A stretch of 64,000 bases of DNA from Myxococcales bacterium (lineage in GTDB: Bacteria; Myxococcota_A; Polyangia; Polyangiales; Houyiibacteriaceae), in the NCBI GenBank assembly GCA_024640845.1, contig JAHEEE010000002.1, positions 1-64,000 of the forward strand. Reading direction: 5' to 3'. Of this stretch, positions 1-64,000 are shown piece after piece. Below the pieces are notes generated by a model, which worked only from the letters and a program-made list of their open reading frames with translations, searched no databases and was not told where the DNA came from. A program made the position numbers and the translations under genes. Position 1 is the first letter of the stretch, and every line of letters starts with the position of its first letter.

Positions 1-8
1 GTCAGGGT

Positions 9-638
9 CTAAAGGCTGAGCACTTCGTCCGGAGTGTCCACCCAGTAGGTGGGGCCGGCGGCTTGCAGCTTCTCGCGCGCGAATGGGCCCCAGCTGACGG
101 CGACCGTGGCCACTCCCGCCGCTCGACCCGCCTCGATGTCGTGGTCGGAGTCTCCGATGAACAGCGCTTCCTCCGGGCGCGCGTCCAGGGCGGCGAGGGC
201 TTTCAGAACCGGCTCCGGGTGCGGCTTGCCATGGACGACGTCGTCCGCGCAGACGCGTACGGCGAACTCCTCTTCGAGGTCGAGGAGCCGAAGCCCCCGG
301 TTGGCGCCCGTGCTCAGCTTGCTCGTCACCAATGCGAGCTTGGCGCCATACCGGTGAAGCTTGCGGACGACCTCGACCACCCCCGGGTACGGCCTAGCCA
401 TCTGGTCGTGGTGATCGAGGTTGAAGGAGCGGTACGTCTCAAGCAGGGTATCGAGCTCCTCCTCGGAGTCGGCGACCCGGCTCAGAGCCGTCCGAAGGGG
501 CGTACCGACCCCCGCCAGCCAGTACTCATCCGGCAGCTCCCGCCCGAGATGAATGCGGCTGGTGTGATGAAACGACGTCAAAATCAGCTCGATCGAGTCG
601 AGCAGGGTTCCATCGAGATCGAATAAGTAGGTTTTCAT
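9..638 (-). CDS. HAD-superfamily phosphatase (phosphoglycolate phosphatase-like)
   Basis: Predicted cytoplasmic Mg-dependent phosphomonoesterase of 209 aa, the usual size for phosphoglycolate phosphatase-like HAD hydrolases. Motif I (DLDGT, residues 7-11) supplies the nucleophile and acid/base aspartates. A Thr/Ser motif II (LVTSK) follows, and motif IV is GDSDHDIEAG near the C terminus. The helical cap lies between motifs I and II. The frame stays open upstream to 755, but the family N terminus (MKTYLFDLDGT) begins at the ATG at 636-638, so that start is chosen. The true substrate cannot be told from sequence; phosphoglycolate, pyrophosphate or sugar phosphates are all possible. No operon partner is visible, as the gene ends 8 bases from the window edge. 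Confidence 0.88.
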   Translation of the reverse strand: MKTYLFDLDGTLLDSIELILTSFHHTSRIHLGRELPDEYWLAGVGTPLRTALSRVADSEEELDTLLETYRSFNLDHHDQMARPYPGVVEVVRKLHRYGAKLALVTSKLSTGANRGLRLLDLEEEFAVRVCADDVVHGKPHPEPVLKALAALDARPEEALFIGDSDHDIEAGRAAGVATVAVSWGPFAREKLQAAGPTYWVDTPDEVLSL

Positions 639-951
639 CGATTGCTGGGCTGTTCCTAGTGCCATCTGGGTGACAGTCGAGAATGAAGATTCGACAGCCC
701 CTCCACAACTGCTATTGTCGCACCCAGAAAGCCCTCCTAGGGCATGGTGGCTCACCGTGGGCCGCTAGCACGTTGCCTGTTCCTGCTGAACCCGCGCCGT
801 GATTCGAGACAACGGTTAGAGGTTCGCAGAGCGCACAGTCAACGGGGGATAGAGCAAACGCTCGGGCAAGAGGCCTGGGCTGCGCCGGATTCCACGAAAA
901 GAAGCTAGGGCCTCCCCTTGGAGGCTTTATTGAACAAGAGAGAAAAAGAAC
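639..951. other. Intergenic region between divergent genes
   Basis: About 313 bases without a convincing gene, lying between the divergent HAD phosphatase and RRM protein genes. It should hold both promoters. The only clear structure is the hairpin at 910-925. I found no tRNA-like fold or conserved small ORF. Confidence 0.6.
910..925 (+). promoter_or_regulatory. Leader hairpin upstream of RRM gene
   Basis: A perfect 6-bp stem (gcctcc/ggaggc) with a 4-base loop is followed by a short T-rich run (tttatt). It ends 26 bases before the RRM start codon. It could be a 5'-UTR regulatory element or a weak attenuator. Anti-Shine-Dalgarno-like ggagg sits in the 3' arm, so folding could hide a ribosome site. 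Function is inferred only from position. Confidence 0.4.
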
Positions 952-1233
952 ATGAGTACGAAACTATTTGTAGGCAGCCTTAGCTGGAACACCACGAGCG
1001 AAGAGCTCCAGACCGCGTTCGCGGGCTGCGGCGAAATCGTCGAAGCAAAGGTCGTCACCGACCGTGACACCGGCCGCTCGCGCGGCTTCGGCTTCGTGAC
1101 GTACAGCGACGCGGAGTCCGCGACGCGCGCCATCGAAGAGCTCGACGGCAGCTCGCTCGACGGACGCTCGATCCGGGTGGACCGCGCCAACGATCGCCCG
1201 AAGCGCGACCGTGGCTCGACCGCTCGCTGGTAA
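952..1233 (+). CDS. RRM-domain RNA-binding protein
   Basis: A single RNA-recognition-motif protein of 93 aa, like the small glycine-tailed RNA-binding proteins of cyanobacteria and proteobacteria. RNP2 is LFVGSL (residues 5-10) and RNP1 is RGFGFVTY (44-51), with the aromatic residues that stack on RNA bases. A short basic tail (RPKRDRG) replaces the longer Gly-rich tail of some relatives. It likely acts as a cytoplasmic RNA chaperone. The RhlE-type helicase follows 52 bases downstream on the same strand, suggesting co-transcription and a joint role in RNA remodelling, for example in the cold. The ATG is preceded by a weak purine-rich stretch (agagagaaaaagaac). Confidence 0.93.
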
Positions 1234-1285
1234 GAAAGACAGTTTGAACCAGCAAGCTGCAACAGACCGCAGTGTCGAAGGTCCG

Positions 1286-2410
1286 ATGCCAGATGAGCAT
1301 CTGACCTTCGACCGCCTCGGTCTCATTCCGAAGCTCTTGTCCGCCACCAAAACTGCGGGCTACCTTCGGCCAACTCCGATCCAACAGCTGGCGATTCCGC
1401 CGGCTCTGGCCGGGCGCGACATCCTCGGATGCGCGCAGACCGGCACGGGGAAGACGGCGGCATTCGCCCTCCCCATCCTTCAGCACCTCGACGCAATGGT
1501 CGGCAACAAGCCGAAGCTACGCGCCCTCGTGTTGACGCCCACGCGCGAGCTCGCGGCGCAAATCAGCGAGAGCGTCAAAACCTACGGTGCAGATCTCGAT
1601 CTTTGGCACACCGTCATCTTCGGCGGTGTGAGCGACAAGGCGCAGATCGCCGAGCTTCGGCGTGGCGTCGACCTCTTGGTCGCGACGCCTGGACGCCTGC
1701 TCGACCTGATGGGCCGTGGGGTGGTTCGCCTCGAAGATGTGGAGCTCTTCGTCCTCGACGAGGCCGACCGCATGCTTGACATGGGGTTCCTGCCGGACGT
1801 CCGACGCATCACCAAAGAGCTCCCGAAAGACCGTCAGACGATGTTCTTCTCGGCCACCATGCCCCCGCAGATTCGGCGACTCGCCGAAAGCCTGCTCGAC
1901 CGTCCGGTCAGCGTAGCAGTGGCGCCGGTCTCATCGACGGTCGACCTGATCCAACAGGAGGTCTTCTTCGTGAAGAAGGCCGAGAAACGAAAGCTGCTCG
2001 CGGAGTTGCTCCGCGAGGAAGCGGTCGAGCACACCTTGGTGTTTAGCCGCACGAAGCACGGTGCAAACCGTATCGTTCGACAGCTCGAAAAAGATGGAAT
2101 CCGCGCAGAAGCCATCCACGGCAACAAGTCCCAGGGCGCGCGCACGCGAGCACTCGACGCATTTCGCTCGGGGGATCTCAACGTGCTCGTCGCGACCGAC
2201 ATCGCGGCACGGGGCATCGACGTCGATGGGGTGACGCACGTCATCAACTTCGACCTCCCTAACGTCCCCGAGACCTACGTGCACCGGATCGGACGCACGG
2301 CTCGAGCCGGGGCCTCCGGCGTCGCCTGGTCCTTCTGCGATGCAGAGGAACGACCGTTCCTCGCGAGCATCGAGAAGCTGATCGACAAAAAGATCAAGCG
2401 GGCGGACTAG
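1286..2410 (+). CDS. rhlE: DEAD-box ATP-dependent RNA helicase, RhlE type
   Basis: A 374-aa DEAD-box RNA helicase core with little C-terminal extension, most like RhlE. Visible motifs include the Q-motif region (PTPIQ, 29-33), Walker A AQTGTGKT (50-57), PTRELA, TPGR, DEAD (158-161), SAT (189-191) and HRIGRTAR near the C terminus. It unwinds short RNA duplexes in rRNA maturation or mRNA decay. The frame is open from 1211, overlapping the RRM gene. The ATG at 1286 is preferred because it follows a gaagg element and begins at the family N terminus. It probably shares an mRNA with the upstream RRM gene, and a strong hairpin follows its stop. Confidence 0.92.
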
Positions 2411-2427
2411 CGCCAGAGTGCGAAGGT

Positions 2428-2453
2428 ACTTCCGCCCATCACCGGGCGGAAGT
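2428..2453 (+). terminator. Terminator-like hairpin after rhlE
   Basis: A perfect 10-bp inverted repeat (acttccgccc / gggcggaagt) with a 6-base loop starts 18 bases after the helicase stop codon. The following bases (atgttgc) are not a clean U-tract, so it may terminate inefficiently or protect the 3' end. Confidence 0.6.
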
Positions 2454-2497
2454 ATGTTGCAATTGTACGAGCCTCCTCGCAGGCCCAGTGGCGTAAC

Positions 2498-2827
2498 GTG
2501 GCTGACGGCCCTAAGTTCCAGGGCATGGATGTCGACGAACAAACGAGGATCGAGCTCGAGGCCGCGGCTTTTCGAAAGCTAGTTGCGCACCTTCGCGAGC
2601 GGACCGACGTGCAAAACATCGCCCTGATGGACCTGGCCGGCTTCTGCAGAAACTGCCTATCGCGCTGGTATCAGGAGGCGGCTGAGGCAAGAGGCCTGAG
2701 CCTCGACAAAGCCGGTGCGCGCGAGATCATCTACGGCATGCCCTATGCCGAGTGGAAGGCAAAGCATCAAACGGAAGCGACGCCCGAGCAACAGGCGGCC
2801 TTCGACAAGCACCGCAACGAAACCTAG
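2498..2827 (+). CDS. DUF1244 family protein
   Basis: A 109-aa cytoplasmic protein matching the DUF1244 family by its core: HLRERTDVQNIALMDLAGFC, followed by the CxxC of FCRNC, a YGMPY motif and a C-terminal Gln/Glu-rich helix. The biochemical role is unknown. The conserved Cys pair and compact all-helical prediction are all that can be said. The chosen start is GTG at 2498. An ATG at 2525 (residue 10) is equally plausible because family members often begin just before the DEQTR segment. Confidence 0.85.
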   Translation: MADGPKFQGMDVDEQTRIELEAAAFRKLVAHLRERTDVQNIALMDLAGFCRNCLSRWYQEAAEARGLSLDKAGAREIIYGMPYAEWKAKHQTEATPEQQAAFDKHRNET

Positions 2828-2974
2828 ACGGCGCGAACGTCGTCTGAGGTCACTCGGGGTGCAGCCTGTGCCACCCGTCCCATCGTCGTTGCCGCAGCCA
2901 ATCATGGCTGCAACGGGCTCACAAAACGTGCGCCAGCTCTTCCCATGCGAAACGGATCCCGTCATTATGAGGGC

Positions 2975-3244
2975 ATGCCTCGCCAGCAACTAAGCAACGC
3001 GCTGAAGGCGCTTCACGAAGAGCTCGAGTCCGCCGAAGAGATTGAAGCCGGCGATCGCGAAGCCCTCCTCCAGGCGGCTCGGGAGATTCAAGAAGCGCTC
3101 ACGCGCGTAGAGAGCGAGCCGCCCGAAGACGAGACACTCACCGAGCGGATGACAGCGCTCGTCGAGGAGCTCGAGTCCTCCTACCCGAGGTTCGCCGAGA
3201 CCCTCAGGAACGTTTCCGAAGCGCTCGCCAACCTAGGGATCTGA
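2975..3244 (+). CDS. DUF4404 family protein
   Basis: A small (89 aa), acidic, helical protein resembling DUF4404. It has a leading helix with the LHEELESAE motif, a variable Glu-rich middle and a C-terminal helix ending in the characteristic SEALANLGI. Its role is unknown. The ATG at 2975 is chosen because residues from an upstream start at 2945 do not fit the family. It directly abuts the next gene: its TGA ends at 3244 and the methyltransferase GTG begins at 3245, implying coupled translation. Confidence 0.75.
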   Translation: MPRQQLSNALKALHEELESAEEIEAGDREALLQAAREIQEALTRVESEPPEDETLTERMTALVEELESSYPRFAETLRNVSEALANLGI

Positions 3245-3745
3245 GTGTCACCGCCCTCGCCTTGGGTGGTTCGCTTTGCGCCGCGTATCCGCAGAGGGGG
3301 CACCGTGCTCGACGTCGCTGCGGGGAACGGCCGGCATACACGCCACCTACGCGGGCTCGGGTACCGGGTGGTCGCCGTCGATGTCGACCTCTCGCGGATG
3401 GCGGACCTCGCAGCCGACGACGGAGTCGAGCTCGTCGAAGCGGATCTCGAAAACGCTCCCTGGCCGTTCAAGGGACGCAGTTTCGATGGGATCGTAGTCA
3501 CCAACTATCTCCACCGCCCTCTCCTCCCGATCCTCGCCAAGTCGCTCGCGGCGGACGGCGTATTGATCTACGAGACGTTTGCCGAGGGCAACGAGCAATG
3601 GGGCCGCCCGAGCAATCCGGACTTCCTGCTACGCGAGGGAGAGTTGTGCAACGCTTTCTCGGAGCTGACGCTGATCGAGTACGAGCACGGGTATGAAGAA
3701 CGCTCGAAGCCCGCAGTGCGCCAACGGATCTGCGCCGTGCACTGA
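3245..3745 (+). CDS. Class I SAM-dependent methyltransferase
   Basis: A short (166 aa) Rossmann-fold methyltransferase. The SAM-binding motif I is VLDVAAGNGRHT (residues 21-32), followed by an acidic residue at the end of strand 2 (VAVDVD) and motif IV around FDGIVVTNYLHRP. It resembles TehB-like or small-molecule methyltransferases; the acceptor is unknown. The GTG start touches the stop codon of the DUF4404 gene, with an aggg ribosome site inside that gene's 3' end. The gene is convergent with the 4-TM protein gene, with only five bases between stops. Confidence 0.8.
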   Translation: MSPPSPWVVRFAPRIRRGGTVLDVAAGNGRHTRHLRGLGYRVVAVDVDLSRMADLAADDGVELVEADLENAPWPFKGRSFDGIVVTNYLHRPLLPILAKSLAADGVLIYETFAEGNEQWGRPSNPDFLLREGELCNAFSELTLIEYEHGYEERSKPAVRQRICAVH

Positions 3746-3750
3746 CACTG

Positions 3751-4155
3751 CTACCGCAGGATTCGTCTGAAGCCCCAGATTGCCATTCCTACGCACACCG
3801 CCGCCCCAAATCCGAAGAGCAGGCGTGCGAGCGCCTCGTTGACGGAGGGCGGGACGAAGGGGACGTAATGATGGAGCGTGCCCTCGGGGGCGTAGAAAGT
3901 CAGCCAACCCGCAACGCCGGCGAGGGCGAGCAGGAACAACGACGAAAGCGTGTCACTCGCACGGTGGTCGCGCGCCAAGGTCATGAAGCCGATCAACACG
4001 AGGATTGCGCCGCCGCCCAACAGGACGCTTCGGGGCGCATCGATGACGACGTAATCGCGCGGCAAAAGCCCGAGCGCCAAGGCACTGACCAAACCGCCTG
4101 CCAACAGGCACAGAATCGAGACGCCCTTCCCCACCTCTACAGGATAGCGGATCAC
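3751..4155 (-). CDS. Hypothetical 4-TM membrane protein, partner of Coq4-like gene
   Basis: A 134-aa integral membrane protein with four predicted hydrophobic helices (about residues 10-30, 44-60, 70-88 and 108-127). I do not recognise a family. Its start codon overlaps the stop of the upstream Coq4-like gene by 4 bases (ATGA arrangement), so the two are almost certainly co-translated. A role in anchoring the Coq4-like protein or in membrane lipid/quinone handling is inference only. Confidence 0.7.
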   Translation of the reverse strand: MIRYPVEVGKGVSILCLLAGGLVSALALGLLPRDYVVIDAPRSVLLGGGAILVLIGFMTLARDHRASDTLSSLFLLALAGVAGWLTFYAPEGTLHHYVPFVPPSVNEALARLLFGFGAAVCVGMAIWGFRRILR

Positions 4156-4868
4156 AAGGCCGTAAGGGAGAAGTCGACCTCGTTCGAACGAACGGGGTGG
4201 TAGCTCACAGGCTGTTTCACGCCCAAATCACGGCGCACCTCGGACAGCGGCCTGTCGAGCCACTCGTGCCACGGCACCTCGAGGAACCAGGCAGCGTGCT
4301 TGGCGAGCCGCCGGCCATCGCGAACCGTGTCGCGCGCTCCGAGCTTCGGATCCGTCACGCGCCCGAGCTTGAGCCATGCGAGCGCGGCAATCGCGCCGAC
4401 CCCGAGGTTTTTGGTCTCGTAGTGACTGAACGCTAGCAGCGCAGCCTCGCCTACCAAGTCGCCTTTGTAGCCGAGCACCGTGTGCCAGAGGTCGTGCGTG
4501 TCGCGGAGCCAATCCTTGATCCAGAGGAACTCACCCTCGGCGCTCTTGCGTACGTACTCCGACGCCTCCACCAGTCCGTCAGCGCTGATGCCCTCCGACT
4601 CCACGAACTGCAGATACGCACGCCCGAGGCTCCCATCGGGGAGCGCGCGGAGCCACTGCCGATTGCTGAGCAGCGGAAGCACGCTCGGCTTGGTCGCAAG
4701 CAGCCGGCGCCCGGTTTCGCTGCGCTGAAGCCGGGCACGGATCCACTTGAGGTTCGGGCCTTCGAGGGCGTCGATCACCTCGAACACGTGCTCGGTGGCA
4801 TCGGGATCCGCGAACACCCGACGGATGGCGCGTGCCGCCGCCAGTGGGCGCATGGAAGTGACGCTCAT
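4152..4868 (-). CDS. Coq4-like protein
   Basis: A 238-aa protein with the Coq4 signature HDxxH-x11-E: H125, D126, H129 and E141 in a segment reading HDLWHTVLGYKGDLVGE. In eukaryotic Coq4 this motif binds a divalent metal and supports ubiquinone head-group modification. Length is close to Coq4 without its mitochondrial targeting peptide. The gene heads a two-gene unit with the 4-TM protein. The MenB gene at the right edge of the window suggests a menaquinone-based organism, so ubiquinone biosynthesis is not a safe function call. The start is the ATG at 4866-4868; a second Met lies at residue 6. Confidence 0.82.
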   Translation of the reverse strand: MSVTSMRPLAAARAIRRVFADPDATEHVFEVIDALEGPNLKWIRARLQRSETGRRLLATKPSVLPLLSNRQWLRALPDGSLGRAYLQFVESEGISADGLVEASEYVRKSAEGEFLWIKDWLRDTHDLWHTVLGYKGDLVGEAALLAFSHYETKNLGVGAIAALAWLKLGRVTDPKLGARDTVRDGRRLAKHAAWFLEVPWHEWLDRPLSEVRRDLGVKQPVSYHPVRSNEVDFSLTAL

Positions 4869-4921
4869 GGGCTTTCTTTTTAGCAGCTGGCGCCGGCGAG
4901 GAAAGCTGATAGGCCATCGAC

Positions 4922-5437
4922 ATGTCGAATCCGACCGCTACCCTCGAGACTTCGCTCGGCAACGTCGAAGTCGAGCTTTTCACCGACAAGATGCCCGTGA
5001 CCGCAGGCAACTTCATCGACCTGGCGAAAGCCGGGTTCTATGATGGACTTCACTTCCATCGCGTGATCGACGGCTTCATGATTCAGTTCGGCTGCCCACA
5101 CAGCCGCGACCCGAAGAGCCCGCGTGCCGGCACCGGCGAGAGCCCGAACGGCAACATCCAGGACGAGCACCCGGCAGATGCCAAGATCTCGAACGAGCCT
5201 GGAACCTTGTCGATGGCGAACACGGGCCGACCCAACAGCGGCGGCTCCCAGTTCTTCATCAACACGGCGCACAACGCCTACCTCGATTGGTTCTCGCCGG
5301 GTCCCTCGAAGCACCCGGTGTTCGGGAAGGTCGTAAGCGGCTTGGACGTCATCAAGGCGATCGAGTCGACCCCCACGGGCGCCGGCGATCGGCCCGTCAC
5401 GCCGGTGCAGATGATCAAGGTCACGATTCACGACTAG
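4922..5437 (+). CDS. ppiB: Peptidyl-prolyl cis-trans isomerase, cyclophilin type
   Basis: A 171-aa single-domain cyclophilin without a signal peptide, so a cytoplasmic proline isomerase assisting protein folding. Landmarks are [13 protein letters not shown] (containing the catalytic Arg), the glycine-rich [11 protein letters not shown] segment, and a late conserved Trp in LDWF. A loop carrying [16 protein letters not shown] fits the slightly enlarged bacterial PpiB loop. It is divergent from the Coq4-like gene across 53 bases that must contain both promoters. Confidence 0.95.
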
Positions 5438-5577
5438 AGACTTGACGAACCCATCCTCCTCGGACGAATGTACTCTGCGAGGATTGCGGCCTCCTCTTGG
5501 AAGGCGATCCAGCGCCCAGCCCACTGCAGGCGCCGTTCGAGACGAGAGGCGACGACACTGTCATCGTGTGCGAATAG

Positions 5578-6174
5578 CTAGTCGCGCAGACATTCGACGT
5601 ACACTGAGGCCAAATCGATCTTGGTGAACGAGTTGTCGTCGTAACGAACGCCCTCGAGGTTGATGTCGAGACGGTCGAAATGGGTCCGGACGTCGTGGGT
5701 CCCGACCGGGACGTTGGTGAGCACCTTGTCGACAGACGCGGAGGACAGCGCCATATCCGGGCATTGACGCGCAAAGTAGATCGCGTAGCCCTCGAAATCG
5801 CCCGATGGAAAGACACCTGGCTCGCCGACCGTCGAGAAGTCGAGCAGCACATTGTCGGCTTCCACACGAACGTCCATTTTGGGACTTGGCGCGCCCGGGC
5901 AAGGAGATCGGAGCGTGCCGACTTGAGCCGCCGGGAACTCCGCCCCGGGCCCGACGGTCGAGACGAGCGGTGCCCTCGCCGACGCTCCGCAGCGAGTGGA
6001 ACGACGCTCGAGCCACAACGCTCTTCCCTCAGAGCCCGGCCTGAGGCCCCGTTCGACCTCTCCTGCATCCGAGACATCATCGCCGCAGCCGGCACCGGAT
6101 AGAAGAAGTCCCATCAGGACGAACGACGCGCGGCGCCACCGTGTTCCCTCGCATGCGCAGTGCATGACGGTCAT
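5578..6174 (-). CDS. Hypothetical lipoprotein
   Basis: A predicted lipoprotein of about 198 aa. A basic N terminus and short hydrophobic stretch precede the lipobox LSGAGC, and the mature part has a beta-rich look with four Cys after the lipid-linked one. I recognise no family. The reading frame is open back to 6729, but the upstream portion only mirrors the neighbouring methyltransferase gene in another frame. Starts at 6174, 6165 (ATG) or an internal Met just before the lipobox are all possible. The gene follows the methyltransferase on the same strand after about 113 bases. Confidence 0.6.
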   Translation of the reverse strand: MTVMHCACEGTRWRRASFVLMGLLLSGAGCGDDVSDAGEVERGLRPGSEGRALWLERRSTRCGASARAPLVSTVGPGAEFPAAQVGTLRSPCPGAPSPKMDVRVEADNVLLDFSTVGEPGVFPSGDFEGYAIYFARQCPDMALSSASVDKVLTNVPVGTHDVRTHFDRLDINLEGVRYDDNSFTKIDLASVYVECLRD

Positions 6175-6287
6175 AGCTGCACTGCGCGTGCCAACCCGAA
6201 GCAACCGAAAGCCCTTTGATTTCGAGAGGCGTTTTGCCCGATTCCCCGCTGCGAGCGACGAACGCCGTCGCATGTCGACGTTCGTCG

Positions 6288-6905
6288 TCAGGCCGGGACG
6301 GCCGCGCCCCAGTAATTGTAGCTGAGGACCTTGATGCCGGGGATGTACATCCGCTCGTCGTTGACGACTTTGAAGCCCGCGGCCTGCAGCACGGCGGGGA
6401 TGTCCCGATTGATGTTGCAGCCGCCGGCGAACACGCGCCAGGTCGGATTGAGGCGATTCTGCCACTTGGCCACCTTCGGGTCCGGCGCGATGCCATGCTC
6501 GCAGAACAGCAGCGTGCCGCCCGGACGTAGGACGCGAAGCATTCCCTGAAGAGCGGCTCGCACATCGGGAATGGTACAGAGCGTGTAGGTGATGACCACC
6601 GTGTCGATGCTGTTCGCGTCCAGCGGGATTTGCTCTCCGGGCAAGTCGATCATCTCGAGGTCGAGACCGGCACCCCCAAAGTTTCGCCGTGCAAGCTGCC
6701 GCATGCCTTCTGAAGGTTCGAGGCCCCACACCTTCTCGACCTTCTCGCGATCGTAGAAGGGTAGATTGAGCCCACTCCCCATACCGATCTCGAGAACCCG
6801 ACCCTCGGCAAGCGGAACGATCTTCTCGCGTTGCTTCATGTTCGGCTTGGACGAACAGGCGAGGTTGATCAGGCGGGGAAGAACATATCGGTCATACAGG
6901 CCCAT
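6288..6905 (-). CDS. Class I SAM-dependent methyltransferase (METTL7-like)
   Basis: A 205-aa methyltransferase of the UbiE/METTL7-like group. SAM motif I is VLEIGMGSGLN (37-47), the acidic ribose-binding residue lies in GLEPSEGM, and the later motifs are TVVITYTLCTI and LRPGGTLLFCEHG. The closing segment with GGCNINRD is typical of the bacterial relatives annotated as phospholipid or thiol methyltransferases. The acceptor is unknown. The N terminus (MGLYDRYVLPRLINLAC) fits family members, supporting the start at 6905. Confidence 0.85.
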   Translation of the reverse strand: MGLYDRYVLPRLINLACSSKPNMKQREKIVPLAEGRVLEIGMGSGLNLPFYDREKVEKVWGLEPSEGMRQLARRNFGGAGLDLEMIDLPGEQIPLDANSIDTVVITYTLCTIPDVRAALQGMLRVLRPGGTLLFCEHGIAPDPKVAKWQNRLNPTWRVFAGGCNINRDIPAVLQAAGFKVVNDERMYIPGIKVLSYNYWGAAVPA

Positions 6906-6965
6906 CTCGATGCAGCTCTATCAGATCTCGACGACCGGGGCATTCCCTCTCCTCCGAACGCTTGT

Positions 6966-7982
6966 TCACTCAGGCGGGGGGAAGCGGACATACGCATCGA
7001 CGAGCAACTCGGCGAGCTCGCGGTTGGGGGGCCGATCGTCGCCGAGCCTTCCCTTGTCGCGCAAGTCTGCGCACAATGTGTCGAGAACGGTCTCTATCTG
7101 CAGGTCGTCGGAGCCGCTCTTCCAGCTCTCTCGCTCGGCTTCGTCGCGAAAACAGTAGGCCTTCCACGAGATCGAAAAGCGCATGTGATCCCATCGATAG
7201 CGTCCGACGATCTCGTCGCTGTCGCGCACGGTCCATTCTCCATTGCCTTCCGGATGCAGACGCATCCGTGGCAAGAAGATCGGCATTGGGCGATCGATCT
7301 CCTCCATGCGATCGACCCCATGAAACACGCTGTCGGTGTCCATCACCAGCGCCGAGTTGAAGTGAACGTCGTATGCGCGCGGGGGCCTATCAGCGCCTTC
7401 GGGGTAGAAGGCAAACGCGCCGCCTTTGGTGTCTTGGTACCAAGACACCGAGGTCGCGATCGGCAGGCGATAGCGGTCGAACAGACCGGAGTGGTGTGCC
7501 ACGACGATCAGCCACTCTGGGTGAAGCTTGCGATTCAACCCGCGGAACTCCGGCACGTCGGTATGCACCGCAAGCTCCTGACCTGGGAGCAGAATGTTTG
7601 CATAGACGATCGCCGGCTCTACGATCGAGCAGTCGAAGATCCTCTTCGCCGCTTCGATGAGCCGCTCGTTCCGAACGAACGCTTCGATCCCTGGTGCAAA
7701 CACTTCATCCGCGTACGCGTAGGTCTCCCGAAAGTAGTTCGTGCGCGCGACCAGTGTGCCGAGGTCGCTGTCGCGACGCCCAAGGCGCCCGCCGGTACGC
7801 AGGAAGTTGAACGCGGCGTCGAAGCGTTGCGGGAGGCCCTCGCCAATGCCGTCGTTGAGCCCCTCCTCGGAGTACATTCCGTAGGAGCCGAAGTCCTCGC
7901 AGAGCTGGACCAACGCGTGCGCCTGCTCCTCCTCGAGGAACGGATCGAGCTCTACATGCTGGTTGAAGAAGTGGGACTGCAT
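6966..7982 (-). CDS. 2OG-Fe(II) oxygenase-like protein
   Basis: A 338-aa protein that appears to be an Fe(II)/2-oxoglutarate oxygenase. It has an HxD pair (H140, D142) in LAVHTDVPEF, a distal His (H221) in DTDSVFHGVDRM and a later Arg in HMRFSISW that could bind 2-oxoglutarate. The N-terminal region begins FFNQHVELDPFL. The substrate is unknown, and the assignment rests on motif spacing rather than a recognised subfamily. The chosen ATG is 7980-7982; frames upstream overlap the divergent gene. It is transcribed away from the membrane/pseudopilin-like gene, with 83 bases between the starts. Confidence 0.65.
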   Translation of the reverse strand: MQSHFFNQHVELDPFLEEEQAHALVQLCEDFGSYGMYSEEGLNDGIGEGLPQRFDAAFNFLRTGGRLGRRDSDLGTLVARTNYFRETYAYADEVFAPGIEAFVRNERLIEAAKRIFDCSIVEPAIVYANILLPGQELAVHTDVPEFRGLNRKLHPEWLIVVAHHSGLFDRYRLPIATSVSWYQDTKGGAFAFYPEGADRPPRAYDVHFNSALVMDTDSVFHGVDRMEEIDRPMPIFLPRMRLHPEGNGEWTVRDSDEIVGRYRWDHMRFSISWKAYCFRDEAERESWKSGSDDLQIETVLDTLCADLRDKGRLGDDRPPNRELAELLVDAYVRFPPPE

Positions 7983-8065
7983 CGCTGAACGTGGCGTGCG
8001 GGAGGAAAGCACAGCAAGGGTTCCGATGTCGAGCCCGAGCACGAAACGCGGTACAATCCACCCCT

Positions 8066-9184
8066 GTGTCGAGACGACTCGCATTGGGCGCCAACCTCCT
8101 AATCCTAGGTTTCCTTGGACTTTCCGGGTGGCTGCATGCTGCACGCCCCGATGTTTACTATGCAGCTGCGCAGGAGGACCAAGCCCTCGAATGGGCCTCG
8201 TTTTGGAGTTTCTTCGCTGCTAGCGTCGTGTTCGCGATTGCGGCGCGCCGACAACGTCGAACCATCGGTGCGCTCCCCTGGTTCCTCGCCGGGCTCGCCC
8301 TCTTCTGCTTCTTTGTCGCCATGGAGGAAATCTCCTGGGCCCAGCGCGTCTTTGGGCATCGGCCCCCGGAATACTTCCTCGCCGAGAACTATCAGCAGGA
8401 GCTCAATCTCCACAACATCGCAGGCAGAGATCTGCGGGTATGGACGTTTCGGGGCATCGTCTTGGGATACGGCGTCGTCCTGCCCCTGCTCGCTTTGCTT
8501 CCCGCGCCGCGCCGGTGCTTCGATCGCATTTTCGTCGTTCCGCCGCCGATCGAGCTCCTCCCTTCGATGCTCGGCGTGTTCTGGGTCCATCTCAACTACC
8601 CATGGAAGTTCACGGGTGAGATCACCGAGTGTGCGCTCGGGTTTGGGTTCCTCCTTGCTGCAATGGCGAACGCTGGGCGATTCGCGCACGCGTGGGTTCC
8701 ACCAACCGGTGCGCGCGCGGCGGCCCTTCCTCTTCTCGTCATCGCGCTCGGATTTGCGACAGCAGCGTGGTCTCAAAACCGGCAGAGCAGCGACCCGAGT
8801 TACGTCACGCAGACGCAAACGGAGGTTCGAGCACTAGAGCGGGACTTCACTGCGTTGGCGAGATCCAAAGGGCGGGACACGATCACCAAGTGCGGGCTTC
8901 ACAAGCGGCTCTATACGTTCGTCGAAGACAAGAAGTATGAGCGACCGCTTGCCGCCGGCGCCTTCGCGAGCCTGACCAGAGAGGGACTGCCCGAAGAGCG
9001 TGCCGAGTTCTTTCTGGATCCGTGGAACTCGCCTTACTGGATCCGTGACCGCTGCGATGAGGACACCGGACGACGCTCGGTCTTCATCTACTCTTTCGGC
9101 CCGAACCGAAGCCGCGACTCCAACCGCTGGGAGATCCTCGGCGATGACGTCGGCGCGTACCTGATTCGAAATCCCGACCCGTAA
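8066..9184 (+). CDS. Polytopic membrane protein with C-terminal GspG/pseudopilin-like domain
   Basis: A 372-aa protein. Residues 8-236 carry about six membrane segments, including the motif EEISWAQRVFG (87-97) and an ELNLHN segment (112-117) that I recall from uncharacterised bacterial membrane proteins. The C-terminal part (about 245-370) is soluble and ends in a pattern resembling type II secretion pseudopilins: FFLDPWNSPYW (316-325), then FIYSFGPNRSRDSNRW, then GDDVGAYL. No prepilin peptidase site is present. The start is set at a GTG (8066) because upstream codons overlap the divergent promoter region. Function is unknown, and the domain resemblance is an inference by eye. Confidence 0.68.
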   Translation: MSRRLALGANLLILGFLGLSGWLHAARPDVYYAAAQEDQALEWASFWSFFAASVVFAIAARRQRRTIGALPWFLAGLALFCFFVAMEEISWAQRVFGHRPPEYFLAENYQQELNLHNIAGRDLRVWTFRGIVLGYGVVLPLLALLPAPRRCFDRIFVVPPPIELLPSMLGVFWVHLNYPWKFTGEITECALGFGFLLAAMANAGRFAHAWVPPTGARAAALPLLVIALGFATAAWSQNRQSSDPSYVTQTQTEVRALERDFTALARSKGRDTITKCGLHKRLYTFVEDKKYERPLAAGAFASLTREGLPEERAEFFLDPWNSPYWIRDRCDEDTGRRSVFIYSFGPNRSRDSNRWEILGDDVGAYLIRNPDP

Positions 9185-9241
9185 TCATTCCACTGAGGCG
9201 CGCTTTCGCTTAGGCTCGCGCCTCTTCTGGAGGGCAATTCG

Positions 9242-11239
9242 ATGAAGCGTTCAATTCGTATCGCAGCGGCATGCACCCTGATGTTGAGCGGCTGCACAAA
9301 AGAAGCAGCCGCGCCCGCCTTCGACCCAGGTGACCCGGCGCCAGATGTGGCTGGGAACACGGCGCCGTCGTCGCAAACCACGTCGAAGAATGCGGCGGTC
9401 GCGGCGAGCCTTCCGTTGGCCGACCAGCAAGATTTCGATGATGCGGGGCGTGGCCTCGTCGCCAGCGACCCAGACCTCCGTGTGATGGGTAGCGCGGGCA
9501 CACCGATTTGGGACATGCCCGCATACGGGTTCGTGGACGGCGACGCGCCCGCGAGCGTGAACCCGAGCCTGTGGCGACAAGCGAAGCTCAATAACATCCA
9601 CGGCCTCTTCAAAGTCACCGAGGGGATTCATCAACTCCGTGGTCACGACCTCGCGAACATGACGCTCATCGATGGGGACACGGGATGGATCGTGGTCGAT
9701 CCGCTGACTTCAGAAGAGACCGCGCGGGCGGCCTTGGCGTTCGCTCGCCAACATCTCGGCGACAAAGCCGTATCAGCGATCATCTTCACACACAGTCACG
9801 TCGACCATTTCGGCGGCGTGCTTGGAATCGTGTCTGCCGAAGAGGTCGCGCAGCGGAGCATCCCGATCATCGCGCCGGTGGGCTTCCTGGATGAGGCCAC
9901 TAGCGAGAACATCATCGCCGGGATCACCATGGGACGGCGCTCCCTCTATATGTACGGGCCGCGGCTTCCTCGCGGCGAGCGCGGCCACGTTGGCTCGGGG
10001 CTCGGCAAGGGACCCGCTTTCGGAACTGTCGGGATTCTTCCGCCGACTACCATCATTAGCGAGACGCCGACAAGAATGACCGTCGACGGCGTGAAGCTCG
10101 TGTTCCAGAACGCCCCCGGATCCGAGGCCCCCGCGGAGCACACGTTCTACCTACCGGACCGCAAGGCATTCTGCGGCGCCGAGGTGGTCTCGCACAACAT
10201 GCACAACCTCTACACGCTACGTGGCGCGAAGGTGCGCGACGCGCTGAAATGGGCGGGCTACATCGACGAGATCATCGAGCTCTTCGGCGAGGCCGAGGTG
10301 TACTTTGGGAGCCACCACTGGCCTATCTGGGGCAACGCGCGGATCATCGACTTTCTCGAGAAGCAGCGCGACATGTACAAGTACATCCATGACCAAACCC
10401 TGCGGCTGGCGCTCCTCGGCTACACGCCGCGCGAGATCGCCGAGACGATCGAGCTCCCCGAGGCGCTGCAGCAATCATTCCCAAACCGTGGCTACTACGG
10501 CACGGTCAGGCACAACGCGAAAGCCGTCTATCAGCGCTACTTCGGCTGGTACGATGGAAACCCAGCGAACTTGAACCCGTTGCCGCCCGCAGAGGCCGGG
10601 GCGAAGTACGTCGAGCTCGCGGGGGGCGCCGCGAACCTGCTTGAAAACGCGCAATCCGCATACGACGCGGGCGAGTACCGGTGGGCTGCGGAGGTGCTGA
10701 ACCACTTGGTGTTTGCGAATCCCAAGGACGAAGACGCGAAGAGCCTGCTCGCCAAGGTGTACGACCAGCTCGGCTACCAGGCCGAGTCTGGCCCGTGGCG
10801 CGATTCCTATCTGACAGGCGCGTTCGAGCTGCGCCACGGCGGACCCGATGTGGGTGTCGACCTCGCAGCGGCGGTCGACATGCTCAAGCACGCACCCCTC
10901 GACCGTTTCCTCGTGGCGATGGCCGCTCGATTGAACCCCGAAAAGGCCGAGGGCAAGGAAATGATCGTGAACCTCGTGTTCAGCGATGTCGGCACCTCGT
11001 TCGTTCTCGAGCTCCAGCACTCCGTGCTTCGCCACTACGAACGCGACCCGAACCCCAATGCGAGCGTGACACTCAAGATCACGAAGGATCTCTTTCTTCG
11101 AATGATGGCAGGCACGGCGGGCATCAAGGACACGCTCTTCGGGGACGATCTCGAGGTCGAGGGCAGCAAGCTCGATTTAGTCAGCTTCTTCCGCTTGCTC
11201 GACAAACCAACTGGCACCTTCAACATCGTCACTCCCTAG
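9242..11239 (+). CDS. Alkylsulfatase, metallo-beta-lactamase fold lipoprotein
   Basis: A 665-aa SdsA1/BDS1-like alkyl (or aryl) sulfatase. A lipoprotein signal ends at the lipobox LSGC. The metallo-beta-lactamase domain carries THSHVDHFGG (H184, H186, D188, H189), which binds two zinc ions. A helical dimerisation region follows (around residues 465-530), and the C-terminal SCP2-like domain (about 535-665) should bind the alkyl chain. The enzyme hydrolyses sulfate esters such as SDS to release sulfate and alcohol, here probably at the cell envelope. A good ribosome site (ggagg) sits 8 bases before the ATG. The next gene is another lipoprotein hydrolase on the same strand. Confidence 0.9.
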   Translation: MKRSIRIAAACTLMLSGCTKEAAAPAFDPGDPAPDVAGNTAPSSQTTSKNAAVAASLPLADQQDFDDAGRGLVASDPDLRVMGSAGTPIWDMPAYGFVDGDAPASVNPSLWRQAKLNNIHGLFKVTEGIHQLRGHDLANMTLIDGDTGWIVVDPLTSEETARAALAFARQHLGDKAVSAIIFTHSHVDHFGGVLGIVSAEEVAQRSIPIIAPVGFLDEATSENIIAGITMGRRSLYMYGPRLPRGERGHVGSGLGKGPAFGTVGILPPTTIISETPTRMTVDGVKLVFQNAPGSEAPAEHTFYLPDRKAFCGAEVVSHNMHNLYTLRGAKVRDALKWAGYIDEIIELFGEAEVYFGSHHWPIWGNARIIDFLEKQRDMYKYIHDQTLRLALLGYTPREIAETIELPEALQQSFPNRGYYGTVRHNAKAVYQRYFGWYDGNPANLNPLPPAEAGAKYVELAGGAANLLENAQSAYDAGEYRWAAEVLNHLVFANPKDEDAKSLLAKVYDQLGYQAESGPWRDSYLTGAFELRHGGPDVGVDLAAAVDMLKHAPLDRFLVAMAARLNPEKAEGKEMIVNLVFSDVGTSFVLELQHSVLRHYERDPNPNASVTLKITKDLFLRMMAGTAGIKDTLFGDDLEVEGSKLDLVSFFRLLDKPTGTFNIVTP

Positions 11240-11265
11240 AGGCTTTCGCGCGGCGCTCGGCAGCA

Positions 11266-11300
11266 GGCGGCGCTGTCGGCTGGCGCAAACGCCGCCGTTT
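11266..11300 (+). terminator. Weak terminator-like hairpin
   Basis: A 7-bp GC-only inverted repeat (ggcggcg / cgccgcc) with a 17-base loop is followed by gttt, between the alkylsulfatase and the first GH31 gene. The long loop and short T run make this a low-confidence terminator. Confidence 0.3.
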
Positions 11301-11316
11301 GATCTAGGCTCGGCTC

Positions 11317-13530
11317 ATGCGTTTGAATCGCAAATCCTTGGCTGCTGTCGGTGCTTTTACCCTTCTGACCGCTTGCACCTCCTCCGAGCAAGCGAGCTCG
11401 TGCCCGCAAAGCGAGGGTCAGATCAGCACCGATGTCGCGCGCTTCAGTCCTTCCGACGTCGCGTGTGAGGATATCCCTCGGTCGTTGGCGCTACTCGAGC
11501 CGATGCCGGCGACACACGGTGTGCCGGTGGACTGGCGAACCCGACCGGTGCTCTCCTTCGACGGCGACAACTACCGCGCAGCGATTCCGATCGACGATGG
11601 CACGACCCTCTACGGCACGGGCGAGATCGCCGGTCCGCTCGAACGAAGCGGTTTCGTGACGGACACCTGGGGTGAACAGCCATACCGGGAAGACCCTCCG
11701 GAGGGCCTCAATCCGCAGGAGTACGACGACGCGACGCCGCGTCTGTTTCAGGCACACCCGTGGGTGCTCGGTGTTCGCGCCGATGGATCTTCGTTTGGCG
11801 CGCTCGCGGACACGACGTACCGCACTGAGATTGATCTTCGAAACGGCATCGAGTTCACCGCCGAAGCCCCCTTCCCCGTCATCATCATCGAAGGAGATAG
11901 CCCGCAGGCCGTGCTCACCAAGCTCGGCGAGCTCACCGGCACGGTCGAGCTGCCACCGCTCTGGGCGCTCGGATACCAACAAGCGCGCTGGTCCTACTTC
12001 CCAGACACCCGAGTGAAGGAGATTGCGGACGAATTCCGCGCACGAGGGATTCCATGCGACGTCATCTGGATCGACATCGACTACATGGACGAGTTCCGCG
12101 TCTTCACCTTCCACCCGGAGCGCTTCCCGGACCCACCTGGCCTCAACGACTACTTGCACAGCATCGGATTCAAATCGGTTTGGATCCTCGACCCAGGGGT
12201 GCAGCAGAAAGAGGGGTTCTTCGTGTACGACGAGGGTCTAGAGGGAGACCACTTCCTTCGCCGGCCCGACGGCAAGCTCTTCACCGCCCGAAGCTGGCCC
12301 CCAGGCAACTCGGTCTGGCCGGACTACACCAACCCCGACACACGAGCATGGTGGCAGACCTACATCCCCGACTTCCTCGACAACGGCGTGGATGGGATTT
12401 GGATCGACTTCAACGAGCCTTCGATCGTGTTTCCACTTGGTACGCCGACCCCGGAAGATCTGGTGCACGTCGGCGGAGCTGACCTTCCGCCAGGGACGCA
12501 TGCCCGCTACCACAACGGCTACGGCATGCTGATGTCACAGGCGACGCACGAGGGCATGAAGCTCGCGCGTCCCGGCAAGCGGCCGTTCCTCCTCTCGCGC
12601 TCGAACTACATCGGGGGACAGCGCTATGCCGCGATGTGGACCGGAGACAATTCGGCCAGCTGGGACCACCTCTATTGGTCCGTGACCATGACGCTCAACA
12701 TGGGGCTCTCGGGTCAGCCCTTTGCCGGACCGGACATCGGCGGCTTCTTCAAGACCCCCACGCCGGAGCTGTACGCGCACTGGATCGGCGTCGGTGCCTT
12801 TTTTCCGTTCAGCCGCACACATACGATTCAGCTTTCGCCACCCCAGGAACCCTGGTCGTTCGGTCCGGAGGTCGAGGCGATTTCCAAGGCGGCCATCGAA
12901 CGACGCTACCGAATGCTCCCGTACATCTATACGCTCTTCCGCGAGTCGTCGCTCAACGGCCTTCCGGTGTGGCGACCGGTCTTCTTTGCGGACCCCGCCG
13001 ACGCGACGCTCCGAACCGAGGACCACGCGTTCTTGCTCGGCGCGGACGTCTTGGTCGTACCGGTACTCACGGAAAGCGATCCTCATGAATTCAATCTCCC
13101 CTCCGGAATCTGGCGCGACTTCAGGTTGGTTGGCGAAGACCCGTCCGCGACGCCATCTCTCCCGGTCCTCAAGCTCCGCGGCGGCGCGATCCTCCCCGTT
13201 GGGCGCATCGTTCAGAACACGACAGAAGCGCTGCTCGAGCCACTCACTCTCATCGTCTCGCTCGATGCGAGCGGGCGGGCGGAGGGGATCCTCTACGAAG
13301 ACGACGGGGAAGGCTACGCCTACGTGGACGGTGACTACCTTCTTACGACCTATGTTGCCGAGCAAACGGGCGACACGGTCATGGTAAGCGTCGCAACGGA
13401 GGAAGGCGACCGTCAGCGCCCCGAGCGCACCGTGAACGTGACGGTCGTGACGGACGATGGCGCGTTCGACGGAAGCGGCTCGGAGACCACGGGGATCACG
13501 GTCGATCTTTCGGCGGAAAGCGCGCGCTGA
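11317..13530 (+). CDS. Glycoside hydrolase family 31 lipoprotein (alpha-glucosidase-like)
   Basis: A 737-aa GH31 enzyme anchored as a lipoprotein (lipobox LTAC). It has the GH31 N-terminal beta-sandwich, a TIM barrel with nucleophile D364 in GIWIDFNEPS and acid/base D444 in MWTGDNSASW, and C-terminal beta domains. The WxDxNEP form and the GDN acid/base match classic alpha-glucosidases or alpha-xylosidases, retaining exo-enzymes acting on alpha-glycosides. Its location implies periplasmic or surface saccharide trimming. The 3' end overlaps the convergent flavoprotein gene by 35 bases, so the last residues are encoded over an opposing gene. Confidence 0.93.
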   Translation: MRLNRKSLAAVGAFTLLTACTSSEQASSCPQSEGQISTDVARFSPSDVACEDIPRSLALLEPMPATHGVPVDWRTRPVLSFDGDNYRAAIPIDDGTTLYGTGEIAGPLERSGFVTDTWGEQPYREDPPEGLNPQEYDDATPRLFQAHPWVLGVRADGSSFGALADTTYRTEIDLRNGIEFTAEAPFPVIIIEGDSPQAVLTKLGELTGTVELPPLWALGYQQARWSYFPDTRVKEIADEFRARGIPCDVIWIDIDYMDEFRVFTFHPERFPDPPGLNDYLHSIGFKSVWILDPGVQQKEGFFVYDEGLEGDHFLRRPDGKLFTARSWPPGNSVWPDYTNPDTRAWWQTYIPDFLDNGVDGIWIDFNEPSIVFPLGTPTPEDLVHVGGADLPPGTHARYHNGYGMLMSQATHEGMKLARPGKRPFLLSRSNYIGGQRYAAMWTGDNSASWDHLYWSVTMTLNMGLSGQPFAGPDIGGFFKTPTPELYAHWIGVGAFFPFSRTHTIQLSPPQEPWSFGPEVEAISKAAIERRYRMLPYIYTLFRESSLNGLPVWRPVFFADPADATLRTEDHAFLLGADVLVVPVLTESDPHEFNLPSGIWRDFRLVGEDPSATPSLPVLKLRGGAILPVGRIVQNTTEALLEPLTLIVSLDASGRAEGILYEDDGEGYAYVDGDYLLTTYVAEQTGDTVMVSVATEEGDRQRPERTVNVTVVTDDGAFDGSGSETTGITVDLSAESAR

Positions 13531-15076
13531 AGCGCTCCGCGAGAGCCGTGATCGTCAATGATGGATTGACGCCCACGTTCGCCGGAATCGCAGAGGCATC
13601 GGTGACAAACAGCCCCGGATGACCGAAGACCTGGTGGTCGATGTCGACTACGCCATGTTCGGGTCCCGCGCCGATGGCGCATCCACCCAAGATGTGCGCC
13701 GTCACCGACATATTGCCGACGCTCTCGACGAGGGTGTTGTGCGCGGTCCCCCCGATGTGCGCCGCGAGCTTTCGCGCGGCCTCGTTTGCCTCGGGAATGT
13801 AGGCTGGAACCTCCCGCCCCGCCGCGACATGCGAGCTCAGTCGACGTTTGAACGGCCACAACAAGCTTCGTTTGAAGCGAAATCCGATTTGGTTGTCCGC
13901 GTTCTGCATCACCGTGAGCACGACGACACGCTTGTGCCAGTTCTTCGCGAACCAGCACCGCAAGGACCGGAAGGGATGAAGAAGTGTCTGGCCGAAGACG
14001 CGAAGCGCCCTTCGGAGCGGGGTCGACCCGTCGACGAGCGGTCCTTGGTACCAGCGCATGAAGTCGTAGCCAGCCGGGAAGCGGTTCTGGGTGATGTGCG
14101 TATGGTCGCCGAGGTAGAAGTGGGATGAAATCGCGGCACCGTGCGTCAGGTCTTCGTCGACGTTGGGCGAAAGCGCGGCCACGATCGCTTCGCTGTTCGT
14201 TCGGACGATCTCGCCAAGCCGGCGAGAGATCCGCGGCAACGTGCCGAGCTCGTCCCGGCACCGAAACAACAGGTCGAGCGTGCCCACGACCCCGGCCGCT
14301 ACGATGACCTTGGCCGCCGTCAACGGAGCGTGTGTCTTGCGCGGGCTGAATGGGTCGACGGACTGCACCTCGTATCCTCCGCCGTGGAGCGGCCGGATCG
14401 AGTGAACTTTGCGCTCCGCGAAGATCTGCGCGCCTCCGGCCTCGGCGAGATACAGGTAGTTCTTGTCGAGAGTGTTCTTGGCACCGTCGGCGCACCCGGT
14501 CAGACAGCCTCCACAACGGGTGCAAGCGGTACGGTTCGGCCCTGCGCCGCCGAAGAACGGGTCCGCCATACGCTCTCCCGCATTTCCGAACAGGATGCCT
14601 TGAGGAACGGGACCGAAGGTGTCGCCCGCCCCCATCGCGCACGCAGTCGCCTCGAGCCAGTCGTCCATCTTGCCGTGATCGGTGTTGGTGACGATGCCGA
14701 GCATACTGGAAGCGGTGTCGTAGGGGCCTTCGAGCTCCTCTTTCCAATCAACGCCCAGGTTCGACCACACGGGGTCTCGAAAGAACGCGTCTCCCGGCCG
14801 AAGCAGCACCGCCGCATACACGAGGCTTCCGCCGCCCACGCCGACCCCGCCGACGATGGCGACGTGCTTGAATGTGTGTTGAACGAAAAAGCCGCGGTAT
14901 CCGATCTGCGGTACCCAGGCCAGCTTGCGAAGGCTCTCGTCTGCAGCCCGCATGTCGTCCGGCGTCACTCGCCGGCCCTGCTCGAGCACCGCGACCCGGT
15001 AGCCCTTCTCCGTGAGCCGAAGGGCCGGGACACTGCCGCCAAAGCCACTCCCGATGATGATGACATCGTAGTCCAC
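13496..15076 (-). CDS. GMC/cholesterol-oxidase-like FAD oxidoreductase (ChoD-like)
   Basis: A 526-aa flavoprotein of the GMC type, close to mycobacterial ChoD-like proteins. The FAD motif GSGFGG is at residues 9-14, with VGVGGGSLVYA further on and the C-terminal VTDASAIPANVGVNPS segment. A Cys cluster CTRCGGCLTGC (C185, C188, C191, C195) precedes GAKNT, which I recall as typical of this branch and suggestive of a metal or FeS site. Substrate could be a sterol or other alcohol; none is proven. The start is taken as GTG at 15076 because the GTG/ATG at 15145 would leave only five bases to the divergent gene. Confidence 0.83.
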   Translation of the reverse strand: MDYDVIIIGSGFGGSVPALRLTEKGYRVAVLEQGRRVTPDDMRAADESLRKLAWVPQIGYRGFFVQHTFKHVAIVGGVGVGGGSLVYAAVLLRPGDAFFRDPVWSNLGVDWKEELEGPYDTASSMLGIVTNTDHGKMDDWLEATACAMGAGDTFGPVPQGILFGNAGERMADPFFGGAGPNRTACTRCGGCLTGCADGAKNTLDKNYLYLAEAGGAQIFAERKVHSIRPLHGGGYEVQSVDPFSPRKTHAPLTAAKVIVAAGVVGTLDLLFRCRDELGTLPRISRRLGEIVRTNSEAIVAALSPNVDEDLTHGAAISSHFYLGDHTHITQNRFPAGYDFMRWYQGPLVDGSTPLRRALRVFGQTLLHPFRSLRCWFAKNWHKRVVVLTVMQNADNQIGFRFKRSLLWPFKRRLSSHVAAGREVPAYIPEANEAARKLAAHIGGTAHNTLVESVGNMSVTAHILGGCAIGAGPEHGVVDIDHQVFGHPGLFVTDASAIPANVGVNPSLTITALAERFSARFPPKDRP

Positions 15077-15150
15077 GTGCCGCCGCTCATACCACGAAGC
15101 ACCGCGGGTGCTAGAGTCTCGGTCGTCATCAGCTCCGGAGGACAACTACC

Positions 15151-15546
15151 ATGAAGCAGATCCCCAAATCCCACGCCGACATCCTCGAAAAACCGGCGTT
15201 TGCTCATCTGTCGACCATCATGGCTGATGGCAGCCCACAGGCGAGCGCCGTCTGGATCGACACCGACGGCCCGCTGATCGTCGTGAACTCGGCGGAAGGC
15301 CGCCTGAAGGACCGAAACATCAGACGCGACCCGCGCGTCGCCATCTCGGTCATCGACCCCGACAATCCGTACCGCTCGTTGATGATTCGCGGACGCGTCT
15401 CCAAGATCACGAACGAAGGAGCCGACGCACATATCGACAAGATGGCGAAGAAGTACATGGGCGTCGACGAGTACCCGTTCCGCACGCCTGACGAAGTCCG
15501 GGTGATGTACTACATCGAACCGGAACGCGTCGCCTCGATGGGCTGA
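15151..15546 (+). CDS. PPOX-class flavin/F420-dependent oxidoreductase family protein
   Basis: A 131-aa split-barrel protein of the pyridoxamine-phosphate-oxidase-like superfamily. Family features are the N-terminal LSTIMADGSPQASAVW strand pair, the basic KDRNIRRDPRVAISV segment and the final EPERVASMG. Members bind FMN, F420, haem or biliverdin, and which applies here is unclear. Many actinobacterial relatives are called PPOX-class F420-dependent enzymes. A strong ggagg ribosome site lies 11-12 bases before the ATG. The gene is divergent from the ChoD-like flavoprotein and convergent with the haem lipoprotein gene, 10 bases away. Confidence 0.82.
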   Translation: MKQIPKSHADILEKPAFAHLSTIMADGSPQASAVWIDTDGPLIVVNSAEGRLKDRNIRRDPRVAISVIDPDNPYRSLMIRGRVSKITNEGADAHIDKMAKKYMGVDEYPFRTPDEVRVMYYIEPERVASMG

Positions 15547-15556
15547 GCGCCCTTCG

Positions 15557-16096
15557 TCAGTCTCGGGTGAGCTCCGCCCAGAACACGCCGCGCAGGTCGC
15601 CAGCCGCGTAGCCAGTCGCCTGATCGTTCGGGTAGAGCTCTGCGATCTTCGAAGCGAGGTCTGGCTCGAGCGTGGCGCCATGGCACGTGACGCATAGCGG
15701 CTGGACGAAAATCGGCTCGACGTAGCCAACGGTTCGATCGTCGATAATCACGACGGCCGGTTCTCTACTCTCGGGGTCTCGTTCGTAAAGGTCGAGGAGC
15801 GGCTCCATCCAGGGCTTGGGTGCGTTGGCGGGATTGCGAAGCTTTCGACTGGTGCGGCCGACCCGCGTCGTGGCGGTGCTGGCCTTCTCCGCCAACTGCG
15901 GAGCTTCCACGCGACAAACGGAGATCGCGTTGACCGGACCCTCCTCCAAGCCGGCCACGAGAGCGGCCTTGAGGCTCTTCTTGAGGGGAAGCACCGCGGC
16001 CGCGCCTGCCTCCTCGTATTCGGACTCGTTGATTTTCGAGCGGTCACAGGCGGTCAAAGCCGCCAGAACCGCGAGCAGGAGAGCGCCGCGTGACAT
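15557..16096 (-). CDS. DUF3365 (Tll0287-like) c-type haem lipoprotein
   Basis: A 179-aa lipoprotein (lipobox LTAC, Cys17) with a Tll0287-like/DUF3365 domain. The conserved elements are the NAISVCRVEAPQLAEK helix, a TSRKLRNPANAP segment, a PAS-like middle and the single covalent haem motif CVTCH. It ends in GDLRGVFWAEL, as in other members. Proteins of this family are thought to sense redox state or carry electrons outside the cytoplasm. The start chosen is the Met at 16096, which places a normal signal peptide at the N terminus. An upstream in-frame ATG at 16132 would add 12 residues. It is divergent from the LPMO-like gene. Confidence 0.85.
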   Translation of the reverse strand: MSRGALLLAVLAALTACDRSKINESEYEEAGAAAVLPLKKSLKAALVAGLEEGPVNAISVCRVEAPQLAEKASTATTRVGRTSRKLRNPANAPKPWMEPLLDLYERDPESREPAVVIIDDRTVGYVEPIFVQPLCVTCHGATLEPDLASKIAELYPNDQATGYAAGDLRGVFWAELTRD

Positions 16097-16154
16097 GAGC
16101 AGGGTGTAGTGCCATTCGTGGGCGGAGATCAAGCGCTTCGGCTAGGATGTTGGG

Positions 16155-16829
16155 GTGCGCCTCATCCTTCCCGCCGCTCTGCTGCTTGCGCTTCTCTGGC
16201 TCCCCGCCGACGCCGAAGCGCACCTCGGGCTCGACGCGCCAACTTCACGCTATGGCCCGGACACCCTCAAGACGGGGCCGTGTGGGGTAAGCGGCGGTGT
16301 GCGAACCAACAACGTCAGCTACTTCGAACCGGGCGAAACCATCGAAGTTCTCTGGAACGAGTATATCGACCACCCTGGGCACTACCGGATCGCGTTCGAC
16401 CCGGACGGCGACGACGACTTCGTCGACCCGGCGACGATGATGGAGCTCTACTCGAACGAAGCGGTACTGCTGGACGGGATCCCAGACCAAGGGCGGGACA
16501 ATCGCGAGTACTCGGCGCAGATCACACTGCCCAACATCACGTGTGACAACTGTACGCTCCAGGTGATTCAGGTCATGTACGACAAGCCCCCGTACACGAC
16601 GCCGGGCAACGACATCTACTACCAGTGTGCCGATCTCGTGTTGAAGGCAGGAGGCGCTCCCGACGGCGGCGTCGACGCCGGAGGCAGCGGTTCGAGCGGT
16701 AGCGTGGTCTCCCCGAACGACTCGAACGGATGCAGCGCATCGAGCGGCCGAGATGTTTCGTGGGTTGCCATACTATTGATCTTGTTGTTGGCACGCCGTC
16801 TTGCCCGAGCGTCTGGATTACCCATATAG
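16155..16829 (+). CDS. SCE4755-family LPMO-like protein with MYXO-CTERM-like tail
   Basis: A 224-aa exported protein. A signal peptide ends ADAEA, so the mature chain would begin with H23 (HLGLDAP), as required for the copper histidine brace of lytic polysaccharide monooxygenases. Two further His (H73, H76) in YIDHPGHYRIAF could complete the brace. The domain resembles the SCE4755 family of myxobacteria. The C terminus has a Ser/Gly/Pro linker, a GCS motif, a hydrophobic segment and Arg residues, matching a MYXO-CTERM sorting tail. Oxidative polysaccharide cleavage is inferred from the N-terminal His and family. The start is GTG at 16155. Confidence 0.78.
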   Translation: MRLILPAALLLALLWLPADAEAHLGLDAPTSRYGPDTLKTGPCGVSGGVRTNNVSYFEPGETIEVLWNEYIDHPGHYRIAFDPDGDDDFVDPATMMELYSNEAVLLDGIPDQGRDNREYSAQITLPNITCDNCTLQVIQVMYDKPPYTTPGNDIYYQCADLVLKAGGAPDGGVDAGGSGSSGSVVSPNDSNGCSASSGRDVSWVAILLILLLARRLARASGLPI

Positions 16830-16839
16830 AGAGCCACCT

Positions 16840-17703
16840 ATGCGCATCGCGAACTTGTACTCTTCGGGGGGAGCCCCCGTGCTCTCACTCGAGTTCTTCA
16901 CGCCGAAGAACGAAGCGGGGCGGCTTGCTCTCTTTCGAGCGATCGAGCGGTTGAAGGCACTACAGCCCGGCTTCGTATCGATCACTTGCGGGGCCGCGGG
17001 CACGACGCGTGAGCGTACCGCGGACCTGGCCATCGAGGTGCAGCGAGAGCTTGGACTGACCGCGATGGCACACTTGGTGTGCACAGGCACGACTCGAGCG
17101 GAGCTCGATGAAACGCTCCATCACATGAAGGACCACGGCATCGAGAACGTCCTCGCCCTTCGAGGGGACCCGCCCCGCGGCGCGACCGGATGGACCCCAG
17201 TGGAAGGAGGCTTCCGCCATGCCAACGAGCTTACCGCGTTCGTGCGCGAACACTTCTCGATGAGCATCGGCGGTGCCTGCTACCCCGAAAAGCACCACGA
17301 AGCTCCAAGCCTCGAGGCCGACATCGACAACCTGAAGAAAAAAGTCGACGCGGGCGCCGAGTTCCTCATCACGCAGCTCTTCTTCGACAACGACGCCTTT
17401 TGGCGCTTCGTCGAAAAGGTCCGCGCGAAGGGAATCGACGTCCCGATTGTCCCGGGGATCATGCCGGTGCTCAATCTCGCGAACCTCCAGCGAATCGCGT
17501 CGCTTTCGCCCGGCACAGCAATTCCGCCCGGCCTTCTCAGGGCCTTCGAAAAGGCGGAGGGCGATGACGAGGCCTCGTTAGAAACGGGCGTCGACTTCGC
17601 CGCCGAGCAATGCCGCGCCCTTCTGGCGAACGGTGCGCCCGGGATTCACTTCTACACGCTGAACCGATCCAAGGCGACGCTACAAACCGTGGCCGCGCTC
17701 TAG
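16840..17703 (+). CDS. metF: Methylenetetrahydrofolate reductase
   Basis: A 287-aa MetF, the FAD-dependent enzyme reducing 5,10-methylene- to 5-methyl-tetrahydrofolate for methionine synthesis. Family landmarks are LSLEFFTPKN at the N terminus (catalytic Glu), SITCGAAGTTRERT, NVLALRGDPP, the IGGACYPEKH segment and FLITQLFFDNDAFW. Length matches the bacterial single-domain form. The ATG at 16840 is chosen because upstream residues lie in the preceding gene. The stop shares the CTAG tetranucleotide with the stop of the convergent amidohydrolase gene. Confidence 0.95.
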   Translation: MRIANLYSSGGAPVLSLEFFTPKNEAGRLALFRAIERLKALQPGFVSITCGAAGTTRERTADLAIEVQRELGLTAMAHLVCTGTTRAELDETLHHMKDHGIENVLALRGDPPRGATGWTPVEGGFRHANELTAFVREHFSMSIGGACYPEKHHEAPSLEADIDNLKKKVDAGAEFLITQLFFDNDAFWRFVEKVRAKGIDVPIVPGIMPVLNLANLQRIASLSPGTAIPPGLLRAFEKAEGDDEASLETGVDFAAEQCRALLANGAPGIHFYTLNRSKATLQTVAAL

Positions 17704-19169
17704 CCCGGAAGGTCTTCGTGGATCTTCAGATACCTCAGAAACTCGCGCCGGCTCTGAGGCCCCAGCTGCCGATACGACGGTCGGCGTAGCGCGGGGTCGG
17801 CATCCATGGCGAGCTTGGCGCTGGCGAAATCGTCCTCCCGAATCGCACAGCGCGTCTCTTCGACATCAACGCCGTAAAGCGCGGCAGCGTTGAGCCCGAG
17901 GATCTTCTCCTTGGCGCGCTCGGTGAGCGCCGGATAGCCGTATATCTCTTGCATGCTCTCGCCGATCTCGAAGGCGCGGAAAGCGCTTATCTGATCCTGT
18001 GGAGCTCCATACCAGATCGAGTCGGTGCCCCAGAGGATTCGATCTTCGCCCAAGTATAGGAGGAGCTTGCCAAGCACGTGGCCAGCCGCTTCGGGATTCG
18101 TCATGAGGAACCGCCATGTGCTGCCGAGCTCGGCATACACGTTGCCCTGCTTGCCAATTCCGTTGTCGAGCACGGCCCGAACGAGCGTGTCTACCCCCTG
18201 TCTGGATGTCGGGTCGTAGGGTCCTTCGGGAACATTCACCTCGAACCCCGAGTGGTACACGAGGAAGCTCACGTCGGGAAACATCGGGGCCACCACGCCG
18301 ATGTCATCGGCCGAAGAAACCGATGGATCCAGCCCGAACTGCGAGAGCCCCTTGTGTGCACAGACGATCTTCACGTCGAGCTCCCGTGCCTTGTCGATGA
18401 ATGGAATGCCAATTGCTTCGTCGTCGAGACGCCAGCCGCCGAACTGTGTATACACCTTCCACGCGGCGATGCGTTGCTCCTCCTTGAGGGCCTGCATCCC
18501 GTCGAGTTGCTCCGGGCCACGGTCGGGAACCACGATGCCGTGGATCAACAGCCTTTCTGAATCCGCCATGCGGTTCACAATCTCTCGCGTTACCGCCGCC
18601 TCCTCGGTTTCGAGAGGGCTGCTCCCCGGGACGGCCGGCACCTGGGAAAGCACGGCTACGGCTGTGTCGCTGTTGACGAAGAGCTCCCGGATGTAATGGT
18701 CCGCATCGAAGCAGTCGACGAAGTCGGGCTCCCCACAGCTGGCCTGAATGAAGCCTCGGAGCGCCCCCTCGAAGCCACCTCCCTCGCGCCACGATCCGTT
18801 GGGGTTCACGTGATGGGTTTGCACGTCGAAGATGAACTCGGCGCCGGTCAACGGTTCGCACGCACCCGCGTCTTGCATCATCCCCGCATCGACATCGAAC
18901 CCGGCATCATCGCCGCCACCGCCCGTGCCGCTGTCGCACCCGTACACCTGATTGATGACCAAGAGCGCGGTCGCCGTGCCCATCGTGCTCGAGACGAAGT
19001 CTCTTCGCGAGACCCCGAGCCGTTTTGCGTTCTCCGCCGTCAGTCGGTGAAACAGCTCGTCCGCCCATCGGTCGCGCGCGGTCGGGGCCGCGGGCTCGAA
19101 CTCGCCATTCGACCCCGTCCGAAACGGAACTGGCGACTCGACGGGAAGCTCGGAATCGCTCTTCTTCAC
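17700..19169 (-). CDS. Tat-exported amidohydrolase-family lipoprotein
   Basis: A 489-aa amidohydrolase-2-like metal hydrolase. A soluble N-terminal extension precedes a twin-arginine motif (SRRDF) and a hydrophobic stretch ending in VYGC, so it looks like a Tat substrate, perhaps lipidated at that Cys. A Gly/Asp linker leads into the barrel, which begins FDVQTHHVNP. Later elements include VCAHKGLS, LVYHSGFEV and ILWGTDSIWYG, consistent with metal-binding positions. The substrate is unknown. A GTG at 19169 gives the better N terminus; an earlier GTG at 19220 would run into a hexamer repeat. A second SRREF motif near the C terminus is unexplained. Confidence 0.78.
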   Translation of the reverse strand: MKKSDSELPVESPVPFRTGSNGEFEPAAPTARDRWADELFHRLTAENAKRLGVSRRDFVSSTMGTATALLVINQVYGCDSGTGGGGDDAGFDVDAGMMQDAGACEPLTGAEFIFDVQTHHVNPNGSWREGGGFEGALRGFIQASCGEPDFVDCFDADHYIRELFVNSDTAVAVLSQVPAVPGSSPLETEEAAVTREIVNRMADSERLLIHGIVVPDRGPEQLDGMQALKEEQRIAAWKVYTQFGGWRLDDEAIGIPFIDKARELDVKIVCAHKGLSQFGLDPSVSSADDIGVVAPMFPDVSFLVYHSGFEVNVPEGPYDPTSRQGVDTLVRAVLDNGIGKQGNVYAELGSTWRFLMTNPEAAGHVLGKLLLYLGEDRILWGTDSIWYGAPQDQISAFRAFEIGESMQEIYGYPALTERAKEKILGLNAAALYGVDVEETRCAIREDDFASAKLAMDADPALRRPSYRQLGPQSRREFLRYLKIHEDLPG

Positions 19170-19191
19170 TTGGAGAGTGTAACAGATCACC

Positions 19192-19233
19192 GTCACTGAC
19201 ACTGTCGCTGACGCTGGCACTGCGCCCGGCGCT
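19192..19233. repeat. Imperfect hexamer repeat (GNCRCT)n
   Basis: Five consecutive 6-base units of the form G-N-C-R-C-T occupy 19192-19221, followed by two decayed units. The tract lies between the amidohydrolase and the small membrane protein gene. Related tracts occur at 19628-19639 (opposite orientation) and 37129-37198. Confidence 0.6.
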
Positions 19234-19235
19234 GT

Positions 19236-19604
19236 CTACACCCCCCGAAAGATCGCCATCGAGACGCCCGCGGCCATCAGGAGCAAGCCCAAGCAGATGA
19301 TCACAAACCCGAGTCCGCCCGCGTAGCACCAGGCCATCACACTGTTTCGCTCTTCTGAAGTGAGCCGGGAGTTGTAGCGAAGCGGTCGCCAGAACCAACC
19401 TTGCGGGAGCTCTCCCCGCGGGTGAAGCACCTGGTAGAGTCGAACGTGGTAGATGAAGCCCGTCGGAAGACCGAGGAGAAAGCCCGCCGCCGTGATCCAG
19501 ACGCCACCGTAGTAGAGCGTTTCCCAGGGAGTGAGCCAAACGCCGCTCAGCAAGCACATCACAGCGGTGACGGCGGCGACGATCCCGAGCTCACGCATGA
19601 ACAC
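19236..19604 (-). CDS. Hypothetical small membrane protein
   Basis: A 122-aa membrane protein with about three hydrophobic helices (roughly residues 6-24, 32-50 and 92-115). A conserved-looking loop, YHVRLYQVLHPRGELPQGWF, sits between helices 2 and 3. I do not recognise a family. Two adjacent Met codons (residues 1 and 3) can serve as start. It precedes the amidohydrolase gene on the same strand, separated by the hexamer repeat. Confidence 0.6.
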   Translation of the reverse strand: MFMRELGIVAAVTAVMCLLSGVWLTPWETLYYGGVWITAAGFLLGLPTGFIYHVRLYQVLHPRGELPQGWFWRPLRYNSRLTSEERNSVMAWCYAGGLGFVIICLGLLLMAAGVSMAIFRGV

Positions 19605-19648
19605 AGGGTAGCCGCCGGGTGCGCGCCAGTGCCAGCGTCATCGTGAGG

Positions 19649-21802
19649 CTATCTGCAGTCCTCGTACCTGAGGCTCTCCCACCCTCGGATGTCGTCTCGA
19701 TCCTCGCCGCGCGAGTACACGGCGGGACTTCCAATCGGGGCGTCGACAGTGATTCGTTGTCCGCCTTGGACGGACTCGCCTGTCCACACGTTGTACCAAG
19801 TGCCCGCGGGGAAATACATGGAGCGAGTGGTCGTGCCTTGCTCGACGACCGGAGCGACGAGCAGGGCTTCGCCGATCATGAACTGGTCGCTGATGTCCCA
19901 AGTGTCACGGTCTTCCGGAAATACCAGCATCAAGTGCCGGAGGAGCGGCTTGCCGCTCTCGACGGCCTCGTCGGCCAGCGCCATGAAGTCGTCTGCGAGT
20001 GCGCAGTGCACGAACGTGAACTTACGGAAGTGCGCCGTGGTCTCTTCGTCTTCATTCCAGTTCCAGTTCTCGTCCTTGCGCGCGCCCTGATGGGTCCGCA
20101 TCACCGGAGCAAAGGCACCGAGCTCCGTCCAGCGTTGGTAGAGCTCTTTGGTGCTCGGCTCCCCGCCGACGGAGAAACCCGCAATGTCGAGCGAAACGAA
20201 CGGCTGCCCCGCGAGGCCTAGGTTCAGGAGCGCCGGGACGACTGTCGGGAGCCCGTCGAGCTCGCCCCAATCGGTCTGCTGGTCGCCCACCCAGTGGATC
20301 TGCGCCACGCCTTGCACACCGGTAAAACCGGAGCGCGCGAACGAAACCCAATCCCCATCGGGACGCGCTTGCTCGAGCGCGGCACGGTTGGCGCGATGCC
20401 AACTCACAGGAAACGTGTTGCGACGTTCGTCGGGAATGCTTCCGTCTGCGTGCACGGAGTCGAAAGGAATGTACTCGCCGAAATCAGCCATCCAGCCATC
20501 GACATCGTATTCGGTCACGATTCCTGCCAACGCATCCCGGATGAACTCCGAAGTCTCCGACCTGGAGAAGTCTGGATGCGCGGAGCGTTGGGGGATGTTG
20601 GCCACCTCGGGATCGCTGTAGACTTCCTGGTCCTCGTTCTTCACGAGTAGCCCCGCCTGTGCCATCGCGTTGAAGCGGTCCGCAAACCGCGCGGGCTCCT
20701 CGGCCTCGGTCACGCTGTCCGGGTCGACGATGAACGGGTTCACGTACACCAAGAACTTGTAGCCGCGATCGTGGAAGTCCGAGACCAAGCCTTTGAAATT
20801 GGGGTAGCAGACATCGTCCGGCCCACTGCACGTTTCTTTCGGGGACCAGAGGTACTGGACGCCAAAGCCGCCCTCGAAATTTGGTCGAATGCCCGTCCAG
20901 TCTTGCACCCAGAACGCCGACGCAGGGACCCCGGCGGATTCGAGCTCATTCGCCTCGGCAACGACAGCGTCTGTACCGCCCTGTGACGCCAGCCACAAAT
21001 GGTACGCCCAACTCGGGGGCTTCGTTGGTCGGCCCACGAGGTCGCCAAGCTCCCGAATGACGTCGAGAGGCGTCGGGCCGTGGAAGACGCGCCACCGAAC
21101 GGTGCCGCCGCTGATCACCTCGAACCAGGCGATGTCGTCGTCGCTGGAGCAAAGGTCGACGTTGAGGCGAGCCTTCGTATCGAAGAGCGTTCCGAATCCG
21201 CGCGCGTCGATATAGTAGGGCATCGGGAAGTACGTGGTGTGCTTGTCCCCTGCGTTCGGAAGCCCACTGCCATCTCGACCGACGCCCTGCTCGTTGACGA
21301 ACAATGGGAACGCCTCGCCGCGTTGGTTCGTCGCGTTGTACTGCATACCGAACCCGTGGAACGTCCCGCCTTCGTCGCACCGAACGCCGATGGCCATCGA
21401 ATCCGCTGCCGCGCCGGAGACCTCGAGCTGAAACTCGCTCACGTCGTCGCTGACTGCAACGGCGGTAAGCGTCGCGCTGCGCGTCGCGCTTGCGTACTCG
21501 ACCGTTGCCGTCGTGCCGCCGTTGACGATCGAGCGCACGGAGAGAGGGTCGCTCTTCTCGTTCGTGCGCCTGATGATCTTAGTGCCGATGTTGCCCGCAG
21601 TATCGATGAATGTCCGCGCCACCGGACCGGTCCCCGCAAGCGCGAAGAGAGTCTTTTCATTCACGATGACTTCGACGGTTCCGTCCTCGGAGGCCACGAT
21701 TTGAGCGTTGCCCCCGCTTGCAGGCGAGCTCGCGTCGCTGCCACAGCCGGCCGCCGCCAACGCCAGCGCGAGCCAGATTTCAATAAGCCGATTCCGCACC
21801 AT
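19649..21802 (-). CDS. GH31 lipoprotein, sulfoquinovosidase-like branch
   Basis: A 717-aa GH31 enzyme with lipoprotein signal (AAAGC, Cys20). The nucleophile is D440 in DGWMADFGEY and the acid/base is D507 in WVGDQQTDW. The ADFGEY and GDQ forms and the 67-residue spacing match what I recall for E. coli YihQ (D405/D472), so it belongs near the sulfoquinovosidase-like branch rather than classic alpha-glucosidases. The segment RGEAFPLFVNEQGVGR also fits. However, the Arg of the expected R-x-x-W sulfonate-recognition motif appears to be Gln (Q316-Y-L-W319). A short CSGPDDVC insertion follows. The substrate may therefore be a different alpha-glycoside. Confidence 0.85.
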   Translation of the reverse strand: MVRNRLIEIWLALALAAAGCGSDASSPASGGNAQIVASEDGTVEVIVNEKTLFALAGTGPVARTFIDTAGNIGTKIIRRTNEKSDPLSVRSIVNGGTTATVEYASATRSATLTAVAVSDDVSEFQLEVSGAAADSMAIGVRCDEGGTFHGFGMQYNATNQRGEAFPLFVNEQGVGRDGSGLPNAGDKHTTYFPMPYYIDARGFGTLFDTKARLNVDLCSSDDDIAWFEVISGGTVRWRVFHGPTPLDVIRELGDLVGRPTKPPSWAYHLWLASQGGTDAVVAEANELESAGVPASAFWVQDWTGIRPNFEGGFGVQYLWSPKETCSGPDDVCYPNFKGLVSDFHDRGYKFLVYVNPFIVDPDSVTEAEEPARFADRFNAMAQAGLLVKNEDQEVYSDPEVANIPQRSAHPDFSRSETSEFIRDALAGIVTEYDVDGWMADFGEYIPFDSVHADGSIPDERRNTFPVSWHRANRAALEQARPDGDWVSFARSGFTGVQGVAQIHWVGDQQTDWGELDGLPTVVPALLNLGLAGQPFVSLDIAGFSVGGEPSTKELYQRWTELGAFAPVMRTHQGARKDENWNWNEDEETTAHFRKFTFVHCALADDFMALADEAVESGKPLLRHLMLVFPEDRDTWDISDQFMIGEALLVAPVVEQGTTTRSMYFPAGTWYNVWTGESVQGGQRITVDAPIGSPAVYSRGEDRDDIRGWESLRYEDCR

Positions 21803-21876
21803 CGATCCGCTCCTCTCAAGCTATGGCACGATGATTCAGGCTCTAGGCCCATTTCGCAAGCGGACGGCGGAATCGC

Positions 21877-22953
21877 CTAAGGCAGGGACGAAATCGAGAT
21901 GCGGCCCCACTTTGGCTCGGTGAGGCTCCCGATGTAGAGCCAATCCCCGCTTTGCTCTGCGCTGGTCGACTTCGAAAACTCGACGCCGTCTGCGTCCTGC
22001 AGGTTGTGGACGATTTTTCCATCCGAATCGAGGCCGAGCACGAAAGGATGCCGTTTCGGTTTCGGCTGGAGCGAGGCCGGAATGCGATAGATCAAACGGC
22101 GTAGCCAGGGCACCGGCCCCGCTTTGTCGAGCAGCTCGTTGCGCGGCGCGTAGATCGCCAGCCAGTATACGCCGTCTGCCCCCGTCGAAATGCCATCAGG
22201 AAACCCCGGGAGGTTGTCGACGAACGTCTCGACGACTCCAGCTCGGGGGCCGCGGACGAACACGCGCTTGGTTCGATAGCGCATCGTCTCGTTCACGAGA
22301 ACGTAGGAATCGTCTGGCGCGACCGCGACACCGTTTGCGAAATAGAGATCGGAAAGAACGGTCGAGCACTCGCCTGATGCGATGTCGTACTTGAGCAATC
22401 GCCCGTTTGGAAGGCTCTCGAGCACCTCGTTCATGACGTGATGGTGGTCCCATTTGACGGAGGCGTCGGAAAACCACGCGACGTTCTCGGAGTCGACGTC
22501 CACATCGTCGGTGAACCCGAGCGCCTGGCCGTCGACTTCGGTGCAAAGCACGGTGATCTCGCCGCCAGCGTCGATGGACAAGAGCCCTTTCACCGCGTCG
22601 GCGACGATGAGGTTGCCGTCGTTGTCGAAGTCGAGGCCAAGAGGCCGCCCGCCCGTGTCTGCAAACACCGTCGGGTTGGTTCCATCGGCGTCGTACCGAA
22701 GAATCTGCCCTTGCTCCACCCCGACGTAGGGGCGTCCTTCGGCATCGACTGCCACATCCTCGGGGCCGCTCGTACCCGGCGTCGCGAAGAGCTCCATCCC
22801 TTGAAGCACGCGATTCTCGGCGAAATCGCCTTCGAACGGTGGGACGGGTGGTGGATCCCAATCGCTCGGCTCGATCGGCACCGGCCAAAGGAACAGGTAC
22901 AGCGCGAGTACGACGAGGACGCTGACCATCCAGAAGGCGATTCGTTTGGCCAC
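21877..22953 (-). CDS. Membrane-anchored SMP-30/APMAP-like beta-propeller protein
   Basis: A 358-aa protein with one N-terminal membrane segment (about residues 6-23) and a six-bladed propeller of the SMP-30/strictosidine-synthase-like type, most like eukaryotic APMAP. Diagnostic blocks are GPEDVAVDAEGRPYVG, GRPLGLDFDNDGNLIVAD, FTDDVDVDSENVAWFSDAS, FANGVAVAPDDSYVLVNE and GFPDGISTGADGVYWLA. Family members are lactonase or arylesterase-like hydrolases dependent on calcium; activity here is unproven. The start is a GTG at 22953 preceded by gggaggg. The NTF2-like gene ends 2 bases upstream, so the two form an operon. Confidence 0.82.
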   Translation of the reverse strand: MAKRIAFWMVSVLVVLALYLFLWPVPIEPSDWDPPPVPPFEGDFAENRVLQGMELFATPGTSGPEDVAVDAEGRPYVGVEQGQILRYDADGTNPTVFADTGGRPLGLDFDNDGNLIVADAVKGLLSIDAGGEITVLCTEVDGQALGFTDDVDVDSENVAWFSDASVKWDHHHVMNEVLESLPNGRLLKYDIASGECSTVLSDLYFANGVAVAPDDSYVLVNETMRYRTKRVFVRGPRAGVVETFVDNLPGFPDGISTGADGVYWLAIYAPRNELLDKAGPVPWLRRLIYRIPASLQPKPKRHPFVLGLDSDGKIVHNLQDADGVEFSKSTSAEQSGDWLYIGSLTEPKWGRISISSLP

Positions 22954-22955
22954 GT

Positions 22956-23810
22956 TCAACCCTCCCAGAACCAGCGAAGCCGGGTGACGCGCTTCGTGGT
23001 GGGCTCGAGCTCCGCCACGAATCCAGCCTCGCGAACGCGGGCTCCCCACTCGATCGACGCGAGGCCCGAGACCGTTCGACCGGACGCCAACATGTCGCTG
23101 ACCTCCAGCGCAGTGCATCCCTCGAAAAACTCGCTCGCCGAAGCCGACGCCCCGCCGGGAAGCTCGACCGTGGCGCCCGTCGCGAAACACTCGCGCCCGT
23201 CGCCGCCAACTTCTGACGCGAGCCGTTCGACGAGCGCCTTCCCCTCGCGGCCCACGCCTTGCTGGGAGGCCTTGAAATAGCCCATCAGCCATTTCACACC
23301 GAACGCGCGCAACATGCTCCAGTTCATCACCGCGATGGTGCGAGCGCCAAGGAGACCCTCTGCCATCAGCATGCGGCTCATCCGGTTGAGCTCCCAGTGA
23401 GCCTGCATCCCTCGGATCGCGAGCCCGTCCCCACGTGGAACGATCTCGTAGAGCAGGTTTGCCGGAACCTTCATTTTGAGCCCGGTGCTGAGGTTGGTGG
23501 TGTGAATGTCGACTGCGCGAAACACGTGCATGTCGGAGACGATGTCCCGTCGCGCCACCATCTCGATGCCGCTCGGAGCGATGAACGCTTCGTAGAAGCG
23601 GCCGAGCTCGTCGCCCATCCGGCCAGGCCTGCGTCCTTTGTGAGACGCCGGAGTCCCGACAGGATCCTCCAAGACCGCGTCGTCTGCGTAAAGCGCCAGC
23701 CAAGCATCCTTGTCGTGTCGACCCGCTATTTCGGGAGAAGCTTTTGCGGTTCGAAGCAGTGCTTCACGTGTGGGCGCCGTTGAGGAAGCTCGAAGCGTGG
23801 GCTCAACCAT
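22956..23810 (-). CDS. NTF2-like/SnoaL-type protein
   Basis: A 284-aa cytoplasmic protein. The N-terminal third has an NTF2-like (ketosteroid-isomerase/SnoaL) pattern: GRHDKDAWLALYADDAVLEDPVG, then GRFYEAFIAPSGIEM and RDIVSDMHVFRAVDI. The remaining half, with HWELNRMSRMLMAEG, appears to hold a second, degenerate NTF2-like unit. Enzyme activity or ligand binding is unknown. ATG at 23810 is preferred to a GTG six codons earlier. It is the first gene of a pair with the SMP-30-like protein, hinting at a shared steroid- or lipid-like substrate. Confidence 0.7.
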   Translation of the reverse strand: MVEPTLRASSTAPTREALLRTAKASPEIAGRHDKDAWLALYADDAVLEDPVGTPASHKGRRPGRMGDELGRFYEAFIAPSGIEMVARRDIVSDMHVFRAVDIHTTNLSTGLKMKVPANLLYEIVPRGDGLAIRGMQAHWELNRMSRMLMAEGLLGARTIAVMNWSMLRAFGVKWLMGYFKASQQGVGREGKALVERLASEVGGDGRECFATGATVELPGGASASASEFFEGCTALEVSDMLASGRTVSGLASIEWGARVREAGFVAELEPTTKRVTRLRWFWEG

Positions 23811-23841
23811 GGTCGGCGGTTCTACCACACCGAACGCCCGT

Positions 23842-24483
23842 CTACTGCTCTTTTTCGGAAGCCCCAGAGGTCTCTTCGGGCGGCGGCACTACCTTGGGGG
23901 GCGCCGCCTGGTTGATGAGCCCCATGACCGTGACGGCCAACAAATCCTCGTCGGGTCGTCCGAGCGGGCAAAGCTCCTTGCCGAGGTATTCGCATGCTTG
24001 TGCCCGGGCCTTGTCCGCGTCTTCGACGTACTTGCCCTCGCGCGTGTACCACTCGCCGCTTTTCGTTCGGGCCAGCAGGCCGTTCGGATAAGACCATTCC
24101 CCGAGTGGGCTCCTCGCCCGCGCCCCGCTCGGATAGAGCCACTCCCCATTGCGCCGCTTGGCAACCTGACCGTTCGGGTGATTGAGCTCGAGATAGTTCC
24201 GCGTGATCAGCCGCCCGTTCGACCAGGTCGTCGTCGGCTGGCGGGTGACGCGATACCCCACGTACGGGGCGCACACCTCGCGGCGGAGCTGCGACAAATC
24301 GCGGCTCTCTTGCTTGTCGAGCCCGCGCTTGTATCGCCCGCGTTCTTCATCGAGCCGCGCGAGGAAGTCCATAATCGTGAGCTCTTCGCATGTTGGTGAG
24401 GCCGTCAAGGTCCGCTGAGCTTCGCCGGGCAACACCCACAGGAGCGTTGCGACTGCAGCCAGCGCCGGCCAGACCCTATTCAT
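23842..24483 (-). CDS. Secreted protein with YPNG-type repeats
   Basis: A 213-aa exported protein with a signal peptide (MNRVWPALAAVATLLWVLPG). The middle holds four short repeats built on an aromatic or His residue plus (S/P)(N/S)G: WSNGRL, HPNGQV, YPSGAR and YPNGLL, alternating with GEW. They recall MORN/YwqK-like beta-hairpin repeats. The function is unknown. Its ATG at 24483 overlaps the 3' end of the polyphosphate kinase gene by 8 bases, so the two are translationally coupled. An earlier Met at 24495 is possible. Confidence 0.7.
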   Translation of the reverse strand: MNRVWPALAAVATLLWVLPGEAQRTLTASPTCEELTIMDFLARLDEERGRYKRGLDKQESRDLSQLRREVCAPYVGYRVTRQPTTTWSNGRLITRNYLELNHPNGQVAKRRNGEWLYPSGARARSPLGEWSYPNGLLARTKSGEWYTREGKYVEDADKARAQACEYLGKELCPLGRPDEDLLAVTVMGLINQAAPPKVVPPPEETSGASEKEQ

Positions 24484-26680
24484 TGCTGGACGCAAGGCCT
24501 CGAGGACCCCGCGCGCTTCGTCTGCGGAGCCGATTGGCTTCTGCGAAGCGGCCTTCTACCCACTTGATCATCTGATCGTGTGCGCTCACGGCATCCTTGC
24601 CGCCCTCGCGCTGCACGTACGTCCCGTCGGGTTGCATGTCCCAGGCGCTCCGTTGGTCGCCGAGCAGAACGTCGAGCACGGTGCGGAGCTCGGCGCGAAG
24701 CGCGGGAGGCTCGACCGGCGTGAGCACCTCGACGCGGCTGACGAGATTCCTCGTCATGCAGTCTGCACTACCGATGTAGAACTCCTCTTCGCCAGCATTG
24801 TGGAAGTAGTAGATCCGAGAATGCTCGAGAAATCGGCCCACCACGCTAACCACCCGGATGTTCTCCGACAGCCCGGGCACCCCAGGACGCAACCGACACG
24901 AGTCGCGCACGATCAAGTCGACATGCACTCCGGCTTGGGACGCCTCGTAGAGCGCCCGCGTAATATCGACGTCCTCGAGCGCATTGGTCTTGATCTGGAT
25001 GAGGCCCTTGTTGCCCTCGCTCACGCGTCGCACCTCACGCCGAATTTTCTTGAGCAAGCCGGGCTTGAGAAGCTTGGGAGCGGGAAGGAGCTTATGGTAC
25101 GTGCGACTCGGCTTGTAGCCTGTGGTGAGATAGTTGAAGAGCTCCGTCGCGTCGCGGCCGATCTCCGGATCACAGGTCAGCAAGCCGGTGTCGCAGTAGA
25201 GCTTCGCGGTTTCCTCGTGATAGTTTCCCGTCCCGAGGTGAACGTAGCGGCGCAAGCCGTCATGGTCGCGACGAACGACGAGAATGACTTTGCAGTGGGT
25301 CTTCAAGCCCACCACACCGTAGGTCACGTGGATGCCGGCCTGCTCCAGCTTATTGGCCCAGTTGATATTCGCCTCTTCGTCGAATCGGGCTTTGAGCTCG
25401 ACCGCCACGGCCACCTGCTTGCCGTTCAGCGCAGCGTTGATGAGATGCTGGATCACCCGCGACTTCGAGGATGTCCGATAGAGCGTCATCTTGATGGCGC
25501 GCACTTTCGGGTCCTCGCTTGCCTCGCGCAAAAACCGCTCGACCGACGTGCCGAAGGCTTCGTACGGATGGTGAACGAGCAACGCGCCATGTTCTCGGAT
25601 CGCATGGAAGATGTTGCTTCGGCCGACGAGCATCGGCGCATCCACGGGGCGATGATCGGGGTCGCGGTGCTCGGGGACATCGAGTCGGGCCAGCTGAAAC
25701 AAGTCGCCTAGTCCTAGAACTCCTCCGATTTCGAACACGTCTGCTTGCTCGTCGAGGCCTAGCTCGGCAGCCAAGCGGCCCCGGTGTGTGGAGTCCATGC
25801 CGGCGGCAACTTGCAGTCGAACGATCGGCGCGAACTTCCTTTCTCGAAGCTCCGATTCGATGAGCGCGAGTAGATCGTCTGCCTTGTCCTCGTCCCCTTC
25901 GACGTCCGCATTGCGCGTGACTCGAAAAAGCTCTGTGCGCTGAATCACCATTCCCGGAAACAACAAGTCCAAGTTCTCGGCGATGATTTCCTCCAGCGGC
26001 ACGAACACCAACTCGTCGCGGACCTGAATGAACCTCGGCACGCCGGCGCCCATGGGAACCTTCACACGCGCCAGGAGCGGTGTGGGGTCGTTGGGGTATT
26101 GGAGGGACACGAGCAGATTCAGGGACAAATTGGAAACGAACGGAAATGGGTGCGCCGGGTCCATCGCTTGCGGTGTGACGAGCGGAAAGATGTTGTCGAG
26201 GTAGTCTTCTCGGAGCCACGCCTGGTCCTTTTCCGACAGGGATCGATACTCGGCGACCTTCACGCCGATTTCGTCGAGGCGCACGCGAAGCACGTTCCAC
26301 AGACGCTGCTGCTCGGCGGCGAGCGACCGGATGACATCGTGGGCCTCCCGAATCTGCTCCTTCGGAGTTCGCCCATCGACGGTGAGCTTGTGGACCCCCG
26401 CGGCAACCTGCTGCATGAGGCCGCCGATGCGCTTCATGAAAAACTCATCGAGGATCGAACCCGTGATGGCGAGGAACTTCACTCGCTCGAGCAATGGTGT
26501 GCGCTCGTCCTCGGCTTCGTGCAGCACTCGGCGCACGAACGCGAGCCATGTGAGCTCGCGATTGAGGTAGTATTCGGGGGAGTCCAGGTCGATGGGATGC
26601 GAAGATGGGCTCTGCTCTGCCTTTTCTTCGTGGGAAACCGCGCTCCCTGGGTGACCGTTTGTGGTAGAGGCGGATGTCAT
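24476..26680 (-). CDS. ppk1: Polyphosphate kinase 1
   Basis: A 734-aa PPK1, which reversibly transfers the gamma-phosphate of ATP to inorganic polyphosphate. The N-terminal domain begins YYLNRELTWLAF. The catalytic core has the autophosphorylated His in YVHLGTGNYH and a second His in FLEHSRIYYF, followed by GSADCMTRN. All match E. coli Ppk in order. The frame is open to 27016, but the ATG at 26680 gives the normal length, and the extra codons overlap the divergent TetR gene. It is followed by the coupled YPNG-repeat protein. Confidence 0.95.
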   Translation of the reverse strand: MTSASTTNGHPGSAVSHEEKAEQSPSSHPIDLDSPEYYLNRELTWLAFVRRVLHEAEDERTPLLERVKFLAITGSILDEFFMKRIGGLMQQVAAGVHKLTVDGRTPKEQIREAHDVIRSLAAEQQRLWNVLRVRLDEIGVKVAEYRSLSEKDQAWLREDYLDNIFPLVTPQAMDPAHPFPFVSNLSLNLLVSLQYPNDPTPLLARVKVPMGAGVPRFIQVRDELVFVPLEEIIAENLDLLFPGMVIQRTELFRVTRNADVEGDEDKADDLLALIESELRERKFAPIVRLQVAAGMDSTHRGRLAAELGLDEQADVFEIGGVLGLGDLFQLARLDVPEHRDPDHRPVDAPMLVGRSNIFHAIREHGALLVHHPYEAFGTSVERFLREASEDPKVRAIKMTLYRTSSKSRVIQHLINAALNGKQVAVAVELKARFDEEANINWANKLEQAGIHVTYGVVGLKTHCKVILVVRRDHDGLRRYVHLGTGNYHEETAKLYCDTGLLTCDPEIGRDATELFNYLTTGYKPSRTYHKLLPAPKLLKPGLLKKIRREVRRVSEGNKGLIQIKTNALEDVDITRALYEASQAGVHVDLIVRDSCRLRPGVPGLSENIRVVSVVGRFLEHSRIYYFHNAGEEEFYIGSADCMTRNLVSRVEVLTPVEPPALRAELRTVLDVLLGDQRSAWDMQPDGTYVQREGGKDAVSAHDQMIKWVEGRFAEANRLRRRSARGPRGLASSNE

Positions 26681-26803
26681 GGAGCGAACATCCAGTGTAG
26701 CCTGCGACGGCGGGTCCGAGCCAGGTGGGAAATTGCGTAGAATCCAGCCTCTCATCAACCTCTGGGCCAATCCTTCCCTGGACATACGGCTACCAAAGCA
26801 CAC

Positions 26804-27451
26804 GTGAGCGACAAACGCGACCAACTCTCCCCCAGGAGAAAACCGAGCCAGGAACGCTCGCGCGATCGGGTGGAGCGCATCCTCGACGCGACGGCTTCGC
26901 TTCTCAGCGAGATGGCCGTGGACAAGATCACCACCGCGGCCATCGCCGCGAAAGCTGGCGTCCCCATTGGCTCCGTCTACCAGTACTTCCCCAATAAGCT
27001 CGCCGTCCTTGCGCAACTCGCGCGGCGCGTGATGGCGGAGGTGGACATGAAGACTGCGAGTCTAATCGCTGAGGATTTCGGGGTTTTGCCGTGGGATCAG
27101 GCGATCGACCGCGCCATTGACGCCACGATGCAGGGGTACTCGGAGCAACCGGGCTACGCGCAATTGCTGCTCAGCATTCGACCGACCCCGGAGTTCGGAG
27201 CCATCACGGACGAGTCGAACGAGCGGGTGGCCGCGCTGCTCGCGCTTCACCCCGCGTTGCAGGCGCTGATTCCCAAAGAGCGTATCGAGCTCGTCAGTCG
27301 TTCCGCGATCCGCGCCGTGAACTCGCTACAGGACTGGGCGCTGTCCGTGGACGACCCCGAACAAGCAAATGAGATCATCGGCGAGATGAAGACGCTGCTG
27401 AAGGGTTATCTGGCAGTCTACCTCGGTCAGAACGGGCTCAAACAGCCATAA
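26804..27451 (+). CDS. TetR-family transcriptional regulator
   Basis: A 215-aa regulator. The N-terminal helix-turn-helix (about residues 26-68) reads RILDATASLLSEM then ITTAAIAAKAGVPIGSVYQY, a standard TetR recognition helix ending in YQYF. The C-terminal all-helical domain would bind an unknown ligand. The start is GTG at 26804. It is divergent from ppk1 and lies 115 bases upstream of the beta-helix/cytochrome operon, so either may be a target. The intergenic region at 27452-27566 contains an AAAC-CCGA-GTTT partial palindrome (about 27512-27523) that could be an operator; this is speculative. Confidence 0.9.
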   Translation: MSDKRDQLSPRRKPSQERSRDRVERILDATASLLSEMAVDKITTAAIAAKAGVPIGSVYQYFPNKLAVLAQLARRVMAEVDMKTASLIAEDFGVLPWDQAIDRAIDATMQGYSEQPGYAQLLLSIRPTPEFGAITDESNERVAALLALHPALQALIPKERIELVSRSAIRAVNSLQDWALSVDDPEQANEIIGEMKTLLKGYLAVYLGQNGLKQP

Positions 27452-27491
27452 AGAACAGTCTTTCCGAGCGTTTACCCAAAGTCTGAAAATT

Positions 27492-27510
27492 GTGAGATAA
27501 GCTCACTTTT
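27492..27510 (+). terminator. Short hairpin with T-tract after TetR gene
   Basis: A 5-bp stem (gtgag/ctcac) with a 5-base loop is followed by TTTT in an AT-rich stretch upstream of the beta-helix gene. It may terminate the TetR transcript. The short stem could equally be an operator half-site pair. Confidence 0.4.
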
Positions 27511-27566
27511 CAAACCCGAGTTTTGGTGTTAGATAGGCGAATCTTTTTGGAGGAGGAGACCCGTTC

Positions 27567-29126
27567 ATGAATTTCAAAGTAGTTATCAGCGCGCTTTTCG
27601 CGTGCGCAATCCTCGTAGTGGGCTGTAGCAGCGACGACAGCAGTGGCACTGCCGGCAGCGGCGGCTCCGCAGGCGGCGGGGGCACGATCCCACCAGGCGC
27701 CGGCGGCATAGGTGGCGGCACCCCGGTGGCGATCAACTGCGACACCGACTTGCCGGACCCCAGCACCTATGTCGTCGACGAGGTCTTCGACAACGTCCCG
27801 GCAACGTCGAGCGAAGACTGCACGGACCCAATCTTTATGCCGGGCGCGGATGCAGCCAACCGTTTGAATACGCGTCTCGAGAACGCCGACGTCGGCGACG
27901 TCGTCTGCTTGGCAGAAGGCCTGTATGAGATGGATGAGACGATCAACATCTCGCTGGTCGAGGGGTTGACGGTCAAGGGCATCGGCGCTTCGCCGGATGA
28001 CACCGAGCTCCTTTTCGGCGGACCGGGCACCGGCATCGGTATCTTCGTTCAGAAGGACGACGTCGCGATCGAGAACCTCCATGTCCGGAATACCGGCGCG
28101 AACGGCATCGAACAGGACGGCACCAATGGTTCTGTCTTCCGCAAGGTGCACGTGAGCTGGGACGACTTCTGCGACACCGCAACGCCGCCTGCCAACTGCG
28201 GCAACGCCTGTACCGAAGACGCCGAGTGCGGAGATCCGCTGCTCGCCTGCGAGAACGACGCCTGCGTGGGCGACCAGGGCAAGAACGGAGCCTACGGCAT
28301 CTACCCGACCAACTGCGAGAACACGACCGTCGAGTTCAGCCAGTCGACGGGCGCATCGGACGCAGGCATCTACGTCGGCAAGTGCGGTTGGCTCGATGAT
28401 TCGACCACAGGTGGCGTCGTTCGGTACAACATCGCCGCGAACAACGTTGCCGGTCTCGAGGTCGAGAACTGCCTCGACGTCGTCGCGCACGACAACCTCG
28501 TGTTCGGCAACACGGGCGGCCTGATGCCCCTTCAGCAGCCGATCTCCGAGGAACGACCGGCAAATACCGGCGTGTTGATGGAGAACAACAAGGTGTACTG
28601 CAACAATGGGAAGAACTTCGCCGAGACCGGTGTCGTCCAGATCATTCCGGTAGGTACCGGCCTTCTCAACCTTGGTGGCCAGGGCGTCGAAATCCGAAAC
28701 AACGATGTTCAGGGCAACGATACGCTGGGGCTCGCGATCGTGAGCAGCGCATTCACCTGCGATGCAGCCGGTGCGGACTGCCCCCCCTACTCGTACGAGT
28801 ACAACCCGTACGCCGAAGACATCTACGCACACGACAACTACTTCTTGAACAATGGCACCAACGCCCAACTGACCGGTGAGTTTGGAATCATCTTCGATCT
28901 CTTGGACTACGGAACGCCCGAAAACCCGACCCCAAACGTCTTGTGGGGCGGAAGCGTCGCGCCAGATGTCACAGACCCCGGGATCTGCTTGGGCGCCGAC
29001 TACGACGGCACCTATATCGACCTCACCAACGGGCAGTGTACGGAGCTTGGAAACATTCCTTTGTACGGGGCTTGTATTTTCGAGAACAACACGACCAGCA
29101 CCGAGGGACGCCTCTGCGACCTCTAA
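27567..29126 (+). CDS. Parallel beta-helix lipoprotein (TIGR03805/SO2931-like)
   Basis: A 519-aa lipoprotein: signal peptide with Cys20 (VVGC), then a Gly/Ser-rich linker (residues 25-52) and a right-handed parallel beta-helix. Blocks such as IENLHVRNTGANGIEQDG, FRKVHVSWD, NGAYGIYP and ASDAGIYVG are those I recall for the TIGR03805 beta-helix family, which is found next to SO2930-like diheme cytochromes. A Cys-rich insertion with six cysteines (about residues 200-235) splits the helix between HVSWDD and NGAYGIYP. A very strong ribosome site (ggaggaggag) precedes the ATG. It is the first gene of a three-gene operon with two haem proteins. Substrate or ligand is unknown. Confidence 0.88.
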   Translation: MNFKVVISALFACAILVVGCSSDDSSGTAGSGGSAGGGGTIPPGAGGIGGGTPVAINCDTDLPDPSTYVVDEVFDNVPATSSEDCTDPIFMPGADAANRLNTRLENADVGDVVCLAEGLYEMDETINISLVEGLTVKGIGASPDDTELLFGGPGTGIGIFVQKDDVAIENLHVRNTGANGIEQDGTNGSVFRKVHVSWDDFCDTATPPANCGNACTEDAECGDPLLACENDACVGDQGKNGAYGIYPTNCENTTVEFSQSTGASDAGIYVGKCGWLDDSTTGGVVRYNIAANNVAGLEVENCLDVVAHDNLVFGNTGGLMPLQQPISEERPANTGVLMENNKVYCNNGKNFAETGVVQIIPVGTGLLNLGGQGVEIRNNDVQGNDTLGLAIVSSAFTCDAAGADCPPYSYEYNPYAEDIYAHDNYFLNNGTNAQLTGEFGIIFDLLDYGTPENPTPNVLWGGSVAPDVTDPGICLGADYDGTYIDLTNGQCTELGNIPLYGACIFENNTTSTEGRLCDL

Positions 29127-29168
29127 TCGGCGCCTGAGCTCCACTCACGGTGCACTGCGGACAAGACA

Positions 29169-30560
29169 ATGAAGCGACCTCTTAACTTAGTTCTCCTCTC
29201 CTTCCTCCTCCTCACCGCCGCTGCTTGCAGCGACAGCTCCCCCGAAACCGGGGGAGCGGGCGGCACCGCCGGCATCGGCGGTGTCGGCGGTATCGGCGGT
29301 GCCGGCGGTGCCGGCGGTATCGGCGGTGAAGCCGGCATGGGCGGCCAAGCCGGAACGGGCGGCGAAGGCGGAATGGGTGGCACGGCACCCAAGGGCACCT
29401 GCCACTCGAGTGTGCCGGATCGGCTTTCCGAATGGAGCCTCTTTGCGGACATCCGCAATCAGGTTCCGGCGGACGGCGTCATCCCGTTCGATGTTACCTC
29501 GCCACTTTTCACCGACGACGCGCTCAAGTTTCGCTTCGTCACCCTGCGGGAAGGTGGAACCCTCACCTACTCCAACGACACGACACGTTGGGAGGGCCCG
29601 GTCGGCACGATTTACGCCAAGACCTTCGCCTACCCACCCAACATGCTCGACCCCGAAACCGACGGTCTCAGTCAGCTGATCGAAACACGTCTACTCGTCC
29701 ACGTCGCCGCCGAAGACGACCGGCTCGGCTGCAGCGGCGCCGAGTCCTGCTGGCAGGTGCACGTCTACGTCTACGAGGACGACATGGAAGATGCCATCTG
29801 CCAATCCGGTGGCGCCACAGTGTCGGTCGAGTACACCGATCCGCTCACGGAGCTGCAGGAGCTGGTTCCCGACTACGGCGTTCCTTCGAACGGCGCATGC
29901 CGTCGGTGCCATGGTACGGAGACACGCTCGCTCGGACCGTCGACTGGCATGCTCAATCGGGGCAATGACTACGGCGGCAAGATGGTCGACAACCAAATCG
30001 ACCAGCTCTTCGAGCTTGGGATGCTTGCGCCGGAGCCCGGGCCCGAGCTCAATCGGGTCAGGTACGCCAACCCGAAGGGCCTGACCGAGTCCTGTCAGAG
30101 TCCGGAGTGTTACCACGAAGCCGCTCGATCCTGGTTCGACACCAACTGCTCCCACTGCCATGCACCGGATGGCGAAGCGGCGGGAACCGGCATCTACCTC
30201 GACTACGCGAGTATGGACCCGACCGACCCAACCGACGAAGACTTCAAGAAGTGGGGTGTGTGTAAGGACCCGACTTCGGCAGGCGGCGTCAAGAACTGCA
30301 ACAACGCAATTCACGACATCGTCCCTGGCGAGCCCGACCAATCGATCACGCTCTGCCGCATCGATTCGGTCACGCCAGGCGAAATGATGGCCCCACTCGG
30401 ACGGAGCTTGGTCGACGACTCCGGCTACGAGGTGATCCGCGGGTGGATCGAGATCCTCCCCGTGCTCTTCCCAGACATCCCCACGTGCTCCGACACCGGC
30501 TCTGGCGGCACGGGCGGGATGGGCGGTAACGGCGGCGCAGGCGGTGCCGCCGGGTTCTGA
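29169..30560 (+). CDS. SO2930-family diheme cytochrome c lipoprotein
   Basis: A 463-aa lipoprotein (LTAAAC, Cys20) followed by a long Gly-rich linker (28-72). The family domain includes LSEWSLFADI, VIPFDVTSPLFTDDALKFRF and GTIYAKTFAYP, then two c-type haem motifs, C244RRCH and C327SHCH. This matches the HNE_0200/SO2930 (TIGR03806) group. It presumably shuttles electrons between the beta-helix partner's substrate and the peroxidase or respiratory chain; this is inference. Unusually, the C terminus ends in a second Gly-rich tail of about 20 residues. It lies 42 bases after the beta-helix gene and two bases before the start of the next. Confidence 0.9.
   Translation: MKRPLNLVLLSFLLLTAAACSDSSPETGGAGGTAGIGGVGGIGGAGGAGGIGGEAGMGGQAGTGGEGGMGGTAPKGTCHSSVPDRLSEWSLFADIRNQVPADGVIPFDVTSPLFTDDALKFRFVTLREGGTLTYSNDTTRWEGPVGTIYAKTFAYPPNMLDPETDGLSQLIETRLLVHVAAEDDRLGCSGAESCWQVHVYVYEDDMEDAICQSGGATVSVEYTDPLTELQELVPDYGVPSNGACRRCHGTETRSLGPSTGMLNRGNDYGGKMVDNQIDQLFELGMLAPEPGPELNRVRYANPKGLTESCQSPECYHEAARSWFDTNCSHCHAPDGEAAGTGIYLDYASMDPTDPTDEDFKKWGVCKDPTSAGGVKNCNNAIHDIVPGEPDQSITLCRIDSVTPGEMMAPLGRSLVDDSGYEVIRGWIEILPVLFPDIPTCSDTGSGGTGGMGGNGGAGGAAGF
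29250..29384 (+). repeat. Tandem GGC-GGT coding repeat (Gly-rich linker)
   Basis: About 135 bases of 9-base-period coding repeat (GGC-GGT plus a variable codon such as ATC, GTC or GCC) encode residues 28-72 of the diheme cytochrome. Such tracts are prone to expansion and contraction and serve as flexible spacers after the lipidated Cys. Confidence 0.8.
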
Positions 30561-30561
30561 G

Positions 30562-31626
30562 ATGACTAGGGCGCTCGGGGCCGCGGTGTTGGCCGCCGCG
30601 TTCGTCACCGCTTGCGGCGAGCCGGCGGGCACGACCCCCGCGAACGACAGTCCGACGCCTTGGCCTGTCACGGCGTTCCCGGAGCTGCCGGAGATCATGT
30701 CCGACGTGCCGGAGGCTCGGATCGAGCTCGGCCACATGTTGTTCTTCGATCCGATTCTGTCGGTCGATCGGGAAACGGCATGCGTCACTTGCCACAGCGA
30801 ACAGTGGGGCATGAGCGATGCGCTGAGGCGGGCCGTAGGTCACGGCGCAGGCCTGCTCGCTGGGCCAGGCCGGCGTGGCCCAAACGAGCTCCGGCGCAAC
30901 TCCTCATCACTTTACAACCTCGCGTTCCGCGAGACCCTTCTCTTGGATGGGCGGGCCACGACCCTCGAGGAGCAAGCTCTCTTCCCACTCGTCGCGGACG
31001 ACGAAATGGGCGTCGACCCCGCGACGGTCGTCAATGAGCTTGCTGCAATCCCCGAGTACGTCGCGCTATTCGAAGAGGCGTTCCCGAACGACCCGAGTGT
31101 GAGCATCCAAAACCTGGCAGCAGCCCTGGCCGCCTATCAGCGAACGTTCATTTCCGATCGCTCGACCTACGACGCCTATGTCAGCGGGCGAACTGGCCTC
31201 ATGACCGACGAACAGATCGAAGGCATGTTCCGGTTCGCGGAGATGGGATGCGATGGCTGCCACACGCCTCCGCTCTTCGAGTCCGAGACGTTCGCGAACC
31301 GAAACGTCCCAGACGCCGAGGGGGTCGTCGACTATGGACTGCAGGAACACACCGGCCTCGAGGAAGACCGCGGCAAGTTCCGCGCGGTGACCCTTCGCAA
31401 TCTGATGTCGACGTCGCCCTACTTCCACAACGGTGCGATGACTCGGATGGATGACGCGATTCGGCACGAGCTCGGGCAGAGCGGGATGCCGTACGACGAA
31501 GAGGACGTACGCCTCATCATGACCTTCATCGACAAGACGCTGCGTGACGAGACGCGCGAAGCGATTCGCCCCGTCTCCGTCCCGAGCGGCCTCACGATCC
31601 CGATCGACCCGCCGGGCAGCCGTTAG
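30562..31626 (+). CDS. MbnH/MauG-like diheme cytochrome c peroxidase family lipoprotein
   Basis: A 354-aa lipoprotein (VTAC, Cys18) of the bacterial diheme peroxidase superfamily. Haem motifs are C74VTCH and C230DGCH. The core DGRATTLEEQA contains Q138 and the downstream catalytic-type Glu is E148; both align by spacing with Q104 and E114 of Pseudomonas CcpA. The Trp that precedes DGRA in CcpA (W94) and MauG is Leu128 here. The C-terminal block GLEEDRGKFRAVTLRN then SPYFHNGAM resembles MbnH. It may act as peroxidase or as a protein-modifying oxidase. ATG at 30562 follows the previous stop by one base. Confidence 0.88.
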   Translation: MTRALGAAVLAAAFVTACGEPAGTTPANDSPTPWPVTAFPELPEIMSDVPEARIELGHMLFFDPILSVDRETACVTCHSEQWGMSDALRRAVGHGAGLLAGPGRRGPNELRRNSSSLYNLAFRETLLLDGRATTLEEQALFPLVADDEMGVDPATVVNELAAIPEYVALFEEAFPNDPSVSIQNLAAALAAYQRTFISDRSTYDAYVSGRTGLMTDEQIEGMFRFAEMGCDGCHTPPLFESETFANRNVPDAEGVVDYGLQEHTGLEEDRGKFRAVTLRNLMSTSPYFHNGAMTRMDDAIRHELGQSGMPYDEEDVRLIMTFIDKTLRDETREAIRPVSVPSGLTIPIDPPGSR

Positions 31627-31627
31627 A

Positions 31628-33292
<1,665 letters not shown>

Positions 33293-33399
33293 ACATTACT
33301 CTCTCTGGCAGAAGCTGATACTTCGTGAAATCGTCATACGCGTACTCCGCGCTGTAGTCAATCGGATCCACGGTGGGAAGCCGCTCTGAAGTGCTAGAG

Positions 33400-35361
33400 A
33401 TGAGCATGATCCCCATCAAAGTCGCAAGCGCGTCGCTCAACCAGACGCCCCTCGACTGGGTCGGCAACCAGCGGCGCATCGAGGCCGCGATCGACCAAGC
33501 GAGGGAGGCGGGGGTTCGGCTTCTCGTGTTGCCGGAGCTCTGCACGACAGGGTACGGATGCGAGGACGCGTTTCTCGGGCCGGATGTGGCGGAGCGCGCG
33601 TGGGCGATGCTGATGGCGATCGTGCCAAAGACCGCGGGCATGGCCGTGAGCGTCGGGATGCCCGTCCGGCGGCGGGGCGGCCTGTACAACACGGCGTGCG
33701 TCGTGGCGGATGGACGCATCGCGGGGTTCTCCGCCAAGGAGCACCTGGCCGGTGAAGGGCTTCACTACGAGCCACGTTGGTTCAAGCCATGGCCGAACCA
33801 CAAAGTGGTGGAGCTCGAACGCGACGGGCAGAGCTATCCATTCGGAGACGTGTTCTTCGATTTTTCGGGGGTGCGAGTCGGATTCGAGATTTGTGAGGAC
33901 GCCTGGGTCGCACAGCGTCGCGGCGCGCTCGACGGCCATGCGATGGACATCATCGTCAACCCGAGTGCCAGCCACTTCGCGTTCGGCAAGAACGCCGTTC
34001 GCGAAAGATTGGTGCTCGAGGGCTCTCGTTCGATGGCGGTCACGTATATCTATTCGAATCTTCTCGGCAACGAAGCCGGCCGCGTGATCTACGACGGCGG
34101 TTGCTACATCGCCCAGAACGGCAAAATGCTCGCGCAGTCGCCGCGACTCACATTCGACGACTTCATCCTCACTACGGCTGTGGTGGACGTCGAAGCTTCG
34201 CGCACGGAGCAAGTCCGCACCACGAGCTTCCAGGCCGACAGCACCGACCCTGGCGTGAAGCGGATCAACGTGAGCTTCGAGTTGCCGCGCGCCCACATGG
34301 AGCGTTGCGAGCCTACTGTGCCCGCCTGGGAGCAGAGCAAGCACCACAAGGAAGAGGAGTTCATGCGCGCGATCACGCTCGCCCTCTTCGACTACCTCCG
34401 AAAGAGCCATTCGCGCGGTTTCGTATTGAGCATCAGCGGCGGAGCGGACTCTGCCGCCGCGGCATGCCTGGTTTCGCTGATGGTCGATCGCGCGATAGGC
34501 GAGCTTGGTCTCGAGGGCTTTGCAGACAAGGTCGGGCTCGAAGCCCGCCCGAGCGCCCGCGAGTGGGTCGCCCAGCTACTCTGCTGCGCATATCAGCCCA
34601 CAGACAACAGCGGGGACGTCACGCGGAACGCCGCAACAGGAGTGGCTGAGGCGCTCGGCGCGACCTTCTACGTGCTCGATGTGCAACACATCGTCGACGC
34701 GTATGAGAAGTTGATCAGCGATGCCGTCGGACGGCCTCTGACCTGGGAAGAGGACGACATCACGCTTCAAAACATCCAGGCTCGAGTGCGTGGACCGAGC
34801 GTGTGGATGCTCGCCAACATGCGTGGCGCGCTCCTGCTGTCGACGAGCAATCGTTCGGAGGCGGCGGTCGGTTACGCCACGATGGACGGAGACACTTGCG
34901 GAGGCCTGAGCCCCATCGCCGGCATCGACAAGGCCTTCCTTCGCCGTTGGCTTCTCTGGCTCGAAACCGAAGGGCCGCTGGGGATGGAGCCGGTCTCCGC
35001 GCTTCACGCCGTCAACGTCCAGACGCCGACCGCCGAGCTTCGTCCCCAAGGCAGCGACCAAACCGACGAAGGCGACCTGATGCCCTACCCGGTGCTCGAC
35101 GCAATCGAGCGACTCGCGATCGGCGACAAACTCCCACCCGCTGACTGCCTCGAGATCTTGAAGAGCGAGTTCAGTGGCCAAGACGACGAAACGCTGCGCA
35201 GCTGGGTGAGGCGCTTTTTCCAGCTCTGGTCGCGCAATCAATGGAAGCGGGAGCGCTACGCGCCGTCGTTTCACGTCGACGACAAGAACCTCGACCCGAA
35301 GACCTGGTGCAGATTTCCCATTCTGTCTGGAGGTTTCGAGCGGGAGCTCTCGGAGCTCTAA
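33400..35361 (+). CDS. nadE: Glutamine-dependent NAD+ synthetase
   Basis: A 653-aa two-domain NadE converting deamido-NAD to NAD with glutamine nitrogen. The N-terminal nitrilase-type glutaminase carries the Glu-Lys-Cys triad: E46 (VLPELC), K113 (SAKEHLAGEG) and C165 (FEICEDAW). The C-terminal synthetase has the PP-loop SGGADS (346-351), and its later blocks (LSTSNRSEAAVGY, SPIAGIDKAFLR) are standard. Length fits the large bacterial form. Start candidates are 33373, 33400 and 33406; the ATG at 33400 gives the usual short leader. Its stop overlaps that of the convergent hydrolase gene. Confidence 0.95.
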   Translation: MSMIPIKVASASLNQTPLDWVGNQRRIEAAIDQAREAGVRLLVLPELCTTGYGCEDAFLGPDVAERAWAMLMAIVPKTAGMAVSVGMPVRRRGGLYNTACVVADGRIAGFSAKEHLAGEGLHYEPRWFKPWPNHKVVELERDGQSYPFGDVFFDFSGVRVGFEICEDAWVAQRRGALDGHAMDIIVNPSASHFAFGKNAVRERLVLEGSRSMAVTYIYSNLLGNEAGRVIYDGGCYIAQNGKMLAQSPRLTFDDFILTTAVVDVEASRTEQVRTTSFQADSTDPGVKRINVSFELPRAHMERCEPTVPAWEQSKHHKEEEFMRAITLALFDYLRKSHSRGFVLSISGGADSAAAACLVSLMVDRAIGELGLEGFADKVGLEARPSAREWVAQLLCCAYQPTDNSGDVTRNAATGVAEALGATFYVLDVQHIVDAYEKLISDAVGRPLTWEEDDITLQNIQARVRGPSVWMLANMRGALLLSTSNRSEAAVGYATMDGDTCGGLSPIAGIDKAFLRRWLLWLETEGPLGMEPVSALHAVNVQTPTAELRPQGSDQTDEGDLMPYPVLDAIERLAIGDKLPPADCLEILKSEFSGQDDETLRSWVRRFFQLWSRNQWKRERYAPSFHVDDKNLDPKTWCRFPILSGGFERELSEL

Positions 35362-36230
35362 ACCGCGGTCACGACCATCCGCTCGATCTCTTCGCGGACG
35401 ATTTCCGGCCGTTCCATGGCGAGGAAGTGCGTGGCGTCTTTGAGAACGAGCAAGCGAGTGTCCGGCTTTTGCTTCATGAATCCCTCGCATGACGCGCGCG
35501 TGAACGGCGGACCGTCGCTTTCACGTGTGAGCAACGTGATAGGACATTGAACCTTGCGAAGTGCGCGGTAGGGGTTGGTCGTCGCGACCGCGAACGTTCG
35601 GCTCTCCCATGCGCGATCGCAGCTGAGCCGGACGCCACGAGCAGTGGTGACTGTGCCGCCGTCGACGTACGCTTGGATCCAGTCACGCGGCCACGTCCGA
35701 AAGGGGCCCTTCCCAACGAAGTTCTCGACCGCGTCTTCTTTGGAGGCGAAGTCCATGCGTCGCTTTGCGGCCAGGTTCGCTATCGGGATCAGACGACCGG
35801 ACTGCCCGAAGAAGCGTGCCAAGGTAGCCAAGGCGACATGGCGTGGCGGAACGATGACGGGGTCGACGAGGACCAGCCCGCACACCAGGTCCGGCCGCTC
35901 AGCCGCGAGCTCCATGCTCACGGTCGCCCCCATTGAATGTCCGGCGAGAACGACCGGAGCGGGGAGTGTGTCGACGAGCGCCTCGAGATCCCGACGATAG
36001 CAGACCCAGGAGCGAAGCTTCGTCGGATCGGCGGGAGCTTTGCTGAAGCCGTGACCACGCGCGTCCATTGCGTATACGTCGAGCGAGGGATCGAGCGAAG
36101 TGTAGAGTCCGCGATAGCTCTCGGCGTTGAACCCCGTCGCGTGTAAGAAGTGAACGGTCGCGCGGCGCGGGACGCTCGGTTCGCGACGAAGAACCGAGAA
36201 CTCCCCGAATTGTTCGCGAACGAGACCCAC
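35358..36230 (-). CDS. Alpha/beta hydrolase
   Basis: A 290-aa alpha/beta hydrolase. The nucleophile elbow is GHSMG with Ser99, the oxyanion region is HATGFNAESY (30-39), an Asp lies in LLTRESDGPPF, and the catalytic His is in DATHFLAMERP. No signal peptide is seen, so it is cytoplasmic; the ester or thioester substrate is unknown. The gene starts 5 bases after the stop of the SDR gene, so the two form an operon. Its stop overlaps the nadE stop. Confidence 0.88.
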   Translation of the reverse strand: MGLVREQFGEFSVLRREPSVPRRATVHFLHATGFNAESYRGLYTSLDPSLDVYAMDARGHGFSKAPADPTKLRSWVCYRRDLEALVDTLPAPVVLAGHSMGATVSMELAAERPDLVCGLVLVDPVIVPPRHVALATLARFFGQSGRLIPIANLAAKRRMDFASKEDAVENFVGKGPFRTWPRDWIQAYVDGGTVTTARGVRLSCDRAWESRTFAVATTNPYRALRKVQCPITLLTRESDGPPFTRASCEGFMKQKPDTRLLVLKDATHFLAMERPEIVREEIERMVVTAV

Positions 36231-36235
36231 GACGG

Positions 36236-37060
36236 CTACTTGGTAGGGGTCACTCTCTTGAACACGCGCGCCACGATGCCGTCCGCGGTAGCCGGCATGA
36301 GGCGTTTGAGCGCATCGGCCATGCGGGCTTCCTTTGTGATCAGGACGCGCGGCGAGTTGTATTCGATCGCCTTGACGATGCGTTCGGCGACGACATCGGG
36401 AGTGGTGCCAAGCCGATCGAACAGCCGCTGTGTCGCGTCTCTGAGCTGACTGTGGGTGTCGGTCACGAGCCTGGCGTTGCGAATGATGTTGGTCTTGATG
36501 GCGCCGGGATGGACGGATGTGACGCCAACGTTCTCATCGGCAAGCTCGGCTCGGAGCGACTCGCTGAATCCACGCACCGCGAATTTGCTGGCGACATAGC
36601 TCGTCTGAAGTGGTGGTGCGATGATGCCAAATACGCTCGAGAGGTTGACGATGTGCCCTTCCCCCGATGCCTTGAGATGCGGAAGAAAGTACTTGCAGCC
36701 GTAGATGACGCCCCAAAGATTGACCCCGAGGATCCATTCTAGATCTTCGATCTCGTGCTCCTCGAACGAGGCGTAGACGGTGACACCCGCGTTGTTGATC
36801 AGGATGTGCGCTTCCCCGTGCGTGGCGACGACGTCCGACGCGAACTGCTCCACTTGAGCTCGATTCGAGACGTCCACGAGGTGTGCGGTCACCGTCGCGC
36901 CGGCATCGGCAAGTGCTTGGCGCGTGCTCCCGAGTGCGGCCTCGTCGACATCGCAGATCGCGAGGCGACACCCCTTTTCGGCCAGCGCGATGGCGGTCTC
37001 GCGACCGATGCCATGACCGGCGCCCGTGACAACCGCCACCTTCCCCGAAAGACTTCGCAT
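36236..37060 (-). CDS. Short-chain dehydrogenase/reductase
   Basis: A 274-aa classical SDR. The cofactor motif TGAGHGIG (12-19) and the acidic residue in CDVDEAAL suggest NAD preference. NNAG, the catalytic Ser in VNLSSVFG and YVASK follow in the expected order. The C-terminal part (SPRVLITKEARMADALKRLMP) is typical of the group that oxidises or reduces lipid-like alcohols. ATG at 37060 is preferred; a start at 37090 would add ten unrelated residues. It is the first gene of a pair with the alpha/beta hydrolase. Confidence 0.9.
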   Translation of the reverse strand: MRSLSGKVAVVTGAGHGIGRETAIALAEKGCRLAICDVDEAALGSTRQALADAGATVTAHLVDVSNRAQVEQFASDVVATHGEAHILINNAGVTVYASFEEHEIEDLEWILGVNLWGVIYGCKYFLPHLKASGEGHIVNLSSVFGIIAPPLQTSYVASKFAVRGFSESLRAELADENVGVTSVHPGAIKTNIIRNARLVTDTHSQLRDATQRLFDRLGTTPDVVAERIVKAIEYNSPRVLITKEARMADALKRLMPATADGIVARVFKRVTPTK

Positions 37061-37128
37061 GGCAGCACCGTACAGCCCCGAGCACCTCACGCAAGCCGGT
37101 CCCGTTCGCGCGTCGGTTCCCGTGCCCC

Positions 37129-37198
37129 GTCCCTGCCGCTGGCACTGACCCCGTAGAGTGACCTCGTCACCACGGGGCTCCGCGCTGACGCTGACGTC
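37129..37198. repeat. Interrupted hexamer repeat (GNCNCT)n
   Basis: Three 6-base units lie at 37129-37146 (gtccct, gccgct, ggcact) and three more at 37181-37198 (cgcgct, gacgct, gacgtc), between the divergent SDR and FAD-dehydrogenase genes. They resemble the tract at 19192-19233. Confidence 0.5.
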
Positions 37199-37230
37199 GG
37201 GGCATCCTTCTGTTATGCTCCCCTGCCTCT

Positions 37231-38853
37231 ATGGCCGGGAATACAAATGAGGCCGAGGTTGTCGTCATTGGCGGGGGCCTTGCAGGAATGGTGACCGCGC
37301 TCGAGCTCCTCGATGCCGGCAAGCGGGTCGTGATGCTCGATGCCTCCACGCGCGCTCGCTTCGGTGGCCTCGCCCTGTGGTCGTTCGGCGGGATGTTCTT
37401 CGTCGACTCGCCCGAGCAACGCAAGAATGGAATCAAAGACTCCGTCGATCTCGCGATGAGTGACTGGGTTCGCTACGGCGAGCTCGACCCCGCGGACATC
37501 TGGCCTTACCGGTGGGCCGAAGCCTATGTGAATCGCTGCACGGAGGAGGTGCGCGATTGGCTCAGCGCGCGCGACGTGAGCTTCTTTCGCGCGGTCAACT
37601 GGACGGAGCGCGGCTACTACGTGCCTGGCAACTCGGTGCCTCGCTTTCACATCGTGTGGGGCACTGGCGAAGGCATCATTTTGGCGCTCATCCCGCGCCT
37701 GGAAGCGCATGAGAGGGCCGGTCGACTACAGATCCATTTCAACCATCGAGTGGACGGCCTCACGCAGGCGGCCGGCCGCGTGGTCGGTTGCCATGGGACC
37801 AACAGTGGAAAGGCATTCGAGGCGCGTGGGGATGCGATCGTCATCGCGGCTGGCGGAATCGCCGGCAATCACGACAAAGTGCGCGAAATCTGGCCCCGCG
37901 ACCAATGGGGCGACCCACCTGAGCCGATGCTCAACGGCTCCATCCCAGAGGCCGACGGCCGGCTGCTCGACCGCGCTGAAGAGCTCGGGGCCAACATCAC
38001 CCACCTCGAAAAGATGTGGAACTACGCGGCGGGCATTCGTCATTGGGCGCCAGAATTTCCCAACTACGGGTTGAGCCTCGTGCCCGGCAAGTCGGCGCTT
38101 TGGATGAACTACCAGGGCCGTCGTTTCGTCGACCCACCCTTGGTCGGATCCTACGACACCTTGCTTCTGGTCGATCAGATCTGCCGCGAGAAGAAGAAGT
38201 ATTCGTGGCTGGTGATGAATCGAAAGATCGCGGACAAGGAGTTCGCGGTGTCTGGCGCCGAGTTCAATGCGGCGGTGCGAGAAAAGAAGCTCCTGGCGTT
38301 CGTGCTGCGACTACTCAAGGGGAACGGCGAACAGGTGCAAGAGTTCATCGACCACTGCCCCGATTTCGTAACGGCGAACAGTGTCGCGGAGCTCGCAGGC
38401 AAGATGAACGCGCTGACCGGAACGGACGACGTCGATGCTGCACTTCTCGAGCGAGATATTGGAGCATATGACGCAAACATCGCGCGCGGCAGGAAGTTCC
38501 AGAACGACGATCAACTCCGCCGGATCGCGCATGTTCGCCAATACCTGGGTGACCGACTCCGCACTTGCAACATGCAGCCCATCCTCGACCCGAACGCGAT
38601 GCCGCTCGTTGCCATACGAACGCAGATTCTAACCCGCAAGAGCCTCGGTGGAATTCAGGTCGACCTCGACGCAAAAGTCCTCGACAAGGCGGGAAATCCC
38701 ATTTCGAACCTGTTTGCCGTGGGAGAAGCGTGCGGTTTCGGCGGAGGCGGCATGCACGGCAAACGGGCGCTCGAAGGAACGTTCCTCGGAGGATGCGTCT
38801 ACTCGGGTCGCGTCGCGGCGCGAGCCATTCAAAGAGGGCAAGGTGTGAGGTAG
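37231..38853 (+). CDS. FAD-binding dehydrogenase (fumarate reductase/KstD-like flavoprotein)
   Basis: A 540-aa flavoprotein of the fumarate reductase/3-ketosteroid-1-dehydrogenase-like superfamily. The FAD motif is VVVIGGGLAGMVTALELLDAG (residues 10-30). The middle domain holds the GEGIILALIPRLE and AIVIAAGGIAGNHD blocks, and the C-terminal FAD segment is SLGGIQVDLDAKVLD followed by NLFAVGEACGFGGGGMHG. The electron acceptor and substrate are unknown; steroids or unsaturated acids are possible. It opens a three-gene operon: the DUF442 protein starts 3 bases after its stop, and the DJ-1 gene overlaps that one by 4 bases. Confidence 0.87.
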   Translation: MAGNTNEAEVVVIGGGLAGMVTALELLDAGKRVVMLDASTRARFGGLALWSFGGMFFVDSPEQRKNGIKDSVDLAMSDWVRYGELDPADIWPYRWAEAYVNRCTEEVRDWLSARDVSFFRAVNWTERGYYVPGNSVPRFHIVWGTGEGIILALIPRLEAHERAGRLQIHFNHRVDGLTQAAGRVVGCHGTNSGKAFEARGDAIVIAAGGIAGNHDKVREIWPRDQWGDPPEPMLNGSIPEADGRLLDRAEELGANITHLEKMWNYAAGIRHWAPEFPNYGLSLVPGKSALWMNYQGRRFVDPPLVGSYDTLLLVDQICREKKKYSWLVMNRKIADKEFAVSGAEFNAAVREKKLLAFVLRLLKGNGEQVQEFIDHCPDFVTANSVAELAGKMNALTGTDDVDAALLERDIGAYDANIARGRKFQNDDQLRRIAHVRQYLGDRLRTCNMQPILDPNAMPLVAIRTQILTRKSLGGIQVDLDAKVLDKAGNPISNLFAVGEACGFGGGGMHGKRALEGTFLGGCVYSGRVAARAIQRGQGVR

Positions 38854-38856
38854 CCC

Positions 38857-39477
38857 ATGACACCAATCACTGCGATGTATCGAGCGCTTCCCCTCGCCTA
38901 CTTCTCGCTTGCCGTAGGATGGGTGAGCACGGCGCCGATCGCGCACGCAGACCCGTCGCCCGAGAAGCCGACAGCTCCGACGCAGATCAGTCAGACTCCC
39001 CCGCTGGTGCCGATCCCGAACGCCCGAGTGTCTGAAGAAGGCCTCCTGGTGGGGGGACAACCTTTGCCTGAGCACTTTCGAGCCATTCAAGAAGCGGGAT
39101 ACCGGATGGTCGTTTCGTTGCGCACCGCTAGCGAGAAGCGAGACGAAGGGGAGCGGGCCGCCGTCGAGCGCCTCGGAATGAAGTTCGTGTCTCTTCCGGT
39201 GCCAGGCCCCAGCGGCTTGACGGAGGAAAACGCGCGCGCTCTCTCGAAAGTGCTCAGCGAGCGGGACGTGCTCCCCGCGGTCGTACACTGCTCCGTCGGC
39301 GAGAGGGCAGCGGCGCTGCTCGGTCTCGAGGCCTTCGTCGTCGATCGACTGAGCGCCCTCGGAGCGATCGACTTGGCGAAGCGCCTCGGCATGAAGAAGC
39401 TCGAGAAACCGTTGAGAGAGCGAATTCTCGAAATTTGCGAGGCGGATGCTTCGCGAAATTGTGAGGAGCTCAAATGA
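38857..39477 (+). CDS. Exported DUF442/beta-lactamase-hydrolase-like phosphatase-fold protein
   Basis: A 206-aa exported protein. A signal peptide (about residues 1-31) precedes a compact domain with HC-x4-R: H144, C145 and R150 in VVHCSVGERAA. The CX4R loop, one residue shorter than the CX5R of tyrosine phosphatases, is typical of DUF442 (BLH-type) and rhodanese-like domains. An early strand motif (RVSEEGLLVGGQPLPEHF) is also family-like. It may handle persulfides or phosphoesters outside the cytoplasm. It is the second gene of the flavoprotein/DUF442/DJ-1 operon. Confidence 0.75.
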   Translation: MTPITAMYRALPLAYFSLAVGWVSTAPIAHADPSPEKPTAPTQISQTPPLVPIPNARVSEEGLLVGGQPLPEHFRAIQEAGYRMVVSLRTASEKRDEGERAAVERLGMKFVSLPVPGPSGLTEENARALSKVLSERDVLPAVVHCSVGERAAALLGLEAFVVDRLSALGAIDLAKRLGMKKLEKPLRERILEICEADASRNCEELK

Positions 39478-40043
39478 GTCGAAATCCCAAAGCCTTGGTG
39501 CTCCTCGCTCCCGGCAGCGAGGAGATGGAAGCCGTCATCAGTATCGACGTGCTGCGCAGGGGTGGAATCGAAGTAACCGTCGCGGGCCTCGACGGCGCCG
39601 ACCCCGTCCGTTGCAGCCGCGGTGTGGTCATTTCGCCCGACGTAGCGCTCGACGACGTCATCGGTGCGTTCGACGTGCTCGTTCTCCCTGGCGGCGCGGA
39701 AGGTGCAAAGAGGCTAGCCGAGTCCGCGAGGGTTGGGGACCTCCTGAGAGACCAGGAGCTCGGTGGGCGGTTGGTAGCTGCTATCTGCGCCGCACCGATC
39801 GCGCTGCGAGCGCATGGGGTTTTCCAGGGCCGGAAGTTCACCAGTCACCCGAGCGTCAAGCCTCTGGTCGAGGAGTGGGGCGACTACAGTGAGCACCCTG
39901 TCGAAGCAGATGGAAACCTCATCACGAGTCGTGGTCCGGGCACCGCGTTTGCCTTCGCGCTGCGCATCGTGGGTGCGCTCACCGACGCGAAGCGGATGGT
40001 GGAAGTGCGTGCACCGATGATGTTCCCGGTGCAGGTCTCTTAG
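39474..40043 (+). CDS. DJ-1/PfpI family protein
   Basis: A 189-aa protein very close to human DJ-1/PARK7 in layout. GSEEMEAVISIDVLRRGGI contains E19 (equivalent to DJ-1 E18), and AAICAAPIAL contains the reactive nucleophile C105 (equivalent to C106). DJ-1 homologues are proposed glyoxalase/deglycase-like or redox-protective proteins. It is cytoplasmic, while the preceding DUF442 protein is exported. Its ATG overlaps the previous stop by 4 bases, showing tight co-translation. Its TAG overlaps the stop of the convergent acetyltransferase. Confidence 0.93.
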   Translation: MSRNPKALVLLAPGSEEMEAVISIDVLRRGGIEVTVAGLDGADPVRCSRGVVISPDVALDDVIGAFDVLVLPGGAEGAKRLAESARVGDLLRDQELGGRLVAAICAAPIALRAHGVFQGRKFTSHPSVKPLVEEWGDYSEHPVEADGNLITSRGPGTAFAFALRIVGALTDAKRMVEVRAPMMFPVQVS

Positions 40044-40723
40044 CCAGGTGGCTCGGGCGGCCGGGTGACCCTGGGACGCACGCTAACCGTTGCGCGCGCG
40101 ACGGCAGAGAGCAGCTTCTGTACCGGCGTTCCCACGAAGAACCCAGGAGCCGTCGGCGTTTGGTCTGGCTCGGGGACCGGAATAGTTGCAACGAGCGCTC
40201 CGTCGCCAGTGGCGCGGAACTGAACGTCGGGGCTCAGTGATTCCATCATGGCTCTCGAGGCCTTGTTCTCTGCGAGCAGCTCCGACCGAAACCAGCGAAT
40301 ATCGCGCTCCCAGGCGGCTTCGATGAGGCGCTGAAGCAGTATCGAGCCGAGGCCCTTGCCCTGATAGGCATCGATCACCGTGACAGCGGGCTCGGCAGTA
40401 TCCGGCTCGCCCACGATGCGCACGAAACGCGCGCTTCCTACCCCTTCGTCCTTCGACATCAGGTGTCGCCGAGCCGCACCCATGGCGAAGTGGTCGACAC
40501 CGTCCACTTCGGTCAGGTAACGAAGCTCCCGGTCTGTGAGCCGCGCTTTCGGTGCCATGAAGCGCGCGTACCTGGAGTCGGGTGAGAGCTGCTCGAACCC
40601 GGCCCGGAGCAACTCTTTGTCCGAGGGTCGCATGAGCCGCAGATGAACCCTCTGCCCGTCCGACAGAGGCACCGACTCCTCGTACGAATCGTCGAACCGG
40701 TACCGACGCTCGTTGTCCCCCAT
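40040..40723 (-). CDS. GNAT-family N-acetyltransferase
   Basis: A 227-aa acetyltransferase. After an N-terminal segment RVHLRLMRPSDKELL, the acetyl-CoA binding motif A appears as VIDAYQGKGLGSILLQRLIEAA, with pyrophosphate-loop residues QGKGLG. The C-terminal 50 residues are Pro-rich and low-complexity. The substrate is unknown. The sirtuin-type deacylase gene lies 12 bases upstream on the same strand, so acetylation and deacetylation genes are probably co-transcribed, as seen with acetyltransferase/CobB pairs elsewhere. Layout recalls the PatZ-like acetyltransferase core, which also begins with an S/DG(R/Q) region. Confidence 0.87.
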   Translation of the reverse strand: MGDNERRYRFDDSYEESVPLSDGQRVHLRLMRPSDKELLRAGFEQLSPDSRYARFMAPKARLTDRELRYLTEVDGVDHFAMGAARRHLMSKDEGVGSARFVRIVGEPDTAEPAVTVIDAYQGKGLGSILLQRLIEAAWERDIRWFRSELLAENKASRAMMESLSPDVQFRATGDGALVATIPVPEPDQTPTAPGFFVGTPVQKLLSAVARATVSVRPRVTRPPEPPG

Positions 40724-40735
40724 GACCCGCCAACA

Positions 40736-41503
40736 CTAGGCACGATCGAGGGCGCGGACAAGCGCATCCATCGCTCTGGCCGCGCCGGTGCGTAGGCGAT
40801 GATTTACGATGTGTGAAACCTCGCTGACCCCGGGGTTGATTTCTACCGTGAGCCCACCCCTGCGACGCGCGTCGATGACCGGTTCGGCGATGTAGGGAAA
40901 CACGCTGGTCGTCCCGATCGAAATTACCGCGTCGAACCCCCGCATGAGTTGCTCTTGCAAGACCTGCACACGATCCATGGGTAGCATTTCGCCAAACAAC
41001 ACGACCTCAGGTCTCACCAACGAGTCACACTCCGGGCATGATGGAGGAATCGGCAAACCGGCGTAGGTTTCGACCCTCCAACGATGGCCGCAACGCGTGC
41101 ACAACAGCCAATGGACATCGCCGTGAATGTCGATCACCTGAGTGCTGCCGGCCGCATGGTGCAACCCATCGACGTTCTGTGTCAGCGTCCACACGCGATC
41201 GAAACGGGCTTCGAGCGCGGCAATTGCCTCATGCGCTCGATTCGGGCCCGCGTTGCGGCACGAGCTCTCGATTTGATGAATGTACTTCCAGGTAATCTTG
41301 GGATCGCGCTGAAACATCGCTCCCGAGAGCGCCGCCTCGATAGGAATGCCGTCGTCGGTCTCCTCTTGCTCATAGAGACCGCCGATACCGCGGTAGGTGG
41401 GAAGGCCCGAATCGGCCGAGATGCCTGCGCCTGTCACAAAGAGCACACTGCGGCTCCCCTTGAGCCGCCGGGCAATCGCGCTGATCTCTTCGAGCAACTC
41501 CAC
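40736..41503 (-). CDS. cobB: NAD-dependent protein deacylase (sirtuin)
   Basis: A 255-aa Sir2-family deacylase. NAD binding is shown by GAGISADSGLPTYRG (25-39) and by QNVDGLHHAAG, where the His is the general base. A four-Cys zinc site follows: CTRC then CPEC. VLFGEMLP and ISIGTTSVF complete the fold. It removes acetyl or other acyl groups from lysines using NAD. The GNAT gene 12 bases downstream suggests a paired writer and eraser of protein acylation. Confidence 0.94.
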   Translation of the reverse strand: MELLEEISAIARRLKGSRSVLFVTGAGISADSGLPTYRGIGGLYEQEETDDGIPIEAALSGAMFQRDPKITWKYIHQIESSCRNAGPNRAHEAIAALEARFDRVWTLTQNVDGLHHAAGSTQVIDIHGDVHWLLCTRCGHRWRVETYAGLPIPPSCPECDSLVRPEVVLFGEMLPMDRVQVLQEQLMRGFDAVISIGTTSVFPYIAEPVIDARRRGGLTVEINPGVSEVSHIVNHRLRTGAARAMDALVRALDRA

Positions 41504-41590
41504 CCGCTCTGGTTATCGTATAATCGCTGAATCGCCAACCGGCGGGTCTCGCCACTTCCGATCCCAGGCCGCTTCCCTATATTCCCGAGC

Positions 41591-42229
41591 ATGCTGTTCC
41601 GTTCCGAAAGCAAGTTGCAAATGCCCACCGCAGAGCAGGCCCTACCCGGCCGTAAAGAGGAAATGCCGGTCTCTGAAAAGCATTTCGTCTTGGATGCCCC
41701 GCTGCGAGGGCCGTTTCCTGACGACACGCAGAAGGCGATTTTCGGGCTCGGATGCTTTTGGGGAGCCGAGCGCAAGTTCTGGCAGGCCCCCGGCGTTTAC
41801 ACGACGGCGGTCGGCTACGCTGGCGGACACACTCCCAACCCGACCTATCAAGAAGTCTGCTCGGGCCGAACCGGACACAACGAGGTCGTTCTGGTCGTCT
41901 ACCGTCCCGACCGCATTCGCTACGATGACCTACTCAAGCTGTTTTGGGAGAGTCACAATCCGACCCAGGGCATGCGACAGGGAAACGACGTCGGCACCCA
42001 GTACCGGTCCGGCATCTACTACTTCGACGACGCGCAGCGCCAAGCCGCGGTTACCTCGATGAGACGATACGAAGAGGCTTTGAACAGCGCGGGTTACGAT
42101 CGTGTCACCACCGAGGTCATCGCAGCGCCTCCGTTTTACTATGCGGAGGATTACCACCAGCAGTATCTCGCCAAGAATCCGGCGGGCTATTGCGGTTTGG
42201 GCGGCACCGGTGTGAGCTGTACCGTCTGA
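41591..42229 (+). CDS. msrA: Peptide-methionine (S)-S-oxide reductase
   Basis: A 212-aa MsrA of the E. coli type. The nucleophile is C55 in GLGCFWGAE, and the recycling cysteines are C201 and C210 in [12 protein letters not shown]. The N-terminal [11 protein letters not shown] segment and the later [15 protein letters not shown] block match E. coli MsrA nearly residue for residue. It reduces methionine-S-sulfoxide using thioredoxin. The gene is divergent from the sirtuin gene, and the start is the ATG at 41591. Confidence 0.96.
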
Positions 42230-42267
42230 ACCGTTCCGACTGCGCGCAGGGGCTGCTCGCCATCACA

Positions 42268-43737
42268 TCACTCTGCAGTATTTTCAGGCGGTGCGATCGC
42301 CACGCCGAGGATGGGTGCATACAGGGCGCGGTCACGCCGCTTCCACCAGTGGCCGGTGGCCGACTTCTCGGCCCACGTCGTCGGCTCGTATCGATAGATG
42401 ATCGCTCGGATCTGCTTGGGCGGCGCAGCGCCGAACGGGTTCTCGCCCATCAGCCGAAGAACCCGGGGCTCTCCCTCCAGTAGACGTCGCATGAGGTTCG
42501 CGAGCCAAGGGTTTCGCCGAGCGTCGCCTAGCGCCGCGAACCACATCTGCCAGTCGAGACGCGGTTGATGCGGAGCAACCCACGGGGGGGCGCGATCGAC
42601 GGCGCCGGGCTTGTACGAGAACTCGTAGGGGGTCCACCGTTGGCCGTCGAGCGTCCCTTCGAGCTCGATCTCCAGGCGCTCTGTCGTCATCACGGCGAAG
42701 AGGCCGTAGTTGTTGAAGGTGCTGAAGCGATAGACTGGACCCAGCCAACCAGGAGGACGAGCCCCGAAAGTGCCTGCGAAGAAAATCGCCGCGGTCACTG
42801 CGATGATGAGCGCCGGTGCAACACCCGGCCACAGGCTCCGCTCCGAACGCGGATCACGACGCGGGCGCGACTCAAAGCGGCCCGGCAGCAATCGCCCGAG
42901 GGCTTGATCGTCGAGCAGAGGAATGCAGAGCACGATGGTCAATAGGTTGAAGAAGCCATAGTTGCCGGTGAGCGCGATCAAAGCCATCAATGCCCCAATC
43001 GAGGCAGCGGCCGCCCGGCGCGCCGAGGCGCGGGGAATCCAGATTAGGAGCGGCGCCCCAAGCTCGATGACGAACACGAGGAAACACGAGATTTTCTGAA
43101 CCGCGGCTGGCAACAGATTCGCGTACCAGGAGACGGGGTTTGGAAGCGGCTGAGTCCAGTAGTGGTAGGTCAGCGCGCTCATGTCTGCCCAGGTCGGGTC
43201 GCCACTTGCGAGCTTCACGTAGGCCGAGCGGAAGACGAGGCGAAAGAGCAGCCACCAAAGGGCCCAACGGGCGACGGGATGTGGATCGTGGTGCGCCGCC
43301 GGACGGTCCCAAAGGCGCCAAGGGACGAAGAAAAAGGCTGTGAATGCGGTCTCCAGCAGGAGCGTGTCCCACTGAAACGACATGAACGGCCACCCAAGGC
43401 TGACGAACGAGAGGTACGCGAACCAACAAACCGCGAGCGCGAGCTTCGGGAGGAGTCCAACTATCAAGGCGACCGCAGCCAGCGATCCAGCGACCCACAC
43501 AGCATTGATCATCGCTTCGCTGGACGACCACCAGAGCGCGCTCGGGTGATGCCAGAAGCTGTGCCCCGCATGACTGGCGGACTCGACGAACATTTCGATG
43601 GGAACGACGCCCTGCGGACCAAAGAGCCCTTCGGCCTGTACACCGAGAGAGACAAACGCGATCAAGAGCACCACCCCAAGCGCGCGAGCAAAGATCCAGG
43701 AAGAGATCGTGTAAGACCGTTCGCCCATCCGCGACAT
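42268..43737 (-). CDS. Lipase maturation factor (LMF)-like membrane protein
   Basis: A 489-aa polytopic membrane protein resembling eukaryotic LMF1/LMF2. It has several N-terminal and central membrane helices, the block FQWDTLLLETAF, a later YGFFNLLTIVLCIPLLDD segment, and a soluble C-terminal domain with LDWQMWFAALGD and LLEGEPRVLRLMGENPF. In animals LMF1 sits in the ER and helps fold secreted lipases; the bacterial role is unknown. Three candidate starts lie within seven residues; 43737 (ATG) is used. It is the last gene of a set with an NmrA-like and a CBS protein. Confidence 0.85.
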   Translation of the reverse strand: MSRMGERSYTISSWIFARALGVVLLIAFVSLGVQAEGLFGPQGVVPIEMFVESASHAGHSFWHHPSALWWSSSEAMINAVWVAGSLAAVALIVGLLPKLALAVCWFAYLSFVSLGWPFMSFQWDTLLLETAFTAFFFVPWRLWDRPAAHHDPHPVARWALWWLLFRLVFRSAYVKLASGDPTWADMSALTYHYWTQPLPNPVSWYANLLPAAVQKISCFLVFVIELGAPLLIWIPRASARRAAAASIGALMALIALTGNYGFFNLLTIVLCIPLLDDQALGRLLPGRFESRPRRDPRSERSLWPGVAPALIIAVTAAIFFAGTFGARPPGWLGPVYRFSTFNNYGLFAVMTTERLEIELEGTLDGQRWTPYEFSYKPGAVDRAPPWVAPHQPRLDWQMWFAALGDARRNPWLANLMRRLLEGEPRVLRLMGENPFGAAPPKQIRAIIYRYEPTTWAEKSATGHWWKRRDRALYAPILGVAIAPPENTAE

Positions 43738-43786
43738 CCATATCACGTCGCGCGAAGCCCCGTGGCGACGAAGTCACTTCGCGGGG

Positions 43787-44650
43787 TCACTCCCAGGCGT
43801 CCCGGTTTCTCTCCACGAACTCCGACAATGTCGTCGCCGGTCGGCCGATAATCTTCGTCAACGCCGGGTCCACCGCTGCTTCGCCGCCCTGCCTCGCATG
43901 GGCAAACACCGCGAGCCCGGCTTCGACCAACCAAGCAGGCATCCCGGCCTGCACCATCATGTCGCGCGCTTGGTCCTCTTCGATGCTGATGTACGTCAGA
44001 GGCCTTCCGAGTACGCGACCGATCTCGGCGGCGACTCCCTTGACACCGTACGCCCGCCCTCCTGTGAGAACGTAGGTTTGCGCGTGGTGGATCTCCGGAT
44101 GAAGAAGGCATTGCGCGGCGGCTTCGCCGATGTCTGCCGCGTCGATGTAGGAGATCAGCCCGTCACCCTGCGGTACGACGATCGACGACATGTCGCGGAT
44201 CGTGTTCGACTGGTAGCGGAGGAAATTTTGGAAGAACGAGCAAGGTCGCAGGATGGTCCAGGTAGCGGCAGATGCGCGGACGGCATCGTCGATCTCGCGA
44301 TGCCACGCGCGAAGGACCGAGCGCTGGTCCCAGCCAGCAGAGCGGGAAGACAGACGAACCACGTGCCCGATGCCGCCTTTGATCGCAGCATCGAGGATGC
44401 GCTGCGAAACCGCGACCTGATCTTCGATCAGGGGTGTCATGAAGAAGAACGCGTCCACGCCATCGAAGATGGCCGGGTCGATGGCCTCATCTTCGATATC
44501 GAACGGGACGACGTCACGCATGTCGGGAAGAACATCCTCGACCGGGCTCGTCGCGCGCGCACCGACGCGCACTTCCGTCCCACACGCAAGCAACGCACGC
44601 ACTACCTCGCGACCTACCGTACCGGTCGCCCCCATGACGAAGACGCGCAC
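43787..44650 (-). CDS. NmrA-like NAD(P)-binding protein
   Basis: A 287-aa atypical SDR with the NAD(P) motif VMGATGTVGREVV at the N terminus, like NmrA and NAD(P)H:quinone oxidoreductase type 2-like proteins. Other blocks are HVVRLSSRSAGW, WTILRPCSFFQNFL and YVLTGGRAYGVKGVAAEIG. It lacks a YxxxK motif, suggesting a redox-sensing or non-classical reductase role. The GTG start at 44650 shares a base with the TAG of the CBS gene (TAGTG), indicating re-initiation or coupled translation. Confidence 0.88.
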   Translation of the reverse strand: MRVFVMGATGTVGREVVRALLACGTEVRVGARATSPVEDVLPDMRDVVPFDIEDEAIDPAIFDGVDAFFFMTPLIEDQVAVSQRILDAAIKGGIGHVVRLSSRSAGWDQRSVLRAWHREIDDAVRASAATWTILRPCSFFQNFLRYQSNTIRDMSSIVVPQGDGLISYIDAADIGEAAAQCLLHPEIHHAQTYVLTGGRAYGVKGVAAEIGRVLGRPLTYISIEEDQARDMMVQAGMPAWLVEAGLAVFAHARQGGEAAVDPALTKIIGRPATTLSEFVERNRDAWE

Positions 44651-45153
44651 TAGTCCGATACACCGAGATCTTCGCCGACCCTCGGCGGGCCCGCTCGGTC
44701 CCAGCACTCGATGCAGAATGCGACCCAGTCACAACCTGGGACGGGGTGCACGTGCATGTGCGTACCACAAGCAGCGCAGAAGAAGAGCCCTTCCTCGTCG
44801 CCGGCGCAGAAGCCCGCGCGCAGCAGATCTCCACGCGTGGCAATCCCCCATCCAGCGTCGCCGCCGCGCACGATCAGCGCACCGACACCCTTCCGGCACA
44901 TCTTGCGGCTCGCCCGCTCGGCGCTTTCATACGCCCCGATCGTCACCGGCCGCGTCATGTATTCAGAAACGGGCCGCCGTGGAAATGCGTCCGCCAGATC
45001 GCATCGTATGCAAACGACGCCCACGGGAAGCCGGCCCTCCGCTACAACGAGGTGATGCACCCCGTAGGCAGAGGCCATCTGGAAGGCCTCGGAGACGGGT
45101 GCGTTCGGCTCGATGGTCACCGGCCTGTTACTCATGACATCAGCAACGCGCAT
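44650..45153 (-). CDS. CBS-domain protein with C-terminal zinc ribbon
   Basis: A 167-aa cytoplasmic protein. Residues 1-115 form a CBS pair: VADVMSNRPVTIEPNAPVSE and VSEYMTRPVTIGAYESAER are the two typical starts. A C-terminal zinc-ribbon-like unit follows, with C126/C129 (CAAC) and C147/C150 (CIEC) separated by 17 residues. CBS pairs sense adenosyl nucleotides; the ribbon may bind zinc, protein or nucleic acid. It is the first gene of the CBS/NmrA/LMF set and lies about 140 bases from the divergent MFS gene. Confidence 0.88.
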   Translation of the reverse strand: MRVADVMSNRPVTIEPNAPVSEAFQMASAYGVHHLVVAEGRLPVGVVCIRCDLADAFPRRPVSEYMTRPVTIGAYESAERASRKMCRKGVGALIVRGGDAGWGIATRGDLLRAGFCAGDEEGLFFCAACGTHMHVHPVPGCDWVAFCIECWDRAGPPRVGEDLGVSD

Positions 45154-45295
45154 TCGGACCCCTATGAAAGATTGATGCCTAAGCCACCCGAAGATCTTCG
45201 GTCGAAGCTATCAGCATCGGACTCGTTTTTCTAGTCCGTAAACTCGAACGTGAAACTCTGAAGCACGGACGAATTTGGGTGCTAAAGACGCTTCG

Positions 45296-46471
45296 GTGTC
45301 TACGCCGCACGACGAAAATGAACATCGGGACGGCGCGCGTTTGCTGTCGCGTGAGTTCCTCGTGTTGCTTGGAGCCGTTTCTCTCTTCGGGTTCTCCTGG
45401 TCGTTCTACTTGATCCTTCCGAAGTTCTTCGCGTCGGAGCTCGGGATGGATGCAGCCGCGATCGGGCGAGCCGTTGCGGTCCAAGGAGTCACGGCGGTCA
45501 TCGTGACACCGTTAGTCGGTTGGTTGGTTGATCGATACGGAAGACGCCGTTGGCTGATCTTCGGCAACGTCATGCTCATGGCTACCGGCCTGCTCTACCT
45601 ATTCGTCGATCACGAGGGCCCCCTTCTCTACCTCGCGCAGATGTGTTGGGGCATGGGCATGGTGATGGGTTTTAATTCGGCAGGCACGATGACCGCCGAC
45701 ATCGCCCCCAGCGACCGCATGGCCGAGGCACTTGGGTTATTCGGCGCGGCGAACCTCGGCATGAATGCCATCTCTCCAACGATCGCGGAGGTGCTCGCGA
45801 GCAGCGTCGGTTGGACCTACGTCTTCGCGGCGAGCGCGACCGCGGGCTTGTTCGCAGCGCTCCTCGGGATCCGGATTCGCGAACCAGCTCGCCACGAACC
45901 ACGTGAGCACGACGTCGCCATCCCGGTGTTCAGCGCGCCGCTCGTTCGCGTCTATGGGACGACAATCTTGATGACCTCGGCGTTCACCGCGCTCTTCACA
46001 CTGCACCAGCCGTTCGCATTGGAGCTTGGAGTCACTGAGGTGCGGAGCTTCTTCATCGGATTCGCCATCGTTGCACTTACGGTGCGACTCGGAGGCGGTC
46101 GCCTGATCGACCGGTTCGGCGTCCTTCGCTCCTCGATCGTCGCGCTCGTCCTGTACGCCGCCGTGCCGCCGATGCTCGGTATCCTCGGGCCGGAGCATCT
46201 GTTCGCGGTCGGCGCCATGATGGGGCTCGGACATGGCATCGCCTATCCGGCGCTGACCGCGTTGGCGATTGCGCGCGCTGACGCAGCAAGCCGAGGGATG
46301 GTCGTGTCGATCATTCACGGAGCGTTCAATGGGGGACACGCATTTTTTGCGTATGCGCTCGGTTGGGCCGCCGCCCAATGGGATTACAGCGTCGCATTCT
46401 GGGCCGCTGGTGCAATCACGCTGGCTGGCGCCTTACTACTCGGCGCGGCTCGGCGGCCCAGGGCCTCATAA
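45296..46471 (+). CDS. MFS transporter
   Basis: A 391-aa major-facilitator permease with about 12 hydrophobic helices. The conserved loop 2-3 motif is GWLVDRYGRRRW, and a second partial copy (GGGRLIDRFGVLRSS) marks the C-terminal half. The substrate is unknown; the overall pattern resembles drug or small-molecule efflux permeases. GTG at 45296 is chosen; a TTG at 45275 would add seven residues, and neither has a strong ribosome site. It is followed by the V-type ATPase operon 51 bases downstream. Confidence 0.85.
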   Translation: MSTPHDENEHRDGARLLSREFLVLLGAVSLFGFSWSFYLILPKFFASELGMDAAAIGRAVAVQGVTAVIVTPLVGWLVDRYGRRRWLIFGNVMLMATGLLYLFVDHEGPLLYLAQMCWGMGMVMGFNSAGTMTADIAPSDRMAEALGLFGAANLGMNAISPTIAEVLASSVGWTYVFAASATAGLFAALLGIRIREPARHEPREHDVAIPVFSAPLVRVYGTTILMTSAFTALFTLHQPFALELGVTEVRSFFIGFAIVALTVRLGGGRLIDRFGVLRSSIVALVLYAAVPPMLGILGPEHLFAVGAMMGLGHGIAYPALTALAIARADAASRGMVVSIIHGAFNGGHAFFAYALGWAAAQWDYSVAFWAAGAITLAGALLLGAARRPRAS

Positions 46472-46522
46472 CCGCAACACTCGGGCTATCGCTTCTGCTA
46501 CATTTCGCCGCAGTGACTGGAG

Positions 46523-46897
46523 ATGGCGGTGAAGCGCAAAGACGTCGATGATCTCGATCCCGTTACGTCGCAGGGAAAGCTGAGCCGGCTTCTCGAGACG
46601 GAGGCCGAGCTCGATGCGATGCTGCAGCAGACCAGGCATGCCGCGGCGGAGCTGATCGATTCGGCGCGCGCAGAGGCTGAGGATCGCGTTCGTCGATTCG
46701 AGTCGGAGTTGGAAGCAGAGGATCTGGAGCTTCGCGAGCGTATCGCAAGCGAGCGAGACGAAGCCATCGCTGCGATCCGGACGGAGAGCAAGCGCGCGAG
46801 AGCAAGACTGGACGGGCTCGACGACCAACGCATCGACGAGCTGGCCGACTATGTCGTGGAGCGTGTGGTCGGGGCCGCACCGGGAGGCAAGCCTTGA
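46523..46897 (+). CDS. atpH: V/A-type ATPase peripheral-stalk subunit (G/H)
   Basis: A 124-aa, almost wholly helical, charged protein with a long coiled coil (about residues 18-105), as expected for the V/A-ATPase subunit G/H that pairs with subunit E in the stator stalk. It opens a nine-gene operon. The ATG at 46523 is directly after ggag with no spacing, so the GTG at 46529, six bases beyond that ribosome site, could be the true start. The gene is followed by subunit I, whose TTG start overlaps its stop. Confidence 0.82.
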   Translation: MAVKRKDVDDLDPVTSQGKLSRLLETEAELDAMLQQTRHAAAELIDSARAEAEDRVRRFESELEAEDLELRERIASERDEAIAAIRTESKRARARLDGLDDQRIDELADYVVERVVGAAPGGKP

Positions 46898-48786
46898 TCC
46901 TCAACATGTCGCGCATTCGGATACTTGGACCGACCGAGCAATTGCAGCAGGTCCTCCGAAGAGTCCAGGACCTCGGCCTCGTCCATCTGATCGAGACACA
47001 GGAAACCGGCTCGCTCAAGCTCTTGGGGCTCACCCCCCAGCAGGCACGTCACGTGCGGCGCGTTCGGAAAGTCGCTGAGGATGTGTACGCCGCCATTGCG
47101 CTCCTCGGAAAAGAACCGCACGCAGGAAGTACGAGCAACGACCTCACGCTTGCGCGCGCGGCGCTCATCGCGGGGCGCAGTCGGCGCCATCTCGAGGCGC
47201 TTGAAGCACGGCGCCACGATCTCGAGGAAGAGCGCGCGCTGATCCTGAAGTTCAAACCTTTCTTCACGACGTTCCGAAAGATCAGTGAATCGGGCCTCGA
47301 TCTCGATGGCGTCCGCATCTTCTATCTGGTCTTGCGCGACGATGGCGAGCAGGAGATGCGACGCGTGCGCGCCGCGCTTCGCGAAACCTTGGGAGATGGT
47401 TTCGAGCTCCTCAGCCAATCGTCCGAGTCCGGCGAGGCGGCCATGATTCTCGCGGTACCCAAGGAGAGCGGCGCCAAAGCCGAGCTATTGCTCAGCGAGG
47501 CCGGGGTGCAGTCCCTTTCTCTTCCCGATCAATTCGAGGGGGAAAGCGTCGGCACGACTGTACAACGGATGCAATCACGTCTGACCGAGCTCCCCGACGA
47601 TCTCGCGAATCTCGAAGCCGAACGCGATCGGATCGCCCGAGAGCGGGGTCGCGATCTGGTGCGCATTCGAGCCTACGTCGAAGATCATCTTGCGACGGTG
47701 GACGCGATGGCGAAGGCCGCGGTCACACCTCGCGCATTCGTTCTCGAGGGATGGATCCCGAGCGCGGCCCAGCGCGATCTCCAACAGTGCCTCGACAAGA
47801 CGTTTGGCGGCGTGGTCGAGGTCGAGACGCTTTCCTCGGAGGACTGGTTGGGTGAGCCGGCGCCCGTCGTCCTGAAGAACCCGAGGCTTTTTCGACCGTT
47901 CGAAGCGATCACCACGATGATGCCGCTCCCAAAGTACGGAACGGTAGACCCGACGCCCTACGTTGCCGTCTTCTTTCCCATGTTCTTCGGTGTCACGCTC
48001 GGCGACATCGGATACGGCCTGATACTCGCAACCCTGTCGCTCTTCCTGCGCTTTCGCTCTGCACCTCACACCAAGCTGCGCTCGATTTCGGAGATCGGCC
48101 TCGCCTGTGCACTGTTCACGATCATATTCGGATTCCTCTATGGCGAGTTGTTCGGGGACCTCGGGCACCGCATCGGGCTCCATCCGATCATCTTCAACCG
48201 CGAAGAAGCCTTTTTCCCCTTTCTCGGACTCGCTTTGGCTCTGGGGGTCGTACACATCGTGCTCGGACTCTTCGTCGGCGCGGTGAAGATGTTCCGCAAA
48301 GACAAGCGACATGCCCTGGGCCGCGGCATGGCCGGCGTGATGGTGGTGCTGATCGCGTTTGCGCTCATGGCGGCCGCCGGAATGCTACCGGATCGCTTCT
48401 TCACACCGCTCGTGATTACCACGCTCGTCGCACTGCCGATTCTCGTGGTCGCCGAGGGGGTGTTGGCTCCCGTCGAGCTCGTTTCGACTCTCGGCAACGT
48501 GCTCTCCTACGCTCGCATTATGGCCGTCGGCACCGCGTCCGTGATGATGGCCGTCGTTGCGAATCGAATGACGAACGCGTTTGGGGGCGTGGTGGTTGGC
48601 GTCATCTGCGCGCTTCTGTTTCACCTCGTCAACTTCGTCCTCGGCGTCTTCAGCCCGACGATCCACATGCTTCGACTCCACTACGTGGAGTTCTTCGGAA
48701 AGTTCTTCAGCCCGGGCGGTTCTCAGTACCAGCCCTTTAGACATTGGTCCCAGCGTGAAAACGCAATCGAGGAGAGGAGCGCGTGA
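46894..48786 (+). CDS. atpI: V/A-type ATPase subunit I (a)
   Basis: A 630-aa subunit I, the membrane stator that forms the ion half-channels. The N-terminal cytoplasmic half (to about 345) has coiled coils and the VLEGWIPS segment. The C-terminal half has about seven to eight membrane helices. R541 in LSYARIMAVG is the essential Arg that faces the rotor Glu. A clear gggagg ribosome site 6 bases upstream supports the unusual TTG start at 46894, which overlaps the previous stop by 4 bases. A Met five codons later is an alternative. Confidence 0.93.
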   Translation: MILNMSRIRILGPTEQLQQVLRRVQDLGLVHLIETQETGSLKLLGLTPQQARHVRRVRKVAEDVYAAIALLGKEPHAGSTSNDLTLARAALIAGRSRRHLEALEARRHDLEEERALILKFKPFFTTFRKISESGLDLDGVRIFYLVLRDDGEQEMRRVRAALRETLGDGFELLSQSSESGEAAMILAVPKESGAKAELLLSEAGVQSLSLPDQFEGESVGTTVQRMQSRLTELPDDLANLEAERDRIARERGRDLVRIRAYVEDHLATVDAMAKAAVTPRAFVLEGWIPSAAQRDLQQCLDKTFGGVVEVETLSSEDWLGEPAPVVLKNPRLFRPFEAITTMMPLPKYGTVDPTPYVAVFFPMFFGVTLGDIGYGLILATLSLFLRFRSAPHTKLRSISEIGLACALFTIIFGFLYGELFGDLGHRIGLHPIIFNREEAFFPFLGLALALGVVHIVLGLFVGAVKMFRKDKRHALGRGMAGVMVVLIAFALMAAAGMLPDRFFTPLVITTLVALPILVVAEGVLAPVELVSTLGNVLSYARIMAVGTASVMMAVVANRMTNAFGGVVVGVICALLFHLVNFVLGVFSPTIHMLRLHYVEFFGKFFSPGGSQYQPFRHWSQRENAIEERSA

Positions 48787-48787
48787 G

Positions 48788-49009
48788 ATGGAAAACTATG
48801 CCGTGTACCTGAGTGCAGCCTTGTCGGTGGCGATACCGGCCCTGGCGACTGGTTGGGCCCAGTCGCGAATCGGCCCGGCAGCCGCGGCGACCTTGGCCGA
48901 GAAGCCCGAGCTTTCGGTCACGGTGGTCCTGCTGATCGCCATCCCCGAAACGGTTGCGATCCTGGGTTTCGTCGTCTCGGTTCTGATCCTCATGCAGGGA
49001 GGGGGCTGA
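48788..49009 (+). CDS. atpK: V/A-type ATPase proteolipid subunit K (c)
   Basis: A 73-aa proteolipid, a single two-helix hairpin. Helix 1 (about 5-25) ends in the polar loop SRIGPAAA; helix 2 (about 42-68) contains the ion-binding E54 in AIPETVAILG. The single-hairpin size resembles Thermus and archaeal c subunits rather than the doubled 16-kDa form. It starts at ATG 48788, one base after the subunit I stop. A ggag-rich ribosome site lies inside the end of subunit I. Ion specificity cannot be decided by eye. Confidence 0.93.
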   Translation: MENYAVYLSAALSVAIPALATGWAQSRIGPAAAATLAEKPELSVTVVLLIAIPETVAILGFVVSVLILMQGGG

Positions 49010-49016
49010 CCGCGCG

Positions 49017-49598
49017 ATGGCATCTTCCGACCTCGACGAAGCACTCCGCAAACGAGGCCGCGAAACGGCCGAGGCGATCATGCGCGCTGCGAGGACTGCC
49101 GCGGACCGTATCGCTGCGGACGCGGATCAGGCGATCGAGGAGCGGCGGAGCGCTGTCTTGAGCAGCCGGAAAGACGTTTACCGAACACAAGCGCGCACCG
49201 AGATTGCGGCGGAGCTTCACGAGGCGATGCGCGCGGTGCTCCTTGCCAAGACTCGCGTGGTCGAGCGTGTGCTGCAACGGGCACGAGCGCTGCTTCCCGC
49301 GGAGCTCCGCAACGACGCGTACCAGGCCGCCCTCGAGAAAGAGGTTGAGGAGGCTCTTGCGTTCGTCGGATCCGAGGAGGCGACCGTGCTCTGTTCCGAA
49401 GCGCTGGCTCCCGCGTTGCGCCAGGCACTTCGCGCGACCCCGGAAGTCGCCGTGCAAGTCGCGAATGATGCCGGCAGTGGGTTCGTGGTGGTCGGCCAAG
49501 CGGGTCGTGTTCGGGTCGACTCCACTCTCGAGACACGACTCGACCGGCTAGCACCGACACTCGCGATCGAGATCCACGAACGACTGGAGGAGCGCTGA
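49017..49598 (+). CDS. atpE: V/A-type ATPase subunit E
   Basis: A 193-aa stator subunit. The N-terminal half is a long charged helix that pairs with subunit G/H. The C-terminal globular part carries the family pattern with VLCSEALAPALR, a GSGFVVVGQAGRVRVDSTLETRLDRL block and a terminal helix. It anchors the stalk to the A/B head. It starts 7 bases after the subunit K gene and is followed two bases later by subunit C. Confidence 0.9.
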   Translation: MASSDLDEALRKRGRETAEAIMRAARTAADRIAADADQAIEERRSAVLSSRKDVYRTQARTEIAAELHEAMRAVLLAKTRVVERVLQRARALLPAELRNDAYQAALEKEVEEALAFVGSEEATVLCSEALAPALRQALRATPEVAVQVANDAGSGFVVVGQAGRVRVDSTLETRLDRLAPTLAIEIHERLEER

Positions 49599-49600
49599 CG

Positions 49601-50614
49601 ATGCCGATCTACCTCGGTGACATTAACACGCGCGCACGCGGGCTTCGTACGCGCTTGTTGAAGCCGCAAGACCTCGACCGGCTTACCCACGCGCGCAGCC
49701 TGTTCGCGCTCCAGCGCGAGCTCGGCACCCTCGGAGTGGCGCCCGCCGATACCCCCATCACGCCAGGGGGCTTGGAGCGTGCGGTCCGACGCCGGGCGGC
49801 TGAGCTCATGGCGATTCTAAGCCGCTGGTGTGCAGATGAGCGCCAACCAATCCTTTCCGTGATCTTCGACGACGAGGACCGTCGATCGATCCAGAGCATC
49901 ATGCGTGGTGCCGAACAGGCGGCGGCTTCCGACACACGGCTCAGCGGTTTGGTCCCGACGACGCACCTGTCCGAGCGAGCGCTGCGCGTCCTCGCGAGCC
50001 AGCCAACCATGACCGATGTCGTCCGAATGCTGGTTTTGTGGGGCCATCCTTTTGGGGTCTCGCTCGTCGATGCCGTGAGCCGACCACGGCCGTCGCTGTT
50101 CGACGTCGAGGTCGCGCTCCAACGCGCCTTCGCCGGACGCGCGTTACGGTCCGCGCGAAAGGCGGGTCGGCATCTGCTCGACTACGCACGGCAAGTCGTG
50201 GACGTGATGAACGCCTGGTCGGCGCTCCTTCACTTTCCGGAGCGCGATGCCGCGATCGTCGACCTCACGTTCATCGAGGGCGGCCGGTTCGTCGACCGCG
50301 GTGTGTTCGGGGAGTTGCTTGCCCTCGAAACCTTCGACGACGTGCGGAAGCGGCTGACCCAGGTACTTGGTGAATCCGCGCTGGCAAACGCGTTCGACGG
50401 AGAGCCCGGCGACGTAGCGTCCCTCGAGACCGCGGTGCTCCGCGCGCAGCTCGCGGAACAGAGTCGCGCAGCGCGCATCGACCCTGAGGGTCCGGCACCG
50501 TTGATCAGCTTTGCGCTGGCTCTTCGCGCCGAAGTGCTGAACCTGCGGCGGATCATTTGGGGTATCTCCCTCGAGGCTCCCGCCGCCCTACTCCAGGCCG
50601 AGGTAGTCGTATGA
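49601..50614 (+). CDS. atpC: V/A-type ATPase subunit C (d-like)
   Basis: A 337-aa helical protein placed between E and F as in other V/A operons. It caps the proteolipid ring and joins the central axle to the rotor. A characteristic C-terminal segment, SFALALRAEVLNLRRIIWG, matches the conserved helix of this family. The N terminus reads YLGDINTRARGLRTRLL. Its stop overlaps the ATG of subunit F by 4 bases. Confidence 0.88.
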   Translation: MPIYLGDINTRARGLRTRLLKPQDLDRLTHARSLFALQRELGTLGVAPADTPITPGGLERAVRRRAAELMAILSRWCADERQPILSVIFDDEDRRSIQSIMRGAEQAAASDTRLSGLVPTTHLSERALRVLASQPTMTDVVRMLVLWGHPFGVSLVDAVSRPRPSLFDVEVALQRAFAGRALRSARKAGRHLLDYARQVVDVMNAWSALLHFPERDAAIVDLTFIEGGRFVDRGVFGELLALETFDDVRKRLTQVLGESALANAFDGEPGDVASLETAVLRAQLAEQSRAARIDPEGPAPLISFALALRAEVLNLRRIIWGISLEAPAALLQAEVVV

Positions 50615-50940
50615 GCGAACCGCAGCTCGTCGTGATCGCCAGCGCCGGATTGATCTCCGGCTTTGCCCTGGCCGGGGTTCGCGTCTTCGAAGCAGCGAGC
50701 GGCGAGGCCGCCGCCCGTGAGATCGGACGGCTGACCGATCAGACGAGCGCAGGCGTGGTGATCATCGAGGAGCCGCTCTACGAGGACATCCCCGAAGAGC
50801 TTCGACGGGGCTTTGCGCGCTCGTCGTTGCCGGTCGTCATCCCCGTGCCCGGTCCCGATTGGACGGCCGAGTCGAGCGCACACGAATACATCGTGGAGAT
50901 TTTGCGCCGCGCGATCGGCTACCGAGTGAGGCTCCAATGA
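50611..50940 (+). CDS. atpF: V/A-type ATPase subunit F
   Basis: A 109-aa central-shaft subunit with a Rossmann-like N-terminal domain: LVVIASAGLISGFALAGV, then AGVVIIEEPLYEDIPEELR. The C-terminal tail helix is IVEILRRAIGYRVRL. It associates with subunit D and may regulate ATP hydrolysis. The ATG at 50611 is favoured because it overlaps the previous TGA (ATGA); an earlier in-frame ATG (50557) lies within subunit C. The gene overlaps subunit A by 4 bases. Confidence 0.92.
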   Translation: MSEPQLVVIASAGLISGFALAGVRVFEAASGEAAAREIGRLTDQTSAGVVIIEEPLYEDIPEELRRGFARSSLPVVIPVPGPDWTAESSAHEYIVEILRRAIGYRVRLQ

Positions 50941-52673
50941 GCGAGCCACGCATCACTCGCGTCGCCGGCGCCATCGCCGAAGCCGAGCCCTTGGGAGATG
51001 CGGCGCTCTACGAGCTCGTCGAGGTGGGCAAGAAAAGACTTCTCGGCGAAGTGATCCGCATCGACGGCGACGTCGCCACGATTCAGGTTTTCGAGGAGAC
51101 GAGCGGCGTCGGCCTCGAGGAACCGGTGCGCCGAACCGGGAGCTCGCTGACAACGCGGCTTGGCCCCGGCCTACTCGGCGCGATTCTCGACGGCATCGGG
51201 CGCCCACTGGAGGGGCTCGCCGACCGCTCGGGCAACTTCATCGCCCCAGGCGCTACCCTTCCGACGCTCGACCCGGAGGCGCGCTGGTCTTTTGTGCCCA
51301 GCATCGAATCCGGCGCGACGCTGTCGAGCGGGGACGTGTTGGGCACCGTCGAGGAGCGCCCAGGGCTCATCCACCGAGTGATGGTGCCGCCCGGCATGGC
51401 CGGCCGAGTCGCCGACATCCAACAGGGGACGTTTACGGTATCCGACACGATTGCAACGCTGGACGACGGATCGCCGCTCCGACTCTCGCACCCGTGGCCG
51501 ATTCGCGAACGAAGGCCCATGGGGCGACGTCTCCCCGGGGACCGGCCCTTCATCACGGGCCAGCGGGTGTTCGATCTGCTCTTTCCCGTCGTCGAAGGGG
51601 GCTCTGTGGCCGTGCCCGGGGGATTCGGCACGGGTAAGACCGTGATCGAACAGTCTCTCGCGAAGTACGCGAAAGCCGACGTGATGGTCTACATCGGCTG
51701 CGGCGAACGCGGGAACGAGATGGCCGAGGTGCTCCACGACTTCGGGCGCCTCACCGATCCGGTGACGGGACGCTCGATCATGGACCGGACGATCCTGATC
51801 GTGAACACCTCCAACATGCCCGTCGCAGCCCGCGACGCATCGGTGTACCTCGGGATGACGATCGCGGAGTACTACCGCGACATGGGCTATCACGTCGCCA
51901 TCCTCGCAGACTCGCTCTCGCGGTGGGCGGAGGCGTTGCGCGAGATCGCTGCACGCCTTCAGGAGATGCCAGGAGAGGAAGGCTATCCGACCTACCTCGC
52001 GAACCGAATGAGCCGGCTCTACGAGCGCGCAGGGCGGGTCGAGAGCGAGGGGAGCGCTCCTCGCACGGGGGCCGTGACGTTCATCACGGCGGTGTCTCCA
52101 CCAGGCGGCGACTTCGCGGAACCCGTCACGCAAGCCTCGCTTCGCGTCGTCGGGGCATTGTGGGCGCTCGACGCGCGGCTGGCGCACCAACGGCAATTCC
52201 CAGCGGTCGATTGGGATAGCAGCTACAGCTTGTACGTGGACGGCTCTGCGGATTGGTTTGCGAGCGAGGGCGGCGCCGACTGGGCGAAACTGCGAACCGA
52301 AACCATTCGCCTGCTTCAGAGGGACCGTGAGCTTCGGGAGATCGCCGGTTTGGTCGGTGTCGACGCGCTCGAAGACGACGACCGCCTCGTGCTGGAGGGC
52401 GCCCGCATCGCGCGTGAGTTCTTGATCGGGCAAAACGCTTTTCACCCGCACGACGCGTTCTCGACGGTCGCCAAGACTTATCACCTGGCAAGGCTGCTGT
52501 GGGCCTTCATGCAGACGGGCAGCGAGGCGCTGTCGAGCGGCGTCGGCTTCGAGAAGCTCGACCTGGCCGCGGTTCGCGTCGCATTTGGGGCAGTGAAGAC
52601 CGCACCACCCGACGCGCTGGACGAGCGAATCGCCGAAACGGAACAGACGATCGCTGACATGGGGGCCACATGA
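50937..52673 (+). CDS. atpA: V/A-type ATPase catalytic subunit A
   Basis: A 578-aa catalytic subunit. The P-loop GGFGTGKT is at 228-235, and the non-homologous insert typical of A subunits lies before it (about residues 110-190). Further marks are IGCGERGNEMAEVL (catalytic Glu), the ALREIAARLQEMPGEEGYPTY block and the late TYHLARLLW helix. Together with subunit B it makes the A3B3 head that couples ATP turnover to rotation. It starts at the ATG overlapping the stop of subunit F and ends overlapping the ATG of subunit B. Confidence 0.97.
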   Translation: MSEPRITRVAGAIAEAEPLGDAALYELVEVGKKRLLGEVIRIDGDVATIQVFEETSGVGLEEPVRRTGSSLTTRLGPGLLGAILDGIGRPLEGLADRSGNFIAPGATLPTLDPEARWSFVPSIESGATLSSGDVLGTVEERPGLIHRVMVPPGMAGRVADIQQGTFTVSDTIATLDDGSPLRLSHPWPIRERRPMGRRLPGDRPFITGQRVFDLLFPVVEGGSVAVPGGFGTGKTVIEQSLAKYAKADVMVYIGCGERGNEMAEVLHDFGRLTDPVTGRSIMDRTILIVNTSNMPVAARDASVYLGMTIAEYYRDMGYHVAILADSLSRWAEALREIAARLQEMPGEEGYPTYLANRMSRLYERAGRVESEGSAPRTGAVTFITAVSPPGGDFAEPVTQASLRVVGALWALDARLAHQRQFPAVDWDSSYSLYVDGSADWFASEGGADWAKLRTETIRLLQRDRELREIAGLVGVDALEDDDRLVLEGARIAREFLIGQNAFHPHDAFSTVAKTYHLARLLWAFMQTGSEALSSGVGFEKLDLAAVRVAFGAVKTAPPDALDERIAETEQTIADMGAT

Positions 52674-54076
52674 AACGCCTCGATGCACCGGTCGCACGTA
52701 CATACGCGGGCGCCGCGTCGGCCGCGGGGCCCCTGCTCTACGTGCGCTCGACGCGGCGTGCGAAGCTCGGCGAATGGGTACGCATCGAGTGCGCGGGCCA
52801 AGAGGAGCGCCGTGGCCAGCTGATCGACGTCGGGAACGAGATCACCGTGATTCAGGTCTTCGAGGACACCCTCGGGCTCCGCCCGACGGACGCGACGATC
52901 ACACTCACTGGGGAAACGGCCACGACGGTGGTCGGCAAAGACCTCCTCGGCCGGGCTCTGAGCGGGACGGGTGCCCCGCTCGACGGTCTTCCGCCCTCGA
53001 TCGGTGAAGCGCGACTCCCGATCTGGGGCGCGCCGATCAACCCCGTGCGCCGACAGCATCCGTCGGACTTCATCGAGACGGGGGTCACCGCCATCGACGG
53101 TATGAACACGCTCGTCCGCGGCCAGAAGCTCCCCATCTTCTCCGGCCCTGGCCTTCCAGGCGTCGAGCTCGCCGCCGACATCGTCGAGAACGCGCGACCG
53201 GCTCGCGGGGAGCCCTTTGCAGTCGTGTTTGCCGCCATCGGCATCACGGAACGAGAAACGCAGAGCTTCGTCTCTCGGTTCCGTGAGAGTGAAGTGATGG
53301 AACGCACTGTCTTGTTCTTGAACCAAGCGAGCGATCCGACCATCGAGCGCCTGCTCACGCCGCGCGTCGCACTGACGACGGCCGAGCACTTGGCGTTCCA
53401 TCACGGCATCCACGTGCTGGTCGTGATGGCCGACATTACCCACTACGCCGAGGCGCTGCGCGAGGTGGCCGCGGCGCGCGAGGAAATCCCTGGGCGGCGC
53501 GGTTACCCCGGATACATGTACACCGATCTCGCAACGCTGTTCGAACGCGCCGGCGTCTTGAAGGACTCTCCGGGTTCGGTCACACAGGTGCCCGTCGTCA
53601 CGATCCCGGACGACGACATCACACACCCAATCCCGGACCTCACCGGCTACATCACCGAAGGGCAGATCGTTCTCAGCCGCGAGCTGCATCAGCGAGGCGT
53701 CTATCCTCCGATTGACGTGCTCCCGTCGCTTTCGCGCCTCATGAACGCTGGGATAGGCAAAGACCACACCGTCGCCGAGCACCGGGAGTGGGCCGACCAG
53801 TTGTACGCCGTATACGCGCGGGGACGCGAGGCAAAGCTGATGGCCGCGATTGTCGGAAGCGAGGGGCTCGCGCCGGGAGACCAGCGTGCCCTGGAATTCG
53901 TGGAGGCGTTCGAGAAGGAGCTCATTCATCAAGGCGGTGCGCGACGCTCGCTACACGACACGATCCGGACGGGCTGGTCGCTGCTCGACACGTTGCCGCG
54001 TGACGAGCTGACCCGGATCTCGGACGACACCTGGGCGGCTCGCGCTGCGGCGCCGAAGAAGCAGGGCTCCTCATGA
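52670..54076 (+). CDS. atpB: V/A-type ATPase subunit B
   Basis: A 468-aa non-catalytic head subunit. In place of a P-loop it has the degenerate SGPGLPGVELA segment, as expected for B subunits. Conserved parts include FIETGVTAIDGMNTLVRGQK, RGYPGYMYTDLATLFERAG, and PIPDLTGYITEGQIVLSR; the last contains the Arg finger region near PSLSRLMNAGIG. Length is typical. It overlaps subunit A and subunit D by 4 bases each. Confidence 0.97.
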   Translation: MKRLDAPVARTYAGAASAAGPLLYVRSTRRAKLGEWVRIECAGQEERRGQLIDVGNEITVIQVFEDTLGLRPTDATITLTGETATTVVGKDLLGRALSGTGAPLDGLPPSIGEARLPIWGAPINPVRRQHPSDFIETGVTAIDGMNTLVRGQKLPIFSGPGLPGVELAADIVENARPARGEPFAVVFAAIGITERETQSFVSRFRESEVMERTVLFLNQASDPTIERLLTPRVALTTAEHLAFHHGIHVLVVMADITHYAEALREVAAAREEIPGRRGYPGYMYTDLATLFERAGVLKDSPGSVTQVPVVTIPDDDITHPIPDLTGYITEGQIVLSRELHQRGVYPPIDVLPSLSRLMNAGIGKDHTVAEHREWADQLYAVYARGREAKLMAAIVGSEGLAPGDQRALEFVEAFEKELIHQGGARRSLHDTIRTGWSLLDTLPRDELTRISDDTWAARAAAPKKQGSS

Positions 54077-54708
54077 GCGCCCGATCGGTACCACCCACCC
54101 GTTCGGGGCTCGTTCGCGCAGGAGCGCAACTCGGTCGCGTGCGCAAGGGCCGCGAGCTACTCAACCGAAAGCGGGAAGCGCTGATAACAGAGCTCTTTCG
54201 AAGCGCGCGCCCTGCGCTCGACGCACGGCAACAAGTGGAGGAGCGCGCTCGCCTCGCGTACCATGCATTGCTCGAAGCGCTCGCAGTGCACGGTGAGCAA
54301 GCGCTCCGTACCTACGCTTGGCCGGACCGTAAGATCGAGATCGAGCTCCAACACAGGCAGGTTTGGGGCGTTGCGGTTCCTTCGATCGTCTCGCACACGC
54401 CCATTCAACGTACACTCACCGCGCGCGAAACCGCGGCCTCTTCGGTGGGCCCTGCTGCCGCCCAGGCCGCGACGGAGTTCGAGCGATTAATCGAGATCGT
54501 TCTCGAGGCGCTGCCGAAGGAGCAACTCGTTCGACGACTCGGCGTCGCGCTGAGCAAGGCGACGCGCCAGGTCAATACCCTGCAGCTCCGCGTCGAGCCA
54601 GCACTGACCGCAGAGCTCGGCTCGCTCAAGCGAATGCTGGAAGAGCGTGAGCGCGACGAGCGCTCGCGCCTTCGTCACGTGCTGCGTCGACGCGAGCGCC
54701 ACAAGTAG
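54073..54708 (+). CDS. atpD: V/A-type ATPase subunit D
   Basis: A 211-aa central axle subunit. It has the long antiparallel coiled coil expected of D: an N-terminal helix starting near PPTRSGLVRAGAQLG, with KGRELLNRKREALITELF, and a C-terminal helix with RQVNTLQLRVEPALTAELG. It connects the head to the rotor ring. It is the last gene of the operon; its 3' end overlaps the convergent PHP-domain gene by 34 bases. The basic Arg-rich tail (RLRHVLRRRERHK) is unusually strong. Confidence 0.93.
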   Translation: MSARSVPPTRSGLVRAGAQLGRVRKGRELLNRKREALITELFRSARPALDARQQVEERARLAYHALLEALAVHGEQALRTYAWPDRKIEIELQHRQVWGVAVPSIVSHTPIQRTLTARETAASSVGPAAAQAATEFERLIEIVLEALPKEQLVRRLGVALSKATRQVNTLQLRVEPALTAELGSLKRMLEERERDERSRLRHVLRRRERHK

Positions 54709-56264
54709 CCAAGCGCGGCGGCAAGGAATAGTAGCATCGCGGTGTCGTAGTCGGACGGCGTGACGACGCGACAGTTGCATCCGCTCGAGCTCGATGGATC
54801 GGTGCCTCCGTCGGGGGAGCCGCCGTCCGGCGTGCCGCCGTCCGGCGAGTCTTCGGCAGCCCGCAGCCAGACGTAGCTGCCGATGGTCAAGGGCCTAGCC
54901 TCGATCGCCTGGTTTCCCGGGGCGACCTGATGGCGATAGCGGTCCTCGCCTTGCGCAGGTGCGACGACCTCCTGCTCGTGCGTAAATGGGTCGCTGCTGA
55001 TCTCGACGTTCTGCAGCACCGAGCCATTCTTGATGACAAGCAGGGTTCTTCCCTCGCCACCGGTCACTGTTGCCGACAAGGTCGCAGTACCGGCAAAGAC
55101 CGTGTCCCCAATGCGTTGTCCCGACAACTCCGTTTCGAGCATGGGGTCGTCGACTCCGTTCACCTTGACGACGGTACGCCCCGACCTGACGCCCTCAAGA
55201 ATCGCGTCGACGCTGAGGTTCTCTGCGTAAACCATGATCGTGGGCGAACCAATGGGAGACCCAGTCACCATGTTTCCTTGTCCCGCGCTATGATCGTCGC
55301 TCCCACCGACGGCGACGGCGTGAGAACCGAGCTCGCACGCTTCCTCCCAGAACTTGATGCCGTTCCAGATGCCACTCCAGACCTCGACGCCATCCAAGAC
55401 TGCAGGGTCTACTTCGTACGCCCACTTGCAGCCGAGACAAAACACAGAGCTATCCTCGTCGGGATGGGTCGGGTAGAAGAGCGCCCCCTGCTCCTGGTAG
55501 GCATCGATTGCGCCCTGCACCGTGATGCCTCGAACGCCGGTCTTGTGGTCCACCCATTGGGTTGCTCCCAACGCGTTGGCGTGGCCGGAGTAAGTCGTCC
55601 ACTCAACGCCCGGAAGAATTAGAATATCCGGGTAGCTCGGTTGAATGCTCGAGTAGTATCTAAACCCGCTATTGGTATTGTGCTCCGAGAACAGAACGAA
55701 ATCGAGCCCTACGGATCTCGCGTAGTCCAGGGACTCCGCCATCGACGCGTTAGCATCACCGCTCTGGCGCGAATGCACATGGAGATCACCCGCATACCAA
55801 CGAGCCTCTTCGTCCAGGATACCGGGGTCCTGATACGGGCCGTTGGGCTGGGGAAGGAGCGTCGCCTGCGTTCGAAGGAAAATCTCGATCCGGTAGAGTG
55901 CGGGGAGCTCGTCGATCCGAGCCTTGCCGACGACCACCTCCCAGGTGCCTGCAGGCATCGGCCCGGGGACGTAGCTCCTCGTAGCAGCCTCCACCCCGAC
56001 GATCGCCGGCTCGCTGTTGCCTCCGCCCCACCCCCTGAAACCGTTTGGATCGTCCAAGCCCCAGTCGAGGACATTGCCCGGCGTCAGGTTGTCATGGCGG
56101 ATCTCGACCTCGACGATGCCCTCCGGGACCTCGAACGAAACGAAGAAGTGTGTTTCCGGACCCGTGGGAACCTCGCCCGTAAAAACGACGTCGAGGTCTT
56201 GCCCTTGTGCCGAGCTGCCAAACAGCACGGAGAGAATCACGGTCCAATGAAAACGACGCGGCAT
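54675..56264 (-). CDS. PHP-domain (CehA/McbA-like) metallohydrolase with MYXO-CTERM tail
   Basis: A 529-aa exported protein. The signal peptide ends near SSAQG. An N-terminal beta-rich domain (about 23-140) precedes a CehA/McbA-like PHP domain: GDLHVHSRQSGD, FSEHNTN, GVEWTTYSGHANALG and GGSDDHS supply the metal ligands. A DGG(T/S)P repeat linker leads to the C-terminal tail SGCNCRVV, a hydrophobic segment and RSRRRS, a clear MYXO-CTERM pattern. It is probably anchored or sorted at the cell surface. The substrate (phosphoester or other) is unknown. ATG at 56264 is used; Met codons at 56300 and 56285 are alternatives. Confidence 0.88.
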   Translation of the reverse strand: MPRRFHWTVILSVLFGSSAQGQDLDVVFTGEVPTGPETHFFVSFEVPEGIVEVEIRHDNLTPGNVLDWGLDDPNGFRGWGGGNSEPAIVGVEAATRSYVPGPMPAGTWEVVVGKARIDELPALYRIEIFLRTQATLLPQPNGPYQDPGILDEEARWYAGDLHVHSRQSGDANASMAESLDYARSVGLDFVLFSEHNTNSGFRYYSSIQPSYPDILILPGVEWTTYSGHANALGATQWVDHKTGVRGITVQGAIDAYQEQGALFYPTHPDEDSSVFCLGCKWAYEVDPAVLDGVEVWSGIWNGIKFWEEACELGSHAVAVGGSDDHSAGQGNMVTGSPIGSPTIMVYAENLSVDAILEGVRSGRTVVKVNGVDDPMLETELSGQRIGDTVFAGTATLSATVTGGEGRTLLVIKNGSVLQNVEISSDPFTHEQEVVAPAQGEDRYRHQVAPGNQAIEARPLTIGSYVWLRAAEDSPDGGTPDGGSPDGGTDPSSSSGCNCRVVTPSDYDTAMLLFLAAALGYLWRSRRRST

Positions 56265-56344
56265 GCGCAGGATTGGAACCCACATCGGTCTCGGCTTCAA
56301 GCCCCAAAGTTACGCCGATCCGGGGAAGTCGATGCTAGGCTGTC

Positions 56345-57127
56345 ATGATGACTTCGGTCATCGATTTGCGAATAGAATCCTTCACCCGAGATGGTGTCGA
56401 GATTCTCCGCGACATTCACTGGCACGTCGCCCACGGAGAGCATTGGGTGGTGCTTGGGCCAAATGGCGCCGGCAAAAGCTCGTTGCTCTCGATCGTGGCG
56501 GGATACGAGTGGCCGAGTCGCGGCCAGGTATCGGTACTGGGGGAGACGTACGGCCAATGCGACATGCGGGCGCTCAAGGAACGGATCGGCTGGGTCAGCT
56601 CATCGCTCTTCACCTGGTTGCCCGCGCGTCAGAGCGCTCGCCAGGTGGTCGCGACCGGTATCCACGCCACAATCGGCAACTGGCACGAGCTCAGCACCCA
56701 AGATCTGATTCGAGCGGATGATGCACTTCGCCGCATCGGCGCGTACTCGTTCCGCAACAAGCCCTACGGCGTGTTGTCACAAGGAGAAAAGCAGCGCGCG
56801 ATGATCGCCCGCGCTCTGGTGACGAACCCCGACCTCTTGATCCTCGACGAACCCTGCGCCGGGCTCGACCCGGGGACGCGCGAACGCCTCATTAAAGACG
56901 TCGATAGGCTCTGCGCCAAGCCCGACGGCCCGACGCTGATTCTGGTGAGCCACCACGTGGAAGAGATCCCCGCACATGGAACGCACGCACTACTCCTCAA
57001 GGAAGGCCACCCCCTAGACGCGGGACCACTTAATGAAGTGCTTAGCGATGCACTCCTGAGCGATCTCTATGAATTCCCCTGCGAGATTGGCACGGCAAAC
57101 GGTCGATACTGGCTACGGGGGCGATAA
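56345..57127 (+). CDS. ABC transporter ATP-binding protein (ModF/YlmA-like)
   Basis: A 260-aa ABC ATPase domain. Walker A is GPNGAGKSS (38-46), the signature is LSQGEKQRAMIARAL, Walker B is LLILDEPCAGLD, and the switch His lies in VSHHVEEI. No permease or binding protein gene is adjacent, so it resembles the stand-alone YlmA/ModF-like ATPases. It is divergent from the PHP metallohydrolase gene, across 80 bases. A second Met follows the first, and either may be used. Confidence 0.88.
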   Translation: MMTSVIDLRIESFTRDGVEILRDIHWHVAHGEHWVVLGPNGAGKSSLLSIVAGYEWPSRGQVSVLGETYGQCDMRALKERIGWVSSSLFTWLPARQSARQVVATGIHATIGNWHELSTQDLIRADDALRRIGAYSFRNKPYGVLSQGEKQRAMIARALVTNPDLLILDEPCAGLDPGTRERLIKDVDRLCAKPDGPTLILVSHHVEEIPAHGTHALLLKEGHPLDAGPLNEVLSDALLSDLYEFPCEIGTANGRYWLRGR

Positions 57128-57271
57128 CGCGATTGGCGTCGGGAGGTTGCTGCGTGCGGCCGGTGGGAAGGGCTGAGGACCTGCTTTGGTTTGGTTGACG
57201 TCGACCCGCTCCCTAGCACGTGCGTCGCGACCGAATCTCCGGGCCGTCAACCGGCGCGAGTTTGCACTGCG

Positions 57272-57685
57272 CTACTTCAGCAGCCCCTTGCCCGGTACGA
57301 AGTTGACCTCCAACCGAATCCCGTCGGGGTCCTCGAACAGGATCGAGTAGTACCCCGGAGCCCACATGGCTTCCTCGGGGCCATGCACGATCTGCGCGCC
57401 GAGCTCCTTGACGAACTCGAAGGCCTCGTCGACATCTTCGCGTGTACGAGCGCGGAAACAGATGTGATGCAGTCCGACTCGGTTCTGGTCGAAGCGCTCG
57501 CCTCGATTCTCTTCGGAGGTCTCTCGGATCGCAAACCCCGTGCGGCCCCCCACGCAGTAGTACGTGCCCGGGATGTCCATCACGTTCTTCAGGCCGAGGA
57601 ACGGAAGCAGCTTGCTGTAAAACGCACGCGCTCGATCGAAATCGCCGACGGTGACGAACGTATGTGCAATGCCGTTGATCTCCAT
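57272..57685 (-). CDS. VOC-superfamily (glyoxalase-like) protein
   Basis: A 137-aa vicinal-oxygen-chelate protein. Two beta-alpha-beta-beta-beta modules are visible: IAHTFVTVGDFDRARAFYSK opens the first, and VGLHHICFRARTREDVDEAF opens the second. Metal-ligand candidates are H8, a Glu at the end of the first module, His in GLHHIC and E127 in GIRLEVNF. It could be a glyoxalase, epimerase or dioxygenase. It lies 10 bases after the downstream end of an acyl-CoA dehydrogenase gene, so it is likely part of that operon. Confidence 0.85.
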   Translation of the reverse strand: MEINGIAHTFVTVGDFDRARAFYSKLLPFLGLKNVMDIPGTYYCVGGRTGFAIRETSEENRGERFDQNRVGLHHICFRARTREDVDEAFEFVKELGAQIVHGPEEAMWAPGYYSILFEDPDGIRLEVNFVPGKGLLK

Positions 57686-57695
57686 GCGTACCTCC

Positions 57696-58904
57696 TCAAC
57701 GAAGCTCGGACGACCGTTTGCCGAGCAGGCGTCGAGCGATGATCAACAACTGAATCTGCTGGGTGCCCTCGAAGATATCCAGGATCTTTGAGTCGCGCGC
57801 CCACTTCTCGAGCAGCTCGTCCTCCGAGTAGCCGAGACCGCCGCAAAGCTCGACGCAACGAAGCGTGACACGGTTGGCGACGCGCGCGGCCTTGGCCTTC
57901 GACATCGAGGCTTCCATCGAGTTCGGGATGCCGTTGTCGGCCATCCACGCTGCTTTGAGCATCAACAGCCGCCCCGCTTCCCAATCCGCCTCCATGCGAA
58001 TCAGCTCGGCCTCCGCGGCGCTCTTGCGGAAGAGCGAGCCGCGGTAGCGAACCTCGATGCCTTCTTTGGCGAGTAGCTTGCGCGTGTGCTCGAGGGCAGC
58101 CCGCGCGACGCCGACCGCCATGCCCGCCACGATCGGACGGGTGTTGTCGAAGGTTTGCATGACGCCGCCGAACCCCTTCTTCGTGTCGATCTCGGCGTTG
58201 CCGAGGAGATTGGCCTTGGGAATCCGGCAATCCGTCAATGTGATGCTCGCGGTATCGGAAGCCCGAATGCCCATCTTCTTATCGAGGCGCACGACCTCCA
58301 TCCCCGGCGTTCCATGGGGAACGATGAATGATTTGATCGCAGCTCTTCCGAGATTGCGATCGAGGGTGGCCCAGACGACGACCGAGTCCGCTCGGCTTCC
58401 CGCGGTGACGTAGATCTTCTCTCCGTTGAGCACCCATTCGTCGCCGTCGAGGCGCGCGGTGGTACGAATGTTGGCCGAATCGGAGCCGGCGCCGGGCTCC
58501 GTGATCGCCATGGCCGCCCAGACTCCGTCGAAGCGCTCCTTCTGTTCGCTATCGGCAACCGCGGTGATCGCGGCGTTGCCGAGACCCTGCCGCGGGATTG
58601 AAAGCGCGAGTCCGATATCGCCCCAGCAGAGCTCGGTGAGGCCGAGGCACGTCGACATGTTCGCGCCGTTGCGAACGCCTTCCTTACGCTGCTCGTCGCG
58701 TTGGAGCGCGTCGATGCCCGCCCTGCGCTGACCCGAACCAGCCTTGAGGCCGTCCATCAGCGCGGCAAGCATATCAAGCTCCTTTGGGTACTCGTGCTCG
58801 GCGCGATCGTACTTGCGCGAGATGGGCCGGAACAAGTGTTTGGCGACTTGGTGCGCCTGATTCACGAAGGGCTTCAGACTCTTGGGAACTTCGAGATAGA
58901 TCAT
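57696..58904 (-). CDS. Acyl-CoA dehydrogenase
   Basis: A 402-aa FAD enzyme with the classical acyl-CoA dehydrogenase order: an N-terminal helical domain, the flavin block WAAMAITEPGAGSDSANI, the LNGEKIYVTAG segment, and the C-terminal CVELCGGLGYSEDELLEK followed by IFEGTQQIQLL, where the Glu matches the catalytic base. It oxidises an acyl-CoA to the 2-enoyl form, passing electrons to ETF. It follows a second acyl-CoA dehydrogenase gene by 9 bases, and a VOC gene follows it, which suggests a catabolic operon. Confidence 0.93.
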   Translation of the reverse strand: MIYLEVPKSLKPFVNQAHQVAKHLFRPISRKYDRAEHEYPKELDMLAALMDGLKAGSGQRRAGIDALQRDEQRKEGVRNGANMSTCLGLTELCWGDIGLALSIPRQGLGNAAITAVADSEQKERFDGVWAAMAITEPGAGSDSANIRTTARLDGDEWVLNGEKIYVTAGSRADSVVVWATLDRNLGRAAIKSFIVPHGTPGMEVVRLDKKMGIRASDTASITLTDCRIPKANLLGNAEIDTKKGFGGVMQTFDNTRPIVAGMAVGVARAALEHTRKLLAKEGIEVRYRGSLFRKSAAEAELIRMEADWEAGRLLMLKAAWMADNGIPNSMEASMSKAKAARVANRVTLRCVELCGGLGYSEDELLEKWARDSKILDIFEGTQQIQLLIIARRLLGKRSSELR

Positions 58905-58913
58905 GTGCGCCTC

Positions 58914-60239
58914 CTACACGAGCAGATTGCCGTCCATCACGCCGACGGCTCGCAAGTGGCGGTACCAAAGCTCGATGGGGTGGTCCGTGATGAATCCTGC
59001 CCCGCCGAGCAGCTGCACCCCATTCGTTCCGATCTCCATCGCCTTTTCCGCGCAGAGTGTCCGCGCCAGGTACGCCTCGCGCTCGGACTTCAGCCCGGCA
59101 TCGATCCGTCCGGCCGCCCGATACACCAGCATCCGCATCGATTCGACCTCGATTCCGATGTCCGCGATCATGAACGCGACCGCCTGGCGGTGCGAGATCG
59201 GCTCCCCAAAGGCAATGCGGTCGTTGCAGTACGGAACGACGTAGTCGAGAACCGCTTGCGATGCGCCAACCGCCATGGCGCCCCAGGCGATGCGCGCACG
59301 ATTGACTGCCTCACGATACGCGGTCTTGCCGTGGCTCTTCAGGGAAGGTTCGCCACCGAGCAGTGCTTCATGCGACACGCGAACGCCCTCGAGCTTCAAT
59401 CGGCCGAGCGCGGCTGATTTCAACCCCATGGTCGCCTCTGCGGTCACGGAGAGCCCCGCGGCATCGCGGTCGACGATGAACAGACGTGGACCGGTCTTTG
59501 GGATCTCCGCCGCAACGAGAAACCACTTCGCGCTATTGGCCAACGCGACCATCGACTTCTCGCCGTTCAGCAAGTAGCCCGCGGAGCTCTTCTTCGCACT
59601 GGTACGCAGTGCGCCAGGATCAAAGAGTGGATGTGGCTCGACCACTGCGACGCTGGCTCCTGTCCCCGCGCCCTCGACGAGCGGAGGAAGGAAGTGCGCC
59701 TGCTGCTTGTCATCGCCCCATGCGACGAGTGCGTTGACGAACGACAGCGGTGCGAGCGCCGCGTACGCGAGCCCCATGTCGCCCCGAGCGAGGTCCTCCG
59801 CGATCAGCATTTGCGAGACCGCGGAGACCTGCTCGGCATCGCCGCCCAAGCCTTCAGGCACCGACATCGAGATCGCGCCGAGCTCGCCGAACGTCTCCAG
59901 GAAATCATCCGGAGGCTCCGCCCGATCGTCGGCTTCGCGTGCCGCCGGTTGCATGACTTCGTCGGCAAAACGCCGAAGCGTGTCACGCATGAGTTGCTGC
60001 TCTTCGCTCAGACTCAGGTCGAACTTGCGCGAGGGTCGCCGAGGTTCGTCTGAGCGCTTCGGGGAAAGCCGCTTGGCGGCTTTCGCCGCGGTCTCCGCCA
60101 TCCGCTTCGCGCCCTCGTAGACCAGCCGCTGCGTGCGTTCCTCCAACCCGAATCGCTCGACGAGTTGGGAGTCCGCGATCCGGTTGAGCGCGCGAAGGCC
60201 GCTGCCCATCACCTCGTTGATGATTTTTTCATTGTCCAC
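58914..60239 (-). CDS. Acyl-CoA dehydrogenase-like protein, divergent catalytic segment
   Basis: A 441-aa acyl-CoA dehydrogenase paralogue with an N-terminal extension rich in Lys/Arg (about residues 1-75). It has the domain blocks FDLSLSEEQQLMRDTLRRFADE, SVPEGLGGDAEQVSAV and LLNGEKSMVALANSAKW. The C-terminal block is LLGGAGFITDHPIELWYRHLRAVGVMDG, which ends the protein shortly after. The EGT segment that carries the catalytic Glu in the downstream paralogue is replaced by MDGN, so it may act as an electron-transfer or structural partner. It is the first gene of the acyl-CoA dehydrogenase/VOC unit. Confidence 0.88.
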   Translation of the reverse strand: MDNEKIINEVMGSGLRALNRIADSQLVERFGLEERTQRLVYEGAKRMAETAAKAAKRLSPKRSDEPRRPSRKFDLSLSEEQQLMRDTLRRFADEVMQPAAREADDRAEPPDDFLETFGELGAISMSVPEGLGGDAEQVSAVSQMLIAEDLARGDMGLAYAALAPLSFVNALVAWGDDKQQAHFLPPLVEGAGTGASVAVVEPHPLFDPGALRTSAKKSSAGYLLNGEKSMVALANSAKWFLVAAEIPKTGPRLFIVDRDAAGLSVTAEATMGLKSAALGRLKLEGVRVSHEALLGGEPSLKSHGKTAYREAVNRARIAWGAMAVGASQAVLDYVVPYCNDRIAFGEPISHRQAVAFMIADIGIEVESMRMLVYRAAGRIDAGLKSEREAYLARTLCAEKAMEIGTNGVQLLGGAGFITDHPIELWYRHLRAVGVMDGNLLV

Positions 60240-60407
60240 GTCAGAATGCTGCGCCGCTCCGAAAAGCAGGTCAACACGGCCGCCCGAGACCTGCAGTGTA
60301 GTCCTGCAACACGGAGCTCTTAGACGTCCCAGTTTAGTATGTAGGGTGCGCCGAATGCCGAGCGATCTCGGGAGCGACTCTGCTATACCGGCGCTTTCCG
60401 CGAGAAC

Positions 60408-60785
60408 CTAGCCGCGCGAAAGCAGCCGGCCTATTCGCCGGTACTTGCCTTCGAAGATCTCGATCCACTCTTCCAGCTTGTCAAGCTCGTCTTGGTCGAG
60501 CCCCTCCATGTCACCGGTGAAGAGCTCTCGTTCGAACGCCACCTTGGCGAGCGCGCGGGTGCAGTCCTTCCCGGCGAACATCGCGTACGGCCCCCCAGGT
60601 CCGTAGAAGTCGCGGCCCCGGCCCACATCGTAGACCTCACCGCGAATCGCGAGAAGTAGCGGCTTTCTCGGATCCGAGCCGTCGTACTGAGCGAGCTCGG
60701 CGAGGGTGTAGTCGCGCGCCTCCGCTTCGGGGAGTGGCGGAGGCGGCGCGTCTTTCCGTCTGAAGAGGCGAGAAAAGAAGCCCAC
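60408..60785 (-). CDS. MAPR-type cytochrome b5-like haem-binding protein
   Basis: A 125-aa protein with a cytochrome-b5-like domain of the MAPR (PGRMC1) group. The block VYDVGRGRDFYGPGGPYAMF holds Y61 and Y67, matching PGRMC1 Y107 and haem-ligand Y113. The C-terminal EGKYRRIGRL matches the K163/Y164 position (K114, Y115). The N terminus (MGFFSRLFRRK, then a Pro-rich stretch) has no full membrane helix. Eukaryotic MAPRs bind haem and regulate sterol-linked P450s; the bacterial function is unknown. The gene follows the ammonium transporter by 10 bases. Confidence 0.88.
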   Translation of the reverse strand: MGFFSRLFRRKDAPPPPLPEAEARDYTLAELAQYDGSDPRKPLLLAIRGEVYDVGRGRDFYGPGGPYAMFAGKDCTRALAKVAFERELFTGDMEGLDQDELDKLEEWIEIFEGKYRRIGRLLSRG

Positions 60786-60795
60786 ATAGAGCAGG

Positions 60796-62034
60796 CTAGT
60801 CGCTCCCGGCGAGCGCGCCAGCGCCGCCCATGTGGTAGCCCTCCTCGCCGTGGAGGTTGGTGTCGAGTCCTTCGTTCTCCTCGTCGCCGGATACGCGGAG
60901 CCCGAGTGTCGCGTCGATCACCTTGAGGAGGATGACCGTAACGACCGCGGAATAGGCGGCAGCGGCGACCACACCGATGACGTTCTCGATGAAGAGCTCG
61001 CTGTTGCCGGCAATCAGGCCGTCGGTGCCGCCCCATATCGCCGCGGCAAACACGCCGGTCAGGACCGCACCGAGCGCGCCCCCGACGCCGTGGATGCCGA
61101 ACGCATCGAGCGCGTCGTCGTACCCGAGCTTTCCCTTGAGCATGACGGCCCCGTAGCAGACCGGACCGGCGATGAGGCCCATGAGAGCCGCCGACATCGG
61201 ACCCACGAAGCCGGCGGCCGGGGTGATGACGACCAATCCTGCAACCAAACCCGAGGCCACCCCGAGAGCGGTTGGCTTGCCCTGCCTGATCCACTCCGCG
61301 CACGCCCACGCGAAGGCTGCGGCGGCTGCGGCCACGTGCGTGTTCACTAGGGCGAGCGCGGCGTTGTCGTTCGACGCCAGCGCACTTCCCGCGTTGAAAC
61401 CGAACCAACCAAACCATAGGAGGCCTGCGCCAAGCAGCGTCAGCGTGAGGTTGTGCGGAGGACCGGGGCGGCTGCGCCGACCGATCACCAATGCGCAAAC
61501 CAGTGCGGCTGCGCCGGAGGAGAGGTGGACGACGGTACCACCTGCGAAGTCGAGCGCACCGCGGGCACCGAGCCAGCCGTCCGGCCCCCAAACCCAGTGA
61601 CAGATCGGATCGTACACCAGCGTGGCCCAGAGAAGGATGAAGACGACATACGCCGAGAACTTCATGCGTTCGGCGATGGCGCCTGAAATCAGGGCCGGCG
61701 TGATGATCGCAAACATCATTTGAAACGCCATGAAGAGGATGTGAGGAATGGTCGATCCCTCCTGCGGCTCGAGACCCACACCACTCAGGAACGCGTACTC
61801 CGGACCGCCGATTAAGCCGCCACCGAGGTCCGACCCGAAAGCGAGTGAATAGCCGATCACGACCCACTGGAGCGTGATGACGCCCAACGCGATGAAGCTG
61901 TGCATGAACGACGACAGCACGTTCCGCGAGCCCACCATGCCACCGTAAAAGAGCGCCAAGCCCGGCGTCATGAGCATGACCAATGCGCACGACACCATGA
62001 GCCACGCGGTATCCGCCTGATTGAGAGCTTCCAT
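60796..62034 (-). CDS. amt: Ammonium transporter
   Basis: A 412-aa Amt/MEP/Rh channel with 11 predicted membrane helices. Twin pore His are H170 (DFAGGTVVHLSSG) and the His in DAFGIHGVGG, with the Asp of DFAGG (D162). The N terminus lacks a long signal peptide but begins with a periplasmic-facing stretch. It imports ammonium. No PII (glnK) gene accompanies it, unlike the usual arrangement; a MAPR gene follows instead. The ribosome site gaggagg precedes the ATG by 7 bases. Confidence 0.96.
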   Translation of the reverse strand: MEALNQADTAWLMVSCALVMLMTPGLALFYGGMVGSRNVLSSFMHSFIALGVITLQWVVIGYSLAFGSDLGGGLIGGPEYAFLSGVGLEPQEGSTIPHILFMAFQMMFAIITPALISGAIAERMKFSAYVVFILLWATLVYDPICHWVWGPDGWLGARGALDFAGGTVVHLSSGAAALVCALVIGRRSRPGPPHNLTLTLLGAGLLWFGWFGFNAGSALASNDNAALALVNTHVAAAAAAFAWACAEWIRQGKPTALGVASGLVAGLVVITPAAGFVGPMSAALMGLIAGPVCYGAVMLKGKLGYDDALDAFGIHGVGGALGAVLTGVFAAAIWGGTDGLIAGNSELFIENVIGVVAAAAYSAVVTVILLKVIDATLGLRVSGDEENEGLDTNLHGEEGYHMGGAGALAGSD

Positions 62035-62080
62035 CCCCGGTCCTCCTCTTTTTTGAAGGGTCGGAGGCTAGATCCGAGCT

Positions 62081-62132
62081 GTTTCCAGCTGATGTGGCGC
62101 AGGTTTCCGACGTGTTTCAAAGCTGTCGAAAC
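62081..62132. promoter_or_regulatory. Phased GTTTC repeats between amt and SCP2 genes
   Basis: Three GTTTC words occur at 62081, 62103 and 62114, spaced 22 and 11 bases apart (two and one helical turn), with an inverted copy (GAAAC) at 62128. They lie within the 213-base divergent promoter region. A regulator-binding array is possible, but no known consensus is matched. Confidence 0.3.
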
Positions 62133-62247
62133 CGGGGGTGCAATCACGCCTGATATCGGGTACAACTCCCCTCCTGCGAGCCACACCCATGGAAGGATGG
62201 CAACGGCAGCCGGCCCCGAGCCGACACAACAAGAGAGGCAAATATCA

Positions 62248-62589
62248 ATGGAATCCGTAGCTGAGTTCTTCGAGAAGTTTGAGAAGAGAGCCGCCGAAAA
62301 CAACGACGCGGCGACCGCGCCCAACGCAGTGTACCAGTTCAAGATCACCGGCGACGGTGGCGGTGACTACTACTTGGACCTCAAGAAGGGCAAGTCCGGC
62401 GACTTCGTTGGCAAAGGCACCCACGACGGCCCAGGCGCCACCATCACGGTGTCCGACGAAGACTGGCTCGGCATGATCAACGGCACGCTCAACCCGATGC
62501 AGGCCTTCATGTCCGGCAAGATCAAGATCGACGGCGACATGACGCTGGCGATGAGCCTTCAGCAGGTGATGAACCTGGCGCAGGACTGA
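62248..62589 (+). CDS. SCP2 sterol-carrier-domain protein
   Basis: A 113-aa single SCP2 domain. The typical pattern is VYQFKITGDGGGDYYLDLKKG, then ATITVSDEDWLGMINGTLNPMQAFMSGKIKIDGDM and a last helix LAMSLQQVMNLA. It should bind a lipid, sterol or acyl-CoA in a hydrophobic tunnel. ATG at 62248 is preferred because agagagg lies about 9 bases upstream. A clear intrinsic terminator follows the stop. It is divergent from the amt gene. Confidence 0.93.
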   Translation: MESVAEFFEKFEKRAAENNDAATAPNAVYQFKITGDGGGDYYLDLKKGKSGDFVGKGTHDGPGATITVSDEDWLGMINGTLNPMQAFMSGKIKIDGDMTLAMSLQQVMNLAQD

Positions 62590-62613
62590 ACGTCCCGCGT
62601 CATGAATTCGATC

Positions 62614-62650
62614 AGGGTGGCTTCTTGTTTGGGAGGCCACCCTTTTTGTT
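62614..62650 (+). terminator. Rho-independent terminator after SCP2 gene
   Basis: An 8-bp stem (agggtggc / gccaccct) with a 14-base loop is followed by a T-rich run (ttttgtt). It ends shortly before the TetR gene, so that gene likely has its own promoter. Confidence 0.8.
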
Positions 62651-62656
62651 AGAGCC

Positions 62657-63271
62657 ATGCCGTCAAGCAATCGACCGAGCGACGCCACTCGCACACGCCT
62701 GAGCCCGGAGGACCGGGAGCAGCAGCTCCTTCGGGTCGCTTCGGACATCATCGAGGCCGACGGCGTCGACAGCGTGCGTATTCCGTACGTCGCCGCGGCA
62801 GCGGGCGTCACTCGGCCGGTGGTCTACAAGTTCTTTCCCAATCGACACGAGCTCATCAAAGCCGTGCTCGAAGACTTCCGGGATGACTTCGCGCGGCGCA
62901 CACCGGACATCCTGAACACCGAAGAGGACGCGGACATCGGCTCGATCGCGCGCGCGTTCATCGATGCCGCCTGCGACACGATCGAGGCGCGCGGCCCGGG
63001 TGGTTGGCAGATCCTCCGCTCCGCCGGCCACGATCCGGAGATCTCTGCGATCAGCAAGGATTTCCGCGGCCAACTCGTTCAGCCGTGGTTAATCCCGCTT
63101 CGCGAGCTGACCGGTGTGGACGATGCCGAAGCGCTTGCGCTCGCCGACATGTTTCTCACCGGTGCCGGCGAGATCTTGCAGCGTTGGATCGACGGTGAGT
63201 TCTCACGCCAGCAAGTGGCAACGCTGCTCGGCCGGATCATCCTCGCCGTGTTGAGCGAGTTCACGGAGTAG
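62657..63271 (+). CDS. TetR-family transcriptional regulator
   Basis: A 204-aa TetR regulator. The N-terminal HTH runs from REQQLLRVASDIIEADG to IPYVAAAAGVTRPVVYKFFP, with the recognition helix in the second block. The C-terminal ligand-binding domain is unlike standard subfamilies. It starts just after the SCP2 terminator and ends 6 bases before the MenB gene, which it probably co-transcribes with. A regulator of lipid or quinone genes is plausible but unproven. Confidence 0.9.
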   Translation: MPSSNRPSDATRTRLSPEDREQQLLRVASDIIEADGVDSVRIPYVAAAAGVTRPVVYKFFPNRHELIKAVLEDFRDDFARRTPDILNTEEDADIGSIARAFIDAACDTIEARGPGGWQILRSAGHDPEISAISKDFRGQLVQPWLIPLRELTGVDDAEALALADMFLTGAGEILQRWIDGEFSRQQVATLLGRIILAVLSEFTE

Positions 63272-63277
63272 CGAGAC

Positions 63278-64000
<723 letters not shown>

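Follow-up and report, generated by a model that had tools for sequence, protein, structure and literature searches.

A Glu-type diheme peroxidase encoded beside beta-helix and cytochrome lipoproteins in Myxococcota: a candidate H2O2-dependent redox module

What might a beta-helix protein, a diheme cytochrome and a diheme peroxidase, encoded as three consecutive lipoproteins, do together? We examined this question for a 64,000-nucleotide stretch of DNA (here termed the window), which lies on contig C89 of a draft genome (4.1 Mb) whose nearest relatives are Myxococcota MAGs. A preliminary description of the window had proposed that the three genes form a system-like unit, in which the beta-helix protein (BH) could be the substrate of the peroxidase (PER), with the cytochrome (CYT) encoded between them. 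Based on the analysis presented here, the trio appears to be a hitherto undescribed redox module that depends on H2O2, and not the known MbnH/MbnP system.

The three genes and their families

The three open reading frames were confirmed to lie in a row on the forward strand, separated by gaps of 42 bases (BH to CYT) and 1 base (CYT to PER). The features of the locus are as follows.

26804..27451, + strand: TetR-family regulator (PF00440/PF17918), 115 bases upstream of BH
27567..29126, + strand: BH, beta-helix lipoprotein of the TIGR03805 family, 519 aa, ATG start
29169..30560, + strand: CYT, diheme c-type cytochrome lipoprotein of the SO2930/TIGR03806 family (sub-cut-off), 463 aa, ATG start
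30562..31626, + strand: PER, diheme CCP_MauG peroxidase lipoprotein of the Glu clade, 354 aa, ATG start
31628..33292, - strand: AidB-like acyl-CoA dehydrogenase (Pfam), convergent with PER at a 1-base gap

A lipoprotein-type signal and cysteine were read from the sequence at the start of each product (VVGC in BH, AAAC in CYT, and VTAC in PER), and two CxxCH motifs were found in both CYT (residues 244-248 and 327-331) and PER (residues 74-78 and 230-234). The AidB-like gene is the boundary of the unit. On the other side, the position of the TetR regulator was found to be kept across the genus (synteny of loci L094-L097 and L155-L164) and not in the Polyangiaceae loci. The operon neighborhood as a whole is syntenic within the genus, and the Polyangiaceae loci keep the trio alone; therefore, the trio is the unit. 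Scans of the locus for promoters and terminators returned nothing above chance.

The beta-helix assignment of the first gene was upheld, with BH scoring 201.7 bits against TIGR03805 (curated cut-off 141.5). An AlphaFold2 model of BH (pLDDT 86) displayed a right-handed parallel beta-helix, with AlgE epimerases, RbmB, NosD and polygalacturonases as fold neighbors (for AlgE 2pyg, VIA Z 31.7 and an rmsd of 2.6 over 297 residues). BH failed the NosD model TIGR04247 (25 bits versus a cut-off of 300) although the fold is common to both, and its profile matches to the PDB were weak. This modeled fold would not settle the function of BH, as sharing an AlgE-type fold does not show an activity; a polysaccharide lyase or epimerase role, suggested by the fold only, was thus not assigned. 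Two further observations were made on this family: (i) a Cys-rich insert (window positions 28166-28290) directly follows W198 of BH, with a similar insert in L097 and none in most relatives; and (ii) a distant second TIGR03805 homologue, below the cut-off, is encoded in a 762-residue frame elsewhere in the genome (G000:C106:51824-52510), near no peroxidase match.

The second gene had been described as an SO2930-like diheme cytochrome. This held in that CYT covered the whole TIGR03806 model (positions 2-313 of 314) with both CxxCH motifs in place; the score of 228.6 bits, however, fell short of the curated cut-off of 313.3. An invariant methionine, M407, was also detected. The CYT gene adjoins the TIGR03805 gene, as claimed for these two families, and BH and CYT were found fused in single open reading frames of several genomes. 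CYT-type domains were fused to GSDH/PQQ-type dehydrogenase domains in all five of the long open reading frames checked, and given these fusions CYT is most plausibly an electron-transfer module that can partner either a dehydrogenase or BH. Fusions of this kind to the TIGR03806 domain were recorded in Myxococcota at L179, L181, L182, L183, and L184, which suggests that many matches to the 'SO2930 family' may be dehydrogenase-cytochrome fusions. The CYT model had no PDB match at E <= 0.001, the weak first match being a cytochrome c'-beta. A phmmer match of CYT residues 151-232 to baculovirus AC109 (E 0.002) was reproduced neither by the family profile nor in the Foldseek rows shown and is probably due to chance.

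For the third gene, labeled MbnH/MauG-like, the assignment stood at the level of the superfamily only. PER passed PF03150 (CCP_MauG) with 157.4 bits against a gathering score of 25.6, and failed the cut-offs of both the MbnH model TIGR04039 (154.7 versus 362.85 bits) and the MauG model TIGR03791 (139.4 versus 443.85 bits).

Distribution of the trio and a second peroxidase beside BH

Co-occurrence of the three families was examined in a phylum sample of 284 genomes, with cut-offs of E <= 1e-25 for TIGR03805 and E <= 1e-45 for PER. TIGR03806 was matched in 171 genomes, TIGR03805 in 83, and PER in 13; eleven of the 13 PER genomes were of the operon type, and all eleven encode PER within one locus together with BH and CYT. 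Narrow search patterns, which may miss distant relatives, were run against about 85,000 species genomes and yielded 25 PER loci. BH and CYT were beside PER in 22 of these, with two contig ends and one paralogue making up the others, and this arrangement is far above chance. The expectation that the families co-occur across genomes was thus borne out, with PER accompanying the BH-CYT pair nearly wherever its clade occurs, and the trio is conserved and system-like in that these 22 loci keep it despite changes in order: this genus, like some others, has BH-CYT-PER, the Polyangiaceae have BH-PER-CYT, and CYT is inverted in one case. The hosts are a group of myxobacteria, mostly uncultured; those informatively named are Myxococcota or related delta-proteobacterial MAGs, with one cultured Minicystis rosea, whose locus (L169) has the order BH-PER-CYT, and within this analysis Glu-type PER was confined to Myxococcota. 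Most BH-CYT pairs are found without a neighboring PER: the set contains 39 BHs that lack it, one of which lies at a contig end. BH-CYT thus does not generally require PER.

Glu-type peroxidases were also observed in other settings. The genome under study encodes a second one, 65% identical, away from BH and CYT and beside a TMEM175-type potassium channel gene (L110, G000:C131 2494-3642). A solitary gene lies beside an acyl-CoA dehydrogenase, away from BH, at L098 (G169:C100 2125-5090), and a related MAG has a tandem pair of them downstream of CYT (L154, 1589-3711).

The PER-bearing BHs were found to form one clade (SH-aLRT 94), including one member at a contig end that may or may not be accompanied by PER. 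The most parsimonious history is a single acquisition in an ancestor of these Myxococcota, followed by retention and shuffling of gene order; the PER-BH association may therefore have a single origin and owe its persistence to inheritance, while the order shuffles argue for selection.

A more distant peroxidase was detected next to BH in the absence of CYT at four loci (L105, L106, L112, and L113). In three of the four, the BH linked to this peroxidase has a C-terminal domain resembling plastocyanin/amicyanin (a cupredoxin). The fusions are listed below.

L105, 7794-9305: BH-cupredoxin fusion beside a Tyr-type peroxidase
L106, 6271-7788: BH-cupredoxin fusion beside a Tyr-type peroxidase
L112, 5057-6595: BH-cupredoxin fusion beside a Tyr-type peroxidase

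All four of these peroxidases have Tyr at the sixth-ligand position, and they group weakly with MbnH (SH-aLRT 89). As two peroxidase clades both pair with BH, BH is the partner common to both. Gene content thus connects BH with enzymes of the MauG superfamily from two distinct clades, and each of the two settings also supplies a one-electron carrier, a cytochrome in one and a cupredoxin in the other. That the second clade pairs with BH where CYT is missing indirectly supports a connection of PER with BH in particular.

Ligand position and placement of the peroxidase

The Glu clade was named for the residue at alignment column 303, the sixth-ligand position of the second heme. Of its 29 aligned sequences one is truncated at this column, and among the 28 scorable members Glu was found in 27 and His in one (L173). 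The same column holds Met in 4 of 4 CCPs and Tyr in two MbnH and in the four BH-linked Tyr-type peroxidases; a control with further genomes from this order gave Tyr in 19 of 19 MbnH and Met in 9 of 9 CCPs. Judged by position only, Glu303 would be a ligand of the heme iron. The Met ligand at the second heme is a CCP feature, and what Met and Trp do in these enzymes has been described (PMC10094543). Tyr ligation is a feature of MauG and BthA that is tied to bis-Fe(IV) chemistry, and the inter-heme Trp is dispensable in BthA (PMC6405878). A literature search that had most subscription journals outside its reach returned no description of a Glu-ligated MauG relative and, in keeping with the claim that their joint function is undescribed, no paper on the function of TIGR03805/TIGR03806.

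The catalytic residues of PER are Q138 and E148, and the clade keeps this Gln in 28 of 29 members, the Glu in 29 of 29, and both heme motifs. At the inter-heme Trp position the window PER has Leu128, with Trp in 23 of the 29 clade members. Trp82, within the motif CHSExWG, is invariant in the Glu clade and absent in the other peroxidases, while a GHG loop is present in the window PER with a His that is not conserved in the clade. In a quick tree search (no bootstrap), the 29 Glu-clade sequences fell on one side of a branch with an SH-aLRT of 99; the corresponding values were 99 for MbnH and 97 for the Tyr-type peroxidases. The Glu clade was placed with these two groups, and not with the CCPs, at a weak SH-aLRT of 83.

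PER was compared with the known systems on this basis. Bacterial CCPs (1nml, 2c1u, and 6fu3) were its nearest solved structures by sequence (1nml, E 1.2e-44) and share the Q138/E148 site and, with the window PER, the GHG loop; in contrast to them, PER lacks the Met ligand, has Leu for the inter-heme Trp, has a loop His that is unconserved in its clade, and falls outside the CCPs in the tree. MauG matched at E about 1e-16. The mau cluster (methylamine dehydrogenase and amicyanin) likewise combines a partner, a one-electron carrier and a MauG-superfamily enzyme, the carrier being a cytochrome in the trio and an amicyanin-like domain in the Tyr-type loci; however, no methylamine dehydrogenase gene was recognised in the PER loci, and the MauG Tyr is replaced by Glu in PER. 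BthA, a diheme enzyme of Burkholderia (PMC6405878), is MauG-like and comparable to the window PER in its inter-heme Trp being absent, but it keeps a Tyr463 ligand and the similarity is weak (E 1e-10). BH and CYT correspond to the TIGR03805/TIGR03806 pair (HNE_0200/SO2930), which is fused in some relatives; unlike most such pairs, this one has a PER, and the CYT of this genus is below the TIGR03806 cut-off.

MbnH (TIGR04039, PDB 6e1c; E 1.8e-22 to PER) is also a diheme CCP_MauG protein with the catalytic Gln/Glu and an adjacent partner gene, MbnP (TIGR04052). PER differs in having Glu in place of Tyr, in its sub-cut-off score, in a partner that is BH-CYT and not MbnP, and in its separate clade, such that its identification as an MbnH was rejected. 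The genome was found to have one MbnP (272 bits), a gene whose presence elsewhere had been raised by the preliminary description. It adjoins a true MbnH, which scored 492.6 bits and, against 6e1c, 383 bits, and the two form a complete pair on a short contig (locus L006, G000:C85 1869-3032 and 3072-3914). Among 38 genomes from the order, 20 had an MbnH over the cut-off, and MbnP was found in the same 20. The BH-CYT-PER operon occurs without MbnP in two genomes, G081 and G013, the latter of the same genus and about 100% complete. With MbnP beside its own MbnH, and missing from two genomes that have the operon, PER is ruled out as the enzyme that acts on MbnP.

Candidate reaction and competing readings

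The reading that we favor, at a probability of about 0.4, is an H2O2-driven oxidation of a BH-carrier partner by PER as a Glu-type relative of MauG. The operon would be an envelope redox module in which CYT serves BH as its own one-electron carrier. PER represents a new clade of diheme peroxidases on the MauG/MbnH side of the CCP_MauG superfamily. PER is proposed to react with H2O2 at its first (P-type) heme by means of Q138 and E148. The second heme probably has a carboxylate (E303), or else no ligand from the protein, where CCPs have Met and MauG has Tyr. Oxidising equivalents may then pass to the BH-CYT partner, most likely BH, a direction and target that we infer in favoring MauG-like partner oxidation over plain H2O2 scavenging.

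If BH were the substrate, a Trp or Tyr modified by PER should track PER, and residue tracking was used as a test on this basis. Comparison of 24 PER-linked and 39 PER-lacking BHs revealed no Trp or Tyr specific to the presence of PER. W198 was set aside as a target, being invariant in CYT-linked BHs with (24/24) and without (39/39) PER and absent from the BHs linked to Tyr-type peroxidases. W460 was enriched with PER (22/24 and 4/4, versus 15/39 without), as was N179 (21/24 and 3/3 versus 5/38); the enrichment is partial and represents two independent contrasts only, at which significance is unreachable by the sign test, and neither was retained as a PER-tracking mark. The Cys motif 'VG[KQS]C', a strong mark in the first 35 BH sequences, stood at 15/24 versus 12/39 in the larger set and was also discarded. 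The BH residues invariant in the alignment include Y243, Y246, D265, Y269, and E300, and the Tyr residues invariant across the family are possible targets of PER. A more elaborate form of partner oxidation, which we consider doubtful, is a second kind of mau-like system, in which MauG relatives of the Glu and of the Tyr type would each mature a beta-helix protein into a quinoprotein-like enzyme that feeds CYT or the fused cupredoxin, with W460, Y243, Y246, and Y269 as candidate sites and Glu ligation as a new means of stabilising a high-valent diheme state.

The closest rival to partner oxidation is that PER serves as a terminal acceptor, with electrons passing from a BH substrate to CYT (in the other clade, to the fused cupredoxin), on to PER and finally to H2O2, which is reduced to water as in a CCP with a dedicated donor. 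This is a distinct possibility, if a lesser one. The usual donors of CCPs are c-type cytochromes and cupredoxins, and the carriers encoded beside PER are of this kind; the closeness in sequence to solved CCPs, the conserved catalytic Gln and Glu, and the fusion of CYT domains to dehydrogenases are also consistent with it. Counter to this flow of electrons, the Met of the CCP electron-entry heme is replaced by Glu in 27 of 28 members and the inter-heme Trp by Leu in the window PER, and the clade branches with MbnH and the Tyr-type peroxidases and not with CCPs, at a support of 83.

It is unlikely that PER instead acts on a small molecule such as a lipid, in the manner of the PA2077/PA2078 fatty-acid diheme peroxidases or RoxA, with BH binding the substrate or a matrix. 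Fatty-acid-type diheme oxygenases do belong to the CCP_MauG superfamily (PMC4496055), and the operon is flanked in the genus by TetR and acyl-CoA dehydrogenase genes, with one PER paralogue beside another acyl-CoA dehydrogenase; however, these lipid-gene flanks are confined to the genus, and PER is short (354 aa) and had no RoxA/RoxC-type match in NCBIfam. Quite unlikely is the reading of the trio as co-regulated envelope genes that are inherited together and share no reaction: although the single clade of PER-bearing BHs means few independent associations, the trio stays together while order and orientation change, and BH is found fused to CYT or to a cupredoxin, the cupredoxin fusions having a second peroxidase clade as neighbor. 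Finally, that PER is an MbnH acting on the MbnP encoded elsewhere in this genome is already contradicted by the MbnH neighboring that MbnP, by operon-bearing genomes that lack MbnP, and by the ligand residue and phylogeny of PER, and is very improbable.

The sixth ligand of the second heme, Met or Tyr, separates H2O2-scavenging from protein-modifying diheme peroxidases, and the Glu clade, nearly always found with the same two partners, is a natural third state in which to test this ligand rule. The trio also ties the TIGR03805/TIGR03806 pair, of no described function, to H2O2 chemistry and one-electron carriers, and it is carried by a cultured host, Minicystis rosea DSM 24000.
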